DNA of 64,000 nucleotides from Lentisphaera profundi (GTDB lineage: Bacteria > Verrucomicrobiota > Lentisphaeria > Lentisphaerales > Lentisphaeraceae), in assembly GCF_028728065.1 (NCBI RefSeq), contig NZ_CP117811.1, positions 2,046,001-2,110,000 of the forward strand, given 5' to 3'. Below, in pieces: positions 1-64,000 of this stretch. The position numbers and the translations under genes are program-made. The notes under the pieces are model-generated. The model had not been told where the DNA came from, did no database searches, and was given only the letters and a program-made list of their open reading frames with translations. How positions within the stretch are numbered: position 1 is the first letter of the stretch; each line of letters begins with the position of its first letter.

Positions 1-1
1 C

Positions 2-499
2 GCTCACATGCAAACTCGCATGGCTCGTAAACTTCCCAATGGCAACTACATCGTGCCTCACCTGCTCGCATTCGCACTAAAAGAGTATGACTCCTCGGGA
101 AAAGTTGTGAATGTCATCAAAACTGACTTAGAAGAGCTGGGTGGACGTAAAGCAAGAAACTGGCCTTTTACCGCCATCCTTTTACAAAACGGAAACTTCC
201 TCATCAATTTAACTAATGGCAATAAAACAGTTGAAATGACTCCTAAAGGTGAAGTTGTTTGGAACGCTGATAATAAAACGAGCCAAGGAAAATTTGCTGA
301 CCCCTGCGGTGGCCAAGAGTTAGACAATGGCAATCGCGTCATCTGTAGTTATGGGCAGCGCAAAGCGGATAAAGCTCGCATCTTTGAACTCGATAAAGAC
401 AAAAATGTCGTCTGGGAATTTTATCACCCACAAATTAAAGCTCATGAAGTTCACATCATAAGCACCAATGGAAAAAACGAAAGCGGCAAATTGCGCTAA
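2..499 (+). CDS. Beta-propeller protein, 5' end outside the window
   Basis: The reading frame is open to the left edge (Ala-His precede the first Met), so the start lies outside. The visible part has repeated blade-like units: a Gly-Asn core (LPNGNYIV, LQNGNFLI, LDNGNRVI) followed by a hydrophobic strand and a charged turn ending in 'VVWEF' or 'VVWNA'. This is typical of secreted PQQ-like or arylsulfotransferase-like beta-propellers. No catalytic residue can be named from the fragment. It ends 12 bases before the SDR and probably shares its transcript with that gene and the sugar importer. A role in sugar or sulfated-glycan metabolism is inferred from neighbours only. Confidence 0.7.
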   Translation, partial: AHMQTRMARKLPNGNYIVPHLLAFALKEYDSSGKVVNVIKTDLEELGGRKARNWPFTAILLQNGNFLINLTNGNKTVEMTPKGEVVWNADNKTSQGKFADPCGGQELDNGNRVICSYGQRKADKARIFELDKDKNVVWEFYHPQIKAHEVHIISTNGKNESGKLR

Positions 500-511
500 G
501 AGGAGTTCAAT

Positions 512-1267
512 ATGTCATTTACACTTAAAAATAAAGTAGCGCTCGTCACGGGCAGCTCTAAAGGTCTAGGCAAAGCCATCAATAAAAAATTTGCCGAAGC
601 TGGGGCTAAAGTTGTCGTCAATTTTTATAATGGCGAAGAAAAAGCACAGGAGACTTACGATGAACTCAAAGCTATGGGTGCGGAGGTACTGATGATTCGT
701 GCTGATGCGACTGACGAAAAACAAGTTAATGCCTTAGTGGCGGAAGTGGAAGCCAAGCATGGTCCGATAGATATCCTCGTGCCTAATGCCACTCCTGATC
801 AACCCCAAAAATCCATTGAGGATTATTCCTGGGATGATTATATGAGCATGATTAATTTCTTCGTTAAAAGCCCTTTCTTACTCACTCGTGCGGTACTGCC
901 CAATATGAAAGAACGCCAAAGTGGTCGCATCATTAGCATTGCTTCCGAAGTTTATGAAAAAAGCGTCGGTAATTTTTCGGCTTATGTTGCCACAAAAGGA
1001 GCTCAATTGGGTTGGACGCGCAGCATGGCCACCGAGCTCGCGCCTTGGGGCATTACAGTTAATTCTGTTTGTCCTGGCTGGATCCCTGTAGAGCGACATG
1101 AACAAGACTGTCAAAAAGTCAAAGACGAATACCTCGCAGGCATCCCTCTCAATCGCTGGGGAAAACCCCAAGATGTAGCAAATACAATTCAATTTTTAGC
1201 AAGCGATGAAGCTTCGTTTATCACAGGAGAAAACATCATGATCTCCGGTGGAAACTCACACTTTTAA
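512..1267 (+). CDS. SDR family NAD(P)-dependent oxidoreductase
   Basis: A classical 251-residue short-chain dehydrogenase. The Rossmann motif TGSSKGLG lies at residues 13-20. The catalytic Ser145, Tyr158 and Lys162 (YVATK) have the usual 13-residue Ser-Tyr spacing. The normal NNAG motif reads PNAT, a small departure also seen in some family members. The C-terminus has the standard substrate-loop and 'FITGENIMISGG' ending. AGGAG sits just before the ATG. Its place between a beta-propeller gene and a sugar ABC importer suggests oxidation or reduction of a sugar or sugar acid, but the substrate cannot be read from sequence. Confidence 0.9.
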   Translation: MSFTLKNKVALVTGSSKGLGKAINKKFAEAGAKVVVNFYNGEEKAQETYDELKAMGAEVLMIRADATDEKQVNALVAEVEAKHGPIDILVPNATPDQPQKSIEDYSWDDYMSMINFFVKSPFLLTRAVLPNMKERQSGRIISIASEVYEKSVGNFSAYVATKGAQLGWTRSMATELAPWGITVNSVCPGWIPVERHEQDCQKVKDEYLAGIPLNRWGKPQDVANTIQFLASDEASFITGENIMISGGNSHF

Positions 1268-1282
1268 TTAAAGGAATTAACT

Positions 1283-2245
1283 ATGAGACACCTCATTATT
1301 TTATTATCCGCAGCACTATTATTTGCTAGTTGCAAAGTAGAAGAAAAACCAAACCAAAAACTTAAACTCGCCTTTGTTGCCAATGGTCCCGCAGATTTCT
1401 GGCTCTATGCCCAGGCTGGCGTACAAGACGCTGCTAAAGAATTGGATATTGATGTTCAATTTAAAGTCGGCGATCAAACTACAGCCAAACAAAAGCAAAT
1501 CATTGATGACCTCATTGTCAGCGGTGTATCCGGCGTGGCTGTCAGCCCCGCAAACCCCAAAAATCAGGTTCAGATGATCAAGGAATGGTCTGAATACATT
1601 CCCGTCATTTGTGCCGATAGCGATGCGCCTGGTAGTGCACGTCTCAGCTATCTCGGTACTGATAACGTAGCTGCTGGCCGCGAATGTGGCGAGTTGCTCA
1701 AAAAAGCTCTCCCCAATGGTGGAAAAGTTATGGCCTTTGTTGGTTTGCGAGATGCGCAAACAGCTATTGATCGTTACAAGGGACTCAAGCAAGCTGTCGA
1801 GGGTACAAAAATTGAAATTATTGACTTACGAACTGATAACGGTGATCGTGTCAAAGCTCGCCGGAATGCCGAAGATGCACTCATCGCTCACCCCGATTTA
1901 GCCGCTATGGTAGGACTCTGGGCCTACAATGCTCCCGCTATACTTGGGGCTCTAGAGAGTTCAAATCGCGCCGACCAAGTCAAAATCATTGCCTTTGACG
2001 AAGACCCTGTGACTTTGAATGCAATTGATGAAGGGAAGATTTATGGAACCATCTGCCAAAATCCTTATGCTTTTGGCTATGAATCCATCAAGCTTTTACA
2101 CAAGTTGAGTAAAGGGGCTTCCGCTACTGAAGCAGGAATCCCTGCTAATCAACAAATCATTATTCCTACCAAAACTTTGATTAAAGGACAGGGCTTGGAA
2201 TATAAGAAGTATTGCGATGAACTCAAAGCCAGCTTAAAGCATTAG
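1283..2245 (+). CDS. Sugar ABC transporter substrate-binding lipoprotein (RbsB-like)
   Basis: 320 residues with a lipoprotein signal: hydrophobic residues 3-15 and lipobox LFASC with Cys17 as the acylated residue. The mature part is a type I periplasmic binding fold of the ribose/galactose class, for example the segments 'SGVAVSPANP', 'YLGTDN' and 'IIAFDED'. It should capture a sugar for the importer encoded immediately downstream (ATPase, then permease). AAAGGA precedes the ATG. The ligand is unknown; linkage to a sulfatase and an SDR fits a pentose, hexose or desulfated sugar. Confidence 0.9.
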   Translation: MRHLIILLSAALLFASCKVEEKPNQKLKLAFVANGPADFWLYAQAGVQDAAKELDIDVQFKVGDQTTAKQKQIIDDLIVSGVSGVAVSPANPKNQVQMIKEWSEYIPVICADSDAPGSARLSYLGTDNVAAGRECGELLKKALPNGGKVMAFVGLRDAQTAIDRYKGLKQAVEGTKIEIIDLRTDNGDRVKARRNAEDALIAHPDLAAMVGLWAYNAPAILGALESSNRADQVKIIAFDEDPVTLNAIDEGKIYGTICQNPYAFGYESIKLLHKLSKGASATEAGIPANQQIIIPTKTLIKGQGLEYKKYCDELKASLKH

Positions 2246-2254
2246 GTCATTCTT

Positions 2255-3732
2255 GTGTCGGCTCTTTTAGAAATACGTCAGATTAGCAAGCAATTCCCCG
2301 GCGTGAAAGCTCTTGATCAGGTGAGTTTCAGTATCAATCCGGGGGAATGCCTCGCGCTAATTGGCGAAAATGGCGCTGGGAAATCAACGCTCATGAAAAC
2401 TATTGGCGGAGTCCACCAACCCACCGGGGAGAAATATTGGTCGAAGGTCAAAGAGTCCAAATTCATTCCGTTGTCGACTCAGCTGAACTCGGTATTGGTT
2501 TTGTTCATCAGGAACTCAATATTTTAGACAATATCGATGTCGCCGGCAACATTTTTCTCGGTCGCGAAGATCGCAAATTTGGTCTCATACGCCAAAAAGA
2601 ACTTCACAAAAAAGCAGCGCCTTATTTAAAACAATTGGGTTTGAATATCTCTAGCTCTAGCAAGCTCATAGATTTAACCATCGGGCAGCAACAAATGGTG
2701 GAAATTGCCAAGGCTCTTTCGATGAATGCTCGCCTGATCATTATGGATGAACCCACCTCTAGTTTAACCTTACAAGAAACTGATCAACTACTCGCCACTA
2801 TTGAATCTCTCAAGGCAAAGGGTATTGCCGTCATCTACATTTCTCATCGTCTTAAAGAAATTGAGCAATGCGCCGATCGTGTCGTCGCTTTGCGGGATGG
2901 GAAAAATGCTGGTGAACTCACTAAAACTGAAATTAATTACGACGCCATGGTTACACTCATGGTGGGCCGCGAACTCACCTCGATTTATCATAAGCCCGAG
3001 ACAGAGAAAAAAACGGCCCTATTTAAAGTTAAAAAACTTCGTACTTCCACTTATCCTGAGCACGAACTCAATTTTGAACTTGCGGGAGGTGAGATTCTGG
3101 GATTTGCCGGACTCGTGGGTGCAGGACGGTCAGAAATGGCTCAAGCAATCTTTGGCGTTGATCCCGCACTTGAGGGTCACTTAGAACTCGATGGGAAAAT
3201 TATGGTGCTCAACACCAAACAAGCCATCAAAAATGGTATCTACCTCATTCCTGAAGATCGTAAAAAAAGTGGCCTTATCTTAGATATGACCATCCGCCAA
3301 AACATGAGCCTTCCCTCTTTGAAAGAGTACTCAAAAAATGGCCTCATTCAGAAAGCTGGAGAAAAACAGCTGGCACTTGAGCAAATCCAAAAAATGAAAA
3401 TCAAAGTACCCGATGATAGCTACACTGCCTCGACTCTAAGTGGCGGTAATCAACAAAAAATAGTTTTGGGTAAATGGATGTCCATGAATCCGAAAGTCAT
3501 CATTTTTGATGAACCAACTCGAGGAATCGATATCGGTGCTCGCAGCGAGATCTATACACTCATGAACCATTTAGCGGCACAAGGTTGTGCCATTATCATG
3601 ATTAGCAGTGATATGGAAGAAGTCTTGGGTATGAGTGATCGCATTTGTGTTATGCACGAAGGCAAACTCACTGGCACACTCAAGAGGTCTGAATTTAGCG
3701 AAGAATCCGTCATGCAATTGGCGGTTCAGTAA
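2255..3732 (+). CDS. Sugar ABC transporter ATP-binding protein (RbsA-like), frameshifted
   Basis: The gene encodes a two-cassette sugar importer ATPase of about 492 residues (family about 500) but is split between two frames. The first part starts at a GTG and carries Walker [10 protein letters not shown]. After 'GGVHQPTG' the frame is lost, and the homologous continuation (GEILVEGQR...FVHQELN) lies in the -1 frame to the stop. One extra G in the GGGG run at 2426-2429 restores a continuous protein. The second part has Walker B '[11 protein letters not shown]', the second cassette's degenerate P-loop (GLVGAGRSE), signature 'LSGGNQQK' and '[11 protein letters not shown]'. It is either a recent pseudogene or a homopolymer sequencing error; the intact permease and binding protein favour the latter. 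Confidence 0.85.
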
Positions 3733-3770
3733 AAGGAAATAATGATTTTAAATTGGGCCGGAGCCACCTG

Positions 3771-3838
3771 TTCGCCTGCTTAAGGACTGGCAAGTCCTTA
3801 CAGGGGAGCACGAGGGGACAGAGTCCCTCTCGTACACC
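3771..3838. repeat. Dispersed palindromic repeat, copy 1
   Basis: This intergenic stretch between the importer ATPase and permease contains two hairpins: AAGGACTGGCAAGTCCTT and CGAGGGGA...TCCCTCTCG. The reverse complement is closely similar to segments at 56501-56560 and 57246-57314, sharing GCCTGCTTAAGGA, TGGCAA and the CGAGRGGGA/TCCCTCTCG stem. It lies inside a transcription unit, so it could form an mRNA stem-loop that separates permease from ATPase expression (inference). Confidence 0.7.
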
Positions 3839-3879
3839 AAACTTCAAACTAGAGCTTTTTAATCGATAAAGGAATAGAC

Positions 3880-4899
3880 ATGAATCAATTTTTAAAAAAT
3901 CACCGTAAAGAAGTAGGCATGACTGCCCTGCTCCTTATCCTCTGTATTTGGACTGCTGTAGGTTCTGATGGCCGCTTTCTTTCTCCCATCAATATCTCTA
4001 ACCTACTACGTCAAGTAGGCCTCTTTGGTATATTTAGTATGGGCATGGGACTCGTTATTATCAGTTCTGGAATCGACCTTTCCGTTGGTTCGCTTATGTC
4101 TTTATTGGGAGTGATCTTTTTCTATACTCTGACAGGCAGTTCTCCCGTTATTTGGATCCCCGAACTCTCCTGGCCCCTAGGACTGCTCTTAGTTGTTGGC
4201 GTCTCACTCATCATTGGCTTTATTTATGGTCTGCTCATAGGCAAGTATAAAATGCAGGCTTTTATCATCACCCTATGTGGTTTACTCTCCTATCGCGGAC
4301 TCTCTCGCTACATCGCCGAAGATACTTCCGTTGGTTATATCGATAGTAAACAAAACCTCGATTTCCTCTATTCGGCCTGCTCTGGCAGTATTAGCCTGGG
4401 CACCGTCAAAGTTCCCATGGCCTTCATTTATATGCTCATTATCGCCGCTATCATGTTTGTTGTTTTACACAAATCGGTTTTTGGTCGCTACCTCTACGCT
4501 GTGGGTCGCAATGAAGAAGCGACTAAATATTCGGGTATCAACACCAACAAAATCATTATTGCTGTTTATATGATCAGCTGCTTACTCACTGCGATTTCCG
4601 CAATTCTCTTTTCTTTTTACACCAGTTCAATTACTCCCTCAGTTCACGCCAATTTTTACGAACTCTACGCGATTGCAGCTGCGGTCTTGGGTGGATGTAG
4701 TCTGCGCGGTGGCGAAGGTTCCATCTACGGAATTATTGTGGGTACTATTATTCTTCTCGTCATTCAAAATATGATTAACTTACTCGGTTATCCCAGCTCA
4801 CTGGCCGATGCCATTACTGGCCTCGTCATTTTCTTTGGTGTTCTTTCCGACGAAGTTCTCAGCACAAAATTACTCTCATTTTTCAAACGAAAAGCCTAA
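3880..4899 (+). CDS. Sugar ABC transporter permease (RbsC-like)
   Basis: 339 residues, almost entirely hydrophobic with eight to ten predicted membrane segments. It contains the family region '[15 protein letters not shown]' near residues 65-80 and the EAA-like loop '[19 protein letters not shown]' that contacts the ATPase. It is the inner-membrane channel for the sugar bound by the upstream lipoprotein. It is separated from the ATPase gene by about 150 bases holding a palindromic repeat, whereas the sulfatase gene follows after only 11 bases. Confidence 0.92.
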
Positions 4900-4910
4900 G
4901 GAATTCTAAA

Positions 4911-5577
4911 ATGAAAATTTTAATATCGCTCCTTATAAGTTTACTCTTTTCTTCATCGCTTTTAGCCCGCGAGTCAACAAAACCAAATATCATACTCATT
5001 TTCACTGATGATCTGGGATATCAGGATGTGGGCTGCTTTGGAGCTCCAAATATAAAAACTCCGAATATTGATCAAATGGCAGCAGAAGGCATGAAGTTTA
5101 CTAGCTTTTACGCTCAGACTGTTTGTGGGCCATCACGCGCTGCTTTAATGACGGGCTCTTATCCTCTACGTGTGGCGAAGAAAAATAATATTGTGGAAAT
5201 TCATCCTCGACTACACACAAATGAAATCACCATTGCTGAAGTCCTAAGACCGGCGGGTTACACCAGTACCTGTATCGGCAAATGGGATTTAGCGGGTCAT
5301 TCTCCGACTAAATATGATCCTGAATTATTGCCTTTGAAACAGGGCTTTGACACTTTCTTTGGCACACCTGCGAGTAATGATAAACTCGTCACTCTGATTC
5401 GTGGTCAAAAAATGATTGAGAAGAAAGTGGACATGAGTACCCTCACCAAAAGATATACAGATGAAGCGATTCAATTCATTAAGGCTAATCACAAGAAACC
5501 ATTTTTTGTTTATCTAGCGCATACGATACCTCATACCAAGCTTGCCGTTTCAAAAGAGTTTAAGGGCAAATCGAAGT
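4911..5577 (+). pseudogene. Type I sulfatase, 3' half lost to an IS remnant
   Basis: The N-terminal half of a secreted formylglycine sulfatase. It has a signal peptide (residues 1-19), metal ligands Asp33-Asp34 in FTDDLGYQD, the formylglycine site CGPSR at Cys72, and a basic '[12 protein letters not shown]' strand. Homology stops after 'SKEFKGKSK'; the frame then runs about 18 unrelated residues to TAA at 5628-5630. Intact family members are about 450-500 residues, so the C-terminal subdomain is missing. The sequence after the break reads as a transposase C-terminus in another frame. Probably non-functional. Its position after the sugar importer suggests desulfation of an imported or periplasmic sugar. 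Confidence 0.85.
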
Positions 5578-5865
5578 GTTTTTCAAACAGATCAAACAAA
5601 AATTGCAAATCTCTGATTTACTTGGCATAACAAAAATACCATTCGATGGCAAGTTTGGACAGCATTATTGACTTACGTGCTTTTGCGATTTTTAGCCTTT
5701 CAAAGTAAGTGCAAATATTCTTTCTCAATAATATCCACCGTTATCCGTGGCGTACTTTGGTCGATGTTTGAGTTGTACTCAGTCCTCAAATCCTGTGGGA
5801 CAGCAAGTGATTCACCCAAGCTATACTCAACTCCCCCTCAGTAGTATTTGCCGGGGTTTACATAA
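5576..5865 (+). pseudogene. IS4-family transposase C-terminal remnant
   Basis: Starting within the sulfatase reading region, the frame beginning at about 5576 reads [17 protein letters not shown], a characteristic end-of-domain segment of IS4-type DDE transposases. After the AAAAA run at 5632-5636 the homology continues in the neighbouring frame as NTIRWQVWTALLTYVLL, then GVLWSMFELYSVL and SCGTAS, ending QQAYLPGF-like with an internal TAG at 5842. One extra A would join the two frames. No N-terminal half, DDE Asp residues or inverted repeats remain. This is the debris that truncated the sulfatase. Confidence 0.75.
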
Positions 5866-6041
5866 AATCTATGGGACAGTCAATGACTGAGCCTTCGTCA
5901 AAACCAAAACATCCATCTAATGAACAGAAGGTATTTACACGGGGAAATATATTAAAGAGTCAGTTTTTCCTGTTCTATGGGATGACTGTGATTTTTTTGT
6001 ATTAAAAGAGCAATATTATAAATTTTTTATATAGCAGGGCT
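5866..6041. other. Non-coding tail after the IS remnant
   Basis: A 176-base stretch between the transposase remnant and the end of the AraC-type gene. It may include the old IS terminus. No gene, hairpin or inverted repeat pair could be supported by eye. Confidence 0.4.
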
Positions 6042-6736
6042 TCACTTCTTGACTCGAAATTTTAAAACGTATTTTAATGGTGTTAGACCAATTTGTTTCT
6101 TGAAAGTATTGCTAAATGAACTTTGATCGCAAAAGCCTAATTCATAGGCGACTTCCGCAATATTCATATTTTTTTTAGTCAATAATTTACATGATTTTAG
6201 AATCTTGAGTTTGATAATATATTGCCGCACAGTGCATTCAAAAATCTCTTTAAAGCGCACCTCGAATTGCCGTACTGAAAGGCCCGCTATTTTGGCTAAT
6301 TGCTTGTTGCTTAATTTATCGCAGTAATTCTCTTTGATGAAATCTAGAGCTCGATGGATTTCTATATAGGGCCGAGCAAGGCGATCAGAATTTTCATAAG
6401 GTATGAGTGTGCCACATATCCCCTCTACTTTTCCTGCTTGATTAAACAAAGGAATTTTACTTGTTTTGAACCAATTCAAATCACCGAGGTAATTGGGAAA
6501 TAATTCAATGATATTATATTTTGGAACAGCGGATTTTAGGATCTCTAGGTCATCGTTTCTGTATTGAGTCGCCAGTTCATAAGGAAATATATCAAAATCG
6601 TTTTTACCAATAAGTTGCGAAACTAAATCATAGCCCATATGCTTTGATAAAAGCTGATTTGCTGCGATAATTTCACAATCTTTATTTTTCACAAAAATAA
6701 AACATCATGGACTCCTTCAAACAGTTCAACTACCAT
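6042..6736 (-). CDS. AraC-family regulator with N-terminal PAS domain, probably frameshifted near the start
   Basis: The open frame from GTG at 6692 gives 216 residues: a PAS domain (about 1-95), then an AraC DNA-binding domain with two helix-turn-helices (LAKIAGLSVRQFEVRFKE and 'IAEVAYELGFCDQSSFSNTFKK'). The PAS begins mid-strand (VKNKDCEIIAAN). The missing first strand, MVVELFEGVHDVLF, is encoded just upstream from ATG at 6736 in another frame. One extra base in the five-base homopolymer at 6693-6697 joins them. The gene diverges from the large haem/HEAT gene and is the obvious candidate regulator for it. The PAS may sense a small ligand. Confidence 0.8.
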
Positions 6737-6835
6737 CGGGCTCAAGCATAAGTTGCTAAGGGGATTAACCATAAATAAAAATCTCTCTTTAGGATAATTT
6801 AACTTAAAAATAATTCATCCATTATTAAATAACAA

Positions 6836-6857
6836 CGCTTTTTTACAAAAAAAGATA
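6836..6857. promoter_or_regulatory. Shared 22-bp palindromic element, copy 1
   Basis: CGCTTTTTTACAAAAAAAG followed by ATA, with palindromic core CTTTTTT-AC-AAAAAAAG. The same 22 bases recur at 12253-12274. This copy ends 117 bases before the start codon of the haem/HEAT gene and lies in the divergent region with the AraC-type regulator. Probable operator or activator site (inference). Confidence 0.55.
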
Positions 6858-6973
6858 AAAAATATGCAATACTTATTTATGGTTTGAGTCAATATTTATA
6901 ACAGTATTACCATTTTCATAACGACATAGTTAGTAAATTATCTAACTATAAATAACTAAGGATTAATCTATAT

Positions 6974-9900
6974 ATGAAGTCCATGAGAATCTTTCTAAGT
7001 TTAATGATACTCCCCGCAATTATATCAGCGCAAGGAATTCAGGCTAAACGATCCATTCCCTACTCTCCAGAACAAGAGAAAGCGACCTTCCAACTTGCCG
7101 ATGGATTTGTCGCCGAGCTCGTTGCCTCAGAAAAAAATGGGCTCATCAACCCCATCGATCTTACCTTTGATGATGCAGGACGACTTTGGACGCAAACAGC
7201 TCAAATGTACCCTTTAGATCCTATTACTGGTATTCATTTCGGCAAAGCGATGCGGATGATGCGTGACCCCAACTTGGCGAAGAAGGATCCTCGATTCACA
7301 AAAATGAGGAAATTGTACCGCTTGGAAGAAAAGGGCCAAGATAAAATACTTATTATTAATGATCCCTCCAAAGCTGTGCAAGGCCAAATTAAATCATGGG
7401 CAGATGGCTTGACGATACCGCAAAGTATCATGCCCTACAAAAATGGTTGTTTTGTCGCCCATGGCTCAGAATTATTCTTCCTCAGTGACGAAAATAAGAA
7501 TGGTAAACAAGATAAAATGACCCCCGTTTTAACGGGCTTTGGCTTTTTCGATACGCATACCATGGCTCATTCAATCGTTCGTGCCCCCGGTGGCTGGATG
7601 CAACTTTCACATGGAGCTATTAATTCCGGACTTGTTACGGCGGTGAAATCTGGCAAAAAACAAGAAATTACCTTTAGTAAAAATCTGCGTTTCTCTACTG
7701 ATGGCAAAGAGCTAGAACTCGTTAATTGCCATAAGGATAATAACTGGGGCTATCAATTACGCGCCAACGGCCAGTGGTATTCAACATCGGCCAATGATGG
7801 CGGCTACTCGGTTTTTCCCTCAGAAGCCCAAAGTAGTATCCCTGGAATTGGTGGGAAAAAGATCCGTCAGTACTCCCCCTACATGCCAAACCTTCACAAA
7901 TTCCGTGTGGGTGGTTCGGGTATTTCTGGACTCGCTTTCTCTGAAGATGGTGCCCAGGGCTTCCCTGCCGAATGGAAAGATGTGGCTATTTTAGCTAATC
8001 CGATAACGAACTCAATTAATTGTGTTAAAATCATTAGAAAGCCCGATGGTTCAATTGAGGCTAAGCACCTAAAAGATCTTCTTGTCTCTAAGGACAAATG
8101 GTTTCGCCCAGTTAATATCGAATTTGGCCCTGACGGCTGCTTATATGTAGCTGATTGGTACAACAAAATTATTTCTCATAACGAAGTCTCTACAGACCAC
8201 CCCGACCGCGACCGCAAGCATGGACGTATCTGGCGAATTCGCCATAAATCCCAAAAGCCCCTAAGTATACCGAACGTGGCCCAAGCTCCCGACTCAAAGC
8301 TGATCCATCACTTAGTACAAGGAAAAACACTATGGGAAAAGCGCGCTGCTTGGCATCAAATTGAAGAGCGCCAGGCGAAAGAACTGTTTCCACAGCTCGT
8401 CAAAGTAGCTATAAATCAAGAAATAAGTAAAGAAAGTCGCATCCTCGCACTCTGGTCTATGGAAGCTTTAAAGATCTTTAATCAATCGACTCTTCAAGGA
8501 TGCATTGCCGACTCCGATGCCGACATCCGCCGTGAAGCAATTCGTTCACTTGCTTCCTATAATCTTTCCTCAAAAATTGTAGCTGTACTCCTTACGACCC
8601 CTTTGAACGATAAAAACGCCATGGTCCGCTCACAAGTTTTAAGAACCTTAGATGAAATCCATAACGCCGATGACTCCACCATAAGCTTATTGATCCAAGC
8701 CTGTAAGCCCGCTGCTCCAAACGATGCTCTCGGCGGAAATTACGAACGTAACTTCGAGCGTTTCCTAGCTCGCAAAGCCCTTGAAAGGTACCCTAATGAA
8801 TTAAAGAATTTTCTTGCAAAGACCGATTATTCTAAGCTAGCGACAACAAATATTTTGTGGGCGATCCAAGCTTTGCCGGCACAAGAATTGAGTAAAGTTT
8901 TTGTCCAGATTTGGGGGGAAGCTTCATCTGGAAATATTGATGCCAATACTTTTATAGCCATTAGTAAAATCCTTAATAACCCAGCTGTTCGTCAAGCCGT
9001 CACACCTACTTTCCACAAACGACCAGAAGAATTTCTGCAAATCGCATTAGCAAATATAGACAAAATTAACATCGCTAATATCTCGAGCCTTTATGCCGAG
9101 AGTATTGAAAGCGACCTTGCCTCAAATTCACTAACAAATAGAAATAAAGCACTTGATCTCATTATTCAATTACAGTCCCCTCACCATAGCAAGACTTTGC
9201 TACAACTCATCAAAGGTGGAGATGATAAAAGTAAAATCATCCAAGCACTCGGCAATACGCCTCATTTAGCATTTGATATCTATAGGCAATTATTTTTCCA
9301 AGAAAACTTAAACTTCACTCAAAAATTGTCTATTTTTGCTGCCTACGCCATCAAGAATGAAAGCTCCGCATTAATAGACTGTAAGCTCTGGTTTCCTCAT
9401 CTCACGAAAAATCAAAAAGGTCAAGTAGTGAACCATTTATCCTATACGCGTCAAGGGAACAACATCCTTAAAAACTTATGGGAGATTTCTTACTTAGCGG
9501 ATAATCAATGGGACTATAATTCAGCATATCGAACAATGAGCTCTTCAAAACGTGATTGGCGAGGTCAAAAAATCTATGAATATGCTAATAGTCAAGAACA
9601 AATCGCCATCAATAAACGAAAAGATCAAATAGAGAAATTCATTCACTCGAGTGCTAAAACCCAAGGTAATGTTACGCTAGGAAAAGCCTTTTTTCAAACT
9701 TGCTTAACTTGTCACAAAGTCGGAGACCAAGGCCAAAGTATTGCCCCTCCACTAGATGGCTCCGCCAATCGTGAACGTGAGCACATTATCACAGCTATCG
9801 TGAACCCAGATGAAGCCATGGAAGGGGTTTATGGACTCTACTCAGCCGTTAGAAAAGACGGCTCCTACCTCGAAGGCTACCTCGCCAAAAATGATGCTAA

Positions 9901-10066
9901 CGGGATAACGATTGCGACTATGGGAGGCTATAAAAGCTTTATACCTAAGGCAAATATTCTTTCTCATGGATCCGTGCACAAAAGGTCTTTTATGCCCAAT
10001 GGTTTTGGTGAGCTCAGTGAGCAATCCATGGCAGACCTTCTCGCTTATATAAAGACACTTAAATAA
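6974..10066 (+). CDS. PVC-type beta-propeller / HEAT-repeat / cytochrome c secreted dehydrogenase-like protein
   Basis: 1030 residues with a signal peptide (about 1-24). An N-terminal beta-propeller resembling glucose/sorbosone dehydrogenases spans about 30-420 ('YVADWYNKIISHNE', then a 'HGRIWRI' end). A HEAT/PBS-like helical repeat region covers about 440-880. A C-terminal mono-haem cytochrome c domain carries CLTCH at Cys920-Cys923-His924, with a downstream Met ligand candidate in SFMPNGF. In PVC bacteria this architecture marks membrane-associated, electron-transferring dehydrogenases of unknown substrate. It is followed by a DUF1080 protein and a pseudopilin in what looks like one transcript. 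Confidence 0.88.
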   Translation: MKSMRIFLSLMILPAIISAQGIQAKRSIPYSPEQEKATFQLADGFVAELVASEKNGLINPIDLTFDDAGRLWTQTAQMYPLDPITGIHFGKAMRMMRDPNLAKKDPRFTKMRKLYRLEEKGQDKILIINDPSKAVQGQIKSWADGLTIPQSIMPYKNGCFVAHGSELFFLSDENKNGKQDKMTPVLTGFGFFDTHTMAHSIVRAPGGWMQLSHGAINSGLVTAVKSGKKQEITFSKNLRFSTDGKELELVNCHKDNNWGYQLRANGQWYSTSANDGGYSVFPSEAQSSIPGIGGKKIRQYSPYMPNLHKFRVGGSGISGLAFSEDGAQGFPAEWKDVAILANPITNSINCVKIIRKPDGSIEAKHLKDLLVSKDKWFRPVNIEFGPDGCLYVADWYNKIISHNEVSTDHPDRDRKHGRIWRIRHKSQKPLSIPNVAQAPDSKLIHHLVQGKTLWEKRAAWHQIEERQAKELFPQLVKVAINQEISKESRILALWSMEALKIFNQSTLQGCIADSDADIRREAIRSLASYNLSSKIVAVLLTTPLNDKNAMVRSQVLRTLDEIHNADDSTISLLIQACKPAAPNDALGGNYERNFERFLARKALERYPNELKNFLAKTDYSKLATTNILWAIQALPAQELSKVFVQIWGEASSGNIDANTFIAISKILNNPAVRQAVTPTFHKRPEEFLQIALANIDKINIANISSLYAESIESDLASNSLTNRNKALDLIIQLQSPHHSKTLLQLIKGGDDKSKIIQALGNTPHLAFDIYRQLFFQENLNFTQKLSIFAAYAIKNESSALIDCKLWFPHLTKNQKGQVVNHLSYTRQGNNILKNLWEISYLADNQWDYNSAYRTMSSSKRDWRGQKIYEYANSQEQIAINKRKDQIEKFIHSSAKTQGNVTLGKAFFQTCLTCHKVGDQGQSIAPPLDGSANREREHIITAIVNPDEAMEGVYGLYSAVRKDGSYLEGYLAKNDANGITIATMGGYKSFIPKANILSHGSVHKRSFMPNGFGELSEQSMADLLAYIKTLK

Positions 10067-10087
10067 TTAGACAAGGATATAAATCAT

Positions 10088-11539
10088 ATGAAATTTTTCT
10101 TAAGCATCATTTTTGCCCTTCTGCTGACTATCTCCGCATTACCAAGTTCAGAAAAAGAAACCGTCCTTTTTGATGGTAAAAGCCTTGATGGCTGGGTTCC
10201 TGTCAATAAAAATAACGCCAAGTACTGGTCGGTTATCGATGGTGTGATTAGCGCCAGCAACGGCAATAAAAAGATGCCGACAAATACTTATTTAGCGACT
10301 AAAAAACTTTACCAAAACTTTGAATTTAAATGTAAATTCCGCTTAAGTGGCGATCATAAAACGGGACTTATCAATAGCGGCATTCAGTACCGCTCTATCC
10401 TCAAAAAATTACAAGGACAAGAGGGGATAAACAAAATAATTGGTTATCAGGCTGATATCGGCAAGGGCTATTGGGGAGACATCTATGACGAACACCGTCG
10501 CGGTAAACTCTTAAAAGCCACCACCAAGGAACTCTTTAGAAACTTCAAAGAAGACGCCTGGAATGAATACATCATTCGTTGCCGTGATGATAAGCACGAG
10601 CTCTATATTAATGGTCATAAAACTGCTGAATATACTGAAAACAATCCCAAAATCGAAAACTATGGCGTCATTGCTTTACAACTTCATAGCGGTGGCATCG
10701 CCAGAATGGAGTATAAAGATATAAGGATCACAGAATTCCCTCCTACTGAACGGATGCTGCCTTTGAAAATCACGGCGCATCAGACAAAAATCTACGGTAA
10801 AACCATGCATGTGCGCAATGATGTGGTTGTTTCCTGGAACAAAACAAATGAGTACCTCGAATGGACTGTTCCTCAAAGTTTTGAAAGTGGAGCTTATAAT
10901 ATTGAACTCAACTATCAATGTGATATCAATCGCCAAGGTTCTGAAATGCTTTTTATTGCCGGTTTACAAGAAAAAAGTTTTTTAACCAAAAGTAAAAGAA
11001 AAAAATGGGGCCCAGAAACAGAAGCCTTAGGAGCCTTTCACCTAAAAGCAGGTGATAAAATCCAATTGCGTTGTAAGAAGCTAAAAGCTGATTGGGTTTT
11101 GGACTTTATGAATATAAAATTTTCTCCCTCTAAATTAAGCAAAGTCACTACTCTAAAATTCCACCCTCATCACACCAAGATTTATGGTACAACACTAAAA
11201 AAAGCTAGCAATATGATTGTGTCGTGGAACAAGATCAATGAGTACTTAGAATGGACCTATCCCGATAATTATCCTAAAGCAAGCTTCTCGATCACTCTAA
11301 ATTATATGAATGATGTGAATCGCCAAGGCTCACAAATGATTTTCACTATTAACGAAAAAAGCAAAGATTTTGTCACCAAAAGTCAAAGGCAACAATGGGG
11401 CCCCGAGCAAGCATTCCTTGGGAATTTTGATTTGAAACCAGGTGATAAAATCCAATTGCGTTGCAAAAGTTTAAAGGCTGACTGGGTGATGGATTTCCTA
11501 AGTCTTCAATTAAGTCCTCGACTAAAAATAACAATATAG
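10088..11539 (+). CDS. DUF1080 (3-keto-disaccharide hydrolase-like) protein with two C-terminal repeat modules
   Basis: 483 residues with a signal peptide (1-19). Residues about 25-215 form a DUF1080 jelly-roll: 'LFDGKSLDGWVPV', then 'NSGIQYRS' and 'GVIALQLHSGG'. Two homologous modules of about 115-120 residues follow. Both contain TKIYG, VSWNK-NEYLEWT, DVNRQGS or DINRQGS, WGPE, and GDKIQLRCK-LKADWV-DF. The repeat is most easily read as a tandem duplication of a sugar-binding-like beta module. DUF1080 proteins include 3-ketoglycoside hydrolases, which fits an adjacent dehydrogenase-like gene (inference). RBS AAGGA precedes the ATG. Confidence 0.85.
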   Translation: MKFFLSIIFALLLTISALPSSEKETVLFDGKSLDGWVPVNKNNAKYWSVIDGVISASNGNKKMPTNTYLATKKLYQNFEFKCKFRLSGDHKTGLINSGIQYRSILKKLQGQEGINKIIGYQADIGKGYWGDIYDEHRRGKLLKATTKELFRNFKEDAWNEYIIRCRDDKHELYINGHKTAEYTENNPKIENYGVIALQLHSGGIARMEYKDIRITEFPPTERMLPLKITAHQTKIYGKTMHVRNDVVVSWNKTNEYLEWTVPQSFESGAYNIELNYQCDINRQGSEMLFIAGLQEKSFLTKSKRKKWGPETEALGAFHLKAGDKIQLRCKKLKADWVLDFMNIKFSPSKLSKVTTLKFHPHHTKIYGTTLKKASNMIVSWNKINEYLEWTYPDNYPKASFSITLNYMNDVNRQGSQMIFTINEKSKDFVTKSQRQQWGPEQAFLGNFDLKPGDKIQLRCKSLKADWVMDFLSLQLSPRLKITI

Positions 11540-11550
11540 GAATATTAAAA

Positions 11551-12240
11551 ATGAAAAAATTCACACTTATTGAAGTCCTTGTGGTTGTCGCTATTATTGG
11601 AATACTAGCTTCTTTAACTTTACCTGCTTTAGGCAAAGCAAGACAAAAGGCTTTTCAAGCTCAATGCCTTAATAATCATAAACAATTACTCAATGCACAG
11701 GCAACTTTTTTAACTGACTCCGAATATTTCCAAACAGCTTGGCATAATGGTCACCTCCCTGATACTGCACCAGCTGGTATGACCGCAGGAGCCCAAAACC
11801 ATGTATGGGTTTGGGCTCTAAATACTTATTTAACATCCTGGGACATTCTTTTCTGTCCTAAGCGTGAAGGGGTAAACTTACACAACAACTATGGTTGGAA
11901 TTGGATGGGAGAAGACGAAGATGCAAACTGGGATGGAATGGGACTTACTCACGACGGCCGATACAATAGAGGAGCTGCAGTTGCTACGAGTGGTGTAAGT
12001 AAGCCTTCTAACACGATTTTACTCAGCCCCTCTTGGTCGCGTGGCGCAAACGGGGGAGTTGACGATTGGGTTGCCACTCCTCGAGTGAAATTATTTACTG
12101 ATAAACCAGTTACTGGTGGTAGCTTCACCCCTCACAGGGGTGATAATGTCGCTAATGTAAGTTTTATCGATGGTTCGGCTCGTGGCTTGAGTGTAGGAAC
12201 GCTTTTTTCAGACACAAGTTTATGGAATAAGGATAAATAA
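11551..12240 (+). CDS. Type II secretion-like pseudopilin (DUF1559-like)
   Basis: 229 residues starting MKKFTLIEVLVVVAIIGIL, the conserved prepilin leader with Phe4 at the processed N-terminus and Glu8 at mature position +5. One hydrophobic helix follows, then a globular C-terminus with Trp-rich segments and the 'VSFIDGSARGLS' ending seen in Lentisphaera/planctomycete DUF1559-like proteins. The leader's Gly is replaced by Lys. It lies 11 bases after the DUF1080 gene, in the same direction. It presumably sits in the envelope; partner and function are unknown. Confidence 0.88.
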   Translation: MKKFTLIEVLVVVAIIGILASLTLPALGKARQKAFQAQCLNNHKQLLNAQATFLTDSEYFQTAWHNGHLPDTAPAGMTAGAQNHVWVWALNTYLTSWDILFCPKREGVNLHNNYGWNWMGEDEDANWDGMGLTHDGRYNRGAAVATSGVSKPSNTILLSPSWSRGANGGVDDWVATPRVKLFTDKPVTGGSFTPHRGDNVANVSFIDGSARGLSVGTLFSDTSLWNKDK

Positions 12241-12252
12241 AATTATGACCTG

Positions 12253-12274
12253 CGCTTTTTTACAAAAAAAGATA
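12253..12274. promoter_or_regulatory. Shared 22-bp palindromic element, copy 2
   Basis: Identical over 22 bases to 6836-6857 (core CTTTTTTACAAAAAAAG). It ends 123 bases before the start of the PEP-hydrolase-like gene, almost the same spacing as copy 1 to its gene. It also follows the pseudopilin stop closely, so it could alternatively be part of a bidirectional A/T terminator. Confidence 0.55.
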
Positions 12275-12334
12275 TTTAACTACAATACACGAAGCAAGTA
12301 GACGTTTAACTACAATACACGAAGCAAGTAGACG
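12275..12334. repeat. Two tandem 30-bp direct repeats upstream of the PEP-hydrolase-like operon
   Basis: The unit begins TTTAACTACAATACACGAAG and ends CAAGTAGACG; two perfect copies lie head to tail, immediately after the shared 22-bp element. They are about 60 bases upstream of the next start codon, the usual place for an activator's tandem sites. Function is inferred from position only. Confidence 0.75.
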
Positions 12335-12397
12335 TTTAAATTCTAATACTTAAAGACAAAAATCTTTAATCAATAAAATTTTAAAAGGAATACAATT

Positions 12398-13267
12398 ATG
12401 CCAAATCAATGGACAGGAAAAGGAAACCCCTACACAAGAACTGAAGTACTCGAACGCCTTCATGATACGCTAGGTCGTAATGAGTCTATTATCGTCGGTG
12501 GTGCAGGCTCTGGCATCTCGGCTAAATTTATTGAGAAAGGTGGCGCTGACCTTCTCATCGTTTATGCATCAGGTCGTTTCAGAATGGCCGGACATGGCTC
12601 TATCGCTGGCATGATGGCCTACGGCGACGCCAATGAAATTGCCATGGATTTAGGTGAGTATGATGTACTCCCTACAGTAGAAGAAATCCCCGTCATCTGT
12701 GGTGTCCATGCTTCTGACCCGAGAAGGCGTATGTGGCATTGGCTCGGTAAAGTCAAAGACATGGGCTTTAGTGGCATCAACAACTTCCCAACACATACGA
12801 TTATTGACGGTAACTTCCGGACTTCCCTAGAAGAAACGGGCATGGGAGTACAGAAAGAAATTGACTGTGTCGCCCTAGCTCGCAAGATGGACATGTTTAC
12901 AATTACTTATGTCGCCAACCCCGAAGAAGCTAAAAAAATGGCTGAAGCTGGCGCTGACGTCATCATTGCCCACGTAGGTTGCACTATTGGTGGGTCAATA
13001 GGTGTGAGTACCGCAGCAGACTCCCTTGATTTAGCCGCTCAAAGAACCCAGGCCATTATTGAAGGTGCAAAGTCTGTTCGTGACGACGTCATCTTCCTCA
13101 GTCATGGTGGCCCCATTGCCACGCCCGCAGATGCCGCTTACATCAATGAAAAAACCGATACCGTAGGCTTCGTTGGCGCCTCCAGTATAGAACGCTTAGC
13201 TGTTGAAAGATCCATTACAGATTTGACTCGAGAATTCAAATCTATTCCCGTAAAAAGAAAGAGCTAA
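12398..13267 (+). CDS. Phosphoenolpyruvate hydrolase-like TIM-barrel protein
   Basis: 289 residues matching the PEP_hydrolase (PF09370) group of TIM-barrel proteins. It has an early 'IVGGAGSGISAKF' phosphate-binding-type loop, 'ADLLIVYASGRFRMAGHGS', 'DMGFSGINNFPT' and a late 'HVGCTIGGSIG' strand. In known genomes this family is adjacent or fused to Tm-1-like (UPF0261) proteins, and here the Tm-1-like gene starts two bases after this stop. The activity has not been firmly established for the family, so the name is a family label. AAAAGGA precedes the ATG. Confidence 0.88.
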   Translation: MPNQWTGKGNPYTRTEVLERLHDTLGRNESIIVGGAGSGISAKFIEKGGADLLIVYASGRFRMAGHGSIAGMMAYGDANEIAMDLGEYDVLPTVEEIPVICGVHASDPRRRMWHWLGKVKDMGFSGINNFPTHTIIDGNFRTSLEETGMGVQKEIDCVALARKMDMFTITYVANPEEAKKMAEAGADVIIAHVGCTIGGSIGVSTAADSLDLAAQRTQAIIEGAKSVRDDVIFLSHGGPIATPADAAYINEKTDTVGFVGASSIERLAVERSITDLTREFKSIPVKRKS

Positions 13268-13269
13268 AT

Positions 13270-14490
13270 ATGTCAGTTATTGCTATATTAGGAACGATGG
13301 ATTCAAAAGGCCTCGAGCATGATTTTGTTGCAAAATTAATTCGTGCTCGCGGCCATGAAACTTTAATTATCGATCTAGGCACGGGCGGCGAACCTCAAGT
13401 ACCTGTAGATATCGATCGCTTCACGGTTGCCGCATTCAGCGAGCTCGACCTTCAAAGTTTAATCTCAAAAAAAGATCGTGGCGAGTGTGTTGTAGCTATG
13501 TCAAAAGCGGCCCCTTTATTTGTTGCTGATTTAGTGACTCAACAAAAAATTGACGGAATCATTTCACTCGGAGGTGGCGGTGGTACTGCTTTAGGAACTG
13601 CGGTTATGCGCGCACTTCCGATTGGTTTTCCAAAAGTCATGGTCTCTACATTAGCGAGTGGCAATACAGCACATTACTTAGGAACAAAAGATATCGTGAT
13701 GATTCCCAGTATTGTCGACGTCGCGGGATTAAATCGCATTTCTAAAAAAATCTTCAGTCGTGCTGCAGGAGCCATCTCTGGCATGGTCGAGCAAGAGTAT
13801 GCCGAAACGAGTGCTAAGCCCCTCATCGTTGCGAGCATGTTTGGCAATACAACTGAATGCATCAATATTGCCAGTAAAGTTCTTGAAGCTGCTGGTTATG
13901 AAGTTCTCGTTTTTCATGCCACTGGCATGGGTGGAAAAACTATGGAAGGCCTCATTGAAAGCGGCATGGTCGAAGGCGTTTTAGATCTTACAACCACTGA
14001 ATGGGCAGATGAAATCACGGGTGCCACACTCTCTGCTGGCCCCACGCGTATGGATGCCATGAGTATCGCAAAAGTTCCCGCAGTAATTGCACCAGGCTGT
14101 GTGGATATGGCCAATTTTGGCGAAGAACAAACCGTACCAGAGATTTACGCAGGACGAACTTTCTATATTCATAATCCACAAGTCACGCTCATGCGCACAA
14201 ATATGGAAGAGAATAAGCAATTAGGCGAAATTATTGCCAAAAAAGCCAATGCCAACACAGCTCCAACGGTAATCATGTTACCTAAAAAAGCTATTAGTAT
14301 CATCAGCGCTGAAGGACAGGCCTTTTACGATCAAAAAGCCGACCAAGCTCTTTTCGATAGCATCAAAAACCACTCTTCTGTCGAGGTCATTGAAATCGAC
14401 GAAAAAATCAATAGCGAAATCTTTGCACAGGCCAGTGCTCACAAACTTTTAGAACTTATTAAAATTAACAAGGAACAACATCATGGTTAG
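13270..14490 (+). CDS. Tm-1-like ATP-binding domain protein (UPF0261)
   Basis: 406 residues covering the whole UPF0261/Tm-1 N-terminal domain family. It has 'ILGTMDSKGLEHDFVAKLI' at the start, the glycine-rich 'ISLGGGGGTALGTAVMRALP', 'VMVSTLASGNTAHYLGTKDI' and 'ATGMGGKTMEGLIESG' near residue 220. The plant Tm-1 relative binds ATP and blocks tobamovirus replication; the bacterial role is unknown. It is translationally coupled: it starts two bases after the PEP-hydrolase-like gene and overlaps the next gene by eight bases. The three probably act as one catabolic or phosphotransfer unit (inference). Confidence 0.9.
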   Translation: MSVIAILGTMDSKGLEHDFVAKLIRARGHETLIIDLGTGGEPQVPVDIDRFTVAAFSELDLQSLISKKDRGECVVAMSKAAPLFVADLVTQQKIDGIISLGGGGGTALGTAVMRALPIGFPKVMVSTLASGNTAHYLGTKDIVMIPSIVDVAGLNRISKKIFSRAAGAISGMVEQEYAETSAKPLIVASMFGNTTECINIASKVLEAAGYEVLVFHATGMGGKTMEGLIESGMVEGVLDLTTTEWADEITGATLSAGPTRMDAMSIAKVPAVIAPGCVDMANFGEEQTVPEIYAGRTFYIHNPQVTLMRTNMEENKQLGEIIAKKANANTAPTVIMLPKKAISIISAEGQAFYDQKADQALFDSIKNHSSVEVIEIDEKINSEIFAQASAHKLLELIKINKEQHHG

Positions 14491-14779
14491 ACATTTCGGA
14501 GTTTTTAAATTTAAAGAAAATACTACAAATACTCAAATTGATGAGTGTTTCGCAGTTATGAAAGATATGGTTGGTAAAATCCCTGGCCTACTCGATATGG
14601 AACATGGGGCCTATGATAGCGACGAGGGATTGGATAAAGGGTTTACTCACGGCTTCATCATGACTTTCGATAGCCTCTCTTCTCGTGACGCTTACCTACC
14701 TCATCCTATTCACGAAGACGTAAAAGCAGTTGTCGTTCCACATTTGGAAGACATCGTCGTTTTCGATTTCAAAGTTTAA
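14483..14779 (+). CDS. Dabb family (stress-responsive A/B barrel) protein
   Basis: 98 residues matching the Dabb ferredoxin-like alpha/beta barrel: 'VRHFGVFKFKE' as first strand, helix 'IDECFAVMKDMVGKIPGL', 'THGFIMTFDSLSSRDAYLPHPIHEDV' and a final 'DIVVFDFKV' strand. Small Dabb proteins act as dimeric cyclases, decarboxylases or lactone/ester-processing enzymes. It overlaps the Tm-1-like gene by eight bases, so it is the third member of that operon. The substrate cannot be given. The downstream region is occupied by an insertion sequence starting 32 bases after the stop. Confidence 0.88.
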   Translation: MVRHFGVFKFKENTTNTQIDECFAVMKDMVGKIPGLLDMEHGAYDSDEGLDKGFTHGFIMTFDSLSSRDAYLPHPIHEDVKAVVVPHLEDIVVFDFKV

Positions 14780-14811
14780 TTCATCTACAAAGTACCTCGG
14801 CTGGATCTATC

Positions 14812-16700
14812 TAGTGCCTGACCGAAATGAAGCTAAGTCTTTTAAGTATAATAATTTACGAGAAAAATAAGTTGTGAGTTTTTCTAGAAAACAGCCCTGA
14901 AGCACCCTGAAAAACTTTTGTTAAAATGTATAGTACTTCACCACAAACTACTATTATCCAATAAGGATACACATATAACAAAGGAATCCAGGGCCCCATA
15001 TAGTATGCGCAATTTCACAAGTACACAAGCAGAATTAGGAGAAAACCCACTTCTCGGAGTCACGCCAATTGAACAAGTGAGACTCGACACATACTGCCGT
15101 GATGAAATAACCAAAACTCTTCGTGGTTTACAAGAAATTTATCGGAACAAAGTTTTACTCAAAGAAATCCAGGATGTTTTGTCTGAATTAGTTCCTAAAG
15201 GAACATTCTGGAATGATGGACGTAAAGGAATGGATCTCTGGGTTATTTTTGTTTTAGGTACTTTGCGTTTGAGCTGTAATTGGGATTATGACAAGCTCAA
15301 AAGTTGTTATGATTATCACCGCAAGATTCGGGAGATTTGTGGAGTTGATCTTTTTTGTGATGCTGACACTGTAACAGGACGCCAAACAATACACGATAAC
15401 GTTAGTCTTTTTACAAAAAAAATCGCCAATGAAATCAGCAAAATCGTCGTTGCCTTTAGCCATGAATTACTTTTTCCAGAAGAACGAGAATTACATAGCC
15501 GTTGCGATTCTTTTGTTTTTGAAACGAATGTTCATTTCCCCACTGATTTGAATCTATTAAAAGATTCTGTACGCAAAGTATTGAGCATCGGAGGCAGGTT
15601 GGCTTCATCTTTAAAAATTGCTCGCTGGCGTGAAGTGAAAAGCCAGCAAAAGAAATTCCATAGCCTTTATAATAAGCTGAGCAAGATGCGTCACTCCAAC
15701 TCGAAGAAAGAAGAACTACAGGAAAAACGTCGCTTAGAAATTGAGGAGCTCATTAAGGATTATCTTAGCGTAGCTCAAGCTCATTTACTCAAAGCAAAAA
15801 CTCTCCAAAACTCCTTAGAAGAAGAGTGCCCTGAGCTACAGATCAACATAGACTATACGGACTTATTCATTAATCAAATAAGCCGTAGAGTACTTAATGG
15901 AGAGACAATTTTACCTGATGAAAAGGTTTATTCTATTTTTGAACCTCACACGGAATGGATATGCAAGGGTAAAGCTGGAGTTCGTCAGGAACTTGGAGTA
16001 AAGGTATGTGTTGTTGAAGATCAGTTTGGCTTTATCCTAGACCATAGAATCATGAAGGGTGAGCAGGATAAAGACGTGGCGGTTGAAATGGTTCGTAAAA
16101 GTAAGGAGCTATACCCTGGGCTGACATCGATGAGTTTTGATAAGGGTTTTTATTCAAAGATGGACAAGGATGGTCAAAATAATCAATCCCGCATTGAAGC
16201 ATTAGAGGTAAGGGCTCACCTCCCTGTAAAAGGTCGCCGAAATAAAGCTGCTCAAGAGCGTGAAAGTAAGGAGGCCTTTGTCATTGCTCGTAAACAACAT
16301 CCCGCAGTGGAATCAGCTATTAACGCTCTTGAAAGTCATGGTTTTGACCGATGCCCTGATAAGGGTACTCCTCATTTTGAACGCTATGCAGCCATGGCCA
16401 TAAGTGCCAGCAATATCCATCATCTTGGAGCTATCATCATGGCCAGAGAAATCAAAGCACTACGTAGAAAAAGCAAAAGCGCATAAATACTCTCATGATA
16501 ATACAAAACGCCATTAACGGCGTACTTTCTCCTGTCTGGACTAAGTGAATAAACGGCAATAATGCCTTCATTCTGACGCCTAAGCCTCAAAAAAATGCTC
16601 GTGTCATGACGACATTGCATCTCCAGAGGAAATTTTGATTTTTACGCAAATTTGAAATTCTGGTAAAATTCATAAATACTGGGTTTTCGGTCACGCACTA
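14812..16700 (+). mobile_element. ISNCY-like insertion sequence
   Basis: A 1,889-bp element bounded by imperfect terminal inverted repeats: left TAGTGCCTGACCGAAA (14812-14827) and right TTTCGGTCACGCACTA (16685-16700), differing at one position. It carries a single transposase gene. No convincing target duplication is visible beyond a possible 2-3 base one. Its right end lies about 50 bases before a pseudopilin gene that has lost its leader, so insertion or an adjacent deletion probably damaged that gene. Confidence 0.8.
15005..16486 (+). CDS. ISNCY family transposase
   Basis: 493 residues from the ATG at 15005; an in-frame TTG at 14918 would add 29 residues but lacks homologous character. 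The family signature 'FVFETNVHFPTDLNLLKDS' is present near residues 171-189, after 'GRKGMDLWVIFVLGTLRLS' and a charged helix-rich linker. The late segment 'TSMSFDKGFYSKMD' contains a likely catalytic Asp. Length is normal for the group and no stop or frameshift is seen, so the element could be active. The transposase sits between the inverted repeats with no other cargo. Confidence 0.87.
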   Translation: MRNFTSTQAELGENPLLGVTPIEQVRLDTYCRDEITKTLRGLQEIYRNKVLLKEIQDVLSELVPKGTFWNDGRKGMDLWVIFVLGTLRLSCNWDYDKLKSCYDYHRKIREICGVDLFCDADTVTGRQTIHDNVSLFTKKIANEISKIVVAFSHELLFPEERELHSRCDSFVFETNVHFPTDLNLLKDSVRKVLSIGGRLASSLKIARWREVKSQQKKFHSLYNKLSKMRHSNSKKEELQEKRRLEIEELIKDYLSVAQAHLLKAKTLQNSLEEECPELQINIDYTDLFINQISRRVLNGETILPDEKVYSIFEPHTEWICKGKAGVRQELGVKVCVVEDQFGFILDHRIMKGEQDKDVAVEMVRKSKELYPGLTSMSFDKGFYSKMDKDGQNNQSRIEALEVRAHLPVKGRRNKAAQERESKEAFVIARKQHPAVESAINALESHGFDRCPDKGTPHFERYAAMAISASNIHHLGAIIMAREIKALRRKSKSA

Positions 16701-16750
16701 ATTATAAAAGTAGTATTTTTCATAGCCGAAATCCCGTAGGAAGAATCTTT

Positions 16751-17092
16751 ATGGCCATGGTTTTGCCTGCGCTCGGCACTGCCATCAAGAAAGTCAAAGA
16801 ATGCTATATCCGCAAAGATCTCGTTCAAATTCGCATTGCCTTAGAAATACACTGTCAGCAAGAGGGCTCCTACCCACAGGTTTTGAATGACTTAAGTCCG
16901 AACCTTTTTAAAGAATTACCGCAAGATCCTTGGACCAACTATAATGAAAACTATCATTATAATTTTGAGAAAAACGGCCTATACTCTGTGGGCTCGAATT
17001 GCCTAGATGATGGTGGCGATATTAAAACTAACAGAACCCTAAATTCTAGCAGCAAAGATTACGGCCTCTATCTAAATGAAGATTATAAATAA
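16751..17092 (+). pseudogene. GspG-like pseudopilin lacking its leader
   Basis: The 113-residue frame begins MAMVLPALGTAIKKVKE, which is the end of the pseudopilin transmembrane helix. The leader and most of the helix are missing; in frame upstream only GRIF follows a TAG at 16736. The rest is GspG-like: 'QEGSYPQVLNDLSPNLFKELPQDPW' and 'NGLYSVGSNCLDDGGDI', close to the calcium-binding end of major pseudopilins. The ISNCY-like element ends 50 bases upstream and probably removed the 5' end. Without the leader it cannot be processed or inserted normally. Confidence 0.75.
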
Positions 17093-17109
17093 AAGTATAA
17101 AGAAATAAA

Positions 17110-17631
17110 ATGAAAATTAAATATCAAATCCTCTTAGGTTTCTTACCCATTTCCGTACTGATGTACGTTTTTATCAGTGCAAGCATCCCAGCTAAAGGTC
17201 AAGATAACTTGGCTCTATGCGAAAAAATTTGCAAACAATATCACCTCATCCTTTCAGCGCAACAAAGCACCGACACAAAGCACCTTTCTTTGGCCGATTT
17301 AAAGCCTGAGATCATCAAGAAAATCAAATTGAATTCAAGTCAGTTTGAGCAAGAGAAAAATATTAAATTTCTGATTAACCCTGTCGACATCTCCATTGGT
17401 GATCACAGTAAGCAACTACTCATTATCACTCAAAAAAAAGTCTATAAAAGTGTTAAAACTTTTTTCACTGACCCGCCAAAAGTTCATGTCGCGGTTTACG
17501 CAAACGGCCTTATAAGTCACTTAACAAGTGACCAATACAATAAATTAGATTTGACTCATTTTATCTATATCGATCAAATCGAAGTGAAGCCTCCCTTAGA
17601 AATTAAAGCCGTCAAAAAATCACTGCCATAA
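17110..17631 (+). CDS. Unknown small exported or membrane-anchored protein
   Basis: 173 residues with an N-terminal hydrophobic helix (about 6-25) that could be a signal peptide or anchor, then a mixed charged region with one CEKIC segment. No family is recognised. It starts 17 bases after the truncated GspG-like gene and ends just before a strong hairpin terminator, so the two formed a small unit. It may be a minor pseudopilin partner or periplasmic protein; nothing in the sequence proves this. Confidence 0.6.
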   Translation: MKIKYQILLGFLPISVLMYVFISASIPAKGQDNLALCEKICKQYHLILSAQQSTDTKHLSLADLKPEIIKKIKLNSSQFEQEKNIKFLINPVDISIGDHSKQLLIITQKKVYKSVKTFFTDPPKVHVAVYANGLISHLTSDQYNKLDLTHFIYIDQIEVKPPLEIKAVKKSLP

Positions 17632-17657
17632 ATAAGTCTTGAGCCATTTTAGCTATC

Positions 17658-17695
17658 CATAAAAAACGCCTCGGACATCGAGGCGTTTTTTATGG
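17658..17695. terminator. Bidirectional intrinsic terminator
   Basis: A perfect 17-bp stem with a five-base loop: CCATAAAAAACGCCTCG, loop GACAT, CGAGGCGTTTTTTATGG. It gives a GC core followed by a U-run in both directions. It lies between the convergent ends of the small unknown gene (+) and the pyrD-like gene (-). Confidence 0.9.
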
Positions 17696-17711
17696 ACTGA
17701 ATCTAAGAACT

Positions 17712-18785
17712 TTAGGAAGTCAACTGCTTATAGATCTCATCTGCTGGTAGCTCGAAGAGGCGTTCCATGAACAGTGAGTACCACTCGCGTAATTGCGCAT
17801 AATTGCGACTTTCGCAAACGTCGGCATTTGTTCCAATTCCGCCTACATGAATGAGTTTCAAATCGAGGTTCCCTTGATCAATAATGGCTTTGGCTTGTTT
17901 CACTGCATCCAAAGCCGTCTGACGAATAATGGTCCCCGATAGACCCCCACTAAATTCCTTGGTATAGTAATCAAATATCTTATGGTCAGATTTATCGAGT
18001 TTTGGACGATAGAAATCATAATCTCGCTGAGTATTGAGTAAGACGACTCCCGCAACTTTCATGCTTGCAAATTTCGCTAAGACTTCTTCTGCGTGATCCA
18101 AATTTCCCAATTTAATAAATATAGGTAAGCTATCTCCTGCAACATCCATCACATTTTGGATTCGCTTGTACATGGCACTTGAATCGTGGCCTTTCACATT
18201 GGGGCAAGACTCATTGATTTCGATAAAGTCCGCTACGGGTAAAGATTGTTTAACGCAATCCAAGACTCCTTGAAGTTTTTCTTCTCCTTCTTGTGCTGGA
18301 TGCCCCATAATACTGACTCCAATAGGAAAATCTTTAGGCTGTACTCGATCTTGAAAGGCTTTAATATTGTCGACTGCCACACTCACTCCCAAACTTGGCA
18401 GTCCGAGAGAATTGAGGGCTGAGTGACTATTGGGCAATGGCGTCCAAGGGTTTTGTTCTTTGCCAAAAGCCGGAAATAAATTTCCCGTATGTGGTTTATC
18501 TAAGACGGTACCCACCACGGCAAAACCCGCACCTAGATTGTAGTTGAAATCCAGTAAGGAGCCATCTTTATCTAATCCTGCTGCATTGCCCAAATCATTG
18601 CGAAAACGCAAACCACAAAGTTCGGTGAGTTTAAAATCACCTGCAATTGGCTCCACCTGCAATTGGGCCAGCCTCTTGATGAAGTCACTGCGTCCGCTGG
18701 AGTAAATCTTCATAAAAGTACTTGGTGGAAGTAACTTGGCTAAAGTAGGTCTTAAACGGTGTTCAATTCTTGCTAGGCCTATCAT
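17712..18785 (-). CDS. pyrD: Dihydroorotate dehydrogenase-like protein (quinone type)
   Basis: 357 residues with the class 2 PyrD layout: an N-terminal helical extension (1-45), then the FMN barrel with 'NDLGNAAGLDKDG', 'IEINESCPNVK', a 'FIKLGNL' strand, 'SGGLSGTIIR' and 'LIHVGGIGT'. The loop that should carry the catalytic Ser shows NESCPN in place of the common N-SSPN, a variation to keep in mind. Reaction: dihydroorotate to orotate in pyrimidine synthesis. The start ATG overlaps the stop of the aminopeptidase gene (ATGA), so the two are co-translated. Confidence 0.82.
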   Translation of the reverse strand: MIGLARIEHRLRPTLAKLLPPSTFMKIYSSGRSDFIKRLAQLQVEPIAGDFKLTELCGLRFRNDLGNAAGLDKDGSLLDFNYNLGAGFAVVGTVLDKPHTGNLFPAFGKEQNPWTPLPNSHSALNSLGLPSLGVSVAVDNIKAFQDRVQPKDFPIGVSIMGHPAQEGEEKLQGVLDCVKQSLPVADFIEINESCPNVKGHDSSAMYKRIQNVMDVAGDSLPIFIKLGNLDHAEEVLAKFASMKVAGVVLLNTQRDYDFYRPKLDKSDHKIFDYYTKEFSGGLSGTIIRQTALDAVKQAKAIIDQGNLDLKLIHVGGIGTNADVCESRNYAQLREWYSLFMERLFELPADEIYKQLTS

Positions 18786-20068
18786 TTGCAGTAAAACTCC
18801 TCAAAAACTCTAATCATTTTAGCATGGTCCTTTGACCCTGCCATTTCCCGAATGGAATGCATTGATAACATTGGGTTGCCAACATCAACCGTTTTGATTC
18901 CTAAATTACTTGCCACACTTGGCCCGATAGTCGAACCACAAGGGCAATCATTACGTGACACAAATTCCTGTACCGGAACTCCACTTTCTTGACAAAGTAA
19001 ATTAAAATAAGCAGCTGTTTCGGAATTAGTGGCATAACGCTGATTAGCATTATGTTTAATAACCGGTCCATGATTAATCAGTGGGTAATGATCACGGTCA
19101 TGTCTTTCAGAGTAATTGGGATGGACTGCATGAGCCATGTCTGCTGAAAGCATGTAGGAACGGCTTAAGGCAGCTAAGTAAGCCTCACGTTCCCCTTTTA
19201 AGTTTAGACTAATACGTTCTAAAATTGCGGGCAGGAAATTCGAGCAAGCACCGCGATCTGAAACGCTGCCCACTTCTTCGTGATCAAATAAGGCGGCCAT
19301 ACTAACTGCCGAGAGTGGTTTAGAGGCTATTAAGGCTTCTAGTGAAGCATGACACATAGCTAGATTATCTAAGCGTGGGGCATAAATAAATTCATCATTG
19401 AGGCCACCAAAAGACGATTTTTGCGAATCATGCAAAAATAAATCAAAAGCGGCTATATCAGATACGGTGGCCTTAATTTTATGATCATCCAAAATAACTT
19501 GGAGTAAATCTTTATCATGGTCAAGACCAAAAATGGGCATGAGGTGTTGCTGAGCATTGAGCTTAAGGGCGTCGCGATTCTCATCCAAATGAATCGCTAA
19601 CTGTGGGATCCTAAACTGATAAGAATCTAAAGAAATCAACTTATTGGTCATTTCTCCATTGATTATCAATGTCAATCTACCCGACAAATGCAAATCGCGG
19701 TCAAGCCAAGAATTCTTTAATAAGCCGCCGTAAGTTTCAGCTCCCCATTGATAGTAATTGGCCATTTTTCCACTTGGATGAGGCTTCATTTTGAAGCAAG
19801 GGCTATCGGTATGGGCACCCACAATATGAAATTTCACATCACGGTGAATTTCTGGTAAACGAAAAGCGATAATACTTCCACCTGAGCGTTCCACAAAATA
19901 GGCAGCACCGGCTTTTAGTTTCCATTCATCGGCTTCATCTAATTGAATAAAATCTGCGGACTTTAATAATTTCTTAGCGGACTCAACTGCGTGAAAAGGA
20001 CTGGGGCAGGAATCAATATAATCCAGCAATTTTTCAGCTTGGGGATCTCTCATTTGTGACCTCGACAA
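18782..20068 (-). CDS. apeB: M18 family aminopeptidase (aspartyl aminopeptidase type)
   Basis: 428 residues, normal for the family. Di-metal site motifs are in order: GAHTDSPCF, 'APRLDNLAMCHASLEAL', 'LFDHEEVGSVSDRGA' and a late 'MHSIREMAG' histidine. It is a cytoplasmic zinc aminopeptidase removing acidic N-terminal residues from peptides. No signal peptide. Its stop overlaps the pyrD-like start by four bases. Confidence 0.93.
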   Translation of the reverse strand: MSRSQMRDPQAEKLLDYIDSCPSPFHAVESAKKLLKSADFIQLDEADEWKLKAGAAYFVERSGGSIIAFRLPEIHRDVKFHIVGAHTDSPCFKMKPHPSGKMANYYQWGAETYGGLLKNSWLDRDLHLSGRLTLIINGEMTNKLISLDSYQFRIPQLAIHLDENRDALKLNAQQHLMPIFGLDHDKDLLQVILDDHKIKATVSDIAAFDLFLHDSQKSSFGGLNDEFIYAPRLDNLAMCHASLEALIASKPLSAVSMAALFDHEEVGSVSDRGACSNFLPAILERISLNLKGEREAYLAALSRSYMLSADMAHAVHPNYSERHDRDHYPLINHGPVIKHNANQRYATNSETAAYFNLLCQESGVPVQEFVSRNDCPCGSTIGPSVASNLGIKTVDVGNPMLSMHSIREMAGSKDHAKMIRVFEEFYCK

Positions 20069-20143
20069 TTTTAATCTTTTTTCAAGTTAAACTGTACTAG
20101 TCATTTTGCAAAATTAGCGAGACCTTATGCCGTGCTTTTTATG

Positions 20144-21553
20144 CTATAATGACCCGAAGTGTTCAGAGAGTTCACCACTCATTTCACCTTGCTCGCGCCA
20201 AGGAACTTTCGCTTTAAATTCAATTCGACCCAAGTCCCCATAAATGACTTGAACGTTCTTCGCAAAGCCCAGTATTTTTTTATTATCAAAACTCTCATTG
20301 GCAAAAGATGATTCATGAAAATCTTGTATAATTTTATTTTTTAATTGATTCAGAACTTCCTGCTTCGACTCTTTCAAAAAGTCTAAATCGCCCTCTTCAA
20401 AACTCTTATCTTGAGCTAATTTGAGTCGTACTTGAAAACCTGCTTCAGAGAAAATTTCATCACAATAAGAATTCTCAGAAGCACCTTTTTGAAGCTGTCC
20501 TTGTCCTTGTCCTTGTGAATTATTCATCGCCAAGTTGGAGTTCACAATTGCAGGCTCGGGTGAATAAAAGACTTTAACTCCCAATGAGAAAGTCAAAATC
20601 AAAATTGCGGTCTTCGCAAAAAATACTTGACTCACTTTGAAAGTTTGCCATGCCCAAAGACTTACGGATACTTTTTCTTCCTTCTCTTGGTATCTATTTC
20701 GCAAATAGAAAAATAAAAATAAAGGCAAGATCCCGTGAATAAGTCGAACACTCGTCTCCAGAGTCCATAGATGCCACTGCGACCAATCCCATGGCACCAA
20801 AACTTGGCTCACTACTCGTGAGAATGCCGTAAGAAAACCCCAAAAAGCCATGTGAGCTAGGCTCACTTGTTCAAAGGCTTTAATAAAAACTAAAACTCCT
20901 AACATGATGTCGATAATACCAATACCCTGGACAATGGCAGCGGCCAAATCAAAATCAATAAACAGAGTTGAAGTCAGCATACGCACGAACTTCACCGATT
21001 GATACGGCCAACCCGCTGCATATAAACCATGACCAATGAAGCAAGCCGAGATCAAAGTGCGCGTGGCCATGATTTTATAAGAAGACAAATGTAGTTTTTT
21101 ATCCTGTCCTTCTCCCGGATTTTTTTGCATAAAAGCTAGAAAAATAAAAGGACTAAAACCCTGTAAAACATACTCAAGTAAAATAGGTATCTCGTGGCCG
21201 TGAGATAAGTATTTAAGCAAAATATGCAAAGCTGTAAAATAAGCGAGCACATGAAAAACTCTTTTCTGCCATAAGCTTACTGCACCGTTCTTCACCCAAA
21301 GGCAAAGGCCGGCGACAAAGATGAAATAAAGACCTACACTTTTCTCTAGAATACGCGCCAAATAATCAGAAACATTTGCGTAATCTTGCCAAGTCATCCC
21401 CAGGAAATGAACAAAGGGACTCACTATCGTTTCGCTCCAAAGCAGAGCTCTAAGTGGGCTATCGAAAGTCAGGTACAACATCCCTCGACTAAAAAGGTAA
21501 GTCGCCATGCCTAACTTTAAGAGTAGGATCAATTTATTATCATCTTTGTTCAT
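20144..21553 (-). CDS. Unknown polytopic membrane protein
   Basis: 469 residues with about ten hydrophobic helices between residues 8 and 330. A soluble, acidic and Lys-rich C-terminal domain of about 140 residues follows, begun by a GQGQGQ linker encoded by three CCTTGT repeats on the opposite strand. Some helices resemble DoxX-type bundles (for example 'RTLISACFIGHGLYAAGWPYQS'), but the length is more than twice that of DoxX. It starts two bases after the phosphoesterase stop, so the two are likely co-transcribed. No function assigned. Confidence 0.7.
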   Translation of the reverse strand: MNKDDNKLILLLKLGMATYLFSRGMLYLTFDSPLRALLWSETIVSPFVHFLGMTWQDYANVSDYLARILEKSVGLYFIFVAGLCLWVKNGAVSLWQKRVFHVLAYFTALHILLKYLSHGHEIPILLEYVLQGFSPFIFLAFMQKNPGEGQDKKLHLSSYKIMATRTLISACFIGHGLYAAGWPYQSVKFVRMLTSTLFIDFDLAAAIVQGIGIIDIMLGVLVFIKAFEQVSLAHMAFWGFLTAFSRVVSQVLVPWDWSQWHLWTLETSVRLIHGILPLFLFFYLRNRYQEKEEKVSVSLWAWQTFKVSQVFFAKTAILILTFSLGVKVFYSPEPAIVNSNLAMNNSQGQGQGQLQKGASENSYCDEIFSEAGFQVRLKLAQDKSFEEGDLDFLKESKQEVLNQLKNKIIQDFHESSFANESFDNKKILGFAKNVQVIYGDLGRIEFKAKVPWREQGEMSGELSEHFGSL

Positions 21554-21555
21554 GC

Positions 21556-22779
21556 TTATTTCCTTGCTTTTACGACTTGCTCAGCGCCTCCCTTTGCCTG
21601 CCATATATTTAAGTTTTTAGGCAGTGCGAAGACATCATCATTTTCATTGAGATACTCTACTTTCTCTTGGCCCTCAAATTTAATTGTGCGGATACTGATT
21701 TGTTTTTTGCTCACGTCCAACACATCAAAACTATTGAAACTCCCTATATCTATTGTCCATGACTTAGCATCATCCGGCTTTCGAACAGGTGCACCCCAGC
21801 AACCTTCTCCAATTTTTACATAACCTTTCGGATCCGCCACAAAGCCTTCATCATTACCTTCCTCTTGACTTGGTCTCACGGCTACAGTTCTTTTCACAAC
21901 GTGACTATCATTTTCACAGAGTACATCGAATTTATTTACATAGAAAATATTTGCCCAAGCATCATAAATATGACGCGCCTCTTTTTTCTTTTTCGTGTGT
22001 GGACGCATCGGTTTGTGGTAGGAGGCTAAACGATAAGTTGGCTTGGGCTTCTGTAATTCTTTTAATAACCACTCTCTCTGACTTCCTTTTGCATCAATTT
22101 CTGAATTCAAAACAAAAAGAGAAAAAAGATCACCGCCTAATTTAAAATGATAATAGACCAAACGGTTTTTGGTACCATAGATACCTTGGATATAGCCCTG
22201 TCTCTCGTGATTCCCATGAGTTGGCACTATGGGGAAAATTCGCCCATCTTGACCATAAGTGAGCTCCCAATCCTTAAGCCAAGCTTGCCATTGTTCATCC
22301 TTACCACTACTCGTCATATCTCCACCAAAAGAAATAAATAGTGGATTGAGTTTAGGTACTAAGCGATTACCCTCTTGTCTTGCTTTGTGATTATTTCTCG
22401 AATCCCCACCCTGAATAAAGCGAAAGGCTTTGGGTTTGTTTGGTGCTGTGCGAAAGTAGTAACGCTCAGTTTGGCCTTCACTATCTTTAATAAGAAAGTA
22501 ATAGTTTGTATCACTCTTGAGGTCTTTCAAATTGAGGTAGTGATTAGTCATACCCGCATATTCTTCAACTCGCTGCGCTTTTAGTGACTTGGAATAGGCT
22601 TTTGCATCATTTTTGTGATCAAAGAAATCATAATGAAGAGTGGCATCCTCTCCAGAAATTTGATTCCAAACGATAATTGCGTCGCTATCTGGGTTTTCTT
22701 CCCAGACAACACGTATTTTATCAACAGCGGCAAAACTTAAACCTTGCAGTAAGACGACTAAGATTAAAAAGCTTTTCAT
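21556..22779 (-). CDS. Secreted metallophosphoesterase with N-terminal fibronectin-like domain
   Basis: 407 residues: signal peptide 1-17, a fibronectin/purple-acid-phosphatase N-terminal-like beta domain (about 20-115), then a calcineurin-like metal site. Visible motifs are GGDSRNN, 'SFGGDMTSSGKD', PTHGNHER (the GNHE block) and SYHKPM; the C-terminal part contains NDSHVVKRT. These supply the Asp, Asn and His ligands of the binuclear centre. It probably hydrolyses phosphate esters outside the cytoplasm. It precedes the membrane protein gene in the same direction. Confidence 0.88.
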   Translation of the reverse strand: MKSFLILVVLLQGLSFAAVDKIRVVWEENPDSDAIIVWNQISGEDATLHYDFFDHKNDAKAYSKSLKAQRVEEYAGMTNHYLNLKDLKSDTNYYFLIKDSEGQTERYYFRTAPNKPKAFRFIQGGDSRNNHKARQEGNRLVPKLNPLFISFGGDMTSSGKDEQWQAWLKDWELTYGQDGRIFPIVPTHGNHERQGYIQGIYGTKNRLVYYHFKLGGDLFSLFVLNSEIDAKGSQREWLLKELQKPKPTYRLASYHKPMRPHTKKKKEARHIYDAWANIFYVNKFDVLCENDSHVVKRTVAVRPSQEEGNDEGFVADPKGYVKIGEGCWGAPVRKPDDAKSWTIDIGSFNSFDVLDVSKKQISIRTIKFEGQEKVEYLNENDDVFALPKNLNIWQAKGGAEQVVKARK

Positions 22780-22947
22780 AAAAATATTTCCTATAATTTA
22801 TTAATGATTACAGACTAGTCGTTCAAAAAAAGTCATCATGTCACTGCTTTTTCAACTTTTTTTGATTTATTTTCAAAATAAACCGACAGGATCATGTTTA
22901 TCCAACGAAAAACCATTAAGCTAATAAAAACTGAATAGAACGGAATC

Positions 22948-23475
22948 ATGACGAACTCACGACACGATGACATATTACGCCAAGCTTTTACTTATCGGCA
23001 AATACTCGTTTCATACGCCTATGCTTTAACCTGCGATTGGAACTTTGCTCAAGATGCCTTTCAAGAAGCACTCATTGCGCTCCACCATAAAGTGGATGAA
23101 CTCGATTCAGATAGACTCCTGCCTTGGATGAAGCGCGTCACTCGTAATAAAGCCGTAGATCTCATTCGCAAACAAAGTCGCCAAAACAAGGTTCAGGAAA
23201 AAATGGCTGAACTCATCGATTCTTATTTTGATGCCAAAGCTTCTTCTGAAGATAAACTCAACTCTCAGGCGGAACATCAGGCTCTTTATTCCTGTATGCA
23301 AAATCTACGCGGTGATGCTCGCCAAGTTATTTTAGATTTCTATCACAACAAAAAATCCTGTATTGAGCTAGCTGAGAAATTGTCTCGTAGCGAAAATGCT
23401 TTGCGCTTATTACTTTCACGCACACGACAAACACTGCGTAGCTGTATTAAAAATAAACTCGAGTTACGCTCATGA
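22948..23475 (+). CDS. ECF RNA polymerase sigma factor
   Basis: 175 residues with sigma region 2 near 18-80 (AQDAFQEALIALHHK, then 'PWMKRVTRNKAVDLIRKQSR') and region 4 near 120-165 ('VILDFYHNKKSCIELAEKLS', 'ALRLLLSRTRQTLRSCI'). It fits the PVC-type extracytoplasmic function sigma factors. The stop overlaps the start of a FecR-like gene (ATGA), the usual pairing with an anti-sigma or sensory partner. It diverges from the phosphoesterase gene. Confidence 0.92.
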   Translation: MTNSRHDDILRQAFTYRQILVSYAYALTCDWNFAQDAFQEALIALHHKVDELDSDRLLPWMKRVTRNKAVDLIRKQSRQNKVQEKMAELIDSYFDAKASSEDKLNSQAEHQALYSCMQNLRGDARQVILDFYHNKKSCIELAEKLSRSENALRLLLSRTRQTLRSCIKNKLELRS

Positions 23476-25070
23476 AGCCAGAAGAATTATTTGATGCCTA
23501 CCTCAGGCAAGAGCTCGATGAAACGCAAATGGAAAATTTACTCCATCAACTCCAGGAAAATGAAAATCTAAAAAAAGATTTTTTTGCGTATATAGACGAA
23601 ACCTCGTGTATGATTCAATGTGCCACAGATCTCCAACACGAACAATTTTTGCCCAAGAAAGATGAGTTCAACAAGCTTAAATCTATCCGTAAAGAACCTG
23701 TACAAAAAATCAGAAAAGTTAACTTTGCCTTGCTAAGCTCAATTGCGGCTATTTTTATTTTTGCCTTAGTCTTCTTTAATCAAACAAGCTCCAATAATGA
23801 GATTTTAACTTATCGTATCACCGAGGCTAATGCCGAAAACTTCACGCTCAGTGCTCTTTCTACGGAGCAAAGTATCACTTTAAATAGCGATGAATATTTG
23901 AGCTTAATCAATGCCTCCGGTAGTCGTATTCGCCTTATCGGTCCCGTGCAAGCACAGTTTATTCACGACAAAAACATAGCTCTAAAATCAGGTCGTATTA
24001 GCGTAAGTTTAAGTGATGAAGACAAAGGCTTCTTACTCTCCAATCCCATCAAAAATATCTATGATATTGGCACGGCTTTTGGCGCTCATCTAAATGAGAA
24101 AAATCTTGATCTACATGTCTTTCAAGGACTCGTAGAATTTGGGAAGAAAAATAAAATTCTTGTGAAAGAAAAGGAATCTTATAGCTACTCGCAGCAGAAT
24201 GGCTTCAGTTCGATTGCTCACCTCAGTAAACAAGTCTTCTATTCTAAGTTAAATAAGCTTCCTGAACTAAAATTCAAAGTACTCGCAGGTGAAGATTACT
24301 ACCTTAAGTTGAACGACCAAGTCAATGAACTTGAAGGCTCTATCACTATCGTCAACTACAACCCAAATAACCCACGTGTCATGCTGCAAATCTTTGCTGA
24401 TGATGAATTCATCCAAGGCGTTCAATTTACTAAAAGCCAAAGAGAAATCAGTATCAATTTAAAAGATTTAGCTGATACTGCCTTACTCCGATTTAACCTC
24501 AAGGGAAGTAACAATGATATCCCCACACTTTTTGCTGACGTCAGCTTCCCTCAACATCAGGCTAAACAAATTCTTCTTGCGACTAAGGAACTCATTTCTG
24601 ATAATGCCCAATGGTCCTACTATAAAGCTGAAGCCGCACCAGTTCCTAATTGGAAAAGGTCTGCATCTGCGCCAGCACTCTGGAAAAAATCACCTGCCAG
24701 TTTTGCTTATTCAGATAAAGCAACCACCGAAATTTCAGAAGATAACCACCCTCTTCATCTTCGCCATGACTTCGATCTAGATACTCTCCCAGCGAAACAC
24801 GCCAAATTAATCTTATCCATGCGCGTCGATGATGGTGTTATCATATATCTAAATGGACAGGAAGTTCAACGTTTATACTTGCCATTAGGAGCTTTAAGTC
24901 AGCAAAGCCGTGCCAACTACCGCACAAAATCAGAAGCTAAATTCACTACCTTTATTATTCCTACAGAACATCTGCAAGAAGGTCAAAATATTCTTTCCGC
25001 ATCTGTTTACCAATATGAAAAAAAGAGCTCTGACATGTTTTTCAATGCCAGATTATTACTACTGGAATAA
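23472..25070 (+). CDS. FecR-domain transmembrane protein, likely sigma regulator
   Basis: 532 residues. The cytoplasmic N-terminus (1-80) has an 'EELFDAYLRQELDETQMENLL' helix like anti-sigma domains. A single membrane helix lies at about 84-103. A FecR beta domain covers about 130-220 ('SGSRIRLIGP', 'LKSGRISVSL', 'DIGTAFGAHL'). A C-terminal jelly-roll (about 400-532) contains 'MRVDDGVIIYLNGQEV', a ligand-binding-like module also found in PVC FecR proteins. Translationally coupled to the ECF sigma gene, it probably holds that sigma factor until an envelope or glycan signal is sensed (inference). Confidence 0.87.
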   Translation: MKPEELFDAYLRQELDETQMENLLHQLQENENLKKDFFAYIDETSCMIQCATDLQHEQFLPKKDEFNKLKSIRKEPVQKIRKVNFALLSSIAAIFIFALVFFNQTSSNNEILTYRITEANAENFTLSALSTEQSITLNSDEYLSLINASGSRIRLIGPVQAQFIHDKNIALKSGRISVSLSDEDKGFLLSNPIKNIYDIGTAFGAHLNEKNLDLHVFQGLVEFGKKNKILVKEKESYSYSQQNGFSSIAHLSKQVFYSKLNKLPELKFKVLAGEDYYLKLNDQVNELEGSITIVNYNPNNPRVMLQIFADDEFIQGVQFTKSQREISINLKDLADTALLRFNLKGSNNDIPTLFADVSFPQHQAKQILLATKELISDNAQWSYYKAEAAPVPNWKRSASAPALWKKSPASFAYSDKATTEISEDNHPLHLRHDFDLDTLPAKHAKLILSMRVDDGVIIYLNGQEVQRLYLPLGALSQQSRANYRTKSEAKFTTFIIPTEHLQEGQNILSASVYQYEKKSSDMFFNARLLLLE

Positions 25071-25165
25071 GTCCTACTTATTCCCACTCTTTTAGCTATT
25101 AAGTTTTTTTAATGAATTTCTCATTTATTCTTCTGAATTCTAAAAAGTGGACTTAGTTATCATAT

Positions 25166-25495
25166 ATGAATTATATCTTCTTAGCCATTGCGATTATTGC
25201 TGAAGTCATTGCTACCAGCGCCTTGAAGTCCTCAGAAGGCTTCAGCAAGCTTATCCCTAGTACTATCGTCATCTTTGGCTATGGCATTGCTTTCTATTGT
25301 CTTTCTTTAGTCTTGAGAACTATCCCCATTGGTATCGCTTATGCTATTTGGTCTGGCGTCGGAATTGTGCTAGTCTCTTTAGTCGCATACTTCATGCACA
25401 ATCAAAAACTAGACATCCCCGCGACCATAGGAATACTCTTAATCATCACTGGTGTGATTGTCATTAATGTATTCTCAAAATCTACTAGTCATTAG
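25166..25495 (+). CDS. SMR family multidrug efflux transporter
   Basis: 109 residues and four hydrophobic helices, the standard size of EmrE/QacE proteins. The essential membrane Glu is Glu13 in IAEVIATSALK. Also seen are 'YAIWSGVGIVLVSLV' (helix 3 dimer motif) and a final 'IGILLIITGVIVINVFSK' helix. It functions as an antiparallel dimer exporting cationic compounds by proton exchange. A stand-alone gene following the FecR-like gene by 95 bases. Confidence 0.93.
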   Translation: MNYIFLAIAIIAEVIATSALKSSEGFSKLIPSTIVIFGYGIAFYCLSLVLRTIPIGIAYAIWSGVGIVLVSLVAYFMHNQKLDIPATIGILLIITGVIVINVFSKSTSH

Positions 25496-25542
25496 ATTTT
25501 AATAACTAAAATCTATTCCTTGTGATTCTTCTCTAGCTATAA

Positions 25543-26916
25543 TTAGCGCAAGCCATACTTATCGAGTTTTCTATAAAGAGCTTGTGGTGTAATCCCCAAT
25601 ATTCTTGCTGCATGAGAATGGTTTCCTTGACGAATTGCTCGCTTAACAAAAGTCTCTTCCATTTCTTTAAGATTAAGAGAACTCGTATTCAAGGCCATTT
25701 CTTTATGAGACTGAGGCTGACTTCCAGGCGTCAAATTCAAGTCACTAAGTTGAATCTCCTCCCCCATGGCAAAAATCGTCGCTCGCTCAAGAATATTGCG
25801 GAGTTCGCGAATATTCCCTTTAAATGAGTAGGATAACAAGCCTGCTTCTGCTTCTAAACTCAATTTAAGTGAACGGTGGCAGCGCTGTGAAAACTCTTTT
25901 AAGAAGCTTTGAGCCAAAGGAATAATATCCTGTGTTCGTTCACGCAGTGCAGGAATAGGAATTTTGGCAATATTGACTCGAAAATAAAGGTCTTCGCGAA
26001 ATTCACCCGCTTCAACTAAACTCTCTAAGTCGCGATTAGACGCTACCAAAATCCTTGTATCATCAAGTTTAATTTCTTGATCACCTCCCACACGACGAAC
26101 TACCCTATCTTCTAATACACGAAGTAGTTTTACTTGGGCATTGAGGGGCATTTCTGAGATTTCATCAAGAAAAACAGTTCCTCCCTTGGCCAATTCAAAA
26201 ACTCCAGATCGACGACTATCCGCTCCAGTGAAAGCTCCTTTCTCATGACCAAAGAGCTCTGACTCAATCAATTTTTCCGGAATGGCTCCACAATTAATCG
26301 CCACAAATGGTTTCTTTTCTCCACAAGTCAATTCATGAATATGGCGAGCCGCAATTTCTTTTCCTGAACCCGTTTCGCCATGAAGCCATACGCAAGTCAT
26401 TGGCATTTTACTTACTCGACGCATCATTTCTAACATAGTTTTTGTTGCTGGAGAGTCTCCAAAAAAACCAATTTTTGAAGTTTGATTCAACTCAAGACGT
26501 TGCTTGAGTTGCGCATTTTCCTGCTTAAGGTCATTGAAGCGCTTGGTACGTTTTAATGATTCCACGACTTCACGGGCATGAAGGGGTTTACGGAAATAAT
26601 CAAAGGCACCATTTTTAAGTGCTTCAATGGCGAGTGCCTCATTTGAATGCCCCGTGATAATCAGTACTTCTGTATCATCACCATAAGTTTTTTTGAGTTC
26701 TTTCAAGAAAGTCATGCCATCCATTTGTGGCATGCGTACATCACTGATAACTATGCCAGCTGACTTGACCTTGAGTTCAGCCAAAGCATCAATTGGATTA
26801 CACGCACAACGAACGTGAACACCCAGCGAAGCTAAATACATACTTAAACTATCGCGAATTGCTTCATCATCATCAACGATGAAGACTTCTAAGTCTTTAA
26901 GTTCATGCTTGGCCAT
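25543..26916 (-). CDS. NtrC-family sigma-54-dependent response regulator
   Basis: 457 residues. The receiver domain (1-125) has Asp15-17 and phospho-acceptor Asp59 in ISDVRMPQMDG. The AAA+ domain (about 145-380) carries Walker A GETGSGKE and the sigma-54 contact loop GAFTGA. A Fis-type helix-turn-helix ends the protein (NHSHAARILGITPQALYRKL). Its start overlaps the histidine kinase stop by 14 bases, so the two form a pair. As the last gene of the cbb3 oxidase run it is the likely regulator of that operon or of redox-responsive genes (inference). Confidence 0.94.
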   Translation of the reverse strand: MAKHELKDLEVFIVDDDEAIRDSLSMYLASLGVHVRCACNPIDALAELKVKSAGIVISDVRMPQMDGMTFLKELKKTYGDDTEVLIITGHSNEALAIEALKNGAFDYFRKPLHAREVVESLKRTKRFNDLKQENAQLKQRLELNQTSKIGFFGDSPATKTMLEMMRRVSKMPMTCVWLHGETGSGKEIAARHIHELTCGEKKPFVAINCGAIPEKLIESELFGHEKGAFTGADSRRSGVFELAKGGTVFLDEISEMPLNAQVKLLRVLEDRVVRRVGGDQEIKLDDTRILVASNRDLESLVEAGEFREDLYFRVNIAKIPIPALRERTQDIIPLAQSFLKEFSQRCHRSLKLSLEAEAGLLSYSFKGNIRELRNILERATIFAMGEEIQLSDLNLTPGSQPQSHKEMALNTSSLNLKEMEETFVKRAIRQGNHSHAARILGITPQALYRKLDKYGLR

Positions 26917-28381
26917 CTTTACCTCGTTTAAATAATATTTTAAAAACTGTGCCTGTTTGATCAGAACCCATTAAGCTTAATTTCGCTCCAAAATCTTTTA
27001 AAATCCCGTGACAGATTGGCAAACCTAAACCCGTTCCTTGTCCTGGTTCTTTGGACGTGAAAAAGGGCTCAAAAACCTTTGCTTGTATCTCACTTGGGAT
27101 TCCAGCTCCATCATCTTCAATCAGAACTTCTATCACTTCGCCATGGACTTTACTTTTAATCGAAATATTCCCATATTTACGACCCGTTTCGGCAATGCTA
27201 TCTCGAGCATTAATAATCAGATTAATAAAGACCTGCTCAAGTCTATGGGTATCTCCACAGACTTCATGGCTCGAATCAACTTCAACATTTACCTGAACAC
27301 CGCTACTCTGAAGTTGTTGCCCGATTAAACTGAGTGCGCGCTCTAAAGTTTTATGCAGATCACAATTTTCATTAAAATCTTCTTTTTTCTCTGCAGAGAA
27401 TTCCCGCATGTGCTGAATAATGTCTGCCGCACGATCAACTAAGCCCACAACTTTACTCATGGTTTGATGCATAAATTCTTTGGTCAACTCTTGCTCACTT
27501 TCCAAATGATCCGTAATCATATCGGCATAAACTCGAATACCTGAGAGTGGCTGATTCAATTCATGGGCAATACCGCCAGCCATACTGGCCAAAGCTGAAA
27601 GCCTTTGATTAAATAGAGTCTGTACATCGAGTTCATTCCCCAATTTCTGCATGTGCTCTTCCAAGAGTTTTTGTTCAGAAATATTGCGAATAAAGACCAC
27701 TGCCATTTCTCGCTCACCTAATTTCAAGGGTGCATATTGTAAAAATAAATCGAGTTCACGACCTGTTGAATCATAGGCTTTAACCTCGGCATAAGAGTTC
27801 GAATGCTTGGCTTTATTACTGAGGCTTACGAATGAGTTAAAGTCGAGTCCTTTTGATGCCATCGGGCAAATACTCAAAATCCGTGCTGCTGCAGAATTCA
27901 CCTTCTCTATTTTTTGATTTTCATCCAATAAAACTAAGCCATCTACTGAACTATTAAATATTGCACTGAGTTGGGTTTCACTTTGATAAAGATCTTTAAG
28001 TGCATTTTTTAGATTGGTAATCTCATGGCGAATTGCCATAAAACGATAAATTTTTCCGGAATCATCTTTAAAGGGAATAATGGTTGTATCCACCCAATAA
28101 ATTTCACCATTCTTCTTACGGTTACAAACCTCACCTTTCCAAATTCCGCCTTCTTTAATGGTCGTCCATAGTGATGTAAAAAACTCTTTATGGTGGTAAC
28201 CCGAGCGAATAATTTGATGCGTTTTTCCAATTAGCTCTTCGCGAGAATAACCCGATACTTCACAAAACCGACGATTTACATCAATAATGATTCCATCCGG
28301 GTCAGTGTAAGCCACTATCGTACTGGCATTCAATGCCTGAGATAGGTTTTCCAGTCGTTTTGATTTATCTTCCAATTTCAT
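26903..28381 (-). CDS. PAS-domain sensor histidine kinase (soluble)
   Basis: 492 residues, with no membrane segment. PAS 1 (about 15-130) contains '[15 protein letters not shown]'; PAS 2 (about 133-245) contains '[21 protein letters not shown]'. The HisKA box has His273 in [13 protein letters not shown], then the ATPase motifs 'LINARDSI', 'DDGAGIP', '[15 protein letters not shown]'. Being cytoplasmic with PAS sensors, it may sense redox or oxygen state. It follows the oxidase assembly genes by nine bases and overlaps its response regulator. Confidence 0.93.
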
Positions 28382-28389
28382 CTTTTTGT

Positions 28390-29088
28390 TTAGTGTTCGC
28401 AGCAGCTGGCCACTTTGCCAGTTTCTTGTTCTAAATGTGGACTCACATAGGGAATGCCCAAATCCATTCCTCGTAAAATCAATAAACTTCCTGTCATTAA
28501 TACGGCTAAAGGTATGGTCATTGCCCTAACGCGAGGATTTGCGATCAATCTACCGGCTCCTGCACTCATCAGTAAGACCGGGATATTCCCTAAACCAAAA
28601 GCCACCATCATTAATACTCCATGAATGGGAGACTCTGCTGTTAGGCTTGCTCCCAGTGCCACGTAAACCACTCCACAGGGTAATAAGCCATTAAGGATTC
28701 CCAAGGCATAATTTCCACCTAAACTTTGGCTTCCCATTAATTTCCCAAACGATTGACGTAATTTCTTATTCCATTTTGTTTGTGGAAAGTGGCTCATCAC
28801 ACGGCGTTTGATTTTCATAGGGGCAAAATAAACTACTAATATTAATAAACCCGTAATCACCGAAATTCGATTTTGATAAAGACCTAAGCTAATCATTTTT
28901 GAGGTCAGTGCAATGATCAATCCCAGAATGCCATAAGTCGTCAAACGTCCCAGTTGTAAGCTACAAAAGTGACTAGCGACAAATTTATTGCCATTCGAAA
29001 ATTTTGCACACATCAAGGGCCCACACATACCTGCACAATGCAGACTCACGGCTAGTCCTAGAATAAATGAGCTTAGAATTGTCGTCAT
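28390..29088 (-). CDS. TauE/SafE-like membrane protein of the cbb3 cluster
   Basis: 232 residues with six or so membrane helices. The N-terminus 'LGLAVSLHCAGMCGPLMC' and 'GLLPCGVVYVALG' contain the paired Cys/Pro motifs of the DsbD/SafE-like family found in cbb3 operons after ccoG and fixH. Family members there are annotated 'sulfite exporter TauE/SafE' and are suspected to help copper or thiol handling during oxidase assembly. The C-terminal 'VASCCEH' tail could bind metal. It starts three bases after the FixH stop. Confidence 0.85.
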   Translation of the reverse strand: MTTILSSFILGLAVSLHCAGMCGPLMCAKFSNGNKFVASHFCSLQLGRLTTYGILGLIIALTSKMISLGLYQNRISVITGLLILVVYFAPMKIKRRVMSHFPQTKWNKKLRQSFGKLMGSQSLGGNYALGILNGLLPCGVVYVALGASLTAESPIHGVLMMVAFGLGNIPVLLMSAGAGRLIANPRVRAMTIPLAVLMTGSLLILRGMDLGIPYVSPHLEQETGKVASCCEH

Positions 29089-29091
29089 CCA

Positions 29092-29529
29092 TTACTCCAC
29101 GAAGAAATCTTTACGAATACGATAGTTTTGCTGGCCATCAGTCCAAAGCACTTCCACTTTCCATTTACCGCTAATGAAGTCTGTCATGGCTAGCTCAATC
29201 GGCCCCGTGAATTCAAGCTGCTTATCTGCTTTACTATCTGAAGGACGCGAAAACAACAAGGTCCCTTCGGTAATTTTTGGCGCTAAAAATGATAATTGCT
29301 GCGCCTTATGATCCACTTTGAATTCTGCTGGACTTTCTAAGCGGTTGGCATTGGCATACTCCGCAAGAATAGCATTTGACTCGATATCCTTTTGATAATA
29401 ATTCTTTTCAACATGCTCGGGGGTTTTGCCCGAGGTCATTGCTACTAAACTCAAGATGTAAATAATAAAACTCACCAGAGTCACCACGGGGAAAAACTTC
29501 CACCAAGTATTTTTTTTCTGCTCTTTCAT
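29092..29529 (-). CDS. ccoH: FixH family protein
   Basis: 145 residues: one N-terminal membrane helix (about 12-32) and a periplasmic beta domain. The family spacer 'NYYQKDIESNAILAEYANA' lies after the helix, and the protein ends with a 'GKWKVEVLWTDGQQNY' strand. FixH/CcoH proteins assist assembly and stability of cbb3 oxidase. The start overlaps the CcoG stop (ATGA). Confidence 0.88.
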   Translation of the reverse strand: MKEQKKNTWWKFFPVVTLVSFIIYILSLVAMTSGKTPEHVEKNYYQKDIESNAILAEYANANRLESPAEFKVDHKAQQLSFLAPKITEGTLLFSRPSDSKADKQLEFTGPIELAMTDFISGKWKVEVLWTDGQQNYRIRKDFFVE

Positions 29530-30947
29530 TTGATTTTTTTCTCCTTTATGAATCTTGGGTAGAGGTAATTTGTTTCTTTGATTTCAAGCAATTCTTCTCC
29601 GCGATAAATTCCAATTTTTACTCGCTGCATTTTACCGACACCCTGACCTTTTTCTTGACTTTCCAGTATGCGATTGACATCTTTCACTTCTTTACCCGAC
29701 AAAGTTAGCATCCCATTAGGGATAAAAGTCATACCCGCATTTTCCATTATCCGCATTTCTAAATTCAAATCTTCATTAGTTCGATTCACTAATTTGATCA
29801 AAAATAAATTTCGAGATTTTTCCCCTTCTATAATGGGGGTCGATCCATGGGGACGCACAAATGTAGTGTCAACGGGACTGCGATCAAATAACATCACGAT
29901 AATCACCGCAGTTAAAGCAATCAGTAAAAAACTATAGGATTTAACTCTTGCCGTAAATTCAAACTTTCCCCCAGTCTCAATCTTATTGATGGAACTATGG
30001 TGGATCAAACCTTTGGGCTTATTATTGGCTTCCATAATATTGTCACAGGCATCAATACAGGCCGTACAATTCACACATTCCAACTGAGGAAAGCCATTGC
30101 GAATATCAATCCCCGTGGGACAAACTTGAACACATAAACCACAATCAACACAATCTCCGAATTTGGTATCAACCTTCTCTTTACGGATGCGATTAGATGC
30201 GCGCCCTTCTCCGCGTTTATAATCGTAAGCAACTGCCTGAGAATGGTTATCCAAGAGTACGGATTGTAAGCGTGCATAGGGACAAAGATAAATGCAAAAC
30301 TGTTCTCTAAACCAGGTGAAATGGAAAAAGAAAACCAGACTAAAGCCTATCACTCCCCAAAATAGTTTAATATTTGAACTCGGACCGGTACGAATGAGTT
30401 CAATGAGCTGATCACTACCAACTACATAGGCTAAGAACAAATTGGATATAAAAAGAGATATAGCGTAAAAAGCAATTAATTTCACTAGACGCTTTAACAA
30501 ACGTTTACCCCTTAATGGGGTCTTCGCGGCTTTGCGCTGTGCCGAACCATCACCCTCTATCCAGTACTCCACTTTACGGAACACCATCTCAAGAAACACG
30601 GTTTGTGGGCAAGCCCAACCGCAAAAAACACGGCCATAAACAGCCGTCACCAAAGCAATGGCAATAAAGAGCGCGATCATCATTAAGGCAAAAATGGGGA
30701 AATCTCGAGTTACGAAACCCGATCCGAAAATCACAAATTCACGATCAAAAATATTGAACATAAATAAAGGACGGCCATTAATTTTAATGAAGGGGATCGC
30801 CACCATAATGACAATCTGAAATAGACTCAGATAAGAACGTAAGTTATAGAGCTTACCTTTTGGTTTTCTCGGGTACACCCATAAGCGCTTCCCCTGCTTG
30901 TCGGCAGTCGAAAGGTTTTCCCGAAAATTATCTGAGTCATTATTCAT
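29526..30947 (-). CDS. ccoG: Cytochrome c oxidase accessory protein CcoG
   Basis: 473 residues. Membrane helices include 'VYGRVFCGWACPQTVFLEMV' with the CGWACP redox motif. There is a second 'FREQFCIYLCPYARLQS' pair, then two 4Fe-4S ferredoxin clusters: CVDCGLCVQVCPTGIDI and CVNCTACIDACDNIM. The C-terminus is an Ig-like periplasmic domain. CcoG reduces copper(II) for delivery to the cbb3 active site. It lies between ccoP and fixH with one-base to overlapping spacing. Confidence 0.95.
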   Translation of the reverse strand: MNNDSDNFRENLSTADKQGKRLWVYPRKPKGKLYNLRSYLSLFQIVIMVAIPFIKINGRPLFMFNIFDREFVIFGSGFVTRDFPIFALMMIALFIAIALVTAVYGRVFCGWACPQTVFLEMVFRKVEYWIEGDGSAQRKAAKTPLRGKRLLKRLVKLIAFYAISLFISNLFLAYVVGSDQLIELIRTGPSSNIKLFWGVIGFSLVFFFHFTWFREQFCIYLCPYARLQSVLLDNHSQAVAYDYKRGEGRASNRIRKEKVDTKFGDCVDCGLCVQVCPTGIDIRNGFPQLECVNCTACIDACDNIMEANNKPKGLIHHSSINKIETGGKFEFTARVKSYSFLLIALTAVIIVMLFDRSPVDTTFVRPHGSTPIIEGEKSRNLFLIKLVNRTNEDLNLEMRIMENAGMTFIPNGMLTLSGKEVKDVNRILESQEKGQGVGKMQRVKIGIYRGEELLEIKETNYLYPRFIKEKKIK

Positions 30948-30948
30948 T

Positions 30949-31500
30949 TTATTTCTCTTTTTCCCCTTGGGCTTCTCTTCCCGGGAGCTTCTTACCCTTC
31001 ATGGCATAAACATATTGACTAACGCCCTGAATTTCTCGTGGGCTAATTTGGCCTTCCCATTTAGGCATACCTTTATCGGCAACTCCGACTTCAATAATCT
31101 TTTGAATGGCCTCAAGACTTCCTCCATGAAGGAAGTATTCATCGGTCAAATTAGGCCCCACCATGCCTTGGCCTTGTGGACCATGACAAATAGCGCACTT
31201 TGAAGTAAATACGCCTTGGCCTTGAAGTAAGAGTTGAGCCCTTTGCTCTTGTGGTGATAAGGAATCAAAATCCGCGAGCCGAGCCTGTTGCTCTTGAGCT
31301 GCATTATTGAGTTCACGCTGATAGGCCTGCTCCATCAAGTTTCCCCCTGAGAAAACATGATAATGCAGTACATAAACTCCTCCAAGGATGATCGTGAAGA
31401 TCATGGTGGCAAGCCACCAAGTCGGCAAGTCATTATCTAATTCTCGAATCCCGTCATAGTCATGATCCATGAGTTTATCATCATCCGGAATATTAGTCAT
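30949..31500 (-). CDS. ccoP: cbb3 oxidase subunit CcoP, mono-haem short form
   Basis: 183 residues. The N-terminal CcoP domain is clear: 'YDGIRELDNDLPTWWLATMIFTIILGGVYVLHYH', a single membrane helix. Only one c-type haem site follows (CAICH, with axial Met in MPKWEG), whereas canonical CcoP proteins are about 300 residues with two CxxCH motifs. It receives electrons from soluble cytochromes. Start ATG overlaps the CcoQ stop by one base (TAATG). Confidence 0.9.
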   Translation of the reverse strand: MTNIPDDDKLMDHDYDGIRELDNDLPTWWLATMIFTIILGGVYVLHYHVFSGGNLMEQAYQRELNNAAQEQQARLADFDSLSPQEQRAQLLLQGQGVFTSKCAICHGPQGQGMVGPNLTDEYFLHGGSLEAIQKIIEVGVADKGMPKWEGQISPREIQGVSQYVYAMKGKKLPGREAQGEKEK

Positions 31501-31667
31501 TATTCATGCTCCTTATCTAAAGCTTTGGCCGCCATTTCATTGGCAAAATCATCTGACAAGAAAAAAGCTCTGATGGTTGAAACGGTGAATGATAACATGA
31601 AAGCTATGATCGAGACAATACCAAAAATTGCCATGCCACTTTGCGTAGCTAAAAATTCCTTAATCAT
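31500..31667 (-). CDS. ccoQ: cbb3 oxidase small subunit CcoQ-like
   Basis: 55 residues: MIKEFLATQSGMAIFGI, a single membrane helix, then a 'TIRAFFLSDDFANEMAAKAL' tail ending DKEHE. Size, one helix and position between ccoNO and ccoP identify it as CcoQ/FixQ. The ATG overlaps the ccoNO stop by four bases and the stop overlaps the ccoP start by one, so translation is fully coupled. Confidence 0.85.
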   Translation of the reverse strand: MIKEFLATQSGMAIFGIVSIIAFMLSFTVSTIRAFFLSDDFANEMAAKALDKEHE

Positions 31668-33838
31668 TTTACGACTCCTTCATTTTTTTCTTCAATAAGT
31701 TTTTCTTTGCCCTCAGCATCGGGATCAAAATCTGTACCCATGCGTTGGAGGTAAGCAATGAGCGCAATGACTTCAGCATCTTTTTCAATTTCGACACCAT
31801 TATCTAGTAGATCTTTTTGAATACCCTCGGCCTGAAGCATCGCATCGGCATAGGCCTGCTTGTCATAGCCTTTGCCATAGGGCACGCCTAACTTGGTTAG
31901 AGTTCGAATTGCTCGCTCTAAAAAGTCTTGACTCACTTTTGAATCTTTCATGAAGGCATAAGCCGGCATAATTGATGTCGGTGAAGTACTTCTAGGATTC
32001 ATCAAATGCTCGTAATGCCAGGCATTGGAGAGATTGCGTTTTCCCACACGCGCCAAATCTGGACCAATTCGTTTCGATCCCCACTGGAAGGGACGATCGT
32101 AAATGAATTCTCCTGAACGGGAGAAGTCACCATAACGTTCTGTTTCCGCACGGAAGGGACGTATCATTTGTGAGTGACAAGTATAGCAACCCTCACGAAC
32201 ATAGATATCGCGACCATATTGCTCAAGTGCCGTGTAAGGTTTCACACTATCGATCTTCTTAACATTGCTCGATACCAAGTACATTGGCACAATTTCGAAA
32301 AGACCACCAATGAGTACCGCTCCTAAAGTCAGGACGGAGAAAAGCACTGTTTTTCCCTCTAACCAACGGTGAGAATAAATAAGACCTTTGAGTTTTTTCT
32401 CTGGCTTATGCTCTTTTTCCACCACTTGGAAAGATTCGTCTTCAACTTTGGCACCTGCCGCAGTTTTGAATAAATTCCATGCCATAATGATCGCGCCGAT
32501 AAGATAGAGTAAGCCACCAAGTGCACGCAATTTGTACATCGGAATAACTTTGTCTACGGTCTCAACAAAATTACCATAAGTCAAGGTACCATTTTCGTTG
32601 AATTGCTGCCACATCATACCTTGAGTTACACCTGCCCAATAAAGGGGAATTGCATAAAGGATGATACCAATTAAACCAATCCAGAAATGAAGGTTAGCGA
32701 GCTTCAATGAATAAAGCTTACGATTGTAAAGTCTAGGTATTAACCAGTAGAGAATACCAAAAGTAAGATAGCCATTCCAGCCTAATCCTGCTACGTGCAC
32801 GTGGGCAATTGTCCAGTCAGTATAGTGAGTTAGGGAGTTCAATGAACGCAAGGAAAGTAAGGGTCCTTCAAAAGTTGCCATGCCGTATGCGGTAATCGCA
32901 ACTACCATGAATTTTAAAACCGGCTCAGTTCTCACTTTATCCCAAGCACCACGCAGTGTCAATAAACCATTGAGCATCCCTCCCCATGAAGGAGCAATAA
33001 GCATGAGAGAGAAAACCACACCTAAAGTCTGACACCAATCAGGAAGTGAGGTATGAAGCAAGTGGTGAGGTCCTGCCCAAATATAAATAAAGATTAAAGA
33101 CCAAAAGTGAATAATCGAAAGACGATAAGAGAAAACCGGACGATTCGAAGCCTTAGGGATAAAGTAGTACATCAAACCTAGATAAGGAGTGGTCAAAAAG
33201 AACGCAACTGCATTATGCCCATACCACCACTGAATCAGGGCATCTTGGACACCGGCATACATTGAGTAAGATTTGAAAAAGCTCGCTGGCAAAGCCATTG
33301 AGTTAACGACGTGAAGCAAGGCTACTGTGATAAAAGTTGCTAAATAGAACCAAATCGCCACGTACATATGACTTTCGCGACGCTTGATAATAGTCATAAT
33401 CATATTGATACCAAATACGACCCAAATAACTGTAATCGCAATATCAATTGGCCATTCGAGTTCGGCGTATTCCTTCGCACTCGAAAGCCCCAAAGGTAAG
33501 GTCACAGCTGCAGCAACAATGATCGCCTGCCAACCCCAAAAGTGAATCCTACTTAATTTATCACAAAACATACGACGTCGACAAAGACGTTGTAGTGAAT
33601 AATAGACACCCATAAAAATGCCGTTGCCCACAAAGGCAAAAATAACCGCATTCGTATGTAAAGGACGTATTCGTCCGAATGATAATTCCTTGGCAGAGTC
33701 ACTTATTTGCGGATGAAAAAGTTCCGCCGCAATAATTACACCAACCAACATCCCAACAATTCCCCAGAGAACTGTTGCCCACGCAAAGTTACGAACGATT
33801 TTATCATCGTAACTTTCTGTCTTACTAATTTCACTCAT
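31664..33838 (-). CDS. ccoNO: Fused cbb3 cytochrome c oxidase subunits I and II (CcoN-CcoO)
   Basis: 724 residues joining two normally separate subunits. Residues 1-475 are CcoN, with about 12 helices and haem/copper ligands His61 (RPLHTN), His208 (WWYGHNAV), His258-His259 (GPHHL), His346 and His348 (AHVHVAG). A charged linker (about 460-490) leads to CcoO: one helix (497-520) and one haem c at Cys551-Cys554-His555 (CYTCHSQ), with the axial Met of SIMPAY. It reduces oxygen to water with proton pumping and has high oxygen affinity. The fusion and gene order resemble cbb3 operons of Bacteroidota (from memory). Confidence 0.95.
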   Translation of the reverse strand: MSEISKTESYDDKIVRNFAWATVLWGIVGMLVGVIIAAELFHPQISDSAKELSFGRIRPLHTNAVIFAFVGNGIFMGVYYSLQRLCRRRMFCDKLSRIHFWGWQAIIVAAAVTLPLGLSSAKEYAELEWPIDIAITVIWVVFGINMIMTIIKRRESHMYVAIWFYLATFITVALLHVVNSMALPASFFKSYSMYAGVQDALIQWWYGHNAVAFFLTTPYLGLMYYFIPKASNRPVFSYRLSIIHFWSLIFIYIWAGPHHLLHTSLPDWCQTLGVVFSLMLIAPSWGGMLNGLLTLRGAWDKVRTEPVLKFMVVAITAYGMATFEGPLLSLRSLNSLTHYTDWTIAHVHVAGLGWNGYLTFGILYWLIPRLYNRKLYSLKLANLHFWIGLIGIILYAIPLYWAGVTQGMMWQQFNENGTLTYGNFVETVDKVIPMYKLRALGGLLYLIGAIIMAWNLFKTAAGAKVEDESFQVVEKEHKPEKKLKGLIYSHRWLEGKTVLFSVLTLGAVLIGGLFEIVPMYLVSSNVKKIDSVKPYTALEQYGRDIYVREGCYTCHSQMIRPFRAETERYGDFSRSGEFIYDRPFQWGSKRIGPDLARVGKRNLSNAWHYEHLMNPRSTSPTSIMPAYAFMKDSKVSQDFLERAIRTLTKLGVPYGKGYDKQAYADAMLQAEGIQKDLLDNGVEIEKDAEVIALIAYLQRMGTDFDPDAEGKEKLIEEKNEGVVK

Positions 33839-33999
33839 TAAAGAGTCTCCTTTTTTTCTTTGATTTCGTCAAATAAAATTCTTTGTGCGGGAGTTTCCAC
33901 ATCATCAAACTGACCACTTCGCAGCGCCCAGTAGAAGGCCACTAAGCCAACAAAAGCTAGCAAGATCGCCAGCGGAACCATAAGATAAACAACACTCAT
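33838..33999 (-). CDS. ccoS: cbb3-type cytochrome oxidase assembly protein CcoS
   Basis: 53 residues: MSVVYLMVPLAILLAFVGL, one membrane helix with 'FYWALRSGQFDDVETPAQRI' after it, the hallmark of CcoS. It is needed for cofactor insertion in cbb3 oxidase. It starts one base after the CcoI stop, and its TAA overlaps the ccoNO ATG by one base. Confidence 0.92.
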   Translation of the reverse strand: MSVVYLMVPLAILLAFVGLVAFYWALRSGQFDDVETPAQRILFDEIKEKKETL

Positions 34000-34000
34000 T

Positions 34001-36376
34001 TTAATGTCCTTTTTTTAAATAAAGTTTGGCACCAAGATTTGTTCCTAGCGCACTGATAAATAGAATTGTAAGTGAGGATAAAGGCATCAATATCGCCGAG
34101 GTCAGTGGGCTTAAATATCCCGTAACTGCAAAGGCTAAACCCGTAAAATTATAAAGTAGAGAAAAAACAAAACTTACGCGAATTAAATTCATCACCCATT
34201 TCATATAAGCTTGGATTTTACCTAGATTTTGTAATTGATCACCATGCATAATCACATCGGATGCCGGCGTAAAACTTTGACTATTTTCTGCTATCGCCAC
34301 ACCCACGTCTGCTTCTCGCAGCGCCCCCGAGTCATTCAAGCCATCACCAAACATCACGAGTGATTTATGACTTTGTTTCATCTCGCGAATTTTCGCGAGT
34401 TTATCTTGAGGTTTTTGTTGAAAAAATATTTCGCTCCCTGCAGGCATTTCTTGCTCTAAATAAGCGCGATCGCGGTCGTGATCACCTGACAGGACACAGC
34501 ATTTTTGCTTGAGTGAACGCAAGGCCTCTTGCCAGCCATCTCGCCAAGCACTACGGATATCAAAATAGGCTAAACTTTCTCCATTTTTAAGAAAAACTGT
34601 ACTGTTGCCATCGGCTAAAATCTGATAGTCCTGCCCTGCTATCGTAGCTTCAATCCCTTTCCCAATTTGCTCTTGGAAATCTCCTATCTCAATTTCGGAT
34701 TGATAACTTTTATACTCTTCTTGCAAGGCCATTGATTTAGGATGACCTGACTGAGAGCTGAGCAATAATAGCGCCTGCTTATCCAAGTCACTCATTTGAT
34801 CTTTCGTCACCGTCACACTTAGGCGATCACTACGGCTAAGTGTCCCCGTTTTATCAAAAACGAAGCTATCTGCTTGTGCCATTTTTTCGATCACTTCGGC
34901 ATTTTTAATAAAGAAGCCTTTCTTGCCTAACAAACGTAAACTAAAACCAAAGGCTAAGGGAACTGAAAGAGCTAAAGCGCAAGGACAAGCTACAATGAGC
35001 ACTGCAACCAAAACTTCTAAACCTCGGTGAAGATCCACTGACACAGCCCAGTAAACCGCTGCAATTAAAGCGAGTATCGGTACCACAAAAGTGAATGCCA
35101 CTCCTGCTTTTTGTGATATCTCGGCTTCACCTAATACTTTCTCACTTTGAAAAGTTTCATCATTCCATAAAGAGGCCAGATAAGAACTATCCACTGCTGA
35201 CTTTACTTTGATTTCCAAAAGCCCATATTTTTGGCGCCCTCCCGCAAATGCATTCTCACCTGGACCTAGCTTTACAGGCTCGCTCTCACCTGTGACAAAG
35301 GAATAATCCATTCCCGCTTCACCTTTCACGACTTCGCCATCTACTGGTAGGAGTTCTCCTGAACGAATGAGTAAGATATCGCCCGCTTTGACTTCCTGTA
35401 CCGGACGTAGTTTTGCTTCACCATTGCGCAATACGCGTACTGAAAGGGGGAAAAATGATTTAAAGTCACGCTCAAACGATAAATGCTTATAAGATACCTT
35501 TTGAAAAAAGCGGCCTAATAAAAGAAAGAAAACAAAGCCTCCCAATGAATCGGCATAACCTTCACCACTTTGACTTAAAACGTCAAAGACTGTCTGAAAA
35601 AATAAAACCCCAATGCCAACGGCTATAGGTAAATCTAAAGAGATTTTACGGGCCTTGATAAATCGCGGGATCGCTTTCCAAAAATCGCTAGAACAGTAAG
35701 TCACTAGCGGTAAACATAAAAATAAATTGAGATAGGCAAATAAACGTGCGAAAGCATCATCCAGTTCTAAGCCAAAGTAAGCCGGGAAACTCATCATCAT
35801 TATATTCCCACAGCAAAATCCCGCCATCGCAATTTTTCCCAAGTCTTTGCGTACTTCACTTTTATCTTCTTGAATTTCGTTACCCTCTAAATTCAATTTG
35901 GGTTCATAGCCAAGTTTTTGTAATAAGCTCGCCACTTCACTTAGCTTGACTTGCCCGGGATCATAATTAATTAAAACGTCTTGCTTAGCGAAATTAACTC
36001 GGCTCGAACGAATGCCCGAATTAAGATGGCTAAGCTTCTCTAAAAGCCACACACAAGAAATACAGTGAATACTAGGTATACGAAAACGGATGCGTACACA
36101 ATCGTCAGATTCGAACAAAGCTAAACTTCCCACAATATCATCGAGGTAATCAAACTCTCCATCTTCCGAAGGCTTGACTCCTGCTACACCTTCGGCCATC
36201 TCATAGAAATTATTGAGTCCGTTATTGGATAGAATTAAGTAGACATTTAAGCAACCATTACAGCAAAACAACTCACTCTCATGGCACCAAGTATCTTCAT
36301 CTACTTGGTCACCGCAATGGCGACAAAATAAACTTTCTTCAATTCCTGATACCCACGTTTCTGCTGTTGTTTGCAT
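34001..36376 (-). CDS. ccoI: Copper P-type ATPase CcoI (FixI)
   Basis: 791 residues. An N-terminal cysteine cluster (Cys18, Cys21, Cys31, Cys38, Cys39, Cys42) forms the DUF2318-like metal-binding domain typical of CcoI. A heavy-metal-associated domain with Cys105-Ile-Ser-Cys108 follows. Eight helices include the transport motif CPC at 464-466. Phosphorylation Asp508 lies in DKTGTLS, and the hinge is 'MFGDGLNDSGALREADVGVA'. It exports copper for cbb3 CuB assembly. First gene of the oxidase run. Confidence 0.95.
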   Translation of the reverse strand: MQTTAETWVSGIEESLFCRHCGDQVDEDTWCHESELFCCNGCLNVYLILSNNGLNNFYEMAEGVAGVKPSEDGEFDYLDDIVGSLALFESDDCVRIRFRIPSIHCISCVWLLEKLSHLNSGIRSSRVNFAKQDVLINYDPGQVKLSEVASLLQKLGYEPKLNLEGNEIQEDKSEVRKDLGKIAMAGFCCGNIMMMSFPAYFGLELDDAFARLFAYLNLFLCLPLVTYCSSDFWKAIPRFIKARKISLDLPIAVGIGVLFFQTVFDVLSQSGEGYADSLGGFVFFLLLGRFFQKVSYKHLSFERDFKSFFPLSVRVLRNGEAKLRPVQEVKAGDILLIRSGELLPVDGEVVKGEAGMDYSFVTGESEPVKLGPGENAFAGGRQKYGLLEIKVKSAVDSSYLASLWNDETFQSEKVLGEAEISQKAGVAFTFVVPILALIAAVYWAVSVDLHRGLEVLVAVLIVACPCALALSVPLAFGFSLRLLGKKGFFIKNAEVIEKMAQADSFVFDKTGTLSRSDRLSVTVTKDQMSDLDKQALLLLSSQSGHPKSMALQEEYKSYQSEIEIGDFQEQIGKGIEATIAGQDYQILADGNSTVFLKNGESLAYFDIRSAWRDGWQEALRSLKQKCCVLSGDHDRDRAYLEQEMPAGSEIFFQQKPQDKLAKIREMKQSHKSLVMFGDGLNDSGALREADVGVAIAENSQSFTPASDVIMHGDQLQNLGKIQAYMKWVMNLIRVSFVFSLLYNFTGLAFAVTGYLSPLTSAILMPLSSLTILFISALGTNLGAKLYLKKGH

Positions 36377-36509
36377 TTGATCTTATACTTTTATTATTAA
36401 TACTCACACAGGTAAAGAATATGGGATGCCAAAAGTCCAAAAATTAAAAACAAACTCATAGTAATGATTAGTTTATAACTATTTTATTGAAATTTAATGG
36501 TAATAAAGC

Positions 36510-36553
36510 GTCCGATTACGGACACCATCCGATTACTGCTCCAGTTTCGGATA
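36510..36553. promoter_or_regulatory. Palindrome cluster between ccoI and the porin-like gene
   Basis: A perfect palindrome GTCCGATTACGGAC (36510-36523) is followed by a direct repeat of TCCGATTA (36528-36535) and an inverted TTTCGGAT (36545-36552). It lies centrally in the divergent region, about 135 bases upstream of ccoI and 140-185 upstream of the beta-barrel gene. Spaced dyads of this type are typical enhancer sites for NtrC-family regulators, and one is encoded in the operon. I could not find a clear sigma-54 -24/-12 promoter by eye. Confidence 0.5.
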
Positions 36554-36693
36554 AGACCTCATACTCATCAAGCTACTAATAGAAATATAAACACTTCATA
36601 ATTAACAATTTAAATTATAATGTTTATTTTTTAGCACAGCAACTTCTATAATTTCCTCATCCAATAAAAAATTTAAAACTCAGGAGATTATCA

Positions 36694-37608
36694 ATGAACA
36701 AGTTAACCAACACTCTAAGCTTTGCTTTTATAACAGCCGCGATGGCAGCAACTCTATCCGCTGATACACCCATTGCTCCAGTCAGTGATCCAGTCAACTT
36801 TGAATCACCCTACCATACGACTGAAATTAGAATGATTTATCTTCACCAAAACTTCCACGATAAAATCGACACTAGCTTAGGCAAACTCAAACTTGGTGGT
36901 GAAGCACAACTTTTTGCTATACAAGCACGCTATGCCATCAATGATCGCCTCTCCATTATTGCGACAAAAGATGGTTATGCAAAATACAATTTTGATAATA
37001 CCCTTGAGGATCAGGAAGGCTTTGCCAATCTCGGGCTCGGTGTAAAATACACTGTTTACCATGATAAAGATTCCGATTTTATCGTCACCACTGGTTTCAG
37101 AGTGGAAATCCCTACGGGTGATGACGACATCTATCAAGGCAAAGGTGATGGCATTGCCAACCCCTTCGTTTCTATTGGTAAACAATGGAATAATTTCCAC
37201 TTCATGGCTTACGAAGGTTTAAGACTTCCTTTCGATACCGATGCTAATTCTACCTTTAATGATATGAGTCTTCATATCGACTATAAAATAGGCAACTTCT
37301 ACCCCTTAGTTGAAGCTCACTGGCGTCACGTGATTGCAGATGGTGATGGTGGCGATTTCAACGCCGAACTCGAAGGTGGAGGTGAGGTTCCACTTGATAC
37401 GCTCAATTCAGGACTCAGTGGTGTTGATCTACTCAACCTTGGGACATCCGATACACAAGGAAACAACTACACCAACATGGCTTTCGGCTTCCGTTACAAA
37501 TTCACAGAAGCCCTCACCATGGGTGCCGCTTGGGAAACTCGTATTGGCAAAACTGATGACAGCTTATTCGATGATCGTTATACCTTCGACTTCATTTATT
37601 CATTCTAA
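36694..37608 (+). CDS. Outer-membrane beta-barrel transporter-like protein
   Basis: 304 residues with a signal peptide (1-23). It has alternating amphipathic strands, frequent Gly-Asp turns, and a C-terminal Phe ('YTFDFIYSF') as outer-membrane barrels have. No specific family is certain; it resembles DUF3187/phenol-transporter-like barrels. It is divergent from ccoI and 15 bases before hemN, so it belongs to the microaerobic block. It may import a nutrient or metal for respiration (inference). AGGAGAT precedes the ATG. Confidence 0.75.
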   Translation: MNKLTNTLSFAFITAAMAATLSADTPIAPVSDPVNFESPYHTTEIRMIYLHQNFHDKIDTSLGKLKLGGEAQLFAIQARYAINDRLSIIATKDGYAKYNFDNTLEDQEGFANLGLGVKYTVYHDKDSDFIVTTGFRVEIPTGDDDIYQGKGDGIANPFVSIGKQWNNFHFMAYEGLRLPFDTDANSTFNDMSLHIDYKIGNFYPLVEAHWRHVIADGDGGDFNAELEGGGEVPLDTLNSGLSGVDLLNLGTSDTQGNNYTNMAFGFRYKFTEALTMGAAWETRIGKTDDSLFDDRYTFDFIYSF

Positions 37609-37623
37609 ATAAAGGTACAGTAA

Positions 37624-39006
37624 ATGATTCAGCAAGAGACCGCTACAAAATGCGATTATAACGCGCAAGAACTAGAACTTCTTAGTCAGCCCGTACCGCG
37701 TTACACTTCCTACCCTCCCGTGCCTGCGTGGAATAAAGAAGTGATTCAAACATGCGTCAGTGACTCTCTTGCTTATCTCTCTAAGAGTGGCGATTTTTCC
37801 GCTCTCTATATTCACATTCCTTTTTGCCAAAAACTCTGCTGGTACTGCGGTTGCAATACCCAAGTACAAAAAGATACTTCTGCGGCAGAACCTTACCTCA
37901 GTGCTTTAATCAAAGAGATGCAGATCATTGCTCGCAATGGGCATATCAATATCAATGAAATTCATTTTGGTGGTGGCACCCCCAATTTTCTTTCAGCACA
38001 GCAATTTCATCGGCTCTTTTGTGCCATTGAACAAAACTTTGGTCTCTCACGAAAATCCAAAATTTCTATCGAAGCCGATCCACGCACACTCACTGAATTA
38101 CATCTCGAGACCTATGCACTTAATAACATAAAACGTTTGAGCTTAGGCGTTCAAGATTTTAATTTAGAAGTTCAAAAAGCGATTAATCGTATCCAGCCTT
38201 ATGAAATGATCAAGACTCACACCGAATCAGCACGTCAGCGTGGATTTGATTCCATTAATTTTGACCTCATTGTTGGCTTGCCGAAGCAGACCGTGGAAAG
38301 CTTTGAAGAAACCCTTGAACTCGCACTCAGTTTAAAACCTGATCGTTTTGCGCTCTTTAATTTCGCCTACATGCCTGAACAACGCAAGCACATGAAACTC
38401 ATCAAAGCTGAAGATCTTCCTTCTTCTGAAACTAAAATACAATGCACCCTCATGGCGAGAAATAAATTCATTGAAGCGGGTTATGTAGAAATTGGTCTCG
38501 ATCATTTCGCCTTAGCGAATGATGAACTTGCGCTCGCCGCAAAAAAGAAAAAACTCTATCGCAACTTCATGGGCTTCACCGTCAACCAGAGCCCAAATGT
38601 CATTGGTATCGGCTCGAGCTCGATTAGTGAAACAAAAGATTATTTTTGGCAAAATGAACGTGAGCTCAATAGCTACCTCAAAAATATCCTAGAAGATCAA
38701 CTGCCCTTGAGTGGTGGCCATCACAAAAGTGAGGAGGACCAACAACGAGCCTGGATCATTCAATCCCTCATGTGCAACTTACACATGGATACACGTGAAT
38801 TTAAAGAAATATTCCACTGCGACCCAAAAATAATTTTTGCTGACTCCTATCGAAAACTAAAAACAGATATTCCTCATTATCTCTATACTGGCGGAGAAGG
38901 TGACGTCCTCCAAATCCATGCAGATTCCAAGTTATTTTCTCGCCTCATTGCTTCATGCTTTGATGCGAGAAGCACCAAAAGCAACCCCATGTCAACAAGC
39001 TTATAA
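37624..39006 (+). CDS. hemN: Oxygen-independent coproporphyrinogen III oxidase (radical SAM)
   Basis: 460 residues. The radical-SAM cluster motif is CQKLCWYCGCN within 'YIHIPFCQKLCWYCGCNT'. It is followed by 'IHFGGGTPNFLS', the 'LSLGVQDFNLEVQKAINR' helix and a C-terminal HemN domain. It converts coproporphyrinogen III to protoporphyrinogen IX without oxygen, supplying haem to the cbb3 oxidase under low oxygen. It follows the barrel gene by 15 bases; a strong terminator follows. Confidence 0.94.
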   Translation: MIQQETATKCDYNAQELELLSQPVPRYTSYPPVPAWNKEVIQTCVSDSLAYLSKSGDFSALYIHIPFCQKLCWYCGCNTQVQKDTSAAEPYLSALIKEMQIIARNGHININEIHFGGGTPNFLSAQQFHRLFCAIEQNFGLSRKSKISIEADPRTLTELHLETYALNNIKRLSLGVQDFNLEVQKAINRIQPYEMIKTHTESARQRGFDSINFDLIVGLPKQTVESFEETLELALSLKPDRFALFNFAYMPEQRKHMKLIKAEDLPSSETKIQCTLMARNKFIEAGYVEIGLDHFALANDELALAAKKKKLYRNFMGFTVNQSPNVIGIGSSSISETKDYFWQNERELNSYLKNILEDQLPLSGGHHKSEEDQQRAWIIQSLMCNLHMDTREFKEIFHCDPKIIFADSYRKLKTDIPHYLYTGGEGDVLQIHADSKLFSRLIASCFDARSTKSNPMSTSL

Positions 39007-39031
39007 TTTTTTATCCACATAGAAAAAATGG

Positions 39032-39067
39032 TAGGGCGGCAAATTTATTTGCCGCCCTATTGTTTTT
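39032..39067 (+). terminator. Intrinsic terminator after hemN
   Basis: A 12-bp perfect stem TAGGGCGGCAAA / TTTGCCGCCCTA with loop TTTA, followed by TTGTTTTT. It ends the barrel-hemN transcript 25 bases after the stop. Confidence 0.9.
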
Positions 39068-39083
39068 ACACGATTACTTGGGT

Positions 39084-39311
39084 TCCGCCAAAACTAAGTC
39101 CATTTTTTTCATCCGCCCGCGCTGCAAGCGCCCTGGGACCGCGGGCGTCTCGCCCGCATACTCCCTCCCTGGGTACGCCAAGCACCTGCTTGGCTTCACC
39201 TCCAAAAATAAGTCCATTTTTTTCATCCGCCCGCGCTGCAAACGCCCTGGGACCGCGGGCGTCTCGCCCGCATACTCCCTCACCGGGTACGCCAAGCACC
39301 TGCTTGGCATC
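39084..39311. repeat. Tandem 114-bp intergenic repeat, two copies plus a degenerate third
   Basis: Two nearly identical 114-bp units are offset from AAGTCC at 39096 to AAGTCC at 39210. Each has GC-rich hairpins GCGGGCG-TCT-CGCCCGC and GCCAAGCACCTGCTTGGC. A decayed third unit (about 39312-39365) starts CTCCAAATCTGC and retains ATCCGCCCGCG. Base composition is far richer in G+C than the neighbours. The open frames across it on both strands (with GTAGVSPAY and ETPAVPG peptides) are products of the repeat, not genes; such sequences are common in Verrucomicrobia-type genomes. Confidence 0.88.
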
Positions 39312-39527
39312 TCCTCCAAATCTGCATGATTTCTTTTTATCCGCCCGCGGAGGCTCTCCGCCCGCCGGAGGCATTTCTCGCTTTGAATATATAGGGACTC
39401 CGCCCCAAACTCCGTTCAAGGCTCCGGAGCACCCTTAAAAAAAGGCTATGTTCTAGTTTCGGGTGTTTTATTAGAAATCATCACTGTTATCTACTTTATT
39501 TAAGTATATAACGATTGGAGAAAGTAA
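39312..39527. other. Degenerate repeat and probable IS1595 left flank
   Basis: This holds the decayed third repeat unit with a GGCTCTCCGCCCGCCGG run, then AT-rich DNA starting GGCTATGTTCTAGTTTCGGG near 39446 that may be the terminal repeat of the transposase gene that follows. AGAAAG precedes that gene's start. Confidence 0.4.
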
Positions 39528-39986
39528 ATGACACAAGCGCAATTCAATGAAATTGTCGAGCAGGTCCAGGAATTGACTCACGACCAAAGACTTCAGCTAC
39601 GTAAGGAAATTGAACACTGTTCAGATCTTAAGGAAGTGTGCGACTTACTGGAAAGCCGTATCGAGGATAAGCCTCAGTTCCCCCACTGCCAAAGTAATAA
39701 TTTTATTAAACACGGCTTACGTAACAATTTAACGCGATACCGATGTAAAAGCTGCTCTAAAACGTTTAATGCTTTGCTACTCGCTGATATTCAGCATAGA
39801 GGATTTTCAGAACTACTTTTTTTTTCATTCTGTCCCAAGCTTCGCAAACGTACGCAGGCTCGCCAGTACTATAAAGCCAAATCGAGTTCGTCATCCTACG
39901 GACTGCTGTTTCGCCTTAGCTTGCTCCCCACCCCGCCTCACGACAACGCAGTTTGGTTCGACTACAACATAATCAGCCTTTGTTGA
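39528..39986 (+). pseudogene. IS1595-family transposase, truncated
   Basis: The first 83 or so residues are a transposase N-terminus: a helical region 'LTHDQRLQLRKEIEHC', then a zinc ribbon with CPHC-like 'FPHCQSNNFIKHGL' and 'RYRCKSCSKTFNAL'. The first Cys of the ribbon is Phe here. Homology stops after TFNAL near 39776, where the DDE nuclease domain should begin. The remaining 70 residues are Ser/Leu-rich, unrelated and probably non-native. The catalytic domain is absent, so it is dead. Confidence 0.75.
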
Positions 39987-40199
39987 TGAGGACTTTCACC
40001 TCACTGATTGTGTGCGCTCTCAGGCGCATGATCGCCAAGCACTTGCTTGGCTTTGCCTCAAGCTTATTTTTGCCCTTTTCATAGTTAGTTATCCTTCTAT
40101 TTACATCCCGAGCTAAAGTTCTAGATGATTAGCGGTAGGTACAAAGTGCCGGCAGACAATAGCGTCCACCGCGAGATGGATGATACGGTTCGATCAAGT
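39987..40199. other. Repeat-bearing intergenic DNA left of the IS
   Basis: It contains GCCAAGCACTTGCTTGGC (about 40033-40050), a near copy of the hairpin in the 114-bp repeats, followed by a similar 'TTTGCCTCAAGCTTATTTTTGCC' context. A segment near 40112 (GAGCTAAAGTTCTAGATGAT) resembles one near 41906 beyond the IS (GGTTAGAGCCCTAGATGATT). No gene is seen. Confidence 0.5.
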
Positions 40200-40205
40200 T
40201 CACTA

Positions 40206-41799
40206 GATGCACTCCGACATTCTATGCGGCGACCTCAATCTCTATTTGACATAATAACTGGCAGATCCTTTCCAAGTTGAATCCTATGGCGCTTATGAGA
40301 GTTTCTTGACGAACCCTCTTTAAGCCACAAACGGTAAATCGCTCAAGGTTGTGATAGTTCTTCAGCTTTGAAATACCTGCTTCGGAAATTGATCGGATAT
40401 TTCTCGCAAGTTGGTAGTTTTCACTCTCATAAATATCTTCTCCTAAGAGCTTCTTTCCCTTTGAGCCACTAACACTGACTAATGTCGCCCCTTTTTCGAT
40501 GGCATCATCTAAATTGGCGGCAGAGCTATATCCGTCATCCACACTGATCATCATTGCGGTCTCGCCCGTCATCTTTTTATTTTCATCAAGGCAATTACTG
40601 AAGGCCTTGCTGTCACTAGTATTTCCAGATTCTAGGGTGAATGATGTCAGAAAACCATTGGCACTAAAGGCGAAATTTGGTCGGTAGCCAAATACGGTTT
40701 CTCGACCACCCTTTTTAATAAATGCTGCATCATTATCACTCATGCTGTAAATTTTCCGTGCCGTCTTCGTATCGTAGTCCTTAGGAGCCATGTTGAAGCG
40801 ATGTTCAACCATCAAAACTTTATCTATGAAGCGAGATAGACATTCGTCAATCATCAGAACTTTGGCACTTTCACAGTGTTGTTTAATTTGAGGAAGAGTC
40901 TTCTCCAGGCGAATAATAAATTTTCGGCACCTCGGTAAAAGTTCTTGCGTATAAAACTTTTGCCTCATTTTTCTTGCTCCTTTTTTTCCTTTAAGCATAG
41001 AGATCTCGAAATCCAGTTTACTCATATAATCACAGTAATTTTGCAGGCGTTTGAGAGGGATCTTTCTGCGCTCAACACAGGGAAGCTGATCATGAACGTC
41101 ACTGATATTTTTCATCATTTTACAACTAAGGTTCTTTAGTAATTGACTATCGACAGGCCACGCTGAATCGGCCTTAATGGCTGTAGAATCAATAATCACT
41201 GCTGAAAAATCATCCAGGCCACACTCCTTAACGCAGTTCAAAATAGCTTGATGAAAAAGATTAAGGGTCTTCTCAGAAAGAGCAGAGACTTGTTCATGAA
41301 TCGTATTGCGTGAAGGGAAGCTTCCTATGCCCAAGCGCCCAATAAACTGCTGCAAGGAACTATTCTCACATAGCATACTATAGCCTCGTTCACCGTAACA
41401 ATTATCATAAAAGTGACGGGCTATGAACAACGCCACCACCAATTCAGCTGGGGGGTGTTTTTGGGTAGAGCTGTTTTTAAACTCGCGGTTTCTAGTGGCG
41501 GCTCTATCTTTACTCAACTGAAGTTGATCATCTTCAATTGCCTTTTTGATCTCTTGAAATTCAGGACGAAGTATGATTTGCCCCGCAATCTTCAATGGTC
41601 CGCATAAAATTCCTATAGTTTGCCGTAATTCCTCGATGAAATATTCGGGAAAAAGAGTATCGTACATTGAAAGTCCCACTTGCTGTTATTGTCGGTGTAA
41701 GCTACTACAATATAGGCGATTAAGTGGGATTTTTTATTGGAAATTATAACTTTAAGCTATTTTTTAATAGCACTTGAGAATGATCTGTCGGAGTGCATC
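40206..41799 (-). mobile_element. Complete IS5/IS1182-like insertion sequence with target duplication
   Basis: 1,594 bp bounded by perfect 14-bp inverted repeats: GATGCACTCCGACA (40206-40219) and TGTCGGAGTGCATC (41786-41799). It is flanked by a 6-bp direct repeat TCACTA (40200-40205 and 41800-41805), the expected target duplication. It holds one intact transposase gene. Removing the element and one TCACTA copy reconstructs the pre-insertion site. Confidence 0.9.
40222..41679 (-). CDS. DDE transposase (IS5/IS1182-like)
   Basis: 485 residues. Catalytic triad candidates are Asp in 'AVIIDSTAIKADSAW', Asp in 'AMMISVDDGYSSAANL', and Glu in 'YHNLERFTVCGLKRVRQE'. The N-terminal 'HPPAELVVALFIARHFYDN' and 'FPSRNTIHEQVS' regions are DNA-binding segments. 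The middle is rich in Lys/Arg coiled regions. No frameshift or stop, and the termini are intact, so the element is potentially active. Exact family is uncertain between IS5 and IS1182 groups. Confidence 0.87.
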   Translation of the reverse strand: MGLSMYDTLFPEYFIEELRQTIGILCGPLKIAGQIILRPEFQEIKKAIEDDQLQLSKDRAATRNREFKNSSTQKHPPAELVVALFIARHFYDNCYGERGYSMLCENSSLQQFIGRLGIGSFPSRNTIHEQVSALSEKTLNLFHQAILNCVKECGLDDFSAVIIDSTAIKADSAWPVDSQLLKNLSCKMMKNISDVHDQLPCVERRKIPLKRLQNYCDYMSKLDFEISMLKGKKGARKMRQKFYTQELLPRCRKFIIRLEKTLPQIKQHCESAKVLMIDECLSRFIDKVLMVEHRFNMAPKDYDTKTARKIYSMSDNDAAFIKKGGRETVFGYRPNFAFSANGFLTSFTLESGNTSDSKAFSNCLDENKKMTGETAMMISVDDGYSSAANLDDAIEKGATLVSVSGSKGKKLLGEDIYESENYQLARNIRSISEAGISKLKNYHNLERFTVCGLKRVRQETLISAIGFNLERICQLLCQIEIEVAA

Positions 41800-41805
41800 T
41801 CACTA

Positions 41806-42026
41806 GGGCCCAAACTTGGGTCCGTCATATGTCGGACTCACAAACGAGCTCTCAATTAATATTCATCACTGATGTGTGGCTTACACCACACTCTATTTTA
41901 TGTCGGGTTAGAGCCCTAGATGATTATGAATCGTAATTAAATCCAAGGTATGACTAGATTCGACAGGCTATTTCATTACGTAATTTCATTACTTTTGTAA
42001 ATAAAGCCTGTACTAGAAATAATGAC
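41806..42026. other. Hairpin-rich intergenic DNA right of the IS
   Basis: Short inverted repeats are visible: GGGCCCA-AAC-TTGGGTCC, GTCCG-TCATATGT-CGGAC and GTGTGG-CTTACA-CCACAC. No gene is seen. It may include decayed mobile DNA, and it forms the 3' flank of the sulfatase gene. Confidence 0.45.
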
Positions 42027-43452
42027 TTAATGATCTTTTTTGAAATGTGGGTTGTGGTGCATTTTACTGATTTCCTTGGCAGGTTTTTGCGGGATGTGCA
42101 AAGCCATTTTTTTCCGGAGAGCTAAGCTCTCTGGATTGAGGGCGATATTTTTTAATTCCGCAGGATCTTTCTCAAGGTCGTAAAGTTCTTCACTGCCATC
42201 GTGATAAAGGTAATAACGCCAGCGACCTGAACTTACGGCAAAATCTTTGGGACTGAGACAAGTCAGCACTGCCCGCTCCTCTTTTTTTGCGTTTTCCGCA
42301 AATAGATTTCGGAAACTTTGCCCTTCATTTGTAGGGTTCTCAGGCAAGCCACAGTAATCCAGAAGTGTGGGATAGAGGTCAATCAACCCCACATCAACTT
42401 TGTTCTTAGCCTGGATCTTGACCCCTGGCCCTGCAAAGACTAAGGGAACTCGGGACGAACGTTCCCATAAGCTCATTTTAGCAAAGCGATTTTTCTCTCC
42501 TAGGTGATAACCGTGATCACTGGCCACAATTACTAAAGTATTATCTTTATGGGGGCTATTTTCTAGGGCTTCAAGAACCTGCCCTAGACAATCATCGACG
42601 AAAGATGAACAGGCAAGGTACGATTGCAGTAAAGGTCTTAACTGCTTATTTTTTTTGGCCCATTCATAAGTTGGGTACGCTGGAACAGCGTGTACTTTTT
42701 GTGCGGCCTGAGGAATGTCCTCAGCATCATTTTTATTGAATTTTGGAACGATAATTTTGTCTAAATCAAAACGATCAAACCATTTTTTTGACACATGCCA
42801 AGGCACATGAGGCTTCACAAATCCCACTGCCATAAAAAAGGGCTTATCATAGTCTTTCTCTAAACGTTCAATCGCCCAACGTGCAGTGTGTAAATCAGGC
42901 TGATCCTCATCAGTCAAATAAGGCCCCCAATCCGTTAGCGTGCCCTTGCCTTTCTTTCCTGCTTTGGGCCAAACCATGCGCAGCTTTGGTGCAGGTCCAA
43001 AGCAAGTTGAACCATTGCCTGGCATGCCTCCGTATTCATCAAAGGCTCCAGCTGCCGCACCACGATGAAATACCTTGCCTTTACCCATGGTAATGTAGCC
43101 ATGATCCGCAAAGTACTCGGGTAGAAAGCGTAAATCTAAGCGCTTAATTCCTGTCTTGATATCATCATCTTGAATATGCCCGTATATGCCCGTATATGCC
43201 CGTGCTACTTGGATAGAGTCCCGTCATCATTGAGGCTCTAGAAGGACCACAAAGAGGCGCTTGGCACCAGGCATTACTAAAACTCATTCCTCGAGCCTTG
43301 AGTTGATCAAAATTAGGCATGACTTTTGCGCTTTCCGCATAATAACGCCCGACGTCTTGCGTTAGGTCATCAATCAAGATAAGTAAGACATTGGGCTTAT
43401 TGGCATAGAGGGACGAAGTCAACGCAGAGATAATTAAGAATAAACGGTACAA
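42027..43452 (-). pseudogene. Iduronate-2-sulfatase-like type I sulfatase, out of frame through a 10-bp repeat
   Basis: The N-terminal part (95 codons from ATG 43452) has a signal peptide, Asp28-Asp29 and the formylglycine site CGPSR at Cys68. The frame closes at TGA 43167-43165. The rest of the sulfatase continues in another frame to 42027, with 'PFFMAVGFVKPHVPWH', 'VASDHGYHLGEKNRF' and a C-terminal subdomain. The break is exactly three tandem copies of ATACGGGCAT (minus strand). Two copies would read through as STGIYGHIQDDDIKTGIKRL. Likely a slippage-switched (phase-variable) or newly broken gene. It is last in the chondroitin-type locus. Confidence 0.88.
43171..43203. repeat. 10-bp tandem repeat causing the sulfatase frameshift
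   Basis: Plus-strand unit ATATGCCCGT, three copies (GA-ATATGCCCGT x3). Because 10 is not a multiple of three, each gain or loss of a copy changes the reading frame. Two copies, or five, restore the open frame. Confidence 0.92.
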
Positions 43453-43456
43453 AAAT

Positions 43457-44125
43457 TCACTCCTTTAAACTAAAAATTTTAAAACTTTCAATACTCATGT
43501 GGTTGTTCACAGTACGAAAAGCAAACCATCCTTCCTCATGTGCTTTGGGATCCGTATAATCATAAATCACTTGATTATCGATACTATACACAGTTCTATT
43601 TCCACGACAAACGATGGATATATCATACAATTTATTGGGGATAATCAAAGGCTTTTTAAGGTCGTGCTCTGCTAAGAGGGGGCGATTCACTTGTCCATTA
43701 TAGCGACGAAAACGCGTCTTGGTATTATTGTGACCACCAAAACCTACATAATAGGTTTTGAATTTATGATAATCGGGAAAAGCCCCCGTTCTCTCATTGG
43801 AGAACTTAAAGATATCCTGAGGTGAACGCGGATCAGATATTTTCCAAAACACATTACAATCCGATACACGGTCGCGATCTCCGCCAACTTTAATCATGCG
43901 TACTTTATATTCAATTCTAATATCACCCGTCAGTTTTTTCTTGAAAAACATAGTCATTCCAGAGGCATCAATAATATCAAACTTGCCCTGCTTAATTGTT
44001 ACTTTCCCACGTGGCATTTGCTCAATATGCCAAGCCGATAAATCTTTGAATTGTTCTTCATAAATCAAATCATCTGCACTCAGGGCAAAGTTGAACAAGC
44101 ACACTAATAATAGTGAGTATTTCAT
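43457..44125 (-). CDS. Secreted DUF6250-like protein
   Basis: 222 residues from ATG 44125 (an upstream in-frame start inside the lyase gene would give a poorer leader). Signal peptide MKYSLLLVCLFNFALS. The beta-sandwich body contains 'DCNVFWKISDPRSP', 'YYVGFGGHNNTKTRFRRYNG' and 'WFAFRTVNNHMSIESFKIF', matching the DUF6250 jelly-roll found in polysaccharide loci. It may bind or cleave glycan. It begins one base after the lyase stop and precedes the sulfatase. Confidence 0.8.
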   Translation of the reverse strand: MKYSLLLVCLFNFALSADDLIYEEQFKDLSAWHIEQMPRGKVTIKQGKFDIIDASGMTMFFKKKLTGDIRIEYKVRMIKVGGDRDRVSDCNVFWKISDPRSPQDIFKFSNERTGAFPDYHKFKTYYVGFGGHNNTKTRFRRYNGQVNRPLLAEHDLKKPLIIPNKLYDISIVCRGNRTVYSIDNQVIYDYTDPKAHEEGWFAFRTVNNHMSIESFKIFSLKE

Positions 44126-44126
44126 A

Positions 44127-47000
44127 TTACTTAAGCCTCTCAAGACTTAGCTTTACTGGCTCACCATGCTGACATTGGACCTTTAAATGATTACCATTAA
44201 TCAAGTGAACTGACTTCGATTTTGTGAGCAGTTTGAATTCACCTTTTAAAAGGATTTCGACTTGCGAGCTTTTACTCTCATTTTTTGCCCATTGTCGTGA
44301 GTAAATACTCACTTCTTTTTGTATTCCCTGCTGATCATACTGATTCTCTTCACGCCCTTGATAAAGCCGTAAGTCGGGATCACAAATTGCCAAATTTAAT
44401 ACTTTCCCTTGTTGCTGACTCATCAGTATACAAGCTTGATTTACTTGAGAAAATAGTTTGGAATTCACACTGGAAGATTTTTTTGAAATGGCGAATGCTT
44501 CCTTATTCCCATAAGATATCCCATGAACTTCATTATCTTTTTGTAAGAGTTCATAAGTGAATGAATTATTGCTACTTTTTATTCTAAAGGCATACTCATA
44601 GCCCGCATCAATAGGCGCCTTACCATGATCAAGCCAGACTTTGGTATACAAAGAATTTTCTAGTTCATCATTCTTTTGATTAGGGCTTATTTGTACTCCT
44701 GAAGAAAATTTGAATGACCCTTCTTTTATCTTCCAAGTATTGCCCTTCATATCTGTAAATGATTTTGACTTGAACTCTTCTTTTACTTCTCCAGGAATTT
44801 GAAACAAAGTGGTGACAGTATTGTTTTTCTTGTCTGTGGAATTAATCGCACTACCTAAGCAAACCACCATATCATCGAACATAAAGTAGGATTTAAATGC
44901 TCTCAAGTCTCCACCGTATTTAGGATGTGAGTGTAAAAGCATAGAGAACATACCTTGCCTATTAAGGTTTAAGCTTCCCGAGAAAGTTTGGTCACTAATG
45001 AGCAACTCTTCATTGCCACTGAATTCGTCTACTTGTACAACATTGGCCTTCAGTTCTTCAAATGGTAATACCATAGATGTTGTCCCAGGGAGATAGTTCC
45101 AGTCAAAGCCCTTCATGTCTAAATCTTCAGATGGCTGCATCAGCTGATAATGACCATTGGATAAATAACGCCCATAATGATTGGCCCCATTATAGATTTC
45201 AGCGCCCCAGAGATAACGACTAAAGCCTTTTACAGTAAAGAGCCAATCATCGCGACGATGAATACCCAAGCTAGCATAATTCATAGACCAACTGCCCTGT
45301 GGGGATGATTCAACTTTAAAACCAGCTTTGATCAATTCATTAAAGGGACGGGAGTACTTACGATCATTTTGCACCAAGCGCAAATAAGTGGCTGCCATCT
45401 GAGGATCAATTTTAGATTTGCCATCGGGGCTCCCTGATTTTGCCATCCAATAATAAGTTCCAGGATCTAAAGCTCCTTTAGCGTTTGGATGCCTTCCTGA
45501 AATAGATAAAGGCCATTTGCGAAGATTGCAGTAATTGCGCATCATATAGAGGGCTTTATTAACTTGTTGATGGTTTTCCTCCGCAAGTTTAAAGCTACCC
45601 CCACTTAAAAGATAAATAACGGGACTAATACCACGCAGTGCATCTCTGCCATAGGCGGGATAATGATTGCGATGATGATAAAGAGAACCATCAGCTTTCA
45701 AGGGTGCTTTCAGTCCCGGAGCGGTTTTTAAGCCACGATTGAGCCATACTTGAAAAGACTTAAGGCAATAGGCCTGATCGGCAGTAGTCTCTGCCATTAA
45801 GGCTGTGGCAAGCATACCCATTGAAGTTGTATTCAGAATATCAATATTGGCATAAGATGCTGTTTCAAAGTCTTCATAGACTTTACCAAAACCACAGAAC
45901 CAATACATATCATCAAAAGCTTGCTGCAGTAAACCGGCTTTGCGCAGAGGCTCTTTCATCAACAGCATTGCTGGGTAATAATCTCGGAAGGGATAACCGA
46001 GGTGATGAAGGGTTCCTAGACCACTTCCCGCTGCCCACGCATACTTGTGCATATTCTGATATAAAGCCAGAAAAACTTGCTCAAGCCCAAGCTTATGCAC
46101 AGTTCCTGCAACTTGGTAAGCACGGGCAATCTGAAGCATAAATGCGGTATAATCTTTTGCACTCAGCTGACCTTCCAATAGTTTCTTTTTTACGGTGGAT
46201 CCATAAATAGCTCCGTGATAAGTCAGCAAGACGGCTTTGCCCTTTTCCAGGATCATTTTCTTATTCTTAGTACTAATATCATCGACAAGCTTCTGAGTCA
46301 CTTTTATCTTTTTATCATTGAGTTCTAAAAAACGTTGATGTACCAATTTTATTTCTTCATAACTTTGTGGGGATATTGAAAAACTCGTTTTTTTCTGATT
46401 GGAAAAATAATTCAATGCCATCCAATGCTTATTGGCATTAACTACCACCTTTGGATTCACAAAAGGTACTTGGCGATCAGGCATTTGATGACGGGGGTCC
46501 ACCTGGCTAGAAGGGATAAAATGGTCAATAAATAAAGTTCCCGAATGGCTACTTTGCGGCGCTCGCAAAAGAATTTGATTCATACCCTTTATTGCCTTCC
46601 CCTGCATATCTCTTTCATACGATACCCAACAAGTACGCCAACCAGTAAAATTGAGTTGATATTCAAAATAGCAGTGTTCATGATCATCCTTTAGAAAGCT
46701 TATTTTAAAGGAGTCTTTTATGGCTTTAGGATTATATATCCAAAATGAAAATGTCGATAAAGCTTTGTCCTCTGTATTTTCACTTTGGGGTAAAAATTTT
46801 ATGGGGCCTGTCCAAGATAATTGATCGCCTCGCTGCCATTGCCACTTCAGTGACGCTGCTTCATGAAAGGACTCTTCTACGCTAATGACTGCCGCTCCAC
46901 GCCATGCTGAAAGTTCATCAGCATTTTCAAATGAAAGTGGTTCTACGCTATAGGCCAGTAAGCTGAATGTGCTCATAAGACTCAAAAAGATTTTTCTCAA
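44127..47000 (-). CDS. Chondroitinase ABC-like polysaccharide lyase (PL8)
   Basis: 957 residues with a signal peptide (1-18). Domain order matches Proteus chondroitinase ABC I: N-terminal jelly-roll (about 20-190), alpha/alpha toroid catalytic domain (about 200-560), then the two beta-sandwich domains. The four catalytic residues align: His443 and Tyr450 in HHRNHYPAYGRD, Arg503 in SGRHPNAKG, Glu601 in GAEIYNGANHYG. It should cleave chondroitin and dermatan sulfate by beta-elimination in the envelope or outside. It sits upstream of DUF6250 and an iduronate-2-sulfatase-like gene, a coherent glycosaminoglycan route. Confidence 0.92.
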   Translation of the reverse strand: MRKIFLSLMSTFSLLAYSVEPLSFENADELSAWRGAAVISVEESFHEAASLKWQWQRGDQLSWTGPIKFLPQSENTEDKALSTFSFWIYNPKAIKDSFKISFLKDDHEHCYFEYQLNFTGWRTCWVSYERDMQGKAIKGMNQILLRAPQSSHSGTLFIDHFIPSSQVDPRHQMPDRQVPFVNPKVVVNANKHWMALNYFSNQKKTSFSISPQSYEEIKLVHQRFLELNDKKIKVTQKLVDDISTKNKKMILEKGKAVLLTYHGAIYGSTVKKKLLEGQLSAKDYTAFMLQIARAYQVAGTVHKLGLEQVFLALYQNMHKYAWAAGSGLGTLHHLGYPFRDYYPAMLLMKEPLRKAGLLQQAFDDMYWFCGFGKVYEDFETASYANIDILNTTSMGMLATALMAETTADQAYCLKSFQVWLNRGLKTAPGLKAPLKADGSLYHHRNHYPAYGRDALRGISPVIYLLSGGSFKLAEENHQQVNKALYMMRNYCNLRKWPLSISGRHPNAKGALDPGTYYWMAKSGSPDGKSKIDPQMAATYLRLVQNDRKYSRPFNELIKAGFKVESSPQGSWSMNYASLGIHRRDDWLFTVKGFSRYLWGAEIYNGANHYGRYLSNGHYQLMQPSEDLDMKGFDWNYLPGTTSMVLPFEELKANVVQVDEFSGNEELLISDQTFSGSLNLNRQGMFSMLLHSHPKYGGDLRAFKSYFMFDDMVVCLGSAINSTDKKNNTVTTLFQIPGEVKEEFKSKSFTDMKGNTWKIKEGSFKFSSGVQISPNQKNDELENSLYTKVWLDHGKAPIDAGYEYAFRIKSSNNSFTYELLQKDNEVHGISYGNKEAFAISKKSSSVNSKLFSQVNQACILMSQQQGKVLNLAICDPDLRLYQGREENQYDQQGIQKEVSIYSRQWAKNESKSSQVEILLKGEFKLLTKSKSVHLINGNHLKVQCQHGEPVKLSLERLK

Positions 47001-47172
47001 AATAATTCCCTTGTTTGTAATCAGTAAATATTATACTGAATCAATGACTAATTAACTAGCTTAGTATCCTCGTATTCAGTAAACTTCTTTATCGAAAGAA
47101 TAAAATATGCCAACGTTGGCAAAACTTAACTCATAAATATAAACAATGCAAATCCAAGTGCGCTTTTTTTAT

Positions 47173-48177
47173 TTAGGTGGAGGCTCTTTCGACTAAATCA
47201 GCATCAACAAATTTTGTGTAAGAAACTGAATTAGAACTTTTTATGAGATCACATAATAACTTACCACTTATTTCGCCTACTCGCTCAACTGGCTGTGATA
47301 TTGTTGTCAAAGGCGGTTGTGTAAAGGCGGTGATGGGCTGATTATCAAAACCAATAATAGCTAAGTCCTCTGGCACTTTAATCCCATTTTGCTGACAGTA
47401 CTGCAAAGCTGAGACGGCCATCATATCTGTGAAAAACTGAATCGCTTGAGGGCGCTTTGCGAACTTCGCAAAATGCTCCATTGCCAATTTACCAGATTCG
47501 ACTCTAGCCTCATCGCCTACAGCTAATGGTGCTAAGAAAATATTTTCCTTTAAAGAATGAGTTTTTACTGCTTTTTTATAACCCTCGATACGCTCATCGT
47601 TACCAAAAGCCCCTTCAATTCCCGCATAAGCAATATCTTTATAGCCTTTCTGCTGCAAGTAAGTAATTGAATCATAAATGGCTTTTGAACGATCTAAAAT
47701 GACTTGGCTCATGCCCTCAAAATCCAAGTCAATTCCAAGGCAAGGAATATCTTGTTGATCAAAAATTTTCCAGAGGCCTTTAATCAAGTCATATTGTTCT
47801 TGATTATCATAATCCGCCATCAAAACCGCTCCAGCGGGACGACTAAGGGAGAGACGCTTCAATAAATCTTCGCAACAATTCTCGTCTTCTACGATAAAAA
47901 TTGAGAGCAAGAGCTCTTTTTCTCGTAGGACTTTCTCCATCGCAGCAAATTTACGGAGGTGCATTTCGTGTAAGTTATTAATCACCGCAATGACTTCATA
48001 ACCACCACCACTCTTGAGTGCACGCGCGGCCAAATTGGGAATGTAATTGAGTTCTTTCGCTGCGGCTAAAACTATTTTTTTAGTCGCTTCTTTAATTTTC
48101 TCATCACCCTTTAGGGCACGATTCACGGTGCGGATCGAAACGCCCGTTTTTTCTGCAATATCTTTTAATGATGCCAT
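47173..48177 (-). CDS. LacI family transcriptional regulator
   Basis: 334 residues. The N-terminal helix-turn-helix and hinge read SLKDIAEKTGVSIRTVNRAL and 'NYIPNLAARALKSG'. The sugar-binding domain ends 'VPEDLAIIGFDNQPITAFTQ', then 'TTISQPVERVGEISG', the usual Peripla_BP fold. It lies just upstream of and in the same direction as the lyase, so it likely controls the chondroitin locus, responding to a released unsaturated disaccharide (inference). Confidence 0.93.
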   Translation of the reverse strand: MASLKDIAEKTGVSIRTVNRALKGDEKIKEATKKIVLAAAKELNYIPNLAARALKSGGGYEVIAVINNLHEMHLRKFAAMEKVLREKELLLSIFIVEDENCCEDLLKRLSLSRPAGAVLMADYDNQEQYDLIKGLWKIFDQQDIPCLGIDLDFEGMSQVILDRSKAIYDSITYLQQKGYKDIAYAGIEGAFGNDERIEGYKKAVKTHSLKENIFLAPLAVGDEARVESGKLAMEHFAKFAKRPQAIQFFTDMMAVSALQYCQQNGIKVPEDLAIIGFDNQPITAFTQPPLTTISQPVERVGEISGKLLCDLIKSSNSVSYTKFVDADLVERAST

Positions 48178-48590
48178 AATGCCTCTGAAGCTTATATTTC
48201 CTTCAAAATAAACTCAGAAAATACTAATTTCCAGCTTCCATTAAACTAAATCACGACGAAATGCCAACGAGAGCACGAAATGATTTATGATCATAAGTCA
48301 TTGCCTATATTTTTTCTAAGATAGAATATCCGCAAGGGTCAAGGGCCCGACAGAAATTAGCATGCACCGCAGGTGCATGAATAAAAACGTAAATACATGC
48401 CAAGGACCAGCGGTCTGAGCAAATAAGCACCGGACTTATATCATCCGCATTGGAATGCGGTGCTCCCAGCATGACCCATATTAAATGCCGATTGAGAAAT
48501 GATATTAAGTCCAATTCCGCATTGGAATGCGGTGCTCCCAGCTGTGTCTACATTATATGCTTTGGCTTAGTGCCAAGGCATATATTTTTT
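48178..48590. other. Repeat-bearing non-coding region
   Basis: It contains GCATGCACCGCAGGTGCATG hairpin (near 48360), two copies of a 27-bp repeat, and a hairpin TTGGC-TTAGT-GCCAA within ATATGC...GCATAT (about 48555-48585). Short open frames with 'ALECGAPS' are repeat products. No gene is supported. Confidence 0.65.
48444..48542. repeat. Two direct 27-bp 'ALECGAP' repeats
   Basis: Unit TCCGCATTGGAATGCGGTGC then TCCCAGC occurs at 48444-48470 and 48516-48542, offset 72. The core CCGCATTGGAATGCGG is an inverted repeat. Translation gives ALECGAPS, a peptide seen widely in spurious Verrucomicrobia/Lentisphaerae ORFs, pointing to a PVC-wide dispersed element (from memory). Confidence 0.88.
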
Positions 48591-49964
48591 TTAGCTCAGG
48601 ATATCTTTGATGACTTTCGCTTTATGAACACCCGTTAAACGAATATCGAGGCCTTGGAATTTGACACTGAGTCGCTCGTGATCAATACCCAATTGATGCA
48701 GCATAGTCGCATGAAAATCTCGAACGTGAACGGGGTTTTCGACTGGTGCATAACCAAACTCATCACTTTTCCCGTAAGTCATGCCACCCTTGATACCACC
48801 ACCAAACAGTGCCATTGAGAAGCAATCCTTATGATGATCTCGTCCATTGCCACCTTGTGACATTGGAGTACGACCAAACTCACCAGAAAAAACAATCAAC
48901 GTTTCGTCCAGCATACCACGCTGTTTAAGGTCTTGAATCAGTGCGGCGGCACCCTGATCAGTTAAGCCACTCGCAGTTTTAAATCCATTCTCCAAATTAC
49001 CATGATGATCCCAGCCCCGATGATAGAGCTGAATAAAACGAACTCCACTTTCGGCCATTCTTCTCGCTAAAAGACAATTAGAGGCAAATGAGCCATCACC
49101 AGGTTTACAGCCATACATATCGATGACGTGTTTGGGTTCATTGGACATATCCGTCAAAGTTGGTACCGAGGCCTGCATTCGTAAAGCTAAATCATACTGA
49201 GACATGCGAGTGTTAATCTCGGGATCTGCATACTTATTTTTCAATAATTTATTCATTCTATTAAGGCGGTTAATTAAACTGCCTTGTTGCTTAGTCGAAA
49301 TACCATCTGGGTTAGTGATGTAATGAACGGCATCACCACTGGCGTTGAATTGAACCCCTTGATAACGACCAGGTAAAAATCCATTATTCCACTGACGAGA
49401 TGATATGGGTTGAGCTTGCCCTCCCCCTGCAGAAGTTAGAACAACAAAACCAGGAAGATCTTTGTTAGGACTTCCCAAAGCGTAAGTCACCCAAGCCCCC
49501 ATACTGGGATAACCATTGAGAATACTACCAGTATTCATCACCGTGTGTGCAGGATCGTGATTAATTTGATCGGTGTGCATTGAGCGAATAATACACATGT
49601 CATCCGCGAGCTTGCCTAAGTGAGGAAAACGATCCGATATTTCCAAGCCTGACTGACCGTATTTATTAAATTCAAAGCGAGGCGCAAAACACTTGAGTTT
49701 TTGGCCTTGAAGCTGCGCGAGTTGCTTGCCCTTGGTAAGTGATTCGGGCATAAATTGCCCATCCATTTTTTTCAGTAGTGGTTTATTATCAAAGCTCTCG
49801 AATTGAGATAATCCCCCTGCCATATAAAGGTGAATCACACGTTTAATTTTGGGCTGATGATTAGGAAAATTGGCGATCCCTGGATCGAGGGCATGTAATT
49901 GATTGGAGCCTAGCATGCCAGCACTAGCAAGAGAGGTGAATTTTAAAAAGTTTCTTCTATTCAT
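48591..49964 (-). CDS. DUF1501 family protein
   Basis: 457 residues with a twin-arginine-like export signal (MNRRNFLKFTSLASAGMLGS). The alkaline-phosphatase-like DUF1501 core is visible: 'LYMAGGLSQFESFDNKP', 'FVVLTSAGGG', 'WDHHGNLENG', 'SGEFGRTPMSQG' and 'GRDHHKDCFSMALFGGG'. In PVC bacteria this gene is almost always paired with a PSCyt1/DUF1549/DUF1553 gene, as here, 14 bases upstream. A role in extracellular oxidation of sulfated glycans is suspected, not shown. Confidence 0.92.
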   Translation of the reverse strand: MNRRNFLKFTSLASAGMLGSNQLHALDPGIANFPNHQPKIKRVIHLYMAGGLSQFESFDNKPLLKKMDGQFMPESLTKGKQLAQLQGQKLKCFAPRFEFNKYGQSGLEISDRFPHLGKLADDMCIIRSMHTDQINHDPAHTVMNTGSILNGYPSMGAWVTYALGSPNKDLPGFVVLTSAGGGQAQPISSRQWNNGFLPGRYQGVQFNASGDAVHYITNPDGISTKQQGSLINRLNRMNKLLKNKYADPEINTRMSQYDLALRMQASVPTLTDMSNEPKHVIDMYGCKPGDGSFASNCLLARRMAESGVRFIQLYHRGWDHHGNLENGFKTASGLTDQGAAALIQDLKQRGMLDETLIVFSGEFGRTPMSQGGNGRDHHKDCFSMALFGGGIKGGMTYGKSDEFGYAPVENPVHVRDFHATMLHQLGIDHERLSVKFQGLDIRLTGVHKAKVIKDILS

Positions 49965-49978
49965 AATTATACCTTGCT

Positions 49979-52956
49979 TTAGTAAACACTAAGTGTTTCG
50001 TGGAGATTAAAAATCAGTCTTGCTACGGAGCCATAGGCGGCTAAATCAATTTTATTATATTTGTCTGCGTCTTTTATTTTTAGGCTGAGTAAAAATTTAT
50101 CCGCATCTTGGGGTGAGGACATAAAATAGGCTTGTTGATCCTGATAAAATGCTGTCAACTCTTGGAGTTCATCACGGCCAATAGGACGTGTAAGGGCGTG
50201 CTGTAACATCCATTCAATGACATTGCTTTCAGGACTCGCTATTGCCTGCTTTGCAAATGCACCCGCGGCTTCCAAGAAACTCGGATCATTGAGCAAAGCG
50301 AGTGATTGCAAAGGTGTATTGGATGCCGATCGACGGGCATTGCAGGTATCGGCAGAAGGAGTATCAAACGCTTTTAACATAGGGTGTAAAAAGGTTCTCT
50401 GACGATGGATGTAGAGTCCTTTACGGTACTGATTCTGATCCTTGTCTACCTGATAGGTTCGTCTAGGAAAATTGAGCTGAGCATAATAGCCTGCGGGTTG
50501 ATAGGGTTTAATACTTTTGCCCCCCACAGTTTTATTCAACAAGCCACTCATTTGCAAAATATTATCGCGAATAAATTCGGCTTCTAAACGCCGTGCATTT
50601 TGTCTTGCTAGCTTAATATTAAAGGGATCAGAGTTCACCAAAGTGGCATCGCGTTCAGTACTCTGACGATAGGCCTTGGACATAAGGATGCGTTTGACGG
50701 CATTTTTTACATTCCAATTGTCCTTCCTAAAACTCCAAGCGAGGTAATCCAAGAGCTCAGGATTATCGGGTGTTTCGCCCTGTGAACCGAGGTCTTCCAC
50801 CACTTGCGATAAGCCTCGACCAAAATACAAATACCACAGGCGGTTCACAAAGACTCGTGCAGTCAGCGGATTTTGTTCCGAGACTAACCAATTCGCTAAA
50901 TCGAGTCTATTGGCTCTACCTTCTTTTTCAATTTTCCCTAAGAAAGCAGGAATGGCGGGCTCGACGATTTCGCCACTCTCATCTTGCCAATTACCACGAG
51001 CTAAAACACGTGTTATCATCGGCTTGACTGCTTCGGTGATTTGGCAATCAGCCCTACCGTAATCCAGGGATTCAGCTTGAGCTTCAAGTTTGTCCAAGTG
51101 CTTATGAAGCGGTGAAAATTCTGCTAATAATCGAGTGAAGGCTTCTAAGTTTTTCAGTCTTGCAATTGCATAATCTTGAGGCTTGATATCTTTTGAACTT
51201 AATTCTAGGTCAAAGCGACCCGCCATGTGTGCTGAATGTATACTTTGGAATTTTAAAGTGACTTCTATCTGACCCTTAATCATTCGTTCTAGCTTGAGCA
51301 CCGCATGTCTATTCTCGCCAAGTTTTGTCTGGCCAGATATCGCCCAGCCTCTATTAGCTTTCTTACTAGCTGTAATAAGATTTTTCACTGGGAAGCCGCC
51401 TTGAGAAAAATCTGCGGCTGCAGCAGTAATTTTAACCGGTATTTTTTCACCTCCCTTATTAATCTCATTAATTTCGATGACCGACAGAACGACATTACCA
51501 TTGCCAATCCCAAGCTTATTGCGATAAGTCGGATCCACCAAGAAAGCGAGCATCAGCTTATCGGCGGGTGTGCTCTGATTGAGGCTGATGATATAATTAT
51601 CTTTATCACTTCTATTCTTCTTCCTCAAAAATGAGCCATCACTTAATTTTTTAAAGTTGGCACCATGGGTACTTTTTACAGTCGTGATTTTGGTCTCAGC
51701 ATTTTTTTTGGAATCGATTTTCCATTGTTTGTATCTAGCTTGAATACTCTTAGAATCACTCAAGTCTTTAATCTCTTTATCCACTATCTCGAGTTCTTTT
51801 TTCACTGGTGCAAACTTGATCATCTTTTGCTGATCAATAACTTGCATGATGGGGGATAAACATAACCCTTTTTATCTTTACCTTGATAAACACCTTGTTG
51901 TTTTATATCCGCAAAAAACGCTGAAAAGGCATAGTAGTCCTTAGCCGTAAAGGGATCAAACTTATGATCGTGACATTCCGCACAACCTAGAGTAGAGCCC
52001 ATCCATGCCGTTGTAGTTGTACGAACTCGGTCACCCGAGTACTTGGCGAGATATTCTTTGGCTTGCGCTCCGCCCTCACTGGTCATCATATTTAAACGAT
52101 TATAGGCCGAGGCAATCAATTGTTCCTCACTAGGTTTTTCTTGCAAGAGGTCGCCAGCTAATTGCTCCCGCGTAAAATCATCAAAACCCTTATTCGAATT
52201 AAAGGCATTGATCACATAGTCTCGGTAGGGATAAACACGTTGATTTTGATCACCGTGGTAACCCACGGTATCGGCGTAGCGCACTATATCTAACCAATGC
52301 ACCGCCATTTTTTCACCATAGGCCTGATCCTTTAAAAAGCTATCAATCAAAGTCTCCCAGGCATTTGAGCTCTTGTCAGCTAGAAATTGATCGACTTCTT
52401 TTTGAGTGGGCGCTAGGCCCCGCAAATCAAAACTTAAGCGGCGAATCAAAGTTATTTTATCCGCAGCTTTATTTAAACTTAGGTCTAAAGGACTTAATTT
52501 AGCTTCAATGAGCGTGTCGACTGAATCCTTTTTATTTGGTAGCGCAATAGACTCATAAGACCAATGATCCTCATACTCGGCACCTTCTTTTATCCATTGC
52601 TTAATTGTCGCTTTTTCTTTTTTGCTGAGGCTTTTATGCGAATCAAGTGGTGGCATGATGTCATCTTCATCATCCGTAATCAACCTTTCCCATAAGAGAC
52701 TGTCTTCGGGATTCCCTGGAATAATAACCGCATCCAAAATCCTCTTTTTACCACTCTTACTTGTGTAGTGACGTTCCTTCGCCGCTAAATCAAAAGTGTG
52801 TAATTGCAGTTTCCCTTTAATATCATGGGCATCTGGACCATGACAGGCAAAACATTTGTCTGATAAAATGGGACGAATATCTTTGTTAAAGCTTATGTCT
52901 TCTGCACTAGAAATAAAGCCAAAACAGAGAAGTGAAGTATATAAAATTTGCTTCAT
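49979..52956 (-). CDS. PSCyt1 / DUF1549 / DUF1553 protein, frameshifted
   Basis: From ATG 52956 the first frame covers signal peptide (1-18), a planctomycete cytochrome c domain with CFACH at Cys35-Cys38-His39, and DUF1549 including CAECHDHKFDPF. It is lost at 'GYVYPP' just before 51820. The remaining 620 residues (linker and DUF1553, 'RVFVNRLWYLYFGRGLSQ', 'RLEAEFIRDNIL', 'NARRSASNTPLQSL') continue in the next frame. One more base in the GGGGG run at 51851-51855 gives YPPIMQVIDQQKM in one frame. Total about 990 residues, normal for the family. Partner of the DUF1501 gene; likely a secreted haem protein of unknown reaction. Confidence 0.87.
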
Positions 52957-53403
52957 AGGATCTCCTTGTTATAAATCGTGTTATTATAACTTTCCCTATT
53001 ATACCTCTTTGTTACAGCTTTGTTTCAAGAAAGTTCGATTTTTTAAAGGATTAAGCCCATAAATGCCAAACGCTCTCATTTAAATGAGAAGATCTCATGT
53101 AAGAAAGTAATTAAGTTTCAGTATTAAATTCGTCCCATGTCGACTGCTCCTTAAAGAATGATCTGCTTGGCCCTGTTTAATATGCTGTGATGCATAAAAA
53201 CATCTTTCTGATCAACTCGAGGATATGGAGAAAATTCATGAGCCTCAACGTGAAATTAGCCTACTATTTTTTAATCAGCGATTAATTCCACATACTTAAA
53301 AATTATTTATACTAGAAAAAATGAATCGCTCTAGCTTTTTTTTTGTTTATTTATTATAACAGTAGGTAAATAAATTTAATCTATATAATTTCGAGTCACA
53401 ATA
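52957..53403. other. AT-rich divergent intergenic region
   Basis: A 447-base region between the PSCyt1 gene (-) and the Cys-rich pseudopilin-like gene (+). A 16-bp perfect palindrome TCTCATTTAAATGAGA lies at 53074-53089, a possible operator. AGGATCTCC and AT-runs near either end are compatible with promoters. No gene is seen. Confidence 0.55.
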
Positions 53404-54606
53404 ATGAAAATGCGTAAGCATAAAAGAAAGCTTCACTTCTCCCTTGTAGAATTATTTACGGTCTTACTGATCAATCTTATTATTGCGGCTTTAATTTTCC
53501 CAACTTTTTTTGGAGAAGTAAAATCCAATAATACTTTAGCTGCTAATGATCTTCAGCAAAATGAAGCCCTCAAAGAAGATCTCATGCAAATTGAAAAGGC
53601 CTTAGATGAAATAAACCAAGATGAATCTAAAGGTCTATATAGTTTAGCAAAAGTCAGTTTTAAAATAGATCAGCCAGTACTTCAAAGATCTGCAGTGGAA
53701 ACGGTATTGCTAGGCCTCATGAAAAACAAACACCCTCAGACCAGTGCTTATCGCCAAGCCGTAAAAAAGCGCTTAGGTGAAAGATTTATTGCGTTCACCA
53801 GTGGCAGTGATTTCGTGATAACATGTCTAAGTTGCCAAGGAGAAGGTCATACTAAAATTGATTGTAAGTCATGTGTCGGTGGAGAATGTAAAAACAATTC
53901 TTGCTCAGCTGGTTCTATTATCTACAAAGGACTTAATGGCAAAAAAGTAAAAAAAACTTGTCCCACCTGTAAGGGGAAAGGTGCATGTACCAAATGCACA
54001 AGCGGTGGCAATATTTTACTACGTTGCCGACAATGCTCTGGCAAAGGAAAAATCATTACTTATAAAAATGTCCCAAAACTATATAACAATGCTCTTAGCC
54101 AGCTTCGCAAACTTACTAAAGATATCAACAATGATCTGAAAAGTGGCAACGCGATACTTTCTAAGTCACAACAAACTGAAATCAATCCTCCTCAAGTAAG
54201 TCCCTATAAGCAAAGACAAGTGCCACGAAAAACACATAAACCCGTAGCAATTGCTAGCCAAGTAAAGCCACAGAAAACTCCGCCGCACCTTAAACTCGTT
54301 CTAGAAGAATTTTATGATCATTTAAAAGCTAAACAACGTCAAAGTGGTATAACTTTGGCTTCGCGATTATTTGCTTTGGATCAAGATAGTAATGGCAACT
54401 ACACAACAACTCTTTACCTCACTGCGAGTGATGACTTCATTAAAAATGAGCGCCGAGAAGATTTTTTAATTGGCTTATATGAATTTTGGAAATTGCGCTG
54501 TGGCTCAAACCGCGTCCTTCGATCTGGTGGCGCCTGCATTATCCTCTTGGATAAAAATGAGAGCGTCATTGCTGTAGCCTATAGTGCCGAAGATATAAAA
54601 TTTTAA
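53404..54606 (+). CDS. Pseudopilin-like membrane protein with DnaJ-type cysteine-rich domain
   Basis: 400 residues. After a basic leader (MKMRKHKRKLH) comes FSLVELFTVLLINLIIAALI, which looks like a prepilin helix with Glu at +5, though the cleavage-site Gly is His11. Residues 141-215 hold CLSCQGEG, CKSCVGG, CPTCKGKG, CTKCTSGG and CRQCSGKG, the DnaJ CxxCxGxG zinc-finger pattern. A Lys/Pro linker (about 255-290) leads to a C-terminal alpha/beta domain. No J-domain is present. The combination could give a periplasmic zinc- or thiol-active pseudopilin. No known family fits the whole chain. Confidence 0.72.
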   Translation: MKMRKHKRKLHFSLVELFTVLLINLIIAALIFPTFFGEVKSNNTLAANDLQQNEALKEDLMQIEKALDEINQDESKGLYSLAKVSFKIDQPVLQRSAVETVLLGLMKNKHPQTSAYRQAVKKRLGERFIAFTSGSDFVITCLSCQGEGHTKIDCKSCVGGECKNNSCSAGSIIYKGLNGKKVKKTCPTCKGKGACTKCTSGGNILLRCRQCSGKGKIITYKNVPKLYNNALSQLRKLTKDINNDLKSGNAILSKSQQTEINPPQVSPYKQRQVPRKTHKPVAIASQVKPQKTPPHLKLVLEEFYDHLKAKQRQSGITLASRLFALDQDSNGNYTTTLYLTASDDFIKNERREDFLIGLYEFWKLRCGSNRVLRSGGACIILLDKNESVIAVAYSAEDIKF

Positions 54607-54801
54607 TTTTACCCTAAAATCTTGGCCCATAAGGATTCTTGGTTCTTTTTGGGTTTGAATGAAGCTCTTCGGGGCAAGCCATCTCGCCTAGGCGAGCCTT
54701 CGCGTTGCCAAGCGAGCTATCTTAAACGGATTCGTAAATACCTATCGCCCCAAGGGAGGAGAATTAGACCCTACTAAGATTAAGTTGCTAACTAGATATA
54801 T
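54607..54801. other. Intergenic DNA with inverted repeats
   Basis: Contains CTCGCCTAGGCGAG (about 54687-54700) and a GCC-rich segment, in otherwise AT-rich DNA between convergent genes. It could include a terminator, but no hairpin with a U-tract is clear. Confidence 0.4.
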
Positions 54802-55377
54802 TCATGAGTCAAGGGCACTCCAAGGTAGCCAAGGAAGACCTTCGCGCAGTGCGATTCTTTGCGTCTGTGTAGCATTGCTGCGATAACCATAGACACGAAT
54901 CCCAAAAATGTGCACCATCAGACAGGCCGCACGAGTCTGACTTACTTCGGCATCGTATTCTTTTTCCAAATATTGGCATAGAAGAGCTTCCCCCTCGATA
55001 AGCATTTCAACGGCGAGTTTATACAGTGTATTGCCCGTTGCAGCCAACTCAAGTTGAGTTTTGATAACAAAACAACTGCAGTAATCGGAACTCTCAGAGT
55101 CTGAAATAAATAACTCAAAAAGATTACAGATTCCTTCACCCACACTTGCTGCCTCATCTAAAACCGTCGCCATTCGTTTCTGGTGAATTTTCGCGTAATG
55201 CTTAAGCGCCTCGCAAAACAAACCTTGCTTACTACCAAATTCATTATAGAGACTGCCTGGTTTCAAGCCGGTAGACTCCTTGAGTTGTTGCATGGAAGTG
55301 GCATAAAATCCATGTTCCCAAAATAAAGCGACCGCCCGATCAAGGACTTCATCGCGATCAAATTGTTTTTTTGCCAT
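54802..55377 (-). CDS. TetR/AcrR family transcriptional regulator
   Basis: 191 residues. The N-terminal helix-turn-helix reads FDRDEVLDRAVALFWEHGFY, then 'TSMQQLKESTGLKPGSLYNE' and FGSKQGLF. The rest is a helical ligand-binding domain with several Cys (SSDYCSCFV). It is divergent from the SDR gene, and two palindromes TTGAACGAT-ATTCAA/CGTTCAA lie between them, so it probably represses both genes until an effector, perhaps an aldehyde or quinone, binds. Confidence 0.92.
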   Translation of the reverse strand: MAKKQFDRDEVLDRAVALFWEHGFYATSMQQLKESTGLKPGSLYNEFGSKQGLFCEALKHYAKIHQKRMATVLDEAASVGEGICNLFELFISDSESSDYCSCFVIKTQLELAATGNTLYKLAVEMLIEGEALLCQYLEKEYDAEVSQTRAACLMVHIFGIRVYGYRSNATQTQRIALREGLPWLPWSALDS

Positions 55378-55425
55378 CGTGTTTCCTCAGGATAATTTTT
55401 TCTTTATAGCTCACTATACATCATT

Positions 55426-55501
55426 TTGAACGATTATTCAAAAAGGAATTTGACATAAGCTTTCTATGGACTAAGTTTTATAATCTTGAACGATCGTTCA
55501 A
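55426..55501. promoter_or_regulatory. Two TetR-type operators in the divergent tetR-SDR region
   Basis: Perfect palindrome TTGAACGATCGTTCAA at 55486-55501 and a near copy TTGAACGATTATTCAA at 55426-55441. The first directly follows a TATAAT at 55479-55484 and would block the SDR promoter. A TTGACA occurs at 55450 but its spacing to that box is too long (23). The second lies near the tetR promoter. The arrangement fits autorepression with divergent control. Confidence 0.85.
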
Positions 55502-55532
55502 AATATAATAATAGATAAAAAGGAAATGAATT

Positions 55533-56267
55533 ATGAGCATCTCAATCAAAGACAAAGTCGCATTAGTCACCGGAGCCAACCGTGGCATTGGCAAAGCCAT
55601 CGTAGAATCATTTCTAAATCATGGTGCCAAAAAGGTTTACCTTGCAGTACGTAATCCAGAATCGACTCAAGCGCTTGAAGCACAGTACGGTGATAGAGTT
55701 GTAACTATTCAAGCAGACGTATCGGCTTCGGACTCCATTAAACGCCTTGCCGACCAGACCAGTGATGTGGAGATTGTTGTCAATAATGCAGGTATACTTT
55801 GTTTAGCGTCACCACTGGATGAAAATGTGGAAGAAGCCTTTTCCAAAGAAGTGAATGTAAATGTTTTTGGTCTGCTTCGCATCGCACAATCTTTTGCTGA
55901 GATACTGGAGCGCAATAAGGGGGCCTTGGTTCAGCTCAACTCTATAGTGTCCATGAAAAACTTCGTCGGAGTATCTTCATACTCGGCATCCAAAGCAGCT
56001 TCTTATTCATTCACTCAAGGACTCAGGGAAGAGTTGGGCGAGAAAGGAGTAGCAGTCCTGAGTGTACACCCAGGTCCCATAGCCACTGATATGGGCACAG
56101 AGTCTGGCATTGAAAATGGAGCTGCTGCCTCAATCGTATCGGAAGGTATAGTCAAGGCACTAGCAGCGGGTGAATTCCATCTATTCCCAGATAAAATGGC
56201 ACAACAGATGGGTTCCGCTTATCAGAGCTTTGCGGAGAATGTTATCCTAGCCGATTTCTCCGTATAA
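55533..56267 (+). CDS. SDR family oxidoreductase
   Basis: 244 residues with Rossmann motif TGANRGIG (13-20), NNAG (84-87), Ser137, Tyr150 and Lys154 (YSASK). Family ending is divergent. Probably an NADP-dependent carbonyl reductase. It is placed under the TetR operator, so it is likely induced by a substrate-like compound. AAAGGA precedes the ATG. Confidence 0.92.
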   Translation: MSISIKDKVALVTGANRGIGKAIVESFLNHGAKKVYLAVRNPESTQALEAQYGDRVVTIQADVSASDSIKRLADQTSDVEIVVNNAGILCLASPLDENVEEAFSKEVNVNVFGLLRIAQSFAEILERNKGALVQLNSIVSMKNFVGVSSYSASKAASYSFTQGLREELGEKGVAVLSVHPGPIATDMGTESGIENGAAASIVSEGIVKALAAGEFHLFPDKMAQQMGSAYQSFAENVILADFSV

Positions 56268-56287
56268 TTCGGTTTTTAGATAATAAT

Positions 56288-56358
56288 CACCATTTATAAT
56301 GGTGCTTATTTAAGTCCTAAATCGTACAAGTCCCATAGCTTTTAAGCTATTGGGACTT
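56288..56358 (+). terminator. Tandem hairpins after the SDR gene
   Basis: CACCATT-TAT-AATGGTG (about 56288-56304) and AAGTCCCATAGCTT with AAGCTATTGGGACTT (about 56327-56357, one bulged T), the second followed by TTG-rich DNA. They probably end the SDR transcript. Confidence 0.65.
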
Positions 56359-56667
56359 TGTTGTTGCTGCTATTCAAGGATGCCAAACACCTTTAAAAAT
56401 TCCAAGCTTAGTCACTGCGCTATCCCGCGGGGGTACTTGCTTCGTGAAAAAGGCTTATAAAACCTTACACGATTACCCCGAATTGAGGGCATGATGCGAC
56501 CCGTACGAGAGGGAAACTGTCCCTTCCCAAGTAAGAAAATGCCTTTCCTTGACCAGGCGATTAGGGGCTTTGCCCCGCTTTATGGGTAATCGTGAAACCT
56601 TACCCCCCCTCTTTCATCAATCCCTCCTCCCTTAGCTTATCTAAGTACTCCTGTGACATTCTGTCCT
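56359..56667. repeat. Repeat island with dispersed repeat copy 3 and 11-bp inverted ends
   Basis: CACGATTACCC (56468-56478) and GGGTAATCGTG (56584-56594) bound a 127-base segment that contains a dispersed-repeat copy at 56501-56560 (CGTACGAGAGGGA, GTCCCTT, ACCAGGCGA). A CCGCGGGGG tract and a GGGGCTTTGCCCC hairpin are also present. No gene. It may be a small non-autonomous element. Confidence 0.6.
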
Positions 56668-57114
56668 TTACAGAAAGGGAGCTTGATGAGGCTTCTTTAT
56701 GGTGAAAGCATAGGACGACTCGCCATTCTTAGTATAGTAGTTGAGGCGCTCATTGGCCTCCGCTAAGCTAGGTCTATGGCCTTTGGGAACCCACCACATG
56801 ATAAAACTTGGCGTTGAGATCGTTTCAAACCACTCGCGCCTTCTCTTGAGGAAAACGAGGTGCTCCGTTTTGAAAAGGAAATTCTTTAGATCTTCTAGAG
56901 ATTTCCAAACTGAGAGATTCGGCAAGATCGAGGCATCGCCAAAGTAGCTGGTGGTTTCCTTGTTACTTTCATAATTCTTTTGAAAGCGCCAAACAAATCC
57001 TTCACTTGATTCGGCTAAGGCATTGATATGAGCGAGATTATCCACGAAATCTTTCATGAGGGGATCATCTAGCGCGGCTTTGGGTTTGGCGATATTAATT
57101 TGTGCGAGTTGCAT
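56668..57114 (-). CDS. DUF3291 domain protein
   Basis: 148 residues matching the DUF3291 ferredoxin-like fold: N-terminal 'QLAQINIAKPKAALDDPLM', 'SVWKSLEDLKNFLFKTEH' and 'FIMWWVPKGHRPSLAEANERL'. Related to antibiotic-biosynthesis-monooxygenase-like small proteins; function unknown. Downstream of a repeat island and not clearly in an operon. Confidence 0.85.
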   Translation of the reverse strand: MQLAQINIAKPKAALDDPLMKDFVDNLAHINALAESSEGFVWRFQKNYESNKETTSYFGDASILPNLSVWKSLEDLKNFLFKTEHLVFLKRRREWFETISTPSFIMWWVPKGHRPSLAEANERLNYYTKNGESSYAFTIKKPHQAPFL

Positions 57115-57219
57115 ACTATTCCTTTTAATTTAGAGTCCCATACCGTGATTATTTTCTATTATAGGGCCACTTTTCTTCAAGTAAATATTATTCTTTTAAA
57201 AAAAATTTAATACGATTAT

Positions 57220-57314
57220 AAACCCGCTAGCGGGTTTGATGAGTAGTTTGCACACGAAGGGATTCCATCCCCTCGAACTCCCTAGTAAGTAATTGCCATT
57301 CCTTAAGCAGGCAA
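57220..57314. repeat. 18-bp palindrome and dispersed repeat copy 2
   Basis: Perfect palindrome AAACCCGCTAGCGGGTTT (57220-57237), followed by a dispersed-repeat copy (57246-57314) with stem CGAAGGGAT-TCC-ATCCCCTCG and CCTTAAGCAGGC. In the reverse complement it aligns over most of its length with copy 1 at 3771-3838. AT-rich non-coding flanks. Confidence 0.75.
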
Positions 57315-57365
57315 TATGAGTGCATCGCACTGCCCCCTCACAGCGAAGCTTACTAATCGTGTGTT

Positions 57366-58412
57366 TTAATATAAAGACGTAAGCATTTCTGGATCGTATT
57401 CGACGAGCTTTTTTTGTTCTTGAATTTTGGTCACGTAGTCATGATTAGCTATGAATGGCCGCCCGATTGCGACAAGATCAGCATACTTATTTTCGATCGC
57501 GTGAACCGCATCATCCGCAGAATAGCCTCCTGAGGCAATAACCGTTCCTAGGTAGTTTTTTCGGATATACTGCGTGACGGTCCCACCGAGAAACTCGTTG
57601 TGAGAATCGTTAAACATACCCGTATGAATGTAAGCCAAGTTGTATTGATTGAGGCGGGAAAGCAATACATCGTACAGCTCTTTATCACGGTCATCGTGTT
57701 TCATATTTGCATAGGCTTGGGGTGAGAGACGTAGGCCGATGGCTAAGTCTGGAGTAGCCGCTTTGACTTGAGTCAAAATCTCTAAAAGGAAGCGCATCAT
57801 ATTTTCTATACTTCCACCATATGAGTCTGTACGGTGATTGCTATCCCTGTGTAGAAATTGATCGATTAGGTAACCGTTGGCTCCGTGGATCTCGATACCG
57901 TCGAAACCCGCTCGTTGAGCATTCTTAGCCGCGGTCACAAAATTTGATTTAATCCTTTCAATATCTTCAAGGTTCATGGCACGAGGTGTTTCATACTCGA
58001 GATCATCTGTTCTTGGAACACGACCTTCGAGTCGTATTGCAGAAGGTGCCATGGGCACTTGACCCTGATGATAAATGGAATGAGAAACCCGACCCGTATG
58101 CCAGATTTGTGCAAAGATTTTCCCTTTGTTCTGATGGATAGCTTGAGTGACTTTTTTCCAGCCAGCTACTTGTGCTTCAGTATAAAGACCGGGTGCATTT
58201 GGGTAACCTTGGCCATCTTGTGATACGAGAGTCGCTTCTGAAATAATCAGACCCGCATCGGCACGACGAGCGTAATAATCGGCCATTGCCTGAGTTGGTA
58301 CAAGCTCATCTGTGGCCATGCAACGGGTGAGTGGAGCCATAACGATACGGTTTTTGAGTTTGAGTGTATCTTGCAAATCATATGATTGAAAGAGGGTTTG
58401 AGTCTTAGTCAT
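57366..58412 (-). CDS. Alkene reductase, Old Yellow Enzyme family
   Basis: 348 residues from ATG 58412; an in-frame TTG at 58424 overlaps the GGAG ribosome site. FMN barrel motifs: 'NRIVMAPLTRCMA', 'IWHTGRVSH', 'AGFDGIEIHGANGYLIDQFL', 'NHRTDSYGGS', 'IASGGYS', 'ADLVAIGRPFIAN'. It reduces activated C=C bonds with NAD(P)H, as NemA does. Divergent from a LysR regulator that likely controls it. Confidence 0.94.
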   Translation of the reverse strand: MTKTQTLFQSYDLQDTLKLKNRIVMAPLTRCMATDELVPTQAMADYYARRADAGLIISEATLVSQDGQGYPNAPGLYTEAQVAGWKKVTQAIHQNKGKIFAQIWHTGRVSHSIYHQGQVPMAPSAIRLEGRVPRTDDLEYETPRAMNLEDIERIKSNFVTAAKNAQRAGFDGIEIHGANGYLIDQFLHRDSNHRTDSYGGSIENMMRFLLEILTQVKAATPDLAIGLRLSPQAYANMKHDDRDKELYDVLLSRLNQYNLAYIHTGMFNDSHNEFLGGTVTQYIRKNYLGTVIASGGYSADDAVHAIENKYADLVAIGRPFIANHDYVTKIQEQKKLVEYDPEMLTSLY

Positions 58413-58539
58413 TTTATTCTCCAAAGTTAGCGATTCATTTAAGTTGTCAATAGTATAGATGATGTATATATTTCTACTATGGCTGATTTTTAGATATCAG
58501 TGTTCACTTTTTTAGAACAATAGAATGGGCTTATAAATT

Positions 58540-59439
58540 ATGGATGAGTTGAAGAGGATAGGGATTTTTAAGCGCGTGGTGGAAGCTCAAAGTTTCTCTG
58601 AGGCAGCAAGACAAGTCGGCGTGGCTAAATCAGCCGTGAGTAAGCAGATATCCGAGTTGGAGAAAGAGGTCGGAATTCGTTTATTGAATAGAACGACACG
58701 CAGTTTGAGCTTGACTGAGGCAGGTGAAATTTATTATCGGCATAGTGTAGAAATCATCAATCGTAGTCAAATTGCTTTAGATGAGCTACGCCAATATAAG
58801 GATCAGCCTTCTGGGACTTTACGTGTTTCTAGCTCGGTTGTTTTCGGTGCCTCTCAACTGGTACCCATCATTAAGGAGCTTCGCGACCTTTATCCACAAC
58901 TAAAGGTCGATTTGTTATTGGATGACCGGATTATTAATATGGTTGACGATGGAGTGGATTTAGCAATTCGTATTGGTTGGATGAAGGAATCTAATTTAGT
59001 AGCGAAAAAAATAGCTGAAACACCCATGGTACTCTGTGCCAGTCCTGAGTATTTAGCACAGCGTAGCCAAGTACTGAGACCCGAGGATTTACTGAGTCAT
59101 AATTGGATTAGTTTATCCATCTTAAATGCTCCTTTGCGATGGAGTTTCTGGAAAAACAAACGGGAATATACGGTACAGCTACACAGCGAGGTAAAGACAA
59201 ACTCCGCTAGTGGCGTATTAGCTTTCATCAAAGATGGCCAGGGAATTGCAGCCGTGGCTAAATTCACCGCACAAGAGGATTTATTACGTGGTAATCTGGA
59301 AACCGTATTACCCGATTATCAGGTGAAAAAACTGGGTATTTATGCGGTTTACCCGCATCGGGATCATGTGCCCGCGAAAGTGCGGGTCTTTATGGATTTC
59401 TTGGAGAAACGTTGCCAACAAGCTGATTGGTGCGAATAG
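58540..59439 (+). CDS. LysR family transcriptional regulator
   Basis: 299 residues. The winged helix-turn-helix is at the N-terminus: 'ELKRIGIFKRVVEAQSFSEA' then 'VGVAKSAVSKQISELEKEVG' and 'RLLNRTTRSLSLTEAG'. A periplasmic-binding-like effector domain covers about 90-290. It diverges from the Old Yellow Enzyme gene across 127 bases, the standard LysR arrangement, so it is the probable regulator. Confidence 0.94.
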   Translation: MDELKRIGIFKRVVEAQSFSEAARQVGVAKSAVSKQISELEKEVGIRLLNRTTRSLSLTEAGEIYYRHSVEIINRSQIALDELRQYKDQPSGTLRVSSSVVFGASQLVPIIKELRDLYPQLKVDLLLDDRIINMVDDGVDLAIRIGWMKESNLVAKKIAETPMVLCASPEYLAQRSQVLRPEDLLSHNWISLSILNAPLRWSFWKNKREYTVQLHSEVKTNSASGVLAFIKDGQGIAAVAKFTAQEDLLRGNLETVLPDYQVKKLGIYAVYPHRDHVPAKVRVFMDFLEKRCQQADWCE

Positions 59440-59468
59440 GATAGATTAAGCATCCAATCCTTTTTTTG
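59437..59468 (+). terminator. Possible weak terminator after the LysR gene
   Basis: Imperfect inverted GGAT...ATCC pairing (AGGATAGATTAAGCATCCAATCC) followed by seven T. The stem is weak, so the call is tentative. Confidence 0.35.
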
Positions 59469-59640
59469 ATGTTCTATTTAGTTCATGCGAGAGCTTCGAG
59501 TATAAAGATAAACTACCTATCAAGACTCTTGGAATGCCTCCTCAAATATTTTCGTCAGATCTACACTAGTATTTACACATAACAGTGGTAATGCGCACAT
59601 TTAACTGCACGAAATCTACATTAAGTGACTAATCGAAAAA

Positions 59641-60375
59641 TCATGGCTTCAAAGAACTTGCTTCATATTTTAATTCATTTTTCATCAAGGCATTTCTTAC
59701 CGTGACGCGCCAAAGTTCATAACCTTGCCTCTTCATATGTAAGCCATCTTCAATAAATAAATCTTTTTTTGTTGACCCATCTTCATTAATCATTGTGCTT
59801 GCCACATCGATATAAGTCATTTTCTCATCGCTCTCACACAAAGTTTTAAATAAAATATTTGTCTCCACCATTTTAGGCCACAAGGATTCTCGACTCAGTG
59901 ATGGCTTAATGGAAAGCACATAGATTCTGCAATGTGGCAAACTTTGCCACACTTTTTCACAAAATTGCTTCATCTGCTTTTTTATTAAGTCGGGTTTTCG
60001 ACCAAAGCTTATATCATTGTCCCCTTCATAAATTAAAATAGCTCGTGGTTTATACGCTAAAACAATCTCTTTTGTGTAATACAGAACATCCTTCATCGTA
60101 CTTCCACCGAAGCCTCTTTTGATTAAGCTCAATGGCTTCAAATCATTACTAATTTCAGGATGTCACATACGCATACTGGAACTACCAATACACAAAACCT
60201 GATTGCTTTGAGGAGGCTTGGCTCTATCTCCTTTAAGAAAGCTATCTATATGACTTCTAAAACGTTCGGGACTTTGATTATCTAGCGCCATTAGACTCTG
60301 CGCTAAGATCATTATTATCAGGGCGTATTTCATCAAAAATATTTCCTTCATTACTATTTTATTTATTTGTCGCAC
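59641..60375 (-). pseudogene. SGNH/GDSL hydrolase interrupted by an in-frame TGA
   Basis: The two halves are in one frame, separated by TGA at 60165-60163. The first has a membrane/signal segment and the SGNH block I motif VLCIGSSSMRM. The second continues HPEISNDLKPLSLIKRGFGGST, 'LIYEGDNDISFGRKPD' and block V 'DGLHMKRQGYELW'. In relatives the interrupted codon is Trp (SSxRxW), so a single TGG to TGA change explains the stop. Without suppression it is a non-functional acyl or glycan esterase. Length without the stop, about 244 residues, is normal. Confidence 0.82.
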
Positions 60376-60504
60376 TTAAAAACTTCAAGAGTACTCGATT
60401 GAGTGTTAATAAGACATCACATCCATGAGATACACAAACCGCTTGATTTTTCAAAAAAATTCATAAAAGGAACTAACACAACCGAAAACATTCGCAGATA
60501 CTCA

Positions 60505-60771
60505 TCATTGGGCAAATCGTGCACTTATTGGATCCACTTCATTACCAGATACTTTAACCAGCTCTTGGTAAATATGTGGTTTCCTACCTTTGGACCAAAG
60601 CCTGCCGGTACAATCATCTAATAACTTCATATCTAGATCGGCAATCACCATATCATCCGCTGCCTACCAGCTTTCTGATAAAATTCGACCATAGCAATCA
60701 ATGATCATGGCATTGCCGGTTCTAACTTCAGTATCATCTAGGCCGACGCCATTACTAAAGATCAAAAACAT
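60505..60771 (-). pseudogene. C-terminal fragment of a nitrilase (carbon-nitrogen hydrolase) with an in-frame TAG
   Basis: The minus frame from 60771 reads MFLIFSNGVGLDDTEVRTGN, then 'AMIIDCYGRILSESW', TAG at 60666-60664, then 'AADDMVIADLDMKLLDDCTG' and ends at TGA 60507-60505. This matches the C-terminal 85-90 residues of carbon-nitrogen hydrolases. The Glu-Lys-Cys catalytic part is missing, replaced by the end of the YdcF-like gene two bases upstream. Relic of a longer gene. Confidence 0.7.
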
Positions 60772-60773
60772 AC

Positions 60774-61433
60774 TTATATTAGATGTTTATCATAGCCCAA
60801 TTTACATAAGCCCTCAAAGGCCGACCACACCGATGAAGGAATCTCTTGCTGAATCTGAAATCCCTTCGCAGGATATTCTTTGATTCTCTGTAAATCACCG
60901 ACCATGGCATTGATAATTTCATCCTTATTATGCACATCCATAAAATAATCATCAAAAGATAAACGAGGTGAAGAAATAAGAATTTCTTTTTCAGGCCAAA
61001 CTTTTTTAAAGCTCGCGTATGTACGACGTTCCATAAAAGGCTTTTGCACCAAAATAAAGGACTTAATATCTAACGATTCACGCTCAATCAGATTTCGTGT
61101 GAAAGCAATATTTTCACCCGTATTTGTCGCCTCATTTTCCAGATAGATACAATCTTCTGGAACTCCTTTAGCAATGGCCACTTGAGATAATATTCTTGCC
61201 TCTGTATCTTCAAATAAGCCCTCCGTCATGCGACCTTTATTACCCGAAAAAATCAAAATTGGCGCCCAGCCCTCGAAATATAGATCTGCGGCATGCTCAG
61301 CGACTCGAAGGTCATGACTACCTAAGACAAAGATACAGTCCATCTTCCTGAGTTCATGTCCCATCAAATGGTAATCCCACAAAACCTTAGCAAAATTATC
61401 TACAGCAGTATTTTCTAATAAACTATTTTTCAT
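60774..61433 (-). CDS. YdcF family (DUF218) protein
   Basis: 219 residues with the DUF218 fold: 'CIFVLGSHDLRVAEHAADLY', 'PILIFSGNKGRMTEG', 'LENEATNTGENIAFTRNLI' and 'ILVQKPFMERRTYASFKKVW'. No membrane helix, unlike ElyC; closer to cytoplasmic YdcF, which binds S-adenosylmethionine. It directly precedes a nitrilase relic. Function not known. Confidence 0.88.
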   Translation of the reverse strand: MKNSLLENTAVDNFAKVLWDYHLMGHELRKMDCIFVLGSHDLRVAEHAADLYFEGWAPILIFSGNKGRMTEGLFEDTEARILSQVAIAKGVPEDCIYLENEATNTGENIAFTRNLIERESLDIKSFILVQKPFMERRTYASFKKVWPEKEILISSPRLSFDDYFMDVHNKDEIINAMVGDLQRIKEYPAKGFQIQQEIPSSVWSAFEGLCKLGYDKHLI

Positions 61434-61586
61434 TGAAAAGCTATTCCTTAATATCAGTTTTGATGGGCTTCTACTGTTTAGATTTCATTATAAATAATAT
61501 ACTTATCAAAAAGTGTATTCGAGGATCATCGAAAATATCTACTACAAAAAACCCGCTTGAAGATTCGAATGTAGAAGGCATTTTTC

Positions 61587-62261
61587 TTAGTCTAAATTCC
61601 AGGGTTCGTCAGTAGTTAATAAGAGATGATTGATGGATGACGCTTGTACATGACCATCAGCATAAGTGTAATTGGCACTTGACTTGTCTTTATGCCAGGG
61701 ATAGACCCAATACTGTGCATAGGCGGAATTAAGTATGCCCACACTCTTACCTTCCGCATGTGTAATCATAGATGAATTCATCCTTGTTATTTTGCGTGCG
61801 GCTCCATTATATAATGGCTTAGATAAATCATTGTGAATACTTGGGTTACTACCATATCCACTATAACCTGATCGTGTCGCAGTAGCAGAAACACCTCTAG
61901 CAGTAAGTTCTGATTCATCAAAACTAGGACAGCTAAAAATACCACCCTCGCTATAAGATTGACTGAGTGCCGGATTATGGCCTGTCGATGAAACATCCAT
62001 CACATAAGTTGCTATACCATCATGTATGGAGCGATTATACACACCTGCTTTAGGAAACGTTGTCGCCGGATAATAATTGCCATTATCTTCAGTATACATA
62101 AAGGCTCCATAAAACATTTGTTTCATATTACTCACGCACAAAGCTGCTCGTGATGTATCTCGAGCTTTTCGCAAAGTCGGAATTAATAAACTTGCCAGAA
62201 TACCAATTATGGCAAAGACAAGCAAAACTTCTATAAGGGTAAAGGTCTTTTTTTGTTTCAT
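61587..62261 (-). CDS. Type II secretion-like pseudopilin (DUF1559-like)
   Basis: 224 residues: leader MKQKKTFTLIEVLLVFAIIG with Glu at +5, helix, then 'ARDTSRAALCVSNMKQMFYG', a 'YPATTFPKAGVYNRS' region and the 'YWVYPWHKDKSSANYTYADG' ending. Typical of the expanded pseudopilin set in Lentisphaerae. It lies downstream of and in the same direction as a GH20-like gene, 113 bases away. Confidence 0.9.
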   Translation of the reverse strand: MKQKKTFTLIEVLLVFAIIGILASLLIPTLRKARDTSRAALCVSNMKQMFYGAFMYTEDNGNYYPATTFPKAGVYNRSIHDGIATYVMDVSSTGHNPALSQSYSEGGIFSCPSFDESELTARGVSATATRSGYSGYGSNPSIHNDLSKPLYNGAARKITRMNSSMITHAEGKSVGILNSAYAQYWVYPWHKDKSSANYTYADGHVQASSINHLLLTTDEPWNLD

Positions 62262-62374
62262 GAGATCAATCCTTTGTTAAATTCATTTTATGAATTAAAT
62301 AGCTAAAAAAATAGTGCTTTGACTGCTCCCTAAAAAAAGTACCTCCTTTTAGAAAGATAAATAATCATGTCGAT

Positions 62375-63517
62375 TTAAGGCGACTTCTCAAGTTGATTTA
62401 TTTGCTCAAATAAGAGCTTAAATGTCTTCATAGAATCACCCTTTTTGAGCGTGTTTTCCGTTATTTGGTAGTATCTATCCATAAAGCTATCAGGACCATA
62501 CCAAGAGGTCAGCATCATCCCTTGAAAACGTTGTTTCATTCCATCCGCTGAATTTTTTCTATTTGAAATAGTTTGATTCAATTGTTCGATTGTTACATCG
62601 GGCAAGCGCCAAGGGACTGTGACGACATCAAAACCTTTGGCAGCAAAGAGCACTGCAGTGGGGTCGGCTCTTTCATAATGCCAATCAGCTATAGTAATAT
62701 CTTTAGGAATGAGGTCTATAGCGCGGTGAGTACCGTTTTCACTCGCTTCCCAAAATCCCATAGCCGTGGCTTTGCCATCAATCAAACGATCGCCCCACAT
62801 CCACATTTTGGTATTTGATTTTTTGAGGTGTGAATGAATACGAATAACCTCATCGGCAAATAACTTAGCCTTATCTTTTCCTGCACATCTAGGGCACTTA
62901 TCATCGCCTAGGTAGAAAACCTCATCCATACCTGCGTGAAAACTATCTGCCTCACAAACAGCGACTAATTCATCGATCAAAGCAAAAACTACTTTATGGA
63001 CATCGGGGTGTTCCGGGCAATAGCTTTTGCAGTACAACTTATCTGCGTTGGGCCATTCATATTTCTCTGGTAATTTGACATGAGGAGTCTCATCAAACTG
63101 AGGATAGACCTCTAGCAGTTTATAGACTTTGCTATGCCATGATTGATGTCCCAATAAATTAATCGCTGGAATGAGCTTAATATCATGCTTTTTACATACC
63201 GCTACAATGCGTTTAGCTTCTGCGTTGGACAAAGCACCTTCATTAACAAGTTCCGGATGTGAACTATATTGATAGTCGTAGCCAATACGCAACATAATGG
63301 TATTCACTCCCATAGAGGATAATTCTTCATCAATAAATTTTACAAAGCGGTCTAAACTCGCAGGTTTAGGGCTTTTAATGGACAAGCCTTTTACAGGGAA
63401 AATCGCTTTAACAGGCTTTGTTTTTTGTGAATTCTTAGTAGCCGCTTCTTGCCTAGAAGAACTTGACATACAACTCGTCAAAATACTTAATAATAAAATG
63501 AGTGCGAACTTGCTCAT
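62375..63517 (-). CDS. GH20-like lipoprotein (beta-N-acetylhexosaminidase catalytic domain)
   Basis: 380 residues. Lipobox LTSC with Cys16. A TIM barrel starts 'KGLSIKSPKPASLDRFVKFI' and has 'IKLIPAINLLGHQSW' and 'FHAGMDEVFYLGDDKCPRC' with the Asp198-Glu199 catalytic pair of GH20. It ends 'MMLTSWYGPDSFMDRYY'. It lacks the usual N-terminal GH20b domain, so it may act on short oligosaccharides at the envelope. The product could feed amino-sugar use, fitting the glycosaminoglycan locus (inference). Confidence 0.82.
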   Translation of the reverse strand: MSKFALILLLSILTSCMSSSSRQEAATKNSQKTKPVKAIFPVKGLSIKSPKPASLDRFVKFIDEELSSMGVNTIMLRIGYDYQYSSHPELVNEGALSNAEAKRIVAVCKKHDIKLIPAINLLGHQSWHSKVYKLLEVYPQFDETPHVKLPEKYEWPNADKLYCKSYCPEHPDVHKVVFALIDELVAVCEADSFHAGMDEVFYLGDDKCPRCAGKDKAKLFADEVIRIHSHLKKSNTKMWMWGDRLIDGKATAMGFWEASENGTHRAIDLIPKDITIADWHYERADPTAVLFAAKGFDVVTVPWRLPDVTIEQLNQTISNRKNSADGMKQRFQGMMLTSWYGPDSFMDRYYQITENTLKKGDSMKTFKLLFEQINQLEKSP

Positions 63518-63552
63518 ATAAAAAAACCTAATGTCGAAAGAGTTGAAATAAA

Positions 63553-64000
63553 TTAATCCGTAAAGGGATAAATGTAATACGTAATATAATAATAAAGACC
63601 GGTAACGCTTATACTTCCATCTACTAAACTTGTAGTAGAAGCCGTCTTCTTTTTATGTCTCAAATGGATACCAGATACATTTTGAGTACCAGAGAATGTC
63701 CCCGCAGTGTTTCCTCCTGCATGTAAAACCCTGCTACTTGTCATTTCTGATATCGCTCGCGGTTTATTACCCGCCGTGATGGCATTAGAAGGCACATACT
63801 TAAGCCCATAAGCGGCTCCATAACCAGAATAAACGGCTTTGACTTGATCATAAGGTTTGCCACTCAGCCTTTCAATTTCGCTCTTCTCTACGCTGGGACA
63901 GGCAAAAACTTTATTGGATCCAGGAGAATCGCTTACCGATTGATTAAGTGCAATATAATTCCCTCCACTTTCAAAATCATCATTCGTATTGAGATAAGCA
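63553..64000 (-). CDS. Pseudopilin C-terminus, start outside the window
   Basis: The frame is open to the right edge: AYLNTNDDFESGGNYIALNQ, 'VFACPSVEKSEIERLSGKPYD', 'GYGAAYGLKYVPSNAIT' and a C-terminal 'YYITYYIYPFTD'. This is the globular part of a DUF1559-like pseudopilin; the leader lies beyond base 64000. It lies 35 bases upstream of the GH20-like gene in the same direction, so probably one transcript. Confidence 0.82.
   Translation of the reverse strand, partial: AYLNTNDDFESGGNYIALNQSVSDSPGSNKVFACPSVEKSEIERLSGKPYDQVKAVYSGYGAAYGLKYVPSNAITAGNKPRAISEMTSSRVLHAGGNTAGTFSGTQNVSGIHLRHKKKTASTTSLVDGSISVTGLYYYITYYIYPFTD

Follow-up and report, generated by a model that had tools for sequence, protein, structure and literature searches.

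What could a protein do that begins like a prepilin, continues with paired cysteines like those of DnaJ, and ends in a domain that belongs to no named family? The question is raised by a gene in a 64,000-nucleotide window (positions 2046001-2110000 of contig C1) from a two-contig, 5.46-Mb genome (G000) of the genus Lentisphaera. The frame at 53404-54606 on the plus strand is intact. The gene is apparently monocistronic, with a 447-bp gap upstream to a minus-strand gene and a convergent, minus-strand TetR gene at 54802 downstream. Scanning the locus for Rfam families and terminators gave no match, and promoter-like sites there were no more numerous than in shuffled sequence. No secretion genes are linked to it; the type II secretion system (T2SS) clusters lie far off in the genome. 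Also in the window, two overlapping minus-strand open reading frames (ORFs; 51820-52956 and 49979-51847, together 49979-52956) look like a frameshift-split DUF1549/DUF1553-type protein. The features of the gene are as follows:

53404..54606, plus strand: whole gene, ATG start, 400 amino acids plus stop
53404..53436, plus strand: basic leader MKMRKHKRKLH (residues 1-11), with His at -1 in place of Gly
53437..53502, plus strand: prepilin-like helix FSLVELFTVLLINLIIAALIFP (residues 12-33), with E+5 (E16) and P+22 (P33)
53515..53796, plus strand: start of the region homologous to a long paralog (residues 38-131), predicted helical
53824..54048, plus strand: zinc module (residues 141-215), six Cys pairs, putatively metal binding
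54145..54255, plus strand: linker (residues 248-284), variable and low confidence
54277..54603, plus strand: C-terminal domain (residues 292-400), predicted helix-strand-strand-helix-strand-strand, not in Pfam

The N-terminus reads MKMRKHKRKLH/FSLVELFTVLLINLIIAALIFPTFF, with Phe at +1, and a cut by the prepilin peptidase PilD is predicted between H11 and F12. It has the short basic peptide, hydrophobic helix, and Glu at +5 of a class III leader, and the helix spans residues 14-31 in a low-confidence structure model of the full-length protein. For reference we used 43 distinct pseudopilin N-termini from the same genome, a sample and not a census, drawn with a DNA pattern that included E+5 and not P+22. 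Both residues occur in 43/43 of these sequences and are kept in the window protein. On a profile of the set the N-terminus of the window protein scored 15.1 bits (E 0.0068 within the set), a value equaled or exceeded by 1/5000 helix shuffles and 0/5000 full shuffles; the background ORFs that scored higher all read as pseudopilins. Given that typical pseudopilins reach 64-72 bits on the same profile, far above this score, the N-terminus is best described as a diverged member of the prepilin-type helices. Searching the genome with residues 1-60 returned 88 other places, largely in the same register, with most alignments starting at about residue 4-11 and ending at 36-55, and those inspected were pseudopilins. 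An unguided sequence search of the PDB placed a Geobacter pilin at the top (residues 3-55, E 0.022), and GspG gave a weak NCBIfam/Pfam match over residues 12-64 (E 0.022). The prepilin-like N-terminus described in the first-pass annotation is thus beyond chance by profile, shuffles, genome matches, and the PDB search, and the comparisons support a prepilin-type (class III) signal.

That annotation also considered processing uncertain for want of a leader Gly. Neither Gly nor Ala stands at -1, where the window protein has His, and the PilD enzymes characterized so far cleave after Gly or Ala (PMC3244431). The -1 residue in the 43 sampled pseudopilins was K in 21, R in 7, S in 5, N in 4, G in 2, and another residue in 4, so that Gly is absent in 41/43. 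It is also absent in 4/4 pseudopilins of a T2SS cluster, in which GspG starts MKKRY/FSLIE (PF08334, 59.7 bits) and three adjoining pseudopilin-like genes, confirmed by weaker NCBIfam matches, have K, S, and S at this position. Because most pseudopilins of this genome lack Gly at -1, the window protein is not set apart by lacking it: the absence is real but ordinary here, and is no special obstacle to the predicted cut. A genome-wide scan for the prepilin pattern gave 116 matches, against 7 in a reversed control, and with Gly this rare and matches this numerous, Lentisphaera would be a good test case for the requirements of prepilin peptidases.

The genome encodes PilB/GspE, PilC/GspF, and secretins, as well as a single PilD-like protein, in which A24_N is recognized and the A24 domain itself falls just below the cut-off. 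This protein (L084 5088-6242, minus strand, 384 amino acids) matches A24 in two separated pieces with a long insertion between them. A T2SS-type cluster (L159, G000:C2:1636000-1652000, at 3182-12408, minus strand) includes GspE, a secretin, GspF, GspG, and further pseudopilins; the -1 residues of its pseudopilins are Y, K, S, and S. Pseudopilin-like genes are very abundant in this genome (e.g., window positions 11551-12240), and nearly all of those sampled are without Gly at -1. One pseudopilin-like protein of 630 amino acids (L156 516-2408, minus strand) carries a DNADDNADDN repeat and long Ala/Glu-rich stretches.

The cysteine-rich region had been annotated as five CxxC motifs of DnaJ type. 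The motif type holds; the count does not, as the 12 cysteines form six pairs, comprising five CxxC motifs and C162-x4-C167 (C141/144, C154/157, C162/167, C186/189, C195/198, and C208/211). Nearly all module-bearing relatives keep the six pairs, and the window protein keeps all 12 cysteines. The gaps between its pairs, 9-4-18-5-9, are near-palindromic, and the median gaps among relatives are 9-5-18-5-9. The outer gaps are equal (9/9 or 7/7) in 16/18 relatives, with both at 7 in two of the three relatives that have a 7, which fits a nested pairing of the cysteine pairs. A relative with 10/12 cysteines (L015, one lost each in pairs 2 and 4) and one with 11/12 (L005, pair 2) do not fit a nested 2:5 pairing neatly. 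DnaJ has four such motifs in nested pairing, and one further nested rung, with up to three zinc ions, is therefore the simplest prediction for six pairs; the spacing, too, points to a ladder like that of DnaJ, one rung longer. The structure model of this region is unreliable (pLDDT about 35-53) and gives no support for a zinc ladder.

Like the DnaJ central cysteine-rich domain (PF00684), the window protein has CxxCxGxG-type pairs around a hairpin. It differs from that domain in having six pairs and not four, spaced 9-4-18-5-9, in scoring below the Pfam cut-off (17.5 bits versus 32.7), and in belonging to an extracytoplasmic family. Neither Pfam nor NCBIfam matched a J-domain (HPD) in the protein, as the first-pass annotation had noted, and its relation to DnaJ, a type A J-protein, is by motif only. 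A DnaJ-type zinc domain without a J-domain, for which the window protein is a candidate, is found in the chloroplast proteins LQY1, CYO1, ZnJ2/BSD2, and PSA2. LQY1 is transmembrane and has protein disulfide isomerase (PDI) activity (PMC4754418, PMC3800646), and PSA2 is lumenal (PMC4754418, PMC3800646, PMC5818400). They differ from the window protein: four repeats are described for LQY1 and ZnJ2, and the chloroplast proteins have neither a prepilin helix nor this type of C-terminal domain.

The remaining part of the body is the C-terminal domain, for which profile searches of Pfam, NCBIfam, and PDB gave no credible match. It was annotated as unrecognized, which is correct, yet it is a real, recurring domain, present in 27 distinct stretches of Lentisphaeria proteins. 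Among 388 genomes drawn across the phylum we found it in 9, all of the same class. The proteins that carry it are exported or membrane anchored, and in them it comes after the zinc module, after a membrane anchor and an SH3-like stretch, or after a Ser/Thr kinase (L027). In structure prediction, run with alignments four deep, the C-terminal domain was modeled better (pLDDT 78, pTM 0.73), as alpha-beta-beta-alpha-beta-beta, than the full-length protein. Foldseek with this model returned no match at E below 0.001. A weak likeness to the T2SS pilotin AspS (E 0.11) was not counted as evidence, and a fold search with the full-length model (mean pLDDT 54, pTM 0.34) was set aside as meaningless at that confidence.

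Searched against 60 relatives, the window protein matched 13 genomes, and a profile search matched 20/198 genomes of the class. The closest is a longer paralog in the same genome (G000:C2:2352452-2354014), with apparent orthologs in two other Lentisphaera genomes (L002/L088 and L003). The helical region, the zinc module with its six pairs, and the C-terminal domain are all present in these long forms, at about 50% identity over the body. They have common gene neighbors, a phosphatase-like gene on one side and a small conserved gene on the other, which identifies the own-genome paralog as the inherited copy. The window gene is a second copy, present in one of three Lentisphaera genomes. An attempt to use the flanking TetR gene as a guide to the empty site in relatives yielded distant TetR matches only and no common flank.

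The two forms differ at the N-terminus. The long forms have no prepilin helix; they start with a Sec-type signal peptide, MEQFKMKKxFxLxxxxxINSLSA, and continue with about 115 residues that are absent from the window copy. Homology to the long form resumes near residue 38, and residues 34-75 are significantly similar to the L. marina long form. Neither the DNA nor the protein sequence of residues 1-44 resembles the paralog signal peptide significantly (p about 0.1-0.5), and we rejected derivation of the N-terminus from that signal peptide by internal deletion, for which a short LF.V..IN stretch common to both leaves small room. On these alignments the window gene is a domain swap, in which a prepilin helix stands in place of the Sec signal peptide and the roughly 115 residues after it.

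The same stretch would suit a plain, uncleaved signal anchor whose likeness to a prepilin helix is fortuitous or a product of drift in the ancestral signal peptide. Also in favor of such an anchor, the window protein has no Pfam N_methyl match, its score of 15 bits compares poorly with the 60 to 70 of typical pseudopilins, and Gly is missing at -1. We nevertheless consider this reading unlikely, given the rarity of shuffles that reach the score, P+22 as an independent match, the insignificant likeness to the paralog signal peptide, and the fact that N_methyl also narrowly misses a clear pseudopilin elsewhere in the window.

Other members of the family mostly have Sec-type signals or lipobox-like sequences (L106, L109), or plain anchors, as judged by eye and hydropathy. 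Among the relatives examined, the window copy alone has a prepilin motif. Neither the 198 genomes of the class nor the other searches yielded a relative with the same architecture; viral contigs gave no relative, and a literature search gave no paper that combined pseudopilin, DnaJ, and zinc finger. The window protein shares the six Cys pairs, near-palindromic spacing, and C-terminal domain by which we define this Lentisphaeria family, and departs from it at the N-terminus, where a prepilin motif takes the place of the family's Sec signal, lipoprotein signal, or plain anchor.

Since the relatives mostly have Sec signal peptides or lipoboxes, the zinc and C-terminal module belongs outside the cytoplasm, and the family is probably exported and zinc binding. 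The first-pass annotation had offered, as the contrary case, homologues with a plain membrane anchor, a cytoplasmic location, and a J-domain partner in trans; what the relatives mostly showed was export signals. A membrane-anchored co-chaperone of DnaJ-like type, J-less and located in the cytoplasm, would fit the DnaJ-like cysteine motifs, but the export signals of relatives and the basic leader ahead of the helix, which predicts the body outside, make it extremely unlikely.

Export by relatives also bears on the claim that the module is displayed on a secretion pseudopilus. A true minor pseudopilin would undergo PilD processing and become part of a type IV pilus or T2SS pseudopilus, with the zinc module as cargo or tip; it would fit the basic leader, F+1, E+5, and P+22, and the genome has complete T2SS-type clusters. 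The gene stands alone, unlinked to any secretion cluster, and no pilin or pseudopilin globular domain follows the helix, in contrast to T2SS pseudopilins and type IV pilins; the body consists of the zinc module and C-terminal domain common to non-pilin relatives, and the filament would need to fit about 30 kDa of them. Given this lack of linkage, and given relatives in which no pilin helix is needed for export of the body, pseudopilus display is not favored, and we regard the minor pseudopilin as unlikely. A bolder version, in which the swap would put a DnaJ-like, three-rung module under prepilin control, as a pseudopilus- or pilus-borne chaperone or thiol exchanger that acts on proteins in secretion transit, seems quite unlikely.

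We also considered a decaying duplicate without function. Its presence in one of three Lentisphaera genomes speaks for this, as does the tree, where the window protein groups with the long forms of the genus and has an end branch of 0.48 versus 0.07-0.24 for its relatives. The intact frame, the retention of all 12 cysteines and a conserved C-terminal motif, and a dN well under a saturated dS make this very unlikely. The dN is 0.39-0.42 and dS is saturated or above 2, values that leave the duplication undatable and fit purifying selection on the window gene.

Our preferred reading, to which we give about an even chance, is a holdase or thiol module that is tethered to the membrane and faces the periplasm, an extra and diverged copy of an extracytoplasmic Lentisphaera protein. 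From what the comparisons show (the homology, the domain swap, the helix statistics, and the conservation and spacing of the cysteines), we infer its topology, PilD processing, zinc binding, and activity. An extra copy of the zinc module and C-terminal domain protein would have acquired a prepilin-type helix in place of its Sec signal. On insertion the basic leader would remain in the cytoplasm with the body outside, PilD would probably cut and methylate the N-terminus, and the protein would stay tethered in the inner membrane and not be released. The six-pair module would most likely fold as a three-rung DnaJ zinc ladder (pairs 1:6, 2:5, and 3:4) and, without a J-domain, could work alone on exported proteins, either holding them or exchanging thiols, with the C-terminal domain binding a partner or substrate. 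A DsbD-type protein, encoded in the genome, might be available for periplasmic reduction. LQY1 and ZnJ2 provide a precedent, as DnaJ-type zinc proteins that have no J-domain and show PDI or holdase activity (PMC4754418, PMC3800646, PMC5818400). ZnJ2 is a zinc-binding holdase without reductase activity (PMC5818400), and the motif is thus no guide to activity by itself; by this analogy holdase and thiol activities are both plausible for the zinc module, and the motif does not decide between them.

The locus shows an unusual rearrangement, local to this gene, within a protein family not described before, and would represent a case in nature of a non-pilin protein whose Sec signal peptide has given way to a prepilin signal. 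It also reveals an unnamed Lentisphaeria family that joins a six-pair DnaJ-like zinc module to a new C-terminal domain, itself also attached to SH3-like and kinase proteins. We observed this domain in a Ser/Thr-kinase-bearing protein and in anchored SH3-like proteins (L027, L145, L143, and L117), with L145 and L143 lying beside kinase genes. In another Lentisphaera genome, a 168-amino-acid frame (L016 1351-1854) has the C-terminal domain after an AES repeat, without the zinc module, and is possibly a remnant.
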